A DNA stretch of 32,084 nt, from the NCBI GenBank assembly GCA_020058225.1, contig JAGVEJ010000141.1, forward strand, positions 1 to 32,084, given 5' to 3'. Source of the stretch: Candidatus Zixiibacteriota bacterium (GTDB taxonomy: Bacteria > Zixibacteria > MSB-5A5 > GN15 > PGXB01). The translations under genes and the position numbers were made by a program. Shown here one piece after another: positions 1-32,084 of this stretch (positions are counted from its first letter, which is position 1; each line of letters starts with the position of its first letter). Under the pieces are notes generated by a model. It saw nothing but the letters and a program-made list of their open reading frames with translations. It ran no database searches and was not told the DNA's origin.

Positions 1-615
1 GCTGATGAAATCATCCATGAAAATGAACTAAATAAAATCTATAATGCCATGAATAAATATCATGGGGATGAACGAATTGATGGTCTGTTATTTGACTTCA
101 TAAATTTCTATGGGAGTTACTTTTATATTGGCAATACCAGGCGATGGCACCGCCGCGAGATTCGGATTGTAAGAAACAATAAGAATATCCATTCCTACCG
201 TGATTCACAAGGCTTTCGGAAATATAATTCTATAGATCAATTTAATTCCCGATATCAGGGGCAAAAGTTGAAAGTAAAAAAATCGGCGGCATCTATTTAT
301 CATTACTCCTATGTTAGACCTCCCAATTTGATGCAAAAAAAGACCAAATATTTTCACAGTTTCTGGCACGATGACGATTGGATTAAGCAAAATGTCCCCG
401 TCAAAAACGGGTTTGATTATTATGATGTTGATGAGGTGGTTCCTTTCACCGGTACACACCCTGAATTGATGCATGACTTGGTTTCAAAACAGGACTGGGA
501 ATTTGATATAAGCAAGGTGAAGCGTAATTTTACAATGAAGGAATGGATTTTGCATGTAATTGAACAAAAAACAGGTTATAGGATTGGCGAATATAAAAAT
601 TATGATTTGATTTGA
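1..615 (+). CDS. Glycosyltransferase family 2 protein, C-terminal part (5' end outside window)
   Basis: The reading frame is open from base 1, and the codons before the first internal ATG (position 49) translate to ADEIIHENELNKIYNAM. This matches the 'QADE.IHE' segment that follows the catalytic core in a family of GT2-like sugar transferases. Downstream come RREIRIVRNNKNIHSYRD, then a YHYSYVRPP segment, FHSFWHDDDW and a terminal GYRIGEYKNYDLI, the usual C-terminal landmarks of that family as I know it. The gene is therefore a truncated longer gene, and position 49 is not its true start. The nucleotide-sugar binding half and the DxD motif lie outside the window, so the donor and acceptor cannot be named. 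It probably acts in the cytoplasm on cell-surface glycan or protein glycosylation. It converges with the CNNM/CBS gene across a 31-bp gap. Confidence 0.8.
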   Translation, partial: ADEIIHENELNKIYNAMNKYHGDERIDGLLFDFINFYGSYFYIGNTRRWHRREIRIVRNNKNIHSYRDSQGFRKYNSIDQFNSRYQGQKLKVKKSAASIYHYSYVRPPNLMQKKTKYFHSFWHDDDWIKQNVPVKNGFDYYDVDEVVPFTGTHPELMHDLVSKQDWEFDISKVKRNFTMKEWILHVIEQKTGYRIGEYKNYDLI

Positions 616-646
616 GACAGTCTATCGATTTAGTTTCTGCCACCCC

Positions 647-1915
647 CTAATCCATCTCCACCCGGGCTTTGACACTTATAATCCTCTGTCCTTCAACTTT
701 TGCTACTTCGAATAAGATATCTTTCCATTTTAGCCGTGTTCCAACAGTCGGCACCGAGCCAACAAGGTCATATATCAACCCACCCACTGTCTCAAATTCC
801 TCGGATCCATAGTCAAGTTTTAATTCTTCAACCAATTCCTCCACAGATGTTCCGGCATCAACCATTATTGAATTGTCCGGCATTTTGACCATTTCTTCTT
901 CTTCATAGTCATGCTCATCTTGAATATCGCCGACAATTTCTTCCAAAATATCTTCCATTGTAATCATTCCGGACGTTCCGCCATATTCATCGACCACGAT
1001 GGCGATATGAACTCTATTTAATTTAAATTCTGATAAAAGATCATTGATCTTTTTTGATTCCGGAATAAAATAAGGCTTCCTGATATATTTGGTAATATCA
1101 AAATTGGCCTCATCAATCGGCAAGGGAATATTGGTAAAAAGATCCTTTACATACAATATTCCCATGATATTATCAAGATTTTCATCATAGACAGGATATC
1201 TGGAATGCCCATGTTCTTCAGTCATTCTTCTGATATTGCGTAAACCTGCGGTTTTGCCAAGACCAACCATACCTATGCGGGGTACCATTATCTCGCGAAC
1301 CTCAGTAACATCAAGCTGTAATATTTGCCCAATCATCTCTTTTTCACTTTTCTCGACAATCGGTTCACTCGCTCCAGCCTGAGCGGCCAGAGTCTCAATC
1401 GCGCGTTCAATAATTTCCTCCCGATGTTCTTCGGATATTGTGGTTGGCTCATAATGTAATATTCGGTTATATACCCATAGAACCGGTAACAGAGCCAAAT
1501 ATAAAAGTGAAAAGAGCGGCACAAATCTTATTATTTTTATATCAATCTGTTTTAGCGCTCTTCTGCCCGGTAAATACTCCATGAAAAAGAGATAAAAAGC
1601 CCATATAATCAGGAGATTGAATATCAGAATGATAATAAAATTCAATCCATAGGTTTCATTGATAATTCTTGAAGTCAAAATGGCAAGAAATGAGGATATT
1701 ATCATTGTAAAGGATTTGGTAAATATGGTCAACTGCAATGATATTCGTGGATTGGAAACTGCCTCTCGAATATATTTCCCGCCAATTCCCGAAAGTTTTG
1801 ATGCGAATTTCTGCAGTTCCTCTGACTCGATATAGGATGCTAGATGATGCAATGAATAGATATAACCCATATAATATATCAGTAAAATTATAAAAAATAA
1901 TATGAAGATCATCAT
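647..1915 (-). CDS. CNNM/CBS/CorC-type transporter or hemolysin-family membrane protein
   Basis: This 422-residue protein has an N-terminal membrane part with hydrophobic segments near residues 3-20, 64-82, 95-113 and 130-150. A linker leads to a pair of CBS domains (about 205-335), which contain the hallmark VDEYGGTSGMITMEDILEE. A C-terminal CorC_HlyC domain (about 345-420) follows. Proteins of this CNNM/CorC family are linked to Mg2+ or Co2+ export and nucleotide sensing; the old name hemolysin C is misleading. The N-terminal DUF21-like part is divergent, so the membrane function is less certain than the CBS/CorC half. Its ATG overlaps the ybeY stop as ATGA, with an AAGGA motif upstream, indicating translational coupling. 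The ybeY-CorC linkage is conserved in many bacteria. It is the last gene of the aspS-phoH-pgpH-ybeY operon. Confidence 0.88.
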   Translation of the reverse strand: MMIFILFFIILLIYYMGYIYSLHHLASYIESEELQKFASKLSGIGGKYIREAVSNPRISLQLTIFTKSFTMIISSFLAILTSRIINETYGLNFIIILIFNLLIIWAFYLFFMEYLPGRRALKQIDIKIIRFVPLFSLLYLALLPVLWVYNRILHYEPTTISEEHREEIIERAIETLAAQAGASEPIVEKSEKEMIGQILQLDVTEVREIMVPRIGMVGLGKTAGLRNIRRMTEEHGHSRYPVYDENLDNIMGILYVKDLFTNIPLPIDEANFDITKYIRKPYFIPESKKINDLLSEFKLNRVHIAIVVDEYGGTSGMITMEDILEEIVGDIQDEHDYEEEEMVKMPDNSIMVDAGTSVEELVEELKLDYGSEEFETVGGLIYDLVGSVPTVGTRLKWKDILFEVAKVEGQRIISVKARVEMD

Positions 1916-2334
1916 CCTATAATCCTTTTAAGATAGTAAGCTTCCTTTGATGTCATCATTTCATGCTCTTTCTTATTCTTATGATCATATCCCATAAGAT
2001 GCAACAAACCATGACAGCATAATCTGATTATCATTTTATCAGTATCCATACCATCCGCTTTGGCATATCGCTTCGCAGTCACTGTTGAGATGTATATCTC
2101 ACCCCAAATGCTATCTTTCCCGGCATCATCATCGATATTGAATGATAATACATCAGTGGGTTTGGCAATATGCCTATAATTATTATTTAGTTCCATGATT
2201 TTTTTATCGCCAACAAAGACAATATTGATAGTTGAAGCGGAATACCTAATGTTTTTGATAATATGCGCAAACAATCGTTTAATTTCTCTCTCAGGAATGA
2301 CTGCTCGAGTTGTGTTCAATATATTCAGCTTCAT
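1912..2334 (-). CDS. ybeY: Endoribonuclease YbeY (rRNA maturation factor)
   Basis: YbeY is a zinc-dependent single-strand endoribonuclease needed for 16S rRNA 3'-end maturation and late 70S quality control. The signature HGLLHLMGYDH is present at residues 108-118, supplying three histidine zinc ligands (H108, H112, H118). The segment DVLSFNIDDD before it is the usual conserved strand. At 140 residues it is a normal length for the family. The start codon overlaps the pgpH stop by 4 bp (ATGA), and its own stop overlaps the next gene in the same way, so these three genes are probably translationally coupled. The order phoH-pgpH-ybeY-corC is a common bacterial arrangement, which supports the call. 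Confidence 0.96.
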   Translation of the reverse strand: MKLNILNTTRAVIPEREIKRLFAHIIKNIRYSASTINIVFVGDKKIMELNNNYRHIAKPTDVLSFNIDDDAGKDSIWGEIYISTVTAKRYAKADGMDTDKMIIRLCCHGLLHLMGYDHKNKKEHEMMTSKEAYYLKRIIG

Positions 2335-4607
2335 GATTTATCTTCTTCTTTGGTCGGATATTCAATACGTTGATGAAATACTCCTACTAAAATCTGTACG
2401 AATGAATCCCCAATATCCGATAAATCCTTCAAGGTGAGCGGGCATTCCACCAATTCGCCCGATTGGAATCGGTCATTTATAATGCTTTGAACAAGGCTTT
2501 TAATCCGGGCCGGCTTGGGTTCAGAAAGAGTTCGGCTGGCCGCTTCAGCCGTGTCGGCTAACATCACTATAGCTGTTTCTCTGGTTCGCGGCTTTGGACC
2601 GGGATATCGGTAATCATCCATGGAAGAGTTTTCAAGTCCCATTTCTTTTGCTTTATTATAGAAATAGGTCATGGACATGGTTCCATGATGTTCCTCAATA
2701 AAATTCAATAACTCATCGGGCAGGTCGGCTTCCTCACCAAGTAATCTCCCCTTTTTAACGTGGGAACTCAATATAATCGCCGACATCGATGGTGTTAGGC
2801 TATCATGTTTTGATCTGATCCCTAATTGGTTCTCAACAAAATACTCCGGTATTTCCATTTTTCCAATGTCGTGATAATAGGCGCCTACACGCGCCAAAAG
2901 CGAATTGGCATCAATTGCCTTGGCCGCCGACTCAGCCAAATTACCAACCACTATGGAATGATGATAAGTCCCGGGAGCCTCGAGAGATAGGCGCTTTAAT
3001 AACGGACGATTCAGGTCGGATAATTCGAGCAAAGTAATATCGGTCGTAAATCCAAATATCGATTCAAAAAATGGAAGTATTCCTATTGCCAGAAGCGGCG
3101 AGAGGACTCCATTAACCAACCCATAGCCGATTAAATTAATGACATCAACATTAGGCAAAACTTTAAATGATTCAATCAAATATATCAGAGCCACATAGGT
3201 TATTGATAGATAAATTATGGAACGGAAAAATTCTGTTCTATGTCTCACATGACGGGTAGAATAGCAGGCTACGGTGCCGATTATCATCATCATAATTACA
3301 ATGGTAAAATTGAATCGATGCAATATGCCAAGCAGAAGCGCCAGAATAAACGTGTTGAATATCCCTATTTCGGCATCAAAAAGAACAGTGACAAGTATGG
3401 AAAATATAGCCAGTGGATAGAGATAAATCGAAAGACTTGATTTTATGCCGATAATATATATAAGAAATAATTCCAAGGCATAGATTAAAAATAAAGCAAG
3501 CAATTTGGGATTACTATGATAAACCTGATTCCGAAAGTGAAAGAGATAAAGATAAAGCATTAAAAATGCAATTAAAACCAGTATCATGCGCGCTAACACC
3601 GGAAGAAACGGCGCCAACAAGTTTTCCCCTTTTGCCAACTCCCCCATCTGACGATACATAGCTTCAAGAATTCTTTCCTGACTTTCATTGATACGGCTTC
3701 CCGCCCGAGCGATTCCTTCACCGGGAAGCACCACTTCTCTAACATGAGATATTTCCGCAATGGCGGCATCGCGGCGGGCTCGAATGTCAAAGGTATCAAC
3801 CGAAAGATTTGGCGCTATGAAATGACGGCCAAAATCATAAAAGATATCAACATCAATCGAATCGGCCAGAGATCGATTATTTAAGGCTGTCAGGAAATTG
3901 ACATACGCTCTGGAAAGGTCAAGCAATTTATCGCGGACAACAAAAATTTCCCTTTTATCAATTCTGACTATGATTGAGCGGGTCTTGGGGCCGGGCAAAA
4001 TCCCCAAGTTAGGCATCACACCTATGAAGTAAATTTCATTTTTTAATATATCACTTATAATTTCGCCCGTGCGATTGATTTTTCCAAATTTTAATACTTT
4101 TAAGATGGCGTCTCTATCCATAGAAGGAAAGTTTGCGCTTAATGCGGCTCCCATACTATCCAATATTGCTTCATATAACAAAGGCGATTTTGATGCATTC
4201 TTCAGCTTTGACCTATTGGCCTTAAACGATGAGTCGGCGCTCAATATAAACCGGTTGTATTGATGAATGATGGAATCAACCACACGCCCATCATAAACCA
4301 AAATAATTGGAATCGCTTCCGTCGCGGATTCTTTTTCTTCCCGAAGTTCCTCTTGAGATTTTTCCACGGTTATCTGAAAGGGAGCAATGATATCTTCAAA
4401 AGCAATTTCACCCCTGCGGGGGAAATCCAGAGGGAGAAATAGATTCTCGGCCGGATAAAATAAAGATATGAGCACGGCCGCCATAATCAACATAGTTACT
4501 TTGCTGATTTTACTTCGCAGTCTTGAGGCCGACGTCTGGCGTGTTTCAGCCTTAACCTTGAGAAACCGTTTGATATATCTTTTTAATCTTGAAAGAACTC
4601 GATACAT
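2331..4607 (-). CDS. pgpH: 7TMR-HD family cyclic-di-AMP phosphodiesterase (PgpH/YqfF-like)
   Basis: This 758-residue membrane protein matches the 7TM-HD family, whose characterised members hydrolyse the second messenger c-di-AMP to pApA. One membrane segment lies near residues 37-55, followed by an extracytoplasmic domain of about 280 residues (about 56-335). A block of roughly seven transmembrane helices (about 335-525) leads to a cytoplasmic HD domain. The metal-binding HDIGK motif is near residue 580 (GAYYHDIGKMEIPEYF), and later motif histidines occur in SSHVKKG and EEHHGTMSM. No diadenylate cyclase is in the window. The gene sits between phoH and ybeY, the usual place for this family. 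The start has no strong SD; a small REP-like hairpin fills the 21-bp gap to phoH. Assignment to c-di-AMP rather than another HD substrate rests on family knowledge. Confidence 0.9.
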   Translation of the reverse strand: MYRVLSRLKRYIKRFLKVKAETRQTSASRLRSKISKVTMLIMAAVLISLFYPAENLFLPLDFPRRGEIAFEDIIAPFQITVEKSQEELREEKESATEAIPIILVYDGRVVDSIIHQYNRFILSADSSFKANRSKLKNASKSPLLYEAILDSMGAALSANFPSMDRDAILKVLKFGKINRTGEIISDILKNEIYFIGVMPNLGILPGPKTRSIIVRIDKREIFVVRDKLLDLSRAYVNFLTALNNRSLADSIDVDIFYDFGRHFIAPNLSVDTFDIRARRDAAIAEISHVREVVLPGEGIARAGSRINESQERILEAMYRQMGELAKGENLLAPFLPVLARMILVLIAFLMLYLYLFHFRNQVYHSNPKLLALFLIYALELFLIYIIGIKSSLSIYLYPLAIFSILVTVLFDAEIGIFNTFILALLLGILHRFNFTIVIMMMIIGTVACYSTRHVRHRTEFFRSIIYLSITYVALIYLIESFKVLPNVDVINLIGYGLVNGVLSPLLAIGILPFFESIFGFTTDITLLELSDLNRPLLKRLSLEAPGTYHHSIVVGNLAESAAKAIDANSLLARVGAYYHDIGKMEIPEYFVENQLGIRSKHDSLTPSMSAIILSSHVKKGRLLGEEADLPDELLNFIEEHHGTMSMTYFYNKAKEMGLENSSMDDYRYPGPKPRTRETAIVMLADTAEAASRTLSEPKPARIKSLVQSIINDRFQSGELVECPLTLKDLSDIGDSFVQILVGVFHQRIEYPTKEEDKS

Positions 4608-4610
4608 AGA

Positions 4611-4632
4611 GGGATAAAGAGCTATCCCCTAC
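4611..4632 (-). repeat. REP-like hairpin with GTAG head at the phoH-pgpH junction
   Basis: On the minus strand the bases read GTAG, then GGGATA, a 6-nt loop GCTCTT, then TATCCC. The head plus GGG matches the other GTAG-GGG hairpins in this window. The TAG stop codon of phoH (4629-4631) lies inside the head. The stem is only 6 bp, so chance is possible and this is the weakest member of the family. Confidence 0.35.
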
Positions 4633-5612
4633 TCCTTTCGTCGACTCTTTTCAAATCGCTCATAGGCGCGGATGATTTTTTGAACAAGAGGATGACGAAC
4701 AACATCTTTGTCGGATAGATAAATAAATTTTATTCCTTCAATTCCGGTTAATATTCTCTGAATGACAACCAAACCGGAGCTTTTCTTATCGCTTAAATCA
4801 ATCTGGGTTATATCGCCTGTAATAATAGCTCGGGTTCCCTCGCCAAGTCTGGTCAAGAACATTTTCATTTGCGCGGGAGTCGTATTTTGAGCTTCATCAA
4901 GAATGGCAAAGGTGTGATTCAATGTACGACCGCGCATAAATGCCAATGGCAGTATTTCAATAGCGCCTAACTCAATCAATTTCTTAATCTTGTCAGCCGG
5001 CATCATTTCATGAAGAGCATCATAGACAGGTCGCAAATATGGATCAACCTTGGCGCGAATATCGCCGGGCAGAAATCCAAGTGACTCCCCAGCCTCTACG
5101 GCAGGACGTGCTAATACAATTCGGTTAACCGAATGGTTTTTCAAAGACGCAACTGCCATAGCTACGGCTAAGTATGTCTTACCAGTCCCGGCAGGACCGA
5201 TGGAAAACACTATATCATTTTCCTCAATGGCATCTAAATAAACTTTCTGTCCGATAGTTTTGGGTCGAACCGGACGCCTTGGACCACCATTCGGTAATTG
5301 ATAATCCCCAATTAACTCTGCCGGGCCCTCTCCCCCTTCTTTTACCATTTCCATGGCATAATTAAGATATTGCTCGGTGATATATGCCCCTTGTCCAAGT
5401 CGAGAGATTAAATCCCTAAACAAGTTTACAACCTGTTCGACTTCATCAGGTTTTCCTTCAATGATTATTTTATCGCCACGCGCAATAATAGAGGGCAAAA
5501 AGGTTTTTTCTATGGTACGAAGGAACACATCATTCTGCCCGAAAAGCAGACGGGGATCAAGCCCCTCCAGAAAGACCGTTTTGGAAATCTTTTCTTCGGT
5601 ATCGGATTCCAT
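4629..5612 (-). CDS. phoH: PhoH-like P-loop ATPase
   Basis: PhoH-like proteins are cytoplasmic P-loop NTPases related to superfamily-1 helicases and are thought to act in RNA metabolism. The 327-residue protein has an N-terminal region of about 110 residues that includes a short KH/R3H-like part (DKIIIEGKPDEVEQVVNLF). The ATPase domain carries Walker A GPAGTGKT near residues 137-144, ARPAVEAGESLGFLPGD after it, and Walker B-like LDEAQN near residue 239. A GEGTRAIITGDITQIDL segment follows. Length and motif order are normal for the family. It starts 8 bp after the aspS stop, so it is cotranscribed with aspS. Its stop lies in a small hairpin before pgpH. Linkage to pgpH and ybeY is typical. Confidence 0.95.
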   Translation of the reverse strand: MESDTEEKISKTVFLEGLDPRLLFGQNDVFLRTIEKTFLPSIIARGDKIIIEGKPDEVEQVVNLFRDLISRLGQGAYITEQYLNYAMEMVKEGGEGPAELIGDYQLPNGGPRRPVRPKTIGQKVYLDAIEENDIVFSIGPAGTGKTYLAVAMAVASLKNHSVNRIVLARPAVEAGESLGFLPGDIRAKVDPYLRPVYDALHEMMPADKIKKLIELGAIEILPLAFMRGRTLNHTFAILDEAQNTTPAQMKMFLTRLGEGTRAIITGDITQIDLSDKKSSGLVVIQRILTGIEGIKFIYLSDKDVVRHPLVQKIIRAYERFEKSRRKE

Positions 5613-5620
5613 ATATTAAA

Positions 5621-7447
5621 TTACGACAAATCCTCGGCCAATTTTAATCCCAATTCCTTCAATTGCTGGGGCTCAATATCAGCAGGCGCGCCATCCATTA
5701 GAGATTGCGCGGTGGCGGTCTTGGGAAATGCAATTACTTCCCGAATACTATCAGCCCCAGTCATAAGAGCAATAATCCTATCGAGACCGGCCGCTATTCC
5801 ACCATGCGGCGGGGCGCCATATTCGAGAGCTCGAAGCAAAAAGCCAAACATTCTTTCGGCTCGCTCATCGGAAATCCCGAGAATATTGAGAACTTTTTGC
5901 TGAAGCTCGCGGCGATTTATACGGATACTGCCCGATGCCAACTCGGTACCATTGAGCACCAAATCATACTGCTCGGCACGAATATTTCTTAGAGGATGTT
6001 TATGGTCACTTAGCGAAATATCGGTTTTCTCGGCATCTTCAAAATAATGCAAATCTTCTTCGATCGGACTTGAGACTATATTATGCATGGCGTCAAGACG
6101 CTTTTCTTCCACATTATATTCAAAAAGCGGAAACCGGGTGATCCATAAGAATTTCCAACTTGCGCTGTCAATCAAATTATGCGCCTTTCCAAGATGCAGA
6201 CGAATCTGTCCCATAATAAATTCGGCTTTCCATTTGGGGCCGGAAATAATAAATACGGCATCGCCAACTTCGGCGCCGACTTTGTTGCAGATTGCATTCT
6301 TCAAATCATCACCGATAAATTTCAGTATGGGAGATTTATCTCCTTCTTTGACTCTTAAAATATAGGCCAATCCTCCGGCGCCGAGATTTTTGGCAAAGGC
6401 GGTTAAATCATCAATCTGCTTGCGTGAATATCCACCGCCGTCTTTCAAACAAATCGCCACCACCGAACCATTATTCTTAATCATGTCCGCGAAGACCTGA
6501 AATCCGCAATTATTGACAAGGTCTGATATATTATTAATTTCCATGCCGAAGCGCAAATCGGGTTTATCTATCCCCCAGCGGTTCATTGCCTCGAAATATT
6601 CATACTGCGGAAATGGTGTCACCAAATCCACATTGAGAATCTTTTTAAAGAGATGTTTCATCATCCCTTCCGCCACGGCAAAAACATCATCTTTAGTAAC
6701 AAATGACATTTCCATGTCGATCTGAGTATGTTCCGGCTGGCGGTCGGAGCGAAGGTCTTCATCACGAAGACATCGGGCCAGTTGATAATACCTATCGAAT
6801 CCGGAAATCATCAATATTTGCTTCAGAAGCTGAGGCGATTGGGGAAGAGCATAAAATTTTCCCTTTTGCACACGGCTTGGGACAATATAATCACGAGCGC
6901 CTTCAGGCGTCGAACGCATCAGCAGTGGAGTCTCAATTTCCAAAAACCCCTTGTTATTTAGATACTCTCTAATGGCAACAGTCGCATGATGACGGGTTAT
7001 TATTTTACTTTGAAGCGGCTTGCGGCGGAGGTCAAGGTATCTATATTCCAGACGTAATACTTCGTTAGCGTTGGTTTCATCTTCAATTTCGAATGGGGGT
7101 GTTTTTGATTCGGAAAGGATATTGAATTCCTCAATCGCTATTTCGATTTCACCCGTGGCAAGATTTTTATTCTCTGTTCCCTGAGGGCGATTCTGAACCC
7201 TTCCCTTAGCCGAAACTACAAATTCACTTCGCGCCTTGGCGGCACGGTCAAATAATTCTTTTTCCACCAGAGCCGGATTAAGAACCACTTGAGTGATTCC
7301 ATAGCGGTCTCGAATATCAATAAAAAGTAAGCCTCCGAGATTTCGATATGATTGCACCCAGCCATTAAGGATTACCGACTGTCCTATATGGGCGGTATTC
7401 AATTCGCCGCAGGTGTGGGTTCGCTTTAGGGATTCAAATAATGACAA
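5621..7447 (-). CDS. aspS: Aspartate--tRNA ligase (bacterial type)
   Basis: This class II synthetase charges tRNA-Asp with aspartate in the cytoplasm. The N-terminal OB-fold anticodon-binding domain spans about residues 15-105 (GWVQSYRNLGGLLFIDIRDR). Motif 2 includes ARCLRDEDLRSDRQPEHTQ (about 220-240). A bacterial GAD insertion follows (about 290-400), and motif 3 is in GAPPHGGIAAGLDRIIALM (about 540-560). The 608-residue length is that of the bacterial AspRS type. The start is a TTG with GGAG five bases upstream; no ATG lies between this SD and the conserved N-terminus. Whether it is discriminating or also charges tRNA-Asn cannot be told here, since no gatCAB or asnS is in view. It is the first gene of the aspS-phoH-pgpH-ybeY-CNNM operon. 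Confidence 0.97.
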   Translation of the reverse strand: MSLFESLKRTHTCGELNTAHIGQSVILNGWVQSYRNLGGLLFIDIRDRYGITQVVLNPALVEKELFDRAAKARSEFVVSAKGRVQNRPQGTENKNLATGEIEIAIEEFNILSESKTPPFEIEDETNANEVLRLEYRYLDLRRKPLQSKIITRHHATVAIREYLNNKGFLEIETPLLMRSTPEGARDYIVPSRVQKGKFYALPQSPQLLKQILMISGFDRYYQLARCLRDEDLRSDRQPEHTQIDMEMSFVTKDDVFAVAEGMMKHLFKKILNVDLVTPFPQYEYFEAMNRWGIDKPDLRFGMEINNISDLVNNCGFQVFADMIKNNGSVVAICLKDGGGYSRKQIDDLTAFAKNLGAGGLAYILRVKEGDKSPILKFIGDDLKNAICNKVGAEVGDAVFIISGPKWKAEFIMGQIRLHLGKAHNLIDSASWKFLWITRFPLFEYNVEEKRLDAMHNIVSSPIEEDLHYFEDAEKTDISLSDHKHPLRNIRAEQYDLVLNGTELASGSIRINRRELQQKVLNILGISDERAERMFGFLLRALEYGAPPHGGIAAGLDRIIALMTGADSIREVIAFPKTATAQSLMDGAPADIEPQQLKELGLKLAEDLS

Positions 7448-7536
7448 TGTATCTCCAATAACTTTATATCAATTATGCATTTAATTCGGCATATTATAAG
7501 TAATTTTCACACTATTATACTATCCGGTTGCGCTCG

Positions 7537-7565
7537 AAAGTAATTAAATAGTATTTAATTGTCAA
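7537..7565 (-). promoter_or_regulatory. Possible promoter of the aspS operon
   Basis: On the minus strand a perfect TTGACA (7565-7560) is followed after 17 bp by TACTTT (7542-7537), a weak -10. An alternative TATAAT lies further down at 7519-7514 but lacks a good -35. One of these probably drives the operon, with a leader of 60-85 nt before the TTG start. Confidence 0.28.
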
Positions 7566-7621
7566 TAGTTTGGTATGGCACAATCAGAGCAGACCCACAA
7601 TCCCCAAGGTCGTATTATATC

Positions 7622-7649
7622 TTGACAATTTGGCGCATGTGCTTATAAT
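7622..7649 (+). promoter_or_regulatory. Consensus sigma70-type promoter for the EIIA-like gene
   Basis: TTGACA (7622-7627) and TATAAT (7644-7649) are separated by 16 bp, so both hexamers match the consensus exactly. Transcription would be expected to start near 7656, giving a 14-nt leader to the GTG at 7670 or 35 nt to the ATG at 7691. It lies in the spacer shared with the divergent aspS operon. Confidence 0.75.
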
Positions 7650-7669
7650 TCGTTCAGATTTAAGAGCTT

Positions 7670-8191
7670 GTGGTCGATAATGAAAGTGATATGAATATCT
7701 CGCGATTTCTAAATGAGGAATTAATTGTCCTTGATTTCCATACGGAACAAGAACCTCCGCCGGACGATTTAGGTTCTTCTCGATGGCAAGAACGCAATAA
7801 GGAGCGAATTCTGGATTCGCTGGTAACCGTTCTGGAATTGTCCGGCAGAACGGGAAATCGCTGTAAGCTCTTGAATGACTTCATAAATCGAGAACGTAAG
7901 GCCTCTACTGCTATCGGGTATGGAATTGCCATACCGCATGTTCGCACCATGCAAGCCAAAGAATTTATTCTCGGATTCGCCCGCGCAAATGAGGGGCTTT
8001 ATTTCGACTCCCCGGATGGCGACCCCGTACAGTTATTTCTTATAATGGCCTCTCCCCCGTATGATGATAATTTCTATTTGAAAATTTTCAAATGTCTTGC
8101 GGAAGTACTGCAATATGAGCAGTTCCGCCACGAGCTTCTACAGGCCGAAGCTCCCTATGATATTATTCGGGCATTTAAGAATATGGAATAA
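7670..8191 (+). CDS. PTS EIIA (PtsN/fructose-type) domain protein
   Basis: This is a single EIIA domain of the fructose/nitrogen-PTS type, which accepts phosphate from HPr on a histidine. The active-site motif IGYGIAIPHVRT is present, with the histidine at residue 90 from the GTG (83 from the ATG). Compared with ordinary PtsN there is an extra polar stretch (EPPPDDLGSSRWQERNK) after the first helix, and PPYDDNFYLKIFKCLAEVL replaces the usual C-terminal core. No HPr, EI or sugar permease is nearby, so a regulatory rather than sugar-import role is likely; this is inference. The ATG at 7691 (MNISRFLNEELIVLDF) begins where family members normally begin, while the GTG at 7670 gives seven more residues; neither SD is strong. 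The gene converges with the PEBP gene across 5 bp. Confidence 0.85.
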   Translation: MVDNESDMNISRFLNEELIVLDFHTEQEPPPDDLGSSRWQERNKERILDSLVTVLELSGRTGNRCKLLNDFINRERKASTAIGYGIAIPHVRTMQAKEFILGFARANEGLYFDSPDGDPVQLFLIMASPPYDDNFYLKIFKCLAEVLQYEQFRHELLQAEAPYDIIRAFKNME

Positions 8192-8196
8192 TTCTA

Positions 8197-8811
8197 TTAT
8201 TTTCGCTGATATTTTCCCATCAAAGAAGTCTCTGCAATCACATGCCCTTTTATTTTTTCAAGTAACAGCTTTTTCGTAATTCCGCCCCTTACTTCCTCGG
8301 AGCTAAATTTCAAATCAAAATCAAGAGCAAATAGTTTAAAATAATAACGATGCGCCGTTCCCTTTGGCGGATACGGACCGCCATAACCATATTTTCCGAA
8401 ATCATTTTTTCCCTGTTGTAATGCGAATTCCTTTTTACCGGCTTTTGCCGGCGAGGAAACAGCCTTGGAAACATTTTCCGGCAGGCCGTTAATATCGGGC
8501 GGAATGCCATAGACCACCCAATGAACCCAATCGCCAACCGGGGCGTCCGGATCATCGCATAATAATGCCAGCGATTTGGTATTGGCCGGAATATCGGTAA
8601 ATACCAATGGCGGAGATAAGTCAGGACCATCACAAGTGTGCTTAATTGGTATGAACTCACCTTCCTTGAAAGCGACGCTGGTGACTTTCATTTTGACCTC
8701 CACAACCTTTTCGGTGGAATCGTTTTTGACATCCTGAGTAAAGGCAAAATTGAAATGCATCATAAATGCAATAAACAAAAATAACACACGGAACCTATTC
8801 ATAACCATCAT
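8197..8811 (-). CDS. Secreted PEBP / YbhB-YbcL-like (Raf kinase inhibitor-like) protein
   Basis: This 204-residue protein belongs to the phosphatidylethanolamine-binding protein fold. The N-terminus (about residues 5-25) is a hydrophobic signal peptide ending near FAFTQD, so the product is exported, probably to the periplasm. The PEBP domain begins with KVTSVAFKEGEFIPIKHTCD. It carries the ligand-pocket motif DDPDAPVGDWVHWVVYGIP (near residues 86-104), then GPYPPKGTAHRYYFKLFALD. Bacterial members have no well-defined substrate, and some affect protease or kinase regulation. The start is one of three nearby ATGs; the third (MNRFRVLF) gives the most typical signal peptide. It lies downstream of slipin in the same direction, with a REP-like hairpin in the 70-bp gap. 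Confidence 0.9.
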   Translation of the reverse strand: MMVMNRFRVLFLFIAFMMHFNFAFTQDVKNDSTEKVVEVKMKVTSVAFKEGEFIPIKHTCDGPDLSPPLVFTDIPANTKSLALLCDDPDAPVGDWVHWVVYGIPPDINGLPENVSKAVSSPAKAGKKEFALQQGKNDFGKYGYGGPYPPKGTAHRYYFKLFALDFDLKFSSEEVRGGITKKLLLEKIKGHVIAETSLMGKYQRK

Positions 8812-8820
8812 CCTATATTG

Positions 8821-8844
8821 GTAGGGGTTTGATTTATCAAACCC
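8821..8844 (+). repeat. REP-like hairpin with GTAG head
   Basis: The plus strand reads GTAG, then GGGTTTGA, loop TTTA, then TCAAACCC, giving a perfect 8-bp stem. It sits between slipin and the PEBP gene. It differs from the copy at 27998-28021 by a paired T-A to C-G change in the stem, with head and loop identical. Confidence 0.6.
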
Positions 8845-8881
8845 ATGTTATCCTGCCAAACATCATCTCTTTGTTTTATCC

Positions 8882-9658
8882 CTATGCCTTATCTGCGTAC
8901 TTTTTCAAGAATGGCAAGAAAAGATCAATCGGCAATGGAAAAACAATCGTGTTGGTCTTGCCAACGGAAACCTCCGTTAGCGTCTGCATATATCGCAATT
9001 GCAAGGCGTAATCTTCTTTGCCAAGAATAGCGGCCGCCTCGGCCAGCTTGGCTGATGCCTGAAATTCGCCCTCAGCATGAATAACTTTAGCGCGTCGTTC
9101 GCGTTCGGCTTCCGCCTGACGCGCAATGGCGCGGGTCATGTCAGGAGGAAGATCGACATTCTTAATCTCAACTACCGATACCTTAATTCCCCACGGTTCC
9201 GTCTGATGGTCGATAATTTTCTGCAATTCCTGATTTATCTTTTCGCGGTTGGCCAGAAGCTCATCAAGTTCGACTTGTCCCAACACGGAACGCAATGTTG
9301 TCTGCGCGATTTGGGAGGTTGCTTCAAAAAAGTTGGCAACAGCAACAATGGCTTTATTCGGATCCATCACTCTAAAATAGAGAACAGCATTTACTTTGAC
9401 CGAAACATTATCTCTGGTGATAACATCCTGTGGAGGAACATCAAAAGTAATAGTACGAAGGTCCACCCTCATCATTCTGTCAACAATCGGAATCAGAAGA
9501 ATTATTCCCGGACCTTTGGCGCCAATCAGACGTCCCAGACGAAAAATTACACCTCGTTCATACTCACGAAGGATTTTTATGGCATTAGATAATATAATCA
9601 ATACCAAAAATGTTATTACGGCAATTCCCGCCAGCGATGACATTGAATTTCCTTCCAT
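8882..9658 (-). CDS. Slipin / SPFH (band 7) membrane protein
   Basis: Slipins are stomatin-like membrane scaffolds that work with NfeD-type proteases. The 258-residue protein has one N-terminal hydrophobic segment (about residues 9-28), then [20 protein letters not shown], the classic entry to the SPFH domain. The domain continues through [20 protein letters not shown] and ends in a charged helix ([20 protein letters not shown]) that drives oligomerisation. The ATG directly abuts the nfeD stop (TAAATG) and has AGGAGG six bases upstream. A second in-frame ATG five codons later also has a GGAAGG SD, so two starts are possible. Coupling to nfeD is the conserved arrangement and supports joint membrane-protein quality control. 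Confidence 0.95.
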
Positions 9659-10987
9659 TTATGTCCTCCTCTTGACTTTGATTTTTAAATCCTTGACTTC
9701 CATGACAATTACCTCAACATTTTCATCGATTGCTTCATCAGATGAAGCCTCCCATAACTCACCCGCCACATATACAAAGCCCGATTTGTCTATTCTGCTT
9801 TTAACAATGCCGATTTGCCCAATTAAACCCTCCGCGCCGGTAGTAGGTTTGGCAATTCGCGCTTTAAGAGCAAGCGTAAAGGCAATCAAAACAAATCCGC
9901 CAATTACAAAGGCAACAGCAAAAATAACCAATTTGGATATTTTAAGTGATGGGTCGGCGGTATCAACCAGCATCATGCCTCCGATTATAATTGCGATAAC
10001 TCCGCCTATGGTCAATAATCCATGACTCACAATTTTAATCTCCAGAATAAACAATAGAATGGCAAATATTATTAATAGCAAGCCGGCATAATTTATCGGC
10101 AACGTTCTAAAACTATAGAAAGCGAGTATAATGCAAATTCCTCCCACAATTCCGGGTAATATGGCACCCGGATTATAAAGCTCCAAAACCAAACCCAAAC
10201 CGCCCAAAGAAAACAAGATAAAAGCGATATTGGGGGAAGATATTATTTCCAGTAATGATTGGATAAAAGTCTTTTTTATCGGTTTGGTGAAGGGATTGCC
10301 GGTTTTCACAATCTTCTTTCCGAGGGCAGTATTGACCTCAAAACCATTTACCTTTTTCAACAAATCATCAAAATCGGCGGCAATGAAATTTATTACATTC
10401 TTTTCCAAGGCCTCGGTAGATGTGATAGAAACCGATTGCCGGGCGGCATCTTCAGCCCATTGAGCATTGCGGCCATTGCGTTCGGCCATTGCCTTAAGTG
10501 ATGCCACAGCGTCATTCATGATTTTATCCGAAAGAACCGAATCAATCGGTTGACCCGTGCCGGAGACAACATGGGCCGCCCCAATATTGGTACCGGGCGC
10601 CATGACAGCTATATGAGAGGCATAAGTAATATATACACCGGCTGATGCCGCCTTCGCCCCGACAGGATAAATATAAACCGCTACCGGGACTGTTGAATTC
10701 ATGATGGCTTTAGTAATCGGCCACATGGCGTCATTAAAGCCTCCCGGAGTATCCATCATGATTACCAGAAGGTCGGCATGAGCTTCTTCCGCTTGTGTAA
10801 CTGCATCAATGACACGGTCCGCGGTAACTGTTCCAATGGCCCCATCGATATTAATTGTGTAAACTATATTGGGAATATTTGCCTTGGTTGAGTCCTGCAA
10901 TGAATCCTGTAGCACACTTTGACTGAGAGATAGACCGGCTCCCAACAAAAGAGAAATAAACAAGACTATCCTTAATATCTTGAACAT
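9659..10987 (-). CDS. nfeD: NfeD family membrane-bound ClpP-class serine protease
   Basis: This is a full-length NfeD1b-type protein of 442 residues. A signal peptide (about 1-22) is followed by a ClpP-like protease domain (about 40-235). The catalytic serine is likely S115 in GAKAASAGVYI, and the lysine K165 in SLKAMAERNGRN; this Ser-Lys dyad matches the archaeal stomatin-specific protease PH1510. About four or five transmembrane segments (about 250-370) lead to a C-terminal OB-fold NfeD domain (about 380-442). The protease cleaves stomatin/slipin tails in characterised systems, and the slipin gene follows with no gap, so the pair probably acts together at the inner membrane. A promoter-like TTGACA lies 40 bp upstream of the ATG. 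Confidence 0.94.
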   Translation of the reverse strand: MFKILRIVLFISLLLGAGLSLSQSVLQDSLQDSTKANIPNIVYTINIDGAIGTVTADRVIDAVTQAEEAHADLLVIMMDTPGGFNDAMWPITKAIMNSTVPVAVYIYPVGAKAASAGVYITYASHIAVMAPGTNIGAAHVVSGTGQPIDSVLSDKIMNDAVASLKAMAERNGRNAQWAEDAARQSVSITSTEALEKNVINFIAADFDDLLKKVNGFEVNTALGKKIVKTGNPFTKPIKKTFIQSLLEIISSPNIAFILFSLGGLGLVLELYNPGAILPGIVGGICIILAFYSFRTLPINYAGLLLIIFAILLFILEIKIVSHGLLTIGGVIAIIIGGMMLVDTADPSLKISKLVIFAVAFVIGGFVLIAFTLALKARIAKPTTGAEGLIGQIGIVKSRIDKSGFVYVAGELWEASSDEAIDENVEVIVMEVKDLKIKVKRRT

Positions 10988-11003
10988 ACAATTACCCTGT
11001 TTT

Positions 11004-11032
11004 ATCTAACACTATTTTTGGAATAATGTCAA
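11004..11032 (-). promoter_or_regulatory. Possible promoter of nfeD-slipin
   Basis: On the minus strand TTGACA (11032-11027) is followed after 17 bp by TTAGAT (11009-11004), a weak -10. Transcription would start about 10 nt before the nfeD ATG, with an AGGG motif in between. The 90-bp spacer after the amidohydrolase gene makes a separate promoter reasonable. Confidence 0.35.
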
Positions 11033-11077
11033 CTTAAAAGTCGTTATTATATACAACCATAATAGCTTCAGAATGTT

Positions 11078-12670
11078 CTATGTTTTTATTATACATTCTT
11101 TGCGCTTGTAAACCAGGTTGCCATCAAAATAGGTGGCTAATATTGATATCTCTTTTATCTTGGATACTGGGGTTTTATAAATATTATCGGATAGAATAAT
11201 AAAATCCGCCACATATCCCGGAAGAATAAAGCCCTGAACATGCTCCATCCCGATTGCATACGCCGCTCCGGCAGTATATCCATATATTGCATCGCCAATA
11301 GAGATTTTTTCCGAAGGATAAAACGATTTATTGCTTCCGGGAATCGGTCTATTAACGGCCGCATTGATTCCGGATAATGGAGCAAGCGGTTCGATAGGCG
11401 CATCGGAGCCAAAAGCAAGAGGTATTTTATTTTTCAGGAGTGTATTGAAGATAAAACAGTCTTTGCCCCTTTTCCCCCAATATTTTTCAATTATTTTTAT
11501 ATCTGAGGGACAATGCGATGGTTGCATAGATACCGTTATATTTAATTTCTTGAGCCTCTTGATATCCAAACGGCGAAGCAATTGAAGATGCTCGATCCTA
11601 TGGCGGGCATTGTTCGCCAAAGCTGGAGCCTGTTCCAAACAATCGAGGACATTCGATATGGCTTTGTCGCCCAGGGCATGAACAGCGCACGGCAAACCCA
11701 GTCGGGATGCCTTTCTAATATAGGATAATATTCCCTTCTTGGGGGTTACCTCAATCCCATAATTGTCTTTGGAGCCAATATATTTGTGAAAGCATAGTGC
11801 AGTCTGGCTTCCTAGTGAACCATCAGCAAAAAGCTTAACCCCGGAAATTTTTAGATATTTATTTCCATATCCATAAGAAATGCCCATTTTCTCCAAATCG
11901 GCAATCGTCTTTGCAGGAGGATAATAGCCAATTCTTAAGCCGGGTTTCTTGCTTTTGGATATTTTAATATAGAATGATAGTGCGTCCGATCCATCAAATG
12001 CATGTACACCTGTTACACCATTGCCGTAAAGTTCACGCAATAATTTGTGGTATAGAGTTTCAGTCTCCTTATTTCCCGCTTTGCTTATGGCCTTAAGGAC
12101 AGGGAAATATCCGGGCGTTTCTTTTAGGATGCCGGAAGGTTCGCCATCTTCAAGTTTTTCAATTGCCCCACCTTTTGGATGGGGAGTCATTTTATTTATA
12201 CCGGCCAATTTCAAAGCCTTTGAATTAACCCACATCATATGCTGATCCTTGGAAAAAAATGCGGCAGGACGCCCGCCGGTGATTTTATCCAGCATATACC
12301 TATCAGGCCGAACAAACTTTCTCCATCTGTCGGGAGAAAAACCCTCGCCGGTTACCCATTCATCTTCCCTCAATTTTGAGGAATGCGATTTGATTCTGCT
12401 TAATACTTCCTCAATAGAGTTAATGTTGCCAAGCTTCACATTTCCCATTGAGATAATCATATAATACAAATGCGTATGAGAGTCAACAAACCCTGGTATT
12501 ACAGTATGCCCCTCAAGATTAATATTTTTATATTTGGAGAAATCATCATCTCTTTCAAGATTCTTTCCCACAGCGATGACGGTATCTCCGACAATCGCCA
12601 TTGAATCGGCCACAAGACCATGAGCTTGAGTGTATATTTTTCCATTATGGAATAATTTATATTTTGTCAT
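11078..12670 (-). CDS. YtcJ-like metal-dependent amidohydrolase
   Basis: This 530-residue protein belongs to the amidohydrolase superfamily, YtcJ/AepA-like branch (Amidohydro_3). Metal-binding landmarks are HTH at residues 65-67 (GFVDSHTHLYY), a middle KISGVKLFADGSLGSQT segment, AVHALGDKAI, RIEHLQLL, and the terminal aspartate in FGSDAPIEPLAPL. Family members hydrolyse varied amide or formamide bonds, so the substrate cannot be named from sequence. No signal peptide is seen, so it should be cytoplasmic. Its ATG lies 14 bp inside the end of selB, with GGGAG six bases upstream, so it is expressed with the selenocysteine genes. That link may be accidental, as no Sec codon is apparent in it. It is the last gene of the chain before the nfeD spacer. 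Confidence 0.88.
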   Translation of the reverse strand: MTKYKLFHNGKIYTQAHGLVADSMAIVGDTVIAVGKNLERDDDFSKYKNINLEGHTVIPGFVDSHTHLYYMIISMGNVKLGNINSIEEVLSRIKSHSSKLREDEWVTGEGFSPDRWRKFVRPDRYMLDKITGGRPAAFFSKDQHMMWVNSKALKLAGINKMTPHPKGGAIEKLEDGEPSGILKETPGYFPVLKAISKAGNKETETLYHKLLRELYGNGVTGVHAFDGSDALSFYIKISKSKKPGLRIGYYPPAKTIADLEKMGISYGYGNKYLKISGVKLFADGSLGSQTALCFHKYIGSKDNYGIEVTPKKGILSYIRKASRLGLPCAVHALGDKAISNVLDCLEQAPALANNARHRIEHLQLLRRLDIKRLKKLNITVSMQPSHCPSDIKIIEKYWGKRGKDCFIFNTLLKNKIPLAFGSDAPIEPLAPLSGINAAVNRPIPGSNKSFYPSEKISIGDAIYGYTAGAAYAIGMEHVQGFILPGYVADFIILSDNIYKTPVSKIKEISILATYFDGNLVYKRKECIIKT

Positions 12671-14549
12671 AATTAACTCCCTTTATCCGAATATCTCCCT
12701 GTCGTATAGTTATCCCAATTCTATCGATTTCCTCAAGTATAGGGACAACATATTTCCTTGAGCTGTTCAATTTTTCCCTAAGGAATGATATGGACAATGT
12801 CTGATCGGAACTTATTATATTCTTTATTTCCTTGATAATACTCATCCATATATCTTTATGAATTAGAAAACCGCCACCGATTTTAATGATCTCACCCGAC
12901 GCAATCAAATATTCCATGGCTTCGCGTTTCAATTTATCAGAGCCGACTATTTCGGATACCGTGGGGGGCATAAAGCTCGCTCTAAGGATTTCCTTGGATA
13001 ATGCCTCAGCCATCGACTTCAACTCACCCTGCACAGTAATAGTGCGACCGGCCAGGTCGAAGCGGTTTTTCTTTTTCACCAATTGACCGGATTCTATCAT
13101 TAATTGGACAACCGGCTCCAATTGAGGGATACTTATCTGAACAATTGTGGCAATTTCATCAATAGGAAGACCATCGTAATGCGGATGCCCCGTAAGAAAT
13201 TCATTCAACCTTTTCGATATGTTTTTGATTTTATCATGTAGGTCGTCCGACCTATAATATTTGCCATTGTGAAAATTGCACTTTTTTAGCCGCACCATTT
13301 CGTCAAAGGCAAATTTAATCGCCTCTTTGGAATAATTGCAAAACAAGAAATCCCTTTCTCTATCCAAAAAAGGCTTTTGATCAAATGATGAATTAATCAG
13401 CGTATAAATGTCTAAATTGATTCTTTCAAAAAGATATTTATATTTATTTGCATCTCTATGCCGCGGCAGAACATCAAGTATATCAAGAATCATCCCGCCG
13501 CCGATTGTAATCTGAGGAGTTGGAAGCCGAACAATAAAGCGATCCCCGATAAAGGCTAAAATTGGGCCAAAAGCTTTGAAGAAGGCCACTCCATTTTCCC
13601 CCGGGAATAATCTTTCGCTCTGATAAAGACGAAGTTCGCCTTCAACCTCGGTTGTGCCTAATATCATCAAAAGTTTTCTTCGATCCTCAATAATGACTTT
13701 TGATTCTTCAATGACAGATAATGATAATGTCAGTATGATATTAGAAGGATAGCTATCGGCTATTTCAGGAATCGTTAGCAGATTACCGCGCGTGAAGTGA
13801 TCCTTGTCAATGCCGGTCAGGCTAACCGCCGTTCGTTGCCCCGGATAAGCTGTTTCAACCTGAATATTATGAGATTGAAGGGTTCTTATCTTTCCCTTTT
13901 GTCGCGCCGGAAACACTGATACTTCCTGTCCAACTCTCAGAACGCCCCCCTTCAATGTACCGGTGGCCACTCCGCCCATTCCCGCCAAAACGAAAGATCG
14001 GTCAATGTATAACCTTGGTTTGCCAATATTTTCTCGAGATATAATAGATTTTGATAATCTTTCTATTTCCGCTTTTAATACTTCAAATCCCTTTCCGGTG
14101 GTTGATGAAAGTTTGACAATAGGCGCATTTTTTAAAAAGCTTCCCTTAAGCTTGTCCTTGATTTCCTCGGTGACCAAATCAACCCAGCTTTCTTCAACGA
14201 GGTCAATTTTTGTTATGACAACAATTCCATGCTTGATACCAAGCAATTTGGTTATTTGAAGATGCTCTTGACTTTGAGGCATCCAGCCATCATCGGCCGC
14301 TACAATCAGCATGACCGCATCAATCCCGCCGGCTCCGGCAATCATATTAAGCACAAAACGCTCATGGCCGGGAACATCAACAATACCGATTCTTTGCCCA
14401 TCTGCAGTATCATACCATGCAAAACCAAGGTCAATGGTCATCCCCCGCTGTTTTTCCTCAGGCAAACGGTCAGGATCAATTCCGGTCAGTCTATTGATAA
14501 GGGATGACTTCCCATGATCGATATGACCGGCAGTGCCTATGATAAACAT
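12657..14549 (-). CDS. selB: Selenocysteine-specific elongation factor SelB
   Basis: SelB is the GTPase that brings selenocysteyl-tRNA to UGA codons marked by a SECIS hairpin. The G1 motif GHIDHGKSS is at residues 8-16, the switch region follows in PEEKQRGMTIDLGFAWYD, and G3 is DVPGHERF near residues 58-66; G4 is seen as ITKIDL. Translation-factor beta-barrel domains follow (about 175-370). The C-terminal half carries the winged-helix repeats that bind SECIS RNA (about 380-630). The 630-residue length is normal. The gene starts one base after the selA stop and overlaps the amidohydrolase start by 14 bp. Together with selA this shows that the organism encodes selenocysteine incorporation. Confidence 0.96.
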   Translation of the reverse strand: MFIIGTAGHIDHGKSSLINRLTGIDPDRLPEEKQRGMTIDLGFAWYDTADGQRIGIVDVPGHERFVLNMIAGAGGIDAVMLIVAADDGWMPQSQEHLQITKLLGIKHGIVVITKIDLVEESWVDLVTEEIKDKLKGSFLKNAPIVKLSSTTGKGFEVLKAEIERLSKSIISRENIGKPRLYIDRSFVLAGMGGVATGTLKGGVLRVGQEVSVFPARQKGKIRTLQSHNIQVETAYPGQRTAVSLTGIDKDHFTRGNLLTIPEIADSYPSNIILTLSLSVIEESKVIIEDRRKLLMILGTTEVEGELRLYQSERLFPGENGVAFFKAFGPILAFIGDRFIVRLPTPQITIGGGMILDILDVLPRHRDANKYKYLFERINLDIYTLINSSFDQKPFLDRERDFLFCNYSKEAIKFAFDEMVRLKKCNFHNGKYYRSDDLHDKIKNISKRLNEFLTGHPHYDGLPIDEIATIVQISIPQLEPVVQLMIESGQLVKKKNRFDLAGRTITVQGELKSMAEALSKEILRASFMPPTVSEIVGSDKLKREAMEYLIASGEIIKIGGGFLIHKDIWMSIIKEIKNIISSDQTLSISFLREKLNSSRKYVVPILEEIDRIGITIRQGDIRIKGVNYDKI

Positions 14550-14550
14550 A

Positions 14551-15933
14551 TCAAAATGAATCTTTGAGTTTCTTGATTATATCAATGAGAATAGGGACAT
14601 CATTATCATCAATCGCCTTAAGATCAATCAAGAAATAATTTTCAGCGACTCGGCCTATTACAGGTGGATCCATTCTCCGGAATAGAATGGAGACCTTTTG
14701 AGGTGTCAACTTGCTTCTAAATACAAGAGCTACCGAGGGAATAGATATATTAGGCAGTGAGCCTCCGCCCATTTCACCCTTTGAGCCCTCAAGAACTATC
14801 TTATCGCCCGCCGCAACTTCCTTGATTATATATTGTCCTATTTGATAAAGGTCTGATTCCTTGCGGCCGGCAAGACGCCATAGCTTTATATTTTCCTTCC
14901 ATGTATTATTAAGATAGTAACCCAGCAATTCCTCAAGCGCTGAAAATACAATCTTATCCACTCGCAAGGCTCGATATACCGGATTCTTTTTCAAAGCGTC
15001 TATAAAATATTTTTGTCCGACAATAAGTCCCGCTTGCACGCCGCCAAGTAATTTGTCTCCTGAGAAACAGGTAAGCTCTGTTCCATAACGGACTGATTCC
15101 TGAACTGTCGGCTCATGTTGTCCGGCAAATTCAGTCGTATCGATAAATACTCCACTTCCAAGATCATTTATTATGGGAATTTTTGCGTCTTTTCCCAGAG
15201 TAACAAGCGATTTCAAATCGACTTCATCAACAAAACCATGCATAGCAAAATTGCTTCGGTGCACCTTTAATATCAAGGCCGGATTTGATTCCAAAGCGGA
15301 TTTATAATCTCCATACGATGTTATATTTGTGGTTCCTATCTCAATCAGTTTGGCGCCGGCACGTTTAATAATATCGGGAATTCGAAATCCCCCGCCTATT
15401 TGTACCAGCTCTCCGCGGGAGATAATCACATTCTTCTTGTTCGCAAGTGTATTTAATATCAAAAATAGGGCGGCGGCATTGTTATTGACAATACAGGCCG
15501 CTTCGGACTCTGACAATAGCGCCAAATATTTTTCAGCCAGTTCCCCCCTTTTGCCTCTCTTGCCGCTGTTTACATCAAATTCAAGATTCCCATATCCAAT
15601 AATTTGGCTTTTGATATTGTCAAATAGATTCTCGGGGAGCGGAGCCCTACCAAGATTAGTATGCACCAGAATACCAACGCCATTTATGACGCGGCCAATC
15701 TTCTTGCGGAGAATATTTTTTACCTCAGTGATAATTCTCGATTGAAATTCAGAAAGACTTATTCCCTTGTTATGCCGCTCCAATTCTTCTTTAAATCGCT
15801 CTACTTCATTACGAATAATTTCAATGATTAAAGGACGAGCCAAAATGCTCGAAAGAGATGATATCTCCTCCATTGATGCAAGAATCTCAACCGATGGAAT
15901 ATCGCGCCTTGATCTTATAATATTATCTTCCAT
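14551..15933 (-). CDS. selA: L-seryl-tRNA(Sec) selenium transferase
   Basis: SelA is a PLP enzyme that converts seryl-tRNA(Sec) to selenocysteyl-tRNA(Sec) using selenophosphate. The N-terminal RRDIPSVEILASMEEI and the RKKIGRVINGVGILVHTNLG segment are characteristic. PLP-domain landmarks include VNNNAAALFLILNTL and ISRGELVQIGGGFRIPDI. The lysine that binds PLP is in FSGDKLLGGVQAGL, near residue 293. The 460-residue length is normal. It starts 2 bp after the M28 peptidase stop and ends 1 bp before selB, so the three are cotranscribed. No selD or selC (tRNA-Sec) is visible in the window. Confidence 0.96.
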   Translation of the reverse strand: MEDNIIRSRRDIPSVEILASMEEISSLSSILARPLIIEIIRNEVERFKEELERHNKGISLSEFQSRIITEVKNILRKKIGRVINGVGILVHTNLGRAPLPENLFDNIKSQIIGYGNLEFDVNSGKRGKRGELAEKYLALLSESEAACIVNNNAAALFLILNTLANKKNVIISRGELVQIGGGFRIPDIIKRAGAKLIEIGTTNITSYGDYKSALESNPALILKVHRSNFAMHGFVDEVDLKSLVTLGKDAKIPIINDLGSGVFIDTTEFAGQHEPTVQESVRYGTELTCFSGDKLLGGVQAGLIVGQKYFIDALKKNPVYRALRVDKIVFSALEELLGYYLNNTWKENIKLWRLAGRKESDLYQIGQYIIKEVAAGDKIVLEGSKGEMGGGSLPNISIPSVALVFRSKLTPQKVSILFRRMDPPVIGRVAENYFLIDLKAIDDNDVPILIDIIKKLKDSF

Positions 15934-15935
15934 AA

Positions 15936-16862
15936 TTATAATTCATATATAATGGCTGTTAATACACGGCCGACAGCTTCAAGAGATTTTGGCGAACATT
16001 TATCCGGGGTATCGCTTGTGGTATGCCAGTAGGGATAATTAAAATCGATAATTACGGCCGAAGGTAAGCCAATTGTCATGAAAGATATATGGTCGTCAAG
16101 AATGGCATAGCCAATCGAATCAACAAAAGCATTTACTCCCAGTTTTTTCGCTTTGTTCCAAATCAAATTTGTCAATTCAAGCGAATAGCGGCTGGAATAT
16201 TCTTCCCGATATATTTTTAGATCGCTATCCCCTATCATATCAATAACTATCACAAATTTGTATTTTTCTTTGATACTTCTCTTTATGAATTCTTTCGAAC
16301 CAAGAAAATATTCATCATGGTCGCCCGGCAATCCCCAATCCTCGCCGTCAAGGAGGGCAAAATCTATATTGGCTCTTGGAGGTTTCACCGAAATCAAATT
16401 AGCCAATTCCATCAGCACGGCAATACCTGAGGCGCCGTCATTGGCGCCGTCAATCGGCATATTTCTTTTGGTCGAATCGGGATCATATTCGGCTCTGGGG
16501 CGGGAGTCATAATGGGCCGCAAACAAATATGTATTTGCATTGGCATCTTTCCCTCTAAAATGCGCAATAATATTAATCATGGGAATCTCTTTCCCTGTGA
16601 TTTTGTCAATATGGAGAAAAGATACCATGTCAATTCTTGCGCCCAAATTGCCGAGGAATTCCCGGAAATATTTTCTGCATATGGCGCCATTATCGGTTCC
16701 CGGCACGCGCGGGCCGAATGAAACTTGCTTCTGCAAGTATTCAAAGGATCGTTGACCGCTAAATGATGGCAAGTCGGATGGAGAATTATTCCTGCATGAT
16801 AATAAACAAGACCCGACAACCAAAAAGGCGGTCACCATTTTGCAAATATTTCTATATATCAT
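15936..16862 (-). CDS. M28-family peptidase / glutaminyl cyclase-like lipoprotein
   Basis: This 308-residue exported zinc hydrolase has a hydrophobic N-terminus ending in the lipobox LLSC, so cysteine 23 is probably lipidated and the protein anchored in a membrane. Candidate zinc ligands are H117 and D119 (AAHYDSRP), D142 (DGANDGASG), E174 (LDGEDWG), D208 (VIDMIGD) and H280 (YWHTTSDTPDKCS). The last motif and the overall layout resemble bacterial glutaminyl-peptide cyclotransferases as much as M28 aminopeptidases, so the reaction is uncertain. The start is an ATG with AAAGG touching it, too close to be a good SD; a later ATG (residue 9) is possible but would shorten the signal. It leads directly into selA, with no obvious functional link. 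Confidence 0.85.
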   Translation of the reverse strand: MIYRNICKMVTAFLVVGSCLLSCRNNSPSDLPSFSGQRSFEYLQKQVSFGPRVPGTDNGAICRKYFREFLGNLGARIDMVSFLHIDKITGKEIPMINIIAHFRGKDANANTYLFAAHYDSRPRAEYDPDSTKRNMPIDGANDGASGIAVLMELANLISVKPPRANIDFALLDGEDWGLPGDHDEYFLGSKEFIKRSIKEKYKFVIVIDMIGDSDLKIYREEYSSRYSLELTNLIWNKAKKLGVNAFVDSIGYAILDDHISFMTIGLPSAVIIDFNYPYWHTTSDTPDKCSPKSLEAVGRVLTAIIYEL

Positions 16863-16875
16863 CCTTTGGGAAAGA

Positions 16876-16896
16876 ACAATCAGGCTTGATGATTGT
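16876..16896 (-). terminator. Weak hairpin after sprA
   Basis: On the minus strand a 7-bp stem ACAATCA/TGATTGT with a 7-nt loop lies just after the sprA stop and is followed by TTCTTT. This may be a weak terminator separating sprA from the peptidase-selAB genes. The tail is short, so the call is tentative. Confidence 0.3.
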
Positions 16897-16910
16897 CAAT
16901 TAAATATTTA

Positions 16911-19900
16911 TTAGAATTTGATATCGACCCAAATCTTTAACTCTCTTGTATGTGAAGTACGTTTCTGAGTCTTATCATCGGTATCCTGCCAACGACCGCT
17001 AAGGCCGCCCCTTATTTGAGTTGAGAATGAATATGAAATTGTCGGAGTGATAGTCAAATCCGACCGCTCCCCGGCCGAAACATACGGACTGGTGCCGCTG
17101 GCGTTTTCGGTTTTTTGTTTCCTCAAAGTTACATCAGCCGATATGGTGGCCGTGGAACTGAATTTAATTCTCCCCAACAATGGAATTCTTATTCCGGTGG
17201 GAGCTGTAAAGGAATACCGGGAATCGACACTGTAACTTCGCGATAGATCGCGCTTTCTGCTGGTTATTACGCCGGTCTGGCTATTCATCGCTTTATCTTC
17301 ACTGAAAATTTTATCGGTCGAAAAATTAATTTGCAAGCCTCTGGCAATATCAAAACTGAATGATAAAAGTGGCCTCTGTGAAATGGTCGTTCTTTCACTT
17401 GACTTAAATCCGGTTTGTAGGTTATAAGACTCGCTTCTGCTCTTGGAGTATCCGGTTCTGGGAGAAAATCGCTGTATGATAGGATTGAATATTTTTATTG
17501 TAGATAAAGACCCAATAGTGAATTTAATATCTGGAAATACTGTTTCAATCGATTTCTGAGGATTAACCGTCTTTTCAACGTCTTTGTTAATTTTTCTATT
17601 AAACGAAACATCTGTCTTTAATCCGCCAAGGAATTTAGTTCCGGAGCCAAATGAGTAACCAATATTTTCTGAGATAAAATTCGATGATCCCACTGCTCTA
17701 TATCCTTCATCAACGCGAGCACCATGCTCATCAGTTAATCCCAATCTAAATTTCCAACTTGCCCTATCCATCAAACCGATAAGCCCATAGGAAAATCTAT
17801 CATGATATTCATAAGTAATTGGATTAATCCAACCGGTTAATAAACCCATTACGCGGGAAACAGGATTCCAAACAGTCTCAATCGGGTTCTTTTTCTTTTC
17901 CACTTTTGTGACTTTGCCTTTTTGCTGGGGCGGCAAATCACGACGTCCCGCGTCCTTTTTCTTTTCTACGGCAAACATCTTTCTAAAATCAAGATTACCG
18001 CTTATGCTATAAGACTTGCTGGCTTGAGCCGATCGGGCAGTGCTGGTATCGGTTACATTTTTTGCCTCGCCATAAGTTGTATTAAATGTAAATTTATGCG
18101 TAAAAAAGGAGAATACCGCGGGCGAATAACTGGCGCCGAATGATTCGCTGAAATTGGTCTCTTTACCCAACCTTAGTTTTCCGGGGTTGAAAGTCAAATT
18201 GACCTTTTCAGGATCCGACATATCTCGTTTTGTACTGGCATTATAATTAAGGAGCAAATTATCAGAAACCTTGTAGCTTAACCTATAATTTCCATTGAAA
18301 TTTTTCGTTGTGCTTTCAATTCTGCCGCGATTCAAATTCTGCGATAAAGAATAATGTTTATCATAATCGCCCGAAGAGCTGAATGAATTGGGGAAGAAAT
18401 AAAATTTACTGCCGCTAAGTTTACTCACCAAAGGAATGGGTTTAGTCCAGAAAAACGGCTTTATACTGGGGATTTTCCCAAAATCAAGAGAATAACTACC
18501 CGAGGAATGATAATTTTTGCTAAGGGTAATCGGATTGGCCGGCGATCTGCCTTCCGAACGACTATATGAATATGAAGTTCTGATCTTGTTTAGAAAAAGT
18601 GTAAACAATGGATTTCGGGTTTTTCTATTAAAGCTTTCACTAAAGTTAAATCCCCTTGATGTGCCGACAGTGCTTTCTTTATCCCGCAGTTCATTGGGGA
18701 GCGTAATATCGGTTCCAAACCGCAGTCTCGGAATTTTGGTGTTTTTGCTGAAACTAAATGATATTGGAAGCGCCAAACCAAGGGATCGTGGGAGAAATTT
18801 ATCAAAACCGGTGCTTATATTATAACCATAAGTCTTTATGGCTTCACCGCCACCCAAATTATTGGATGAACCGCCTCTGGTCGAAGAGGACATTTCTCTA
18901 AAATAACTGTCCCGATGAGAATATTCGGTGCCATAAGAAAAGAGGTCAGCCACATTGCCCGCGACAGATACTCTCCCCGCGGCGCCAACGTCGCGTCGGA
19001 CATCGACAAGCCGCATCTCATCAACCCATACATCGCCCGTCTGAATATTGGTCGGATCAAGATTTGTTACCCCGCAGGCCAAATATTTAATTTGCGTAAG
19101 AGTAGGCTTTCCGCGAACCCGGTAATTGCCATCGGTAGTATCATAGGGCAAATTCATGGTGGCGCTGTCCTGTCGATTGCGGATTAGATATTCCTTTAAA
19201 CCCGATATTTCATCAAAATTGAGATTTACTTCATTTTCAGTATCCCATCCCGGTTTCAGCCGGGTATGATATTCATAGTAATTGGCGCTATCAGCGCCGA
19301 TTCTACAGAAAAATAGAACAGAATCAGCGCCCTGTTCCCCGTGAACATACATTTTTAGGGTTTTATATCCCATCAAACTTGGAGCATCATATAGAATTCT
19401 CTCGGCGATTCCCGTATCGCAATAGGCCAGGCTATCATAGCGAAGCAATAATGATTGTTCGGTTTCGGTTACAGCATTGGTCTTATCATAATAGCCGGAA
19501 ACTCCCGGAGGCGGAGAATAATTGATATTCACATCATCATTGATAACGGCAACATTAAATTTGCTTGAAGATGGCGTTATGGTATCAGTCCGAAATTTGA
19601 CTGTATCATCCCAATTTGATTGAATAAAATCGGCGGAGGCTATTTTAATGCTTATGCTGTCTCCATCCGGCGACTCAAACCACAATCGTATAAATTCAAT
19701 TTGAGTCCACGAAGGATTGCCGACTGTTGAATCTATGGCATCAGGGTCTTTTATCGGAATACGAAAAGTCTTCCAACCGTTATATTCTGAACTGTCAACG
19801 TAGTAATTCTCATCCTCAATATTGACACGAAATGAATAATAGCTATTGTAACTATCCAGTGCATTGTTGCGCAGGAGATCTTCGGTATCCGGTTTACCCC

Positions 19901-22769
19901 AACGGTTGGGATCTTTTTCATTTCCTTCGGTTCCGTTAATATGGCTGTAATCATCAGGGTCGCATCCATTACAGCCTAACCCCTCGCCATTATAATACCA
20001 ATTGTCATCATGGGGATCGGCGCCGGAACCTTCGGTTGAATCCGGAATGCCATCCAATCCTATGTCTTCTCCCTCATCGAGTATATTATTATAGATGGTT
20101 CCGGTAGCCTTATCCTCAGTATCCAAACTACCATTGACATTGACATCCTCAGTAATCCGCCCCAAATCAACATGAATAACCCCTTTGGTTCCCTTAACTC
20201 TCATTTCAAGAAGCTGTGCTCGACTCTGATTGGCGGAACCGGCGGGAAGATAACGCATGACTCCCCCCCACGCTTTGGAGGCCTCATAAAAGGCCGTGTC
20301 GCCGCGCAACGAATCGTTGGCCCGTTTATCTCTAATAGATGGTATATAATCAAACCAAAGAGTGTGCGAAAGATTCTCAGTAGCGGAAACATCCTTATTC
20401 CAAATTTCATTGGTGGGAATTTGATCATACGGATTATACCAGATAAGTCGGCCGCGCATCCGGGTTGAATCAAGGCCGATTGGCTTGGATGCCAATGTCC
20501 ATAATTCCCGATATATTCCAAATGAATAAAGGTCTCGGCTCCCTTCAAAATCATCAATATAGGCAACACCATCAACGTTAGGATTCGGGTGAGATTGTGC
20601 CACTTCCGCCGATATGGCCAAATTCGAGTTTTCCTTTGTTGAATAGAATGGCAATAAATTGGCCATCTTTGAAAGGAAATTTGGTTTTAGTTTGAAAGAA
20701 CCATCAATATCGAACATCATCGTGCGTGCCGTTTCCTGACCAATTTTTGGTTTTCTTTCGGTGGCTTTATCTGATTTATAAAGAAATGTAGAGCCGATCT
20801 GGAAATTTTCATTCAAATCATATTCCGTACGGATTCCAAATAAGGTTTTCTTCTCCATTGACATAAGGGGAGAAAATTCATATTCGATATTTATATTGGC
20901 ATTGGGGTCGGTCGCATCCTGAGTCAAAAAGGTCACCCGTCCAAAATCATAATCCACATTATAATCCTGCCCTTTTGTCAAAAGCCGACCATTGAGCGTA
21001 ATTCTTTCTGATCCCTCGATAATATTTGTCCTGCCAAGACTGATTTCGTTAGCGCGACTTGTGTTGGAAATTTCAAAATAATATTTGCTGGCTTCAGTCA
21101 CCGGGCTGGTGCCATATTCATTGGTATATATTCCGGGAACCTGAGGCTCTAATTTGGTTGTATCTCCCAAAAATGTTCTTTGGGAAGCAAATGGTTCTCT
21201 TTCGGGAAATATTAAGAATCCTCGGATGGGATCAATTATTGGAGTATTGACATCAATCTTGCCATCAGGAATTGGCTTACCTGATTGATTGGTTGTGTCT
21301 AATCCCAATATTTGAATATATGCCGTCCCGTTTTGATTGTCGATATTCTGATTAGTCCGCTCCGTTCCGGCCAAGCCCTTATATATTGTAACATCAAGGC
21401 CAGCCGGATCAAGTTGCGTTGACCCCAAGTAATATACATTACGCCACATGTAATCCCATGTATATTGAGTAGAATCTGGACGACGAGATTTTATTAATTT
21501 TAGTTTTAGGGTTTCTGCCGACAAATCGCCAATTGTATCGATTATGCCATCTTTTCGTTGAACTATCATGAAAACTCCAATTTCTCCATAGGAGCCGCCA
21601 TTGGGGGAGTTGAAAATTGCATAAAACTTTTTATTATCAATATAATAGTCATCTTCCCTCAACGGTTCAGCATATACTAAGGCCTCACTTGCCTCACTGG
21701 CCGCAAAGGTAGTGTCAACCGGATCCACATAAAATTTGGCGGTAATCACAGAAGTTGTTTGCTGGGAGGCATAAGGGACAGTGTAAATTGAAATAAACTT
21801 CAAAAAATCCCACTTGTCTATATCTTCGCTTTTTCGGCCCAAATCAAATATTCGCCCCGTGGCATATTCCCAATCCCTCTTATAATCTTTTCTGGCCGTT
21901 GCCCCCGCTGATATGGAATTCCTTTCCGTAGAGCCTTTTTCTTGGCTGGCAATAGCGGTAAGTTTCAGATTTCCAATTTGCGCCTCTGTCTTGATTCCAA
22001 ATAACCCTTGGATGCGTGCCGAATAGCCGACAAATCTGGTATTGGGCAAAGACAAAGTTGTATTGCCTGCCTCGATGATCTTTATAATATCATTCTCATC
22101 CCCCTTATACCTCAGCATTATCCTATTGGCCAAGGGGATATCTGTCTTGGAATCCTGGGAAACCTGCACCGTTATTTTTGAACCGATATTACCGTTTATA
22201 TCAAAGCGAGAAATCTGCTCCATATTGAGCGATGGAAATTTGCTTTGTTTGTATGTAGCCGTGGAGGTTCTGTCATCCCATTGAGAGCGGCCGGAGAAAG
22301 TAATCTGATGTGATCCGGACACCTTTAAACCGGCGCCGCCTTCTCCAAAAACTGATTCAAAGGTTTGCGATTTTATTGGAACATTAATTGCCAGCAACCC
22401 CCCCGCTTTCTGTTTTTGTTGTTTTGACAGGGCTTGCGATCGAATTTCGGTTAGCTGACGGGAAAGCCAATATTTGCGTCGATGTTGCATGAACTCAGTG
22501 GCATTGACAGTTCTCGGCATCAAATCATAAACATAATCCCCCTTTTTGTAAAACTGACCGGTTATGGTCAATGTCTGCCGAGAATAACTTGAATTGCCAA
22601 TGAGGGGTTTGGTTTCATAAAAACGCTTAAATGGGGGATAAACATATCCATCGAGTGAAATAAGAAACTTTGGCTCATCAACCGGAATAGGCGCAATAAA
22701 CGTTCGAGGTGATTGCAAAGATGCATGAAATGTCGGCGATTCTGAAAAGGCAAACAGTGGCAATAGCAA
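16911..22769 (-). CDS. sprA: SprA-like cell-surface protein (type IX secretion translocon family)
   Basis: SprA forms the giant outer-membrane barrel through which type IX secretion substrates leave the cell. Family landmarks include NPNVDGVAYIDDFEGSRD (about residue 735), an acidic calcium-type insert (about 880-980, with DEGEDIGLDGIPD and NGTEGN), and a DVWVDEMRLVDVRRDVG segment. A long C-terminal run of amphipathic strands ends in LKIWVDIKF. At about 1,950 residues it is shorter than the Flavobacterium protein (about 2,400). The coordinate start is a TTG that would cut the signal peptide. In frame upstream the codons read IRQITYLITTALL, giving a good signal peptide but no ATG, GTG or TTG; an ATT start near 22805 or 22820 is possible. 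It follows murB by 70 bp. No other type IX genes are in the window. Confidence 0.9.
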   Translation of the reverse strand: MLLPLFAFSESPTFHASLQSPRTFIAPIPVDEPKFLISLDGYVYPPFKRFYETKPLIGNSSYSRQTLTITGQFYKKGDYVYDLMPRTVNATEFMQHRRKYWLSRQLTEIRSQALSKQQKQKAGGLLAINVPIKSQTFESVFGEGGAGLKVSGSHQITFSGRSQWDDRTSTATYKQSKFPSLNMEQISRFDINGNIGSKITVQVSQDSKTDIPLANRIMLRYKGDENDIIKIIEAGNTTLSLPNTRFVGYSARIQGLFGIKTEAQIGNLKLTAIASQEKGSTERNSISAGATARKDYKRDWEYATGRIFDLGRKSEDIDKWDFLKFISIYTVPYASQQTTSVITAKFYVDPVDTTFAASEASEALVYAEPLREDDYYIDNKKFYAIFNSPNGGSYGEIGVFMIVQRKDGIIDTIGDLSAETLKLKLIKSRRPDSTQYTWDYMWRNVYYLGSTQLDPAGLDVTIYKGLAGTERTNQNIDNQNGTAYIQILGLDTTNQSGKPIPDGKIDVNTPIIDPIRGFLIFPEREPFASQRTFLGDTTKLEPQVPGIYTNEYGTSPVTEASKYYFEISNTSRANEISLGRTNIIEGSERITLNGRLLTKGQDYNVDYDFGRVTFLTQDATDPNANINIEYEFSPLMSMEKKTLFGIRTEYDLNENFQIGSTFLYKSDKATERKPKIGQETARTMMFDIDGSFKLKPNFLSKMANLLPFYSTKENSNLAISAEVAQSHPNPNVDGVAYIDDFEGSRDLYSFGIYRELWTLASKPIGLDSTRMRGRLIWYNPYDQIPTNEIWNKDVSATENLSHTLWFDYIPSIRDKRANDSLRGDTAFYEASKAWGGVMRYLPAGSANQSRAQLLEMRVKGTKGVIHVDLGRITEDVNVNGSLDTEDKATGTIYNNILDEGEDIGLDGIPDSTEGSGADPHDDNWYYNGEGLGCNGCDPDDYSHINGTEGNEKDPNRWGKPDTEDLLRNNALDSYNSYYSFRVNIEDENYYVDSSEYNGWKTFRIPIKDPDAIDSTVGNPSWTQIEFIRLWFESPDGDSISIKIASADFIQSNWDDTVKFRTDTITPSSSKFNVAVINDDVNINYSPPPGVSGYYDKTNAVTETEQSLLLRYDSLAYCDTGIAERILYDAPSLMGYKTLKMYVHGEQGADSVLFFCRIGADSANYYEYHTRLKPGWDTENEVNLNFDEISGLKEYLIRNRQDSATMNLPYDTTDGNYRVRGKPTLTQIKYLACGVTNLDPTNIQTGDVWVDEMRLVDVRRDVGAAGRVSVAGNVADLFSYGTEYSHRDSYFREMSSSTRGGSSNNLGGGEAIKTYGYNISTGFDKFLPRSLGLALPISFSFSKNTKIPRLRFGTDITLPNELRDKESTVGTSRGFNFSESFNRKTRNPLFTLFLNKIRTSYSYSRSEGRSPANPITLSKNYHSSGSYSLDFGKIPSIKPFFWTKPIPLVSKLSGSKFYFFPNSFSSSGDYDKHYSLSQNLNRGRIESTTKNFNGNYRLSYKVSDNLLLNYNASTKRDMSDPEKVNLTFNPGKLRLGKETNFSESFGASYSPAVFSFFTHKFTFNTTYGEAKNVTDTSTARSAQASKSYSISGNLDFRKMFAVEKKKDAGRRDLPPQQKGKVTKVEKKKNPIETVWNPVSRVMGLLTGWINPITYEYHDRFSYGLIGLMDRASWKFRLGLTDEHGARVDEGYRAVGSSNFISENIGYSFGSGTKFLGGLKTDVSFNRKINKDVEKTVNPQKSIETVFPDIKFTIGSLSTIKIFNPIIQRFSPRTGYSKSRSESYNLQTGFKSSERTTISQRPLLSFSFDIARGLQINFSTDKIFSEDKAMNSQTGVITSRKRDLSRSYSVDSRYSFTAPTGIRIPLLGRIKFSSTATISADVTLRKQKTENASGTSPYVSAGERSDLTITPTISYSFSTQIRGGLSGRWQDTDDKTQKRTSHTRELKIWVDIKF

Positions 22770-22842
22770 TAATGCCGTCGTAATTAAATATGTAATTTGT
22801 CTAATCGTAAAATAACCAATTCTACTGGTTTAATTTATTTCT

Positions 22843-23820
22843 TTATAAATCGGTCGATAGGCCTTCCTCCTCAAATGTTCCAAGGTATGTTATTTCTTCC
22901 CGTAACTCAATTCCAAATTTCTCTTTGACCCGGCTTTTCAATATTTCGGCCAAATTTCGAATATCTTTTGAGGTTGCCGAGCCATTATTTATTATAATAT
23001 TAGCATGTTTTTCAAAAACGCAAGCTCCACCATAATGAATTTCTTTTGCGCCGACTTCCTCCAATAGCTTTCCTGCGGGGAGTTTCCCATGTTCATAATT
23101 TTTATCAACGATATTTTTAAAAAAACATCCGGCCGAATGCTCCTCAAAGGGGAGTTTTTTGCGCCTCTCAGCTAATATTTCGTCCGTTTTTTTTCTAATC
23201 TCCTCTTTTTTCCCAGCTCTTAACGAAAATTCAGCATGCGCGACAAATTCTCCCGTTTTCTTTAAGACCGAATTCCTATATGAAAATTCAAAATAAGAAG
23301 TCAATTCGTTTCTTATATTACCTTGCTTATCAACCAATTGCACCGATTTTAATGCTGATGATATATCCAAGCCATAGGCTCCCGCATTTCCAAAAATAGC
23401 TCCGCCAACCGTTCCCCAAATTCCTGTGGCAAATTCAAGACCGGCCAAGCCGTTATTGGTTGCAAAATCTACCATCTCTTGAAGACTCTCGCCGGCTCCG
23501 GCAATTATGGCCTCTTCGCTCACCTTCAATCCCATGATTGAATTCCTGATGACAAGTCCATCATACCCATAATCCGAGACGAGCAAATTGGAGCCGCCAC
23601 CAAGCATAAAAATCGGCAATTGATATCTATTAGATTCTTTTATTAGGGACGAAAGTTCCTTTTCGCTATGTACCTCGGCGAATAACTTGGCCATCCCACC
23701 GGTTCCAAAAGTATTAAATGGAGCCAAGGGTTTATCGCTCTCTATTAATTCGCCGAATTTGTCTTTTAGAATTTTAATGATTTCTCGCCAATCAATAGAG
23801 GTTTTCCCTGCAGTAAACAT
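22843..23820 (-). CDS. murB: UDP-N-acetylenolpyruvoylglucosamine reductase
   Basis: MurB is the FAD/NADPH enzyme that makes UDP-MurNAc, the second committed step of peptidoglycan synthesis. FAD-binding landmarks are MLGGGSNLLVSDYGYDGLVI and GTVGGAIFGNAGAYG. The catalytic region follows in FSYRNSVLK and HSAGCFFKN, the serine in SAGCFFKN marking the type I enzyme. The end EEITYLGTFEEE is typical. The length of about 325 residues is normal. I prefer the ATG at 23820 to the GTG at 23823, because a TATATT -10 box ends exactly 6 bp before a hexamer that leads into this ATG, and no SD is present. The gene precedes sprA. Confidence 0.96.
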   Translation of the reverse strand: MFTAGKTSIDWREIIKILKDKFGELIESDKPLAPFNTFGTGGMAKLFAEVHSEKELSSLIKESNRYQLPIFMLGGGSNLLVSDYGYDGLVIRNSIMGLKVSEEAIIAGAGESLQEMVDFATNNGLAGLEFATGIWGTVGGAIFGNAGAYGLDISSALKSVQLVDKQGNIRNELTSYFEFSYRNSVLKKTGEFVAHAEFSLRAGKKEEIRKKTDEILAERRKKLPFEEHSAGCFFKNIVDKNYEHGKLPAGKLLEEVGAKEIHYGGACVFEKHANIIINNGSATSKDIRNLAEILKSRVKEKFGIELREEITYLGTFEEEGLSTDL

Positions 23821-23826
23821 CACTTC

Positions 23827-23854
23827 AATATAGCGCTATCCCGTATAAAATCAA
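23827..23854 (-). promoter_or_regulatory. Promoter-like boxes giving a possible leaderless murB mRNA
   Basis: On the minus strand TTGATT (23854-23849), a 16-bp spacer and TATATT (23832-23827) are followed by only 6 nt before the ATG at 23820. A start at the usual +7 would fall on the A of the ATG, and no SD is visible. Confidence 0.42.
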
Positions 23855-23912
23855 GCTTTTTGCCGGTTTTAATCCAATGTCACCGCCTATATTCCGGCAA
23901 ATTGTTATACAC

Positions 23913-24242
23913 CTATGTTTGATTTTCGTTTTGTGTATTTCCTCCGGATTCGGTCTTTTCCGGCTGAGGTTCAGATTTGGCAGATTCATCGATATAATTC
24001 ATTCGCAATTCATAAAGAATATTGGTTATGAATCTCTCTTCTTCTGTTGTAAGATTCCCCTTTGTTTTTTCTTGTAACATTGTCAGCATATCAATACTGA
24101 ACTTAGCTTGATTAATATCCCGTTCAACTTTTCCCGAAATTGGTGAAATTACTTTGCCCATTTGCTGAACGGCCGCCATTTGTAACGAAATAACAAGTTG
24201 AAAAAATAAGGCGTTAATTTCTTCCTTGTCAGTGTTTTCCAT
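23913..24242 (-). CDS. DUF1844 domain protein
   Basis: This 109-residue protein matches DUF1844: the N-terminal LFFQLVISLQMAAVQQMGK helix, then PISGKVERDINQAKFSIDML, and MLQEKTKGNLTTEEERFITN, ending in a helix LYELRMNYIDES. The C-terminal 20 residues are a low-complexity polar tail (SEPQPEKTESGGNTQNENQT). Function is unknown; members are small, helical and widespread in FCB and proteobacterial-like lineages. The start has a strong SD (GGAGG, five bases from the ATG). It follows recG by 74 bp on the same strand, with a 9-bp hairpin between them, and precedes the murB promoter region. Confidence 0.9.
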   Translation of the reverse strand: MENTDKEEINALFFQLVISLQMAAVQQMGKVISPISGKVERDINQAKFSIDMLTMLQEKTKGNLTTEEERFITNILYELRMNYIDESAKSEPQPEKTESGGNTQNENQT

Positions 24243-24280
24243 TTATTCCTCCAGACCATTTCATGTCTTAATCAACCCTC

Positions 24281-24301
24281 GCCATTAATTTCATTAATGG
24301 C
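24281..24301. repeat. Short perfect inverted repeat between recG and the DUF1844 gene
   Basis: GCCATTAAT and ATTAATGGC pair over 9 bp with a loop of TTC. No T-run follows on either strand, so it is not a clear terminator. It could be an operator or RNA-stability hairpin ahead of the DUF1844 gene. Confidence 0.4.
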
Positions 24302-24316
24302 AAAAGTCAATTATAA

Positions 24317-26404
24317 TCAACCAAAACGGGTCATTTTTCTGCGAGAGTGTACTTTTGCAGATAAATATTTTAACATATTCTTTCCAACGCTGTCAAGATT
24401 TTTATCCTTGGCAAATAGCCCTGCGATTATTTTTCGTGTTATTTGGAGAAGGTCGGAGTCTATGGATAAATCTGCAACTTTTAGTTCTGGCAGGCCATGT
24501 TGTTTGGTGCCGAAAAATTCTCCTGGTCCCCTGAGTTTTAAGTCTGATTCGGCAATCTCAAAACCATTTGATGATGCCTGAAACATGTTTAATCTTTGCT
24601 CGGCATGTTCACTTAGGGGTGGTTCCGCTATTGCAATAGCCAGTCCGGGTTTATTGCCACGTCCTACACGGCCGCGCAATTGGTGTAATTGCGAGAGGCC
24701 AAACCTCTCGGCATGCTCAATTACCATTATTGATGCCGCCGGAATATCTATCCCAACTTCTATCACGGTAGTTGCCACCAAAATCTTCAACCTGCCATTT
24801 TTGAAATCTCTGATTGTTTTCTCGCGCGACTCTTTTTTTACTCTGCCATGCACCAAACCAACCTTATATTCCGGAAATATTTCCGCCTTCAGTCGCTTGT
24901 ATTCATCCTCGGCGGCCTTCAAATCAAGCTTTTCTGATTTCTCCACCAGCGGGTATATGAAAAACAGCTGATCTCCCTGTTCCAATTTAGATTTAAGGAA
25001 TATATACATTTCTGGCCTCGAGGCCGCTGTGCGCCAAAATGTTTTCGTCGGTTTACGGCCGGGGGGCATAGATTTAATTGTTGTGATATCAAGATCGCCA
25101 TACAAAGTGAGCGCCAGAGTCCGCGGAATGGGAGTGGCAGACATTACCAAAGTATCTGGATGCTCTCCTTTGCCTATTAATTTTCCGCGTTGAAGCACTC
25201 CAAAGCGATGTTGCTCATCAATAATGACCAAGCCGAGTCTTTTAAACTGCACCGGATCCGAAAGCAAAGCATGGGTTCCAAAAACAATATCAATATCACC
25301 ACTTGTTATTCTATTTTCAATAATTCTCCTTTCGGCTGTGGCCGTGCTCCCAAACAAGAGCGCCGAGGTTAATCCCTTTTGTCGAAGCTTTAATTCCCAG
25401 TTTGTATAATGCTGTTCAGCCAGAAGCTCAGTCGGGGCCATGAAGGCAGTCTGCAGTTTATTCTCCGCCGCATAGACGGCCGCAATTAGCGCCACGACGG
25501 TTTTGCCACATCCAACATCTCCCTGCAGGAGACGGTGCATCGGCCTTTCCCTTTGCATATCATCCATAATCTGATAAGCCGCCTTTTGCTGATCAAGAGT
25601 CAACTGAAACGGTAATCCTGTAATAAATCTTTTGACCATATCTCCTGATGGATGATATTTATGCTTTTTGATCACGCCAGTATGATATTTTCTAACGCTT
25701 AAGACCAAATACTGCAATTCAAGAAGCTCATCAAATGCCAATCTCCGCCTTGCCGATTCTATATTATCCATGCTTTCGGGGTAATGTATCTGATTAAGGG
25801 CTTGAGGAAGTGAATATAATTTATGGTCCATAATCATATTTGATGGAAGATAATCAGTCAATTTGCCGCCGACTTTTTCAAGAGCGAGATTTATTATGCG
25901 ACGCATCACCCGGCCGGTTAATCCTGCCTGCTTCAATTCTGAGGTTGAAGGATAAACAGGGACAATTCTGCCGGTATGAATTAATTCCGAATCCAGGTCC
26001 TCCATCCTCTCAATTTCAGGATGAACTATCTGCAATTGCTGAAAATATGTAATCGGCCCGGTGACGGCATAAAGGTCACCCTTATTGAACTGCTTCTCGA
26101 GATACTTATATCCCTCAAACCAAATCAGAGCAATATATCCGGTATCATCGCCAATCATAACCTCAAGGCGCGACCGCCTTCCCTTTAATATTCCCTTGCC
26201 CAATACTCGCCCAATTATTGTGGCGGTCATATTGGCCTTGAGATGGCCAATCTTGGTTATCATAGAACGGTCCAAATATCGACGCGGTAGAAAATGTAGT
26301 AAATCTGATATATTATTAATCCCAATTCTGGATAAGGCATCTGCTCGCTTTGGACCCACACCTTTTAGGTACTGAATCTCGGATTCTAAATTCATCTCCG
26401 ACAT
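24317..26404 (-). CDS. recG: ATP-dependent DNA helicase RecG
   Basis: RecG remodels stalled forks and branched DNA. The 695-residue length matches the E. coli enzyme. The N-terminal wedge/OB domain begins at LKGVGPKRADALSRIGI and includes TATIIGRVLGKGIL. The helicase core has Walker A LLQGDVGCGKTVVALI near residue 298, the DEQH box IIDEQHRFGV near residue 398, and MSATPIPRTLALTLYGDLD. The C-terminal motif VI is LRGRVGRGNKPG, followed by the TRG-like RFGLSQLHQ region just before it and the C-terminal LKLRGPGEFFGTKQHG. The start is an ATG with no SD; a perfect TTGACA lies 30 bp upstream, placing a potential transcription start at the ATG. It heads a minus-strand run recG-DUF1844. Confidence 0.97.
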   Translation of the reverse strand: MSEMNLESEIQYLKGVGPKRADALSRIGINNISDLLHFLPRRYLDRSMITKIGHLKANMTATIIGRVLGKGILKGRRSRLEVMIGDDTGYIALIWFEGYKYLEKQFNKGDLYAVTGPITYFQQLQIVHPEIERMEDLDSELIHTGRIVPVYPSTSELKQAGLTGRVMRRIINLALEKVGGKLTDYLPSNMIMDHKLYSLPQALNQIHYPESMDNIESARRRLAFDELLELQYLVLSVRKYHTGVIKKHKYHPSGDMVKRFITGLPFQLTLDQQKAAYQIMDDMQRERPMHRLLQGDVGCGKTVVALIAAVYAAENKLQTAFMAPTELLAEQHYTNWELKLRQKGLTSALLFGSTATAERRIIENRITSGDIDIVFGTHALLSDPVQFKRLGLVIIDEQHRFGVLQRGKLIGKGEHPDTLVMSATPIPRTLALTLYGDLDITTIKSMPPGRKPTKTFWRTAASRPEMYIFLKSKLEQGDQLFFIYPLVEKSEKLDLKAAEDEYKRLKAEIFPEYKVGLVHGRVKKESREKTIRDFKNGRLKILVATTVIEVGIDIPAASIMVIEHAERFGLSQLHQLRGRVGRGNKPGLAIAIAEPPLSEHAEQRLNMFQASSNGFEIAESDLKLRGPGEFFGTKQHGLPELKVADLSIDSDLLQITRKIIAGLFAKDKNLDSVGKNMLKYLSAKVHSRRKMTRFG

Positions 26405-26410
26405 GAAATC

Positions 26411-26439
26411 AGGGTAATTTTTTCAGGTAATAATGTCAA
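26411..26439 (-). promoter_or_regulatory. Possible recG promoter, leaderless spacing
   Basis: Perfect TTGACA (26439-26434, minus strand), a 17-bp spacer and a weak TACCCT (26416-26411) are followed by 6 nt and then the recG ATG. Spacing from the -10 to the ATG is the same as in front of murB. The weak -10 limits confidence. Confidence 0.3.
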
Positions 26440-26499
26440 TAACTATTGATATCGTTGGGTGGAGGCACTGCAGGAAGGTATTGAGGGGGCAATCGCAAT

Positions 26500-26568
26500 A
26501 AAACGAACCCATTTTGAAAATTGATATCTATTTGATAATGAATGAGTTAAGTAAAATGGGTTCGTTTT
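26500..26568 (+). terminator. Large inverted repeat with T-rich tail, terminator-like
   Basis: AAAACGAACCCATTTT (26500-26515) and its exact complement AAAATGGGTTCGTTTT (26553-26568) form a perfect 16-bp stem around a 37-nt loop. The plus strand continues TTATTTTTTTG, a terminator-like tail. Its position between divergent genes is odd because no annotated plus-strand transcript runs into it. It could also be a small mobile-repeat remnant. Confidence 0.5.
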
Positions 26569-26670
26569 TATTTTTTTGTTTTGTCCTTTTTTGGCAAAAG
26601 ATAATTCATATCCCTTCATATATATGTCTTAACTCGGAATTACCATCAAGGTTGTAGTAAAATTGTGAGG

Positions 26671-26724
26671 GGTGGAAAATGAGTGAGCAAGGGCGTATGC
26701 CATACGCCCCTGCCATTATCCACC
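26671..26724. repeat. Composite imperfect inverted repeat containing a GCAG-headed REP-like hairpin
   Basis: The inner part (26691-26713, minus strand) reads GCAG, GGGCGTAT, loop GGC, ATACGCCC with a perfect 8-bp stem. Outside it, GGTGGAAAATG on the left pairs with CATTATCCACC on the right with one mismatch, separated from the core by an unpaired bulge. This suggests a larger MITE- or REP-type unit. Confidence 0.5.
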
Positions 26725-26834
26725 GCAAGGGGCTTGTTGAAAAAGTGCATGTTACGGGGGAAATTTTGATTACAATTTCTTGTTGATGATATGCATAAAT
26801 AATTGCTTATTTCAAAAAATTAAAGGAGGTCGAA

Positions 26835-27722
26835 GTGAAAAGTTTCTTCAGAGTAATTTTTGTTTCGTTAATGGCTATTATTTTTATCCTGCCAATCGCT
26901 CAAAGCGCTAATTGGGAAAAAACGTTTGATTTAAGCCTGAATGCTACTCAGAGCAGTTACTCGGATAACTGGACCGGCGGCGAAGCAGGCAATCTTAGTT
27001 GGACAGCCAACGCCAATGGGATTTTCACCAAGCAAATGACATCAGTGCTTAACCTCAAAAATACCGTAAAATTGGCCTTCGGTCAAACTCATAGTCAAGA
27101 TAAGGATACTAAAAATTGGTCTAAACCAACCAAATCGACCGATAAGATCGACTTGGAATCAGTCGGCCTATTCAAACTGCAAAGCTTCATAGATCCTTAC
27201 GCCGCGCTTAGATTGGAAAGTCAATTTCTTGACGCCTCGGTAACCGCCCATAAAAGATATTTTAATCCGATATTATTAACGCAATCGGCCGGTATTGCGA
27301 AGGAATTCAAGAAAAATGAGAAGAATAATGTTCTCCTGCGTCTTGGTTTTGCAGTCAAAGAAAATATCAACCGTGTACTTCAACCGCCCGATTCAACCAC
27401 AGCTAAATCGGAGACTGCCACCGATGGCGGCATAGAATATGTGGCTGATGCCAAATTCGTCCTAAGCGATAAGCTGGGTTATCTCGGCAAGCTGACCGTA
27501 TATAAGGCCTTATTCTATTCCAAAAAAGATGATTTCATGGGAAAGCCGGAACAGGATTATTGGAAAGAAGTTGATATTAATTGGGAAAATGGTCTGACTG
27601 CATCAATATCAAAATATGTGCAGGTTGTGTTTTATGCCCAATTACTATACGATAAGCAAATAAGCCTGAAAGGACGATTGAAACAGACATTATCGCTGGG
27701 ATTGACTTATAAGCTTTTGTAG
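26835..27722 (+). CDS. DUF3078 outer-membrane beta-barrel protein
   Basis: This 295-residue protein has a signal peptide (about 1-24, ending AQSANWEK). A segment resembling the DUF3078 start follows, with ATQSSYSDNWTGGEAGNLSW. Amphipathic strands alternate through the rest of the protein and end in LSLGLTYKLL, whose aromatic and aliphatic pattern suits an outer-membrane barrel. The family is common in Bacteroidota and relatives and has no established function. The start is a GTG with an almost ideal SD (AAAGGAGGT, 26822-26830, four bases before). It is the only plus-strand gene in the right half and is followed by a stem-loop at 27759-27791. It converges with the tRNA-Leu gene. Confidence 0.85.
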   Translation: MKSFFRVIFVSLMAIIFILPIAQSANWEKTFDLSLNATQSSYSDNWTGGEAGNLSWTANANGIFTKQMTSVLNLKNTVKLAFGQTHSQDKDTKNWSKPTKSTDKIDLESVGLFKLQSFIDPYAALRLESQFLDASVTAHKRYFNPILLTQSAGIAKEFKKNEKNNVLLRLGFAVKENINRVLQPPDSTTAKSETATDGGIEYVADAKFVLSDKLGYLGKLTVYKALFYSKKDDFMGKPEQDYWKEVDINWENGLTASISKYVQVVFYAQLLYDKQISLKGRLKQTLSLGLTYKLL

Positions 27723-27758
27723 GTAGAGATTTTTATTGATTCTCATAAATGTCTTCCG

Positions 27759-27791
27759 ATATGAATGGTCTTACGCTTAAGCCATTTATAT
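27759..27791 (+). other. Stem-loop after the DUF3078 gene
   Basis: ATATGAATGG and CCATTTATAT pair with one G-T, then after a bulged T the bases CTTA and TAAG pair around a CGCT loop. This gives a 14-bp stem 36 bp past the DUF3078 stop. No T-run follows, so it looks like a 3'-end stabilising or Rho-associated hairpin more than an intrinsic terminator. Confidence 0.4.
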
Positions 27792-27863
27792 GGAAAATGC
27801 TTATGTAAACCGGCATAGTTCCTTCGTTTTCTTCTTTGAAATTTCAAGGCATCAACAATAAGA

Positions 27864-27896
27864 TATAAAAAAACCCTCGGCAAAAGCCGAGGGTTT
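27864..27896 (-). terminator. Intrinsic terminator of the gapA-to-tRNA-Leu transcript
   Basis: On the minus strand AAACCCTCGGC, loop TTTT, GCCGAGGGTTT form a perfect 11-bp GC-rich stem followed by a run of seven Ts counting the end of the stem. It lies 12 bp past the tRNA 3' end. Confidence 0.88.
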
Positions 27897-27907
27897 CCCA
27901 AATCTTT

Positions 27908-27989
27908 TGCGGAAGGGGGGATTTGAACCCCCAAGCCTTACGGCGCCACCCCCTCAAGATGGTGTGTCTGCCAATTTCACCACTTCCGC
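27908..27989 (-). tRNA. tRNA-Leu (anticodon GAG)
   Basis: The 82-nt gene folds as a class II tRNA. The acceptor stem is GCGGAAG/CTTCCGC with discriminator A. The anticodon stem is CCATC/GGTGG around loop TTGAGGG, giving GAG, which reads CUC and CUU leucine codons. The long variable arm is CGCCGTAAGGC-like, and the T arm is GGGGG-TTCAAAT-CCCCC. No CCA is encoded. It lies 37 bp after secG with no room for much of a promoter, so it is probably cut from the secG transcript. E. coli has the same pairing, secG-leuU (also GAG). Confidence 0.96.
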
Positions 27990-27997
27990 ATTCATAA

Positions 27998-28021
27998 GGG
28001 CTTGATAAATCAAGCCCCTAC
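27998..28021 (-). repeat. REP-like hairpin with GTAG head between secG and tRNA-Leu
   Basis: The minus strand reads GTAG, GGGCTTGA, loop TTTA, TCAAGCCC with a perfect 8-bp stem. It is nearly identical to the copy at 8821-8844, the only stem difference being a paired change. It sits in the short gap between secG and the tRNA, so the transcript would carry it. Confidence 0.6.
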
Positions 28022-28026
28022 AAATT

Positions 28027-28446
28027 CTACTTGCCACCTTCTGGGGTAGTTGGAGGAATCTGTTCACTACCGGCAGGTGTTGTTTGTCCCCCCGATTGAT
28101 CTGGGGATACGGGTGCCTGCTGTTGCTGTTGTTGAGCTTGACGCTCTAACTCTTTGGCCGCTTCTCTGGTTACCGCTGACTCACCCGAAGTCTCAGCCGT
28201 TCTCCCGGCACGATGGCTCGACATATAGGCCAAAACTCCGCAATTCATCATAAAAACAATGGCCAATACGGTCGTAGCTTTGGATAAAAATGACGCCGCA
28301 CCGCGACCACCAAACACAGCTCCGGCCAAACCGCCGCCGCCTCCAAAAGCTCCTGCTAATCCTTCACCTTTGGATGATTGCATCAAAACTGAAATAACCA
28401 GAAGAATACAAACCAGGGTATGAAAAATAACCATTACGGTAAACAA
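28027..28446 (-). CDS. secG: Protein translocase subunit SecG
   Basis: SecG is the small subunit of the SecYEG channel that aids SecA-driven protein export. Two transmembrane segments are seen (about residues 3-22 and 50-72), joined by the family's glycine-rich loop with LMQSSKGEGLAGAFGGGG. FGGRGAASFLSKATTVLAI follows. The C-terminal half (about 80-139) is a Q/P/G-rich tail with no TM. The start is a TTG with GGAGG eight bases upstream; the in-frame ATG four codons later is too far from that SD. It follows tpiA by 37 bp and is followed by tRNA-Leu, an arrangement also seen elsewhere. Confidence 0.94.
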   Translation of the reverse strand: MFTVMVIFHTLVCILLVISVLMQSSKGEGLAGAFGGGGGLAGAVFGGRGAASFLSKATTVLAIVFMMNCGVLAYMSSHRAGRTAETSGESAVTREAAKELERQAQQQQQQAPVSPDQSGGQTTPAGSEQIPPTTPEGGK

Positions 28447-28483
28447 AGCAACTTCCTCCGTTTCTATTCAAATTAAACTTTTA

Positions 28484-29233
28484 TCACGCTGACTTTACTA
28501 TTTTTGTAAACTGATCTACCTTCAAGCTGGCCCCGCCAACAAGGGCGCCATCAATATCAGCCTGCTTAAGAAGGGATGAGGCATTTTCATCATTGACTGA
28601 CCCGCCATATAAAATCGAAATTGTATCGGCAACAGCGCCATGCGCTTCCTTTAATCGATTCCGAATAAAAACATGAACTTCCTGTGCCTGCTCCGGAGTA
28701 GCGGTTTTTCCCGTGCCTATTGCCCAAACCGGTTCGTAAGCTATGACTGTCTTTTTCATCTCTTCGCTATTTAGGTCCTGCAGGGAGCCATCAAGCTGAT
28801 TGCCTACAACCTCCTCGGTTTTGCCCTTTTCCCTATCGCCAAGCTTCTCGCCGACACAAACTATCGGAATTAGGCCGGTTTTTAATGCCAATTTAACCTT
28901 GGCATTTACTATATCATCACTCTCGAAAAAATATTCTCTTCTTTCCGAGTGTCCCAAAATAACATAAGAAACCCCGATTGTCAAGAGCATCGATGGCGCA
29001 ATTTCACCGGTATATGCCCCGGATTCTTTAAAATACATATTCTGGGCGCCAAGAAAAAATGGGCCGCCCTTTATCATCTTGGCGACTTCACTCAAGGCCG
29101 TAAAAGGCGGGCATAACACAACTCTTGGGTGATCGACATCCCCAAGGCTGGAGACCAAGCCTCGTACTAGCTCATTGGCTTCGAGGTTGGTTTTGTTCAT
29201 TTTCCAATTGCCGGCAATTATTTTTAATCGCAT
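28484..29233 (-). CDS. tpiA: Triosephosphate isomerase
   Basis: TpiA interconverts dihydroxyacetone phosphate and glyceraldehyde-3-phosphate in glycolysis. The 249-residue TIM barrel has NWKMN near residues 8-12 (catalytic lysine), VILGHSERREYF (catalytic histidine), and AYEPVWAIGTGKTATPEQAQ, which supplies the catalytic glutamate and the closing loop 6. ILYGGSVNDENA and GALVGGASLK bind the phosphate. It starts 9 bp after pgk, with a modest AGG upstream. It forms a glycolytic run with gapA and pgk. Confidence 0.98.
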   Translation of the reverse strand: MRLKIIAGNWKMNKTNLEANELVRGLVSSLGDVDHPRVVLCPPFTALSEVAKMIKGGPFFLGAQNMYFKESGAYTGEIAPSMLLTIGVSYVILGHSERREYFFESDDIVNAKVKLALKTGLIPIVCVGEKLGDREKGKTEEVVGNQLDGSLQDLNSEEMKKTVIAYEPVWAIGTGKTATPEQAQEVHVFIRNRLKEAHGAVADTISILYGGSVNDENASSLLKQADIDGALVGGASLKVDQFTKIVKSA

Positions 29234-29242
29234 AAATTAAAC

Positions 29243-30442
29243 CTATTTTAAGTCGGTTAATGCGGCCACACCGGGAAGTACTTTGCCTTCAAGAAATTCA
29301 AGTGAGGCGCCTCCGCCGGTTGAGATATGAGTTAATTTGTCATCGAGACCGCGGGCGCTCACTGCCGCCGCGGAGTCTCCCCCGCCGACTATTGTGACTG
29401 CGCCTTTTGATGTAATATTGGCCAAAATGTCCGCTATTTCGTAGGTTCCTTTGGCAAATTGCTGGGTTTCAAAAACGCCCATTGGTCCATTCCAGATTAC
29501 TGTTTTCGCATTTTGAAGTTCAGCTTTGAATAGCTTGAGAGTCTCAGGGCCAATATCAAGACCCTTCATATTTGATGGTATCTTGTCAATCGATACAACA
29601 CTGCTCTTGGCCTCATCTGATATCTCCTCGGCAATAATACAATCAATCGGCAACATCAATTTTACATTTTTGCTCTTTGCCTTGGTCAATATTTCTTTCG
29701 CTAAATCGATTTTGTCTTCTTCCAATAGTGATGTCCCAATATTTTTCCCCATTGCCTTGAAGAAAGTAAATGTCATGCCGCCACCGATAAGTATGGCGTC
29801 AACTTTATCCATCAAACTCTGGATGACATCAATCTTTCCGGAAATTTTGGCTCCGCCAAGAATGGCCATGAACGGTCTTTTGGGATTATCCAGTGCACCA
29901 CCCAAATATTTCAGCTCTTTCTCCATTAGAAAACCCGCGGCGCTGGCGGCAATGTATTTCGTTACGCCTTCTGTTGACGCATGCGCCCGATGGGCTGAGC
30001 CGAAGGCATCATTGACATATATATCAGCCAATACAGCCAGCTTTTTGGCAAATTCGGGATCATTCTTTTCCTCTTCATTATGATAACGAAGATTCTCCAT
30101 CAGCAATACTTCACCATCCTCTAGGGCGTCGGCCATTTTTTTGACTTCATCGCCGATACAATCCGGTGCAAACTTAACCTCTCTGCCGATTAGCTCCGAT
30201 AACTTTTGTGCCACCGGCTTGAGCGACATCTCAGGAACCGGTTTTCCTTTGGGGCGTCCCAGATGACTGCAAAGAATAACACGTCCTCCATCTCCCATGA
30301 TTTTCTTTATGGTCGGGAGCGACTCCACTATACGGCGATCGTCAGTGATTTGTAACTGCTTATTGAGAGGAACATTAAAATCGACCCTGACAAGCGTCCT
30401 CTTTCCTTTGAAATTTATTCCAGCTATGGTCAATTTATTCAT
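29243..30442 (-). CDS. pgk: Phosphoglycerate kinase
   Basis: Pgk makes ATP from 1,3-bisphosphoglycerate. The 399-residue protein shows the N-domain substrate motif [20 protein letters not shown] and SHLGRPKGK. The hinge region [15 protein letters not shown] follows. The nucleotide domain has [19 protein letters not shown] and [12 protein letters not shown], ending [20 protein letters not shown]. It is of normal length. The gap to gapA (108 bp) carries two hairpins, and the pgk start has a modest AAAGAG-type SD. The tpiA gene follows 9 bp later. Confidence 0.98.
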
Positions 30443-30463
30443 ACTCTTTCCCGTTTATGAAAA

Positions 30464-30488
30464 GTAGGGGCGACCTTAACGATCGCCC
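30464..30488 (+). repeat. REP-like hairpin with GTAG head between gapA and pgk
   Basis: The plus strand reads GTAG, GGGCGA, a 9-nt interior, then TCGCCC, with a 6-bp outer stem. It belongs with the other GTAG-GGG copies. It lies in the leader region of pgk on the transcript. Confidence 0.5.
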
Positions 30489-30499
30489 TAATTTATGAT

Positions 30500-30516
30500 G
30501 AGGATGCTTTATCCTC
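30500..30516. repeat. Small hairpin between gapA and pgk
   Basis: GAGGAT and ATCCTC pair over 6 bp around GCTTT. It is next to the REP-like hairpin, so the gapA-pgk gap carries two adjacent stem-loops that could set the relative amounts of the two messages. Confidence 0.4.
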
Positions 30517-30550
30517 TGTTATATTATAATCTATTTTCAAATAACAGGCG

Positions 30551-31540
30551 TTACATCATCTTTTGCAACATATCTACCATGCGGCAAGAGAAACCCCATT
30601 CGTTATCATACCACGAGAACACTTTCGCCATATTCCCCTTTACCAATGTAAGTTCGGCATCAAAGATGGAGCTATGTGAATTGCCGATTATATCAGTCGA
30701 AACAATCGGATCGGTGCAATATTCGAGAATGCCCTTTAATGGACCTTCCGCCGCCTTTTTCATGGCATTATTGATTTCATCCTTGGTTGTTTCTTTTCCA
30801 AGAAGAACCGCCAAATCAACCAATGAAGCGTCCGGTGTTGGAACACGAATGGCGATGCCGTCCATTTTTCCCTTAAGTTCAGGAATGACTTCCGCAATCG
30901 CTTTGGCGGCGCCGGTTGATGTTGGAATCATGGAAAGCGCGGCGGCGCGGGCGCGACGAAGATCATTATGCGGTAGGTCAAGGATTCTCTGGTCATTGGT
31001 ATAGGAATGGATAGTAGTCATGAACGCCTTTTCGATCCCAAAATTATCCAACAATACTTTTGCAACCGGAGCCAATCCGTTGGTGGTGCAACTCCCGATG
31101 GAGATTACATCATGCTTGCTTTTATCATAGTTTTTGTCATTGACACCAATAACGAATGTTCCGTCATGCTCTTTGGCCGGCGCAGAAATAAGGACCTTCT
31201 TGGCGCCGGCAGTCATATGTTTACTTGCGTCGGCTTTGCCTTTCATAATGCCGGTCGATTCGACCACAACCTGAACTCCCAGCTCTCCCCATGGCAATTT
31301 GGTGGGATCTTTTTCGGCGGTCACTTTTATTTTCTTGCCATCAACAATTAAAAATCCTCCATCGTAGCTTACTTCCCCCTGATACTTTCCGTGAATGGAA
31401 TCATATTTGAGGAGATGCGCCAGGGTGGGAGCGTCGGTGATATCATTAATACCGACAATCTCAAGATTGGATTTCCGGGCGGCTCTCAAGACGAGACGGC
31501 CGATTCGGCCGAATCCGTTAATGCCGATTTTTATGGACAT
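30551..31540 (-). CDS. gapA: Glyceraldehyde-3-phosphate dehydrogenase, type I
   Basis: GapA oxidises glyceraldehyde-3-phosphate with NAD+ and phosphate. The Rossmann start is [15 protein letters not shown]. The catalytic cysteine is C151 in [13 protein letters not shown], with H178 in [11 protein letters not shown]. The common motif is SNASCTTNCLAP, so here NAS has become IGS and the second cysteine is glycine; the essential SCTTN core is kept. The C-terminal [16 protein letters not shown] is standard. Length (329) is normal. A strong SD (AAGGAGGA, six bases from ATG) is present. It follows the beta-barrel gene by 24 bp and precedes pgk. Confidence 0.97.
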
Positions 31541-31564
31541 AATTACTCCTCCTTAAGTTTCAAA

Positions 31565-32084
31565 TTACTTCCGTTTTGATCCAAATAGATAACCCGCTCC
31601 AAAGGATATTTGCCATCCGGAATAATCCCTAATTCCGGCCATTTCATTTTTGAATTTCGCAGGAATATATTTATAATTTAAACAAAGGGCTATTTGATCA
31701 AATAAAGGCCAATCAACTCCGGCGCCAAATATGTAGGTGAATTTTGTCTCCGAATCGTTGGTCAAAACAACATCATAGAGATAGCTAATAGCATCCTGCT
31801 TGGCATAGATAAGCCCGCCTCCAGCTTGTAAATATGGATGTAAAGGAAAACTATTAACAATGTACAATGGATAGATTTTGGCCGAAATCATTATTGGATA
31901 AATATTGACTCCCCCGACCAACATATCCCGCTTGGCATAGTACTTGAAGTCACCTCGATTGAATATTCCAAGGGAAATCTCTACTGACAAAGGCGCAGAT
32001 ACTCGATGCGCATAGAAAAATTCGGCATATACGCCACTTCCGGATATTTCCATGGAATCACCATAAATGTCATAGGCAATTTCA
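31565..32084 (-). CDS. Outer-membrane beta-barrel protein, N-terminus outside window
   Basis: The frame is open to the right window edge: codons before the first ATG (32053) read EIAYDIYGDS, so the start lies outside. The visible 170 or so residues alternate polar and hydrophobic positions as in small outer-membrane barrels. Examples are SVEISLGIFNRGDF, HPYLQAGGGLIYAK, FTYIFGAGVDWPLF and WQISFGAGYLFGSKRK. The last strand plus KRK is an unusual C-terminus for barrels, which usually end in an aromatic residue. No specific family can be assigned; an OmpW/porin-like 8-strand barrel is the likeliest fold. It lies 24 bp upstream of gapA on the same strand, so gapA may share its transcript. Confidence 0.7.
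   Translation of the reverse strand, partial: EIAYDIYGDSMEISGSGVYAEFFYAHRVSAPLSVEISLGIFNRGDFKYYAKRDMLVGGVNIYPIMISAKIYPLYIVNSFPLHPYLQAGGGLIYAKQDAISYLYDVVLTNDSETKFTYIFGAGVDWPLFDQIALCLNYKYIPAKFKNEMAGIRDYSGWQISFGAGYLFGSKRK

What the first reader, a model, noticed from the sequence alone, without database searches (positions are those of the whole stretch)
22760..22835. sprA lacks an ATG/GTG/TTG at its signal peptide
The first standard start (TTG, 22769) would leave only about 10 residues before the mature region. Upstream in frame, back to the stop at 22832-22830, the codons spell IGYFTIRQITYLITTALLLL, a good signal peptide, with ATT codons at 22820 and 22805 but no standard start. Either an ATT start is used (rare, best known for infC) or there is a sequence error. 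ATT may limit expression of a very large outer-membrane protein.
Basis: partly seen in the sequence, partly recalled or inferred. Interest (0 to 1): 0.5.

Follow-up and report, generated by a model that had tools for sequence, protein, structure and literature searches.

The report
Conserved ACG start of sprA gene
The gene for a very large outer-membrane secretion channel in an uncultured bacterial family has no normal start codon; its relatives show that it probably begins at ACG, a codon hardly known as a start in bacteria, kept in 12 of 14 related genomes, perhaps to hold protein production low.

Summary
In detail: the window's sprA frame has no ATG, GTG or TTG between its upstream stop (22832-22830) and TTG 22769 inside the signal-peptide core. 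It is not a sequence error, and the proposed ATT start is not supported. Of 15 genomes of the same family (Candidatus Zixiibacteriota), 14 hold the sprA 5' end: 12 (9 of 10 genera) carry ACG where the signal peptide should begin (window 22808-22806), and two of one genus carry TTG there. Sister families have ATG (4 of 4) or mostly GTG (35 of 44). Among 251 invariant columns of 4- or 6-fold degenerate residues in 11 sprA genes, this alone has one codon in all 11. A hairpin precedes the start. No Shine-Dalgarno lies beside it (0 of 14); one lies further upstream, followed by AUC/AUA/AUU, never AUG, 46-57 nt before the start in 55 of 55 assigned genes. Best reading: an ACG start in a conserved leader that keeps translation of a giant outer-membrane protein weak. 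Initiation itself is inferred; there are no protein data. ACG start about 0.85; low-expression role about 0.6.

The parts
22806..22808 (-). ACG, proposed start codon of sprA
   Evidence: ACG at this place in 12 of 14 family genomes with the 5' end, TTG in 2; the only column with one codon in all 11 genes among 251 invariant columns of 4- or 6-fold degenerate residues
16911..22808 (-). sprA coding sequence from ACG to stop: SprA/Sov, outer-membrane translocon of the type IX secretion system
   Evidence: TIGR04189 689.8 bits, PF14349; matches in 15 of 15 family genomes
22737..22805 (-). signal peptide region encoded directly after ACG: IRQITY-LITTALLLLPLF-AFSES; end approximate
   Evidence: short positive n-region and hydrophobic core after the start in all 14 family genomes
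22814..22830 (-). hairpin: 7-bp stem, 3-nt loop, ending 5 nt before ACG; its 3' arm holds the ATT at 22820
   Evidence: window fold; family mean -5.14 vs -2.09 kcal/mol for shuffles, 0 of 300 as low; covariation 0.251 vs 0.130, 0 of 500 shuffles; RNAalifold predicts none
22866..22871 (-). upstream Shine-Dalgarno sequence AGGAGG, about 60 nt before ACG
22835..22858 (-). mini-ORF ATC GAC CGA TTT ATA AAG AAA TAA after the upstream Shine-Dalgarno; relatives have AT(C/A/T)G here, never ATG
   Evidence: 55 of 55 assigned genes, 46-57 nt before the start
22843..23823 (-). murB, upstream gene; its 3' end overlaps the leader here
   Evidence: NF010480 282.2 bits, cut-off 259

Best explanation
In this Zixiibacteriota family sprA is translated from an ACG codon (22808-22806), read by the ordinary initiator tRNA (CAU), giving a signal peptide Met-Ile-Arg-Gln-Ile-Thr-Tyr-Leu... 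ACG ends a conserved leader: an upstream Shine-Dalgarno followed by AUC/AUA (never AUG), a gap of about 50 nt with a hairpin directly before the start, and no Shine-Dalgarno at the start itself. Ribosomes would load at the upstream site and reach the weak start by sliding, scanning or reinitiation. The weak start (ACG here; GUG or UUG in most relatives; AUG in one sister family) would keep synthesis of a protein of about 1,965 residues low, and IF3, which rejects non-canonical starts, would be the natural control. Shown: the conserved codon, its place, the hairpin, the remote Shine-Dalgarno, the spacing, an ordinary initiator tRNA gene. Inferred: initiation at ACG, the route of the ribosome, low expression, IF3 control.
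For: ACG in 12 of 14 family genomes (9 of 10 genera), TTG in the other 2. In the 12, within -40..+60, ACG is the only run of adjacent invariant bases; single invariant bases are at -28, +13, +17. In 11 full-length genes 251 columns are invariant A, G, L, P, R, S, T or V, and only this one has an identical codon in all 11; of 24 other invariant Thr columns the highest ACG count is 6 of 11. ACG is 331 of 1650 Thr codons of those genes. Positive n-region and hydrophobic core follow in 14 of 14. The aligned start is GTG within 6 columns in 35 of 44 f4 genomes and ATG in 4 of 4 f2. Hairpin and covariation. Shine-Dalgarno beside the start 0 of 14, upstream 13 of 14. Spacing 50-53 nt in 14 of 14, holding also for the two TTG genomes. 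Own tRNA-fMet is standard CAT; the one CGT tRNA looks like an elongator tRNA-Thr. The family is one clade with long branches (11 members).
Against: No proteomics, ribosome profiling or transcript data. ACG mismatches the initiator anticodon at its middle base and, from recall, is a very poor start in E. coli (Hecht 2017, not held). G014 has an in-frame ATG 5 codons upstream, though inside its hairpin. Two genomes have TTG, not ACG; I first counted there an ACG that belongs to the hairpin arm (carry that error). G007 shows no hairpin, and RNAalifold predicted none on alignment A3. In 28 f4 genes with GTG the hairpin region is not better than shuffles (27 of 100 as low). A single genome can lack a canonical start without meaning, as a channel gene of G007 shows. 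Low expression is not measured.
Confidence: 0.78

Rival explanations
1. sprA starts at ATT 22820 or ATT 22805.
For: ATT is a better-known rare start (infC, PMC5472188, passages), and both are in frame.
Against: Not conserved: ATT/ATC/ATA/CTG at those offsets in 2 of 12 and 1 of 12 ACG genomes, against ACG in 12 of 12 between them; 22820 is in the hairpin stem.
Confidence: 0.04
2. Sequence error or frameshift removed a normal start.
For: A single draft genome could be wrong; a G007 channel gene lacks a canonical start that its 8 orthologues have.
Against: The same gap in 12 of 14 genomes of 9 genera, including the single-contig genomes G004 and G007.
Confidence: 0.01
3. Translation starts at the upstream AUC/AUA beside the Shine-Dalgarno, and the initiator tRNA or ribosome hops about 50 nt onto ACG/GUG/UUG/AUG, like T4 gene 60 bypassing but at initiation.
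For: Near-constant 46-57 nt spacing with varying phase; upstream codon never AUG; no Shine-Dalgarno at the landing codon; in the family a hairpin in the gap. The landing codons ATG, GTG and TTG, and more weakly ACG, can pair with the initiator anticodon.
Against: Plain standby binding, scanning or reinitiation explains the same layout. The hairpin is not significant in f4. No hop can be tested here. The 50-nt figure for T4 is recalled.
Confidence: 0.08
4. C-to-U editing of the mRNA turns ACG into AUG, as in plant chloroplasts.
For: ACG is one C-to-U change from AUG; such editing is described for chloroplasts (PMC9845219, passages).
Against: The same paper says such editing is not observed in bacteria. 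TTG (2 family genomes) and GTG (f4) at the same place need no editing.
Confidence: 0.02
5. The ACG is conserved for another reason, such as a regulatory RNA or protein site, and the true start is elsewhere, for example TTG 22769.
For: The leader as a whole is conserved.
Against: In the 12 ACG genomes the first canonical start after ACG is 10 to 80 codons downstream and not at a shared place; starting there cuts into or removes the signal peptide. Relatives have ATG, GTG or TTG at or beside this place.
Confidence: 0.07

Closest known systems
Streptomyces sigR, GTC start repressed by IF3 (PMC5472188, passages)
   Same: Non-canonical start that keeps a protein low.
   Different: GTC rather than ACG; the IF3 effect is shown there, untested here.
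infC (ATT in E. coli, ATC in Streptomyces, AUA in S. aureus) and S. aureus cvfC1 and ccpN (PMC5472188, PMC13009471, passages)
   Same: Conserved non-canonical start with low or self-controlled expression.
   Different: The AUU site of S. aureus has a strong extended Shine-Dalgarno, and infC of this family has AGGGAGG just before its ATA; sprA has none beside its start, and ACG differs from AUG in the middle base.
Chloroplast ACG starts, edited to AUG (PMC9845219, passages)
   Same: ACG at the start place.
   Different: Organelle with known editing; no such evidence here.
T4 gene 60 bypassing (recalled)
   Same: About 50-nt gap with RNA structure.
   Different: There within an ORF between matched codons; here before the ORF, and no hop shown.
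SprA/Sov of type IX secretion (TIGR04189, PF14349)
   Same: Protein family.
   Different: Start codon and leader; starts of Bacteroidota sprA genes were not examined.

Membership tests
SprA/Sov T9SS translocon (TIGR04189) | Score above the curated cut-off | tested here: met
   689.8 bits vs 200; SprA_N 113.1 vs 27
SprA/Sov T9SS translocon (TIGR04189) | Signal peptide and outer-membrane barrel | tested here: inconclusive
   n-region and hydrophobic core after ACG; no signal-peptide program run; barrel not modelled
Genes with a conserved non-canonical start (infC, sigR, ccpN kind) | No ATG/GTG/TTG at the start, kept in orthologues | tested here: met
   12 of 14 family genomes ACG, 2 TTG
Genes with a conserved non-canonical start (infC, sigR, ccpN kind) | Initiation shown at that codon | not testable with these tools
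   needs peptides or ribosome profiling
Genes with a conserved non-canonical start (infC, sigR, ccpN kind) | IF3 represses it | not testable with these tools
   only presence seen: infC in 14 of 15 family genomes
Genes with a conserved non-canonical start (infC, sigR, ccpN kind) | Strong Shine-Dalgarno beside the start (as in this family's infC) | tested here: not met
   0 of 14; lies upstream in 13 of 14
Altered initiator tRNA reading ACG | Initiator-type tRNA with anticodon CGU in the window's genome | tested here: not met
   37 tRNA matches; ARAGORN readings show one CGT tRNA, an ordinary-looking tRNA-Thr; tRNA-fMet has CAT; the assembly is 93.8% complete, so a missing tRNA cannot be excluded
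T4-type programmed bypassing | Matched take-off and landing codons, hop shown | not testable with these tools
   only spacing and hairpin seen

The most novel reading that the evidence does not exclude
sprA translation begins with the initiator tRNA placed on AUC/AUA at the upstream Shine-Dalgarno and then relocated by a fixed step of about 50 nt to a downstream codon without its own Shine-Dalgarno (ACG, GUG, UUG or AUG). This programmed 'initiation hop', or fixed-step ribosome relocation, would explain why so poor a codon as ACG is tolerated and why the upstream codon is never AUG.
Probability: 0.1. Interest if true: 0.95.

Novelty: new variant of a known kind. Interest (0 to 1): 0.72.

Why it matters
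Very few non-canonical bacterial starts have been characterised (so PMC5472188, passages); those in the passages I read are ATT, ATC, ATA and GTC. A natural ACG start kept in 12 genomes of 9 genera would widen the set of usable start codons, show that gene finders miss real N-termini, and give a test case for how a ribosome uses a middle-base mismatch. The near-constant spacing between a remote Shine-Dalgarno with a near-start codon and the real start makes ribosome relocation before initiation directly testable. It also suggests that the dosage of a very large outer-membrane barrel is held low by its start codon.

Tried and rejected
ATT start: rejected by orthologues. Fixed frameshift from the mini-ORF: rejected, since the phase between the upstream AT(C/A) and the start takes all three values within the family. 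Altered initiator tRNA: not found. A general habit of odd starts: murB, the upstream gene, has ATG at or within a codon or so of the aligned place in 10 of 11 family rows and 15 of 15 f4 rows, read by eye; in 400 kb of G007, of 45 ORFs printed out of 214, sprA and one channel gene stood out, and the channel's 8 orthologues have ATG. The M28 gene alignment failed and was not used. A repeated element: model R1 finds the sprA leaders of the family strongly, but it was built from those same 14, and nothing else in the family is better than E 0.003. My own early count of 14 of 14 ACG was wrong: in G001 and G011 that ACG is in the hairpin arm and the likely start is TTG three codons on; corrected. 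still use the uncorrected place for these two. The first infC script caught pheS-like frames and was replaced. The single-sequence genome-contig scan found nothing; the alignment scan named the lineage. Literature: 10 searches in the held library; in their listings I saw no natural bacterial ACG start; no paper held both 'Zixibacteria' and 'type IX secretion'. Rows dropped: G009 (no sprA 5' end); 9 of 44 f4 genomes without GTG within 6 columns and 4 class genomes, in the spacing count; genomes whose 5' ends I did not fetch (68 of the 98 genomes were read).
Full report
What is there. The window's minus strand carries murB (22843-23823) followed by sprA. The open sprA frame runs from the stop at 22832-22830 to 16911 and has no ATG, GTG or TTG before TTG 22769. 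It is SprA/Sov, the outer-membrane translocon of type IX secretion (TIGR04189, 689.8 bits). The lineage is Candidatus Zixiibacteriota, judged from the record titles of most of its relatives.

Orthologues. All 15 genomes of the family hold sprA; G009 has only a C-terminal piece, so 14 5' ends were read. The window's ATT codons are not shared: at those two offsets an ATT/ATC/ATA/CTG stands in 2 of 12 and 1 of 12 ACG genomes, this genome included. Twelve genomes have ACG directly before a short positively charged stretch and a hydrophobic core, for example ACG-FRRLTFF, ACG-TRKLTYL and ACG-LKRFTYL. The other two, G001 and G011 of one genus, have TTG-KKILLSTLIVVF at the same place. I had first anchored these two on an ACG that is part of the hairpin arm, and the counts carry that error; one search repeats them with the corrected starts.

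How conserved. With the 12 ACG genomes laid without gaps, the three bases of ACG are the only adjacent invariant bases from -40 to +60; single invariant bases are at -28, +13 and +17. A stricter control uses the 11 full-length genes: 251 columns are invariant for A, G, L, P, R, S, T or V, and only the ACG column has one codon in all 11. (Eight invariant columns of 2-fold residues, 1 Met and 15 Trp columns also have one codon.) The best of the 24 other invariant Thr columns has ACG in 6 of 11. ACG makes up 331 of 1650 Thr codons of these genes. The family is a single clade with long branches in a tree of 33 SprA rows (11 family members).

Sister families. The aligned start is ATG in 4 of 4 f2 genomes and GTG within 6 alignment columns in 35 of 44 f4 genomes, 28 of them in the very column. 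Of the other nine f4 genomes, six have TTG in that range (two of these also ACG), two have only ACG and one has none. In-frame ATG codons lie a few codons further upstream in some f4 genomes (G023, G032, G047, G072, G079), so their starts are not certain. The two f3 genomes, of one genus, have ACG directly after a 7-bp stem and no ATG, GTG or TTG upstream of that ACG; G019 has TTG codons after it, before its core. By contrast murB has ATG at or very near the aligned place in 10 of 11 family and 15 of 15 f4 rows, read by eye. A weak start is thus a habit of sprA in f4 and f1, and ACG is its extreme in this family.

A non-conserved case for comparison. In 400 kb of G007, of the 45 ORFs printed out of 214, one besides sprA, a potassium-channel-like gene at 2442274, has a hydrophobic N-terminus that begins before its first canonical start. 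Its 8 orthologues in the family have an ATG before that segment. That is how an isolated oddity or error looks; sprA is different because the gap is shared.

The leader. The start has no Shine-Dalgarno: 0 of 14 family genes and 0 of 28 f4 genes have GGAG, GAGG, AGGA or AAGG at -20 to -4, while 13 of 14 and 26 of 28 have a 5-base match at -90 to -36 (its start positions for G001 and G011 were the uncorrected ones). After that upstream Shine-Dalgarno comes TAT(C/A/T)G. In all 55 genes with an assigned start the AT(C/A/T) lies 46-53 nt before it, or 57 nt in the two f3 genes: TATCG 34, TATAG 19, TATTG 2, never TATGG, with a lax Shine-Dalgarno pattern required 2-9 nt upstream (9 f4 and 4 class genomes were not assigned). 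The spacing stays at 50-53 nt in the family although its phase takes all three values, which excludes a fixed frameshift, and it holds for the two TTG genomes too, which supports the corrected start. A sequence model of the leader, built from the 14 family leaders, finds those 14 at E 3e-10 or better, as it must, and nothing else in the family better than 0.003. In 132 genomes of the class 68 have a match at E 0.1 or better; those outside the family that are better than 1e-3 all lie, by their coordinates, just upstream of sprA, and weaker ones are mixed.

Hairpin. Directly before the start, the 14 genes fold better than shuffles (-5.14 against -2.09 kcal/mol, 0 of 300 as low), while -5 to +30 is not more structured than shuffles (261 of 300 as low or lower). 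Seven pairs named by hand show a covariation score of 0.251 against 0.130, 0 of 500 shuffles, though the number of pairs changed on both sides is not unusual, 103 of 500 (that alignment, A3, misplaces G001 and G011). RNAalifold predicts no structure on it, G007 shows none, and 28 f4 genes show no excess (27 of 100 shuffles as low). The hairpin is therefore supported for the family, not for the order.

Machinery. The window's genome has an ordinary initiator tRNA with CAT and one tRNA with CGT, a tRNA-Thr that looks like an elongator. infC is present in 14 of 15 family genomes and has ATA in the same alignment column, just after AGGGAGG, in 14 of 14, with no ATG, GTG or TTG before it in the frame. 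A non-canonical start is thus probably used by this family in the gene for the very factor that controls such starts.

Reading. The best explanation is a true ACG start read by the ordinary initiator tRNA, in a leader that loads ribosomes upstream and lets few begin. Precedents are the GTC start of Streptomyces sigR with IF3 repression (PMC5472188, passages) and conserved AUA and AUU starts in S. aureus (PMC13009471, passages). That ACG is very poor in E. coli is recalled; the main paper on this was not held. PMC8266586 lists an ACG mRNA among its test messages (passages), but I did not see its result. The bolder reading, a fixed-step relocation of the initiator from AUC/AUA to the start, fits the spacing but has no direct evidence.

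Noticed in passing
L193-L206 (infC loci of the family): infC has ATA at the start place in 14 of 14 family genomes with a match, after AGGGAGG, with no ATG/GTG/TTG before it in the frame.
   Followed up: partly
window 22835-22871: Between murB and sprA a Shine-Dalgarno is followed by AT(C/A/T)G, never ATG, in all 55 genes with an assigned start; function unknown.
   Followed up: partly
window 22831-22854: A conserved block, TTTTTAACGRATTAAAATTRAC in most family genomes, lies between that element and the hairpin; promoter, standby or RNA element not decided.
   Followed up: no
L188:2274-3293 (G007:C1:2442274-2443293): A potassium-channel-like gene of G007 has no canonical start before its first hydrophobic segment, with ATA and ATC codons there; its 8 orthologues have ATG.
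   Followed up: partly
window 12657-15933: selA and selB lie downstream of sprA and an M28 peptidase, so the organism probably makes selenoproteins.
   Followed up: no
L165, and G007:C1:3061328-3062230: Some genomes carry a second, partial SprA-like match, possibly a paralogue or remnant.
   Followed up: no
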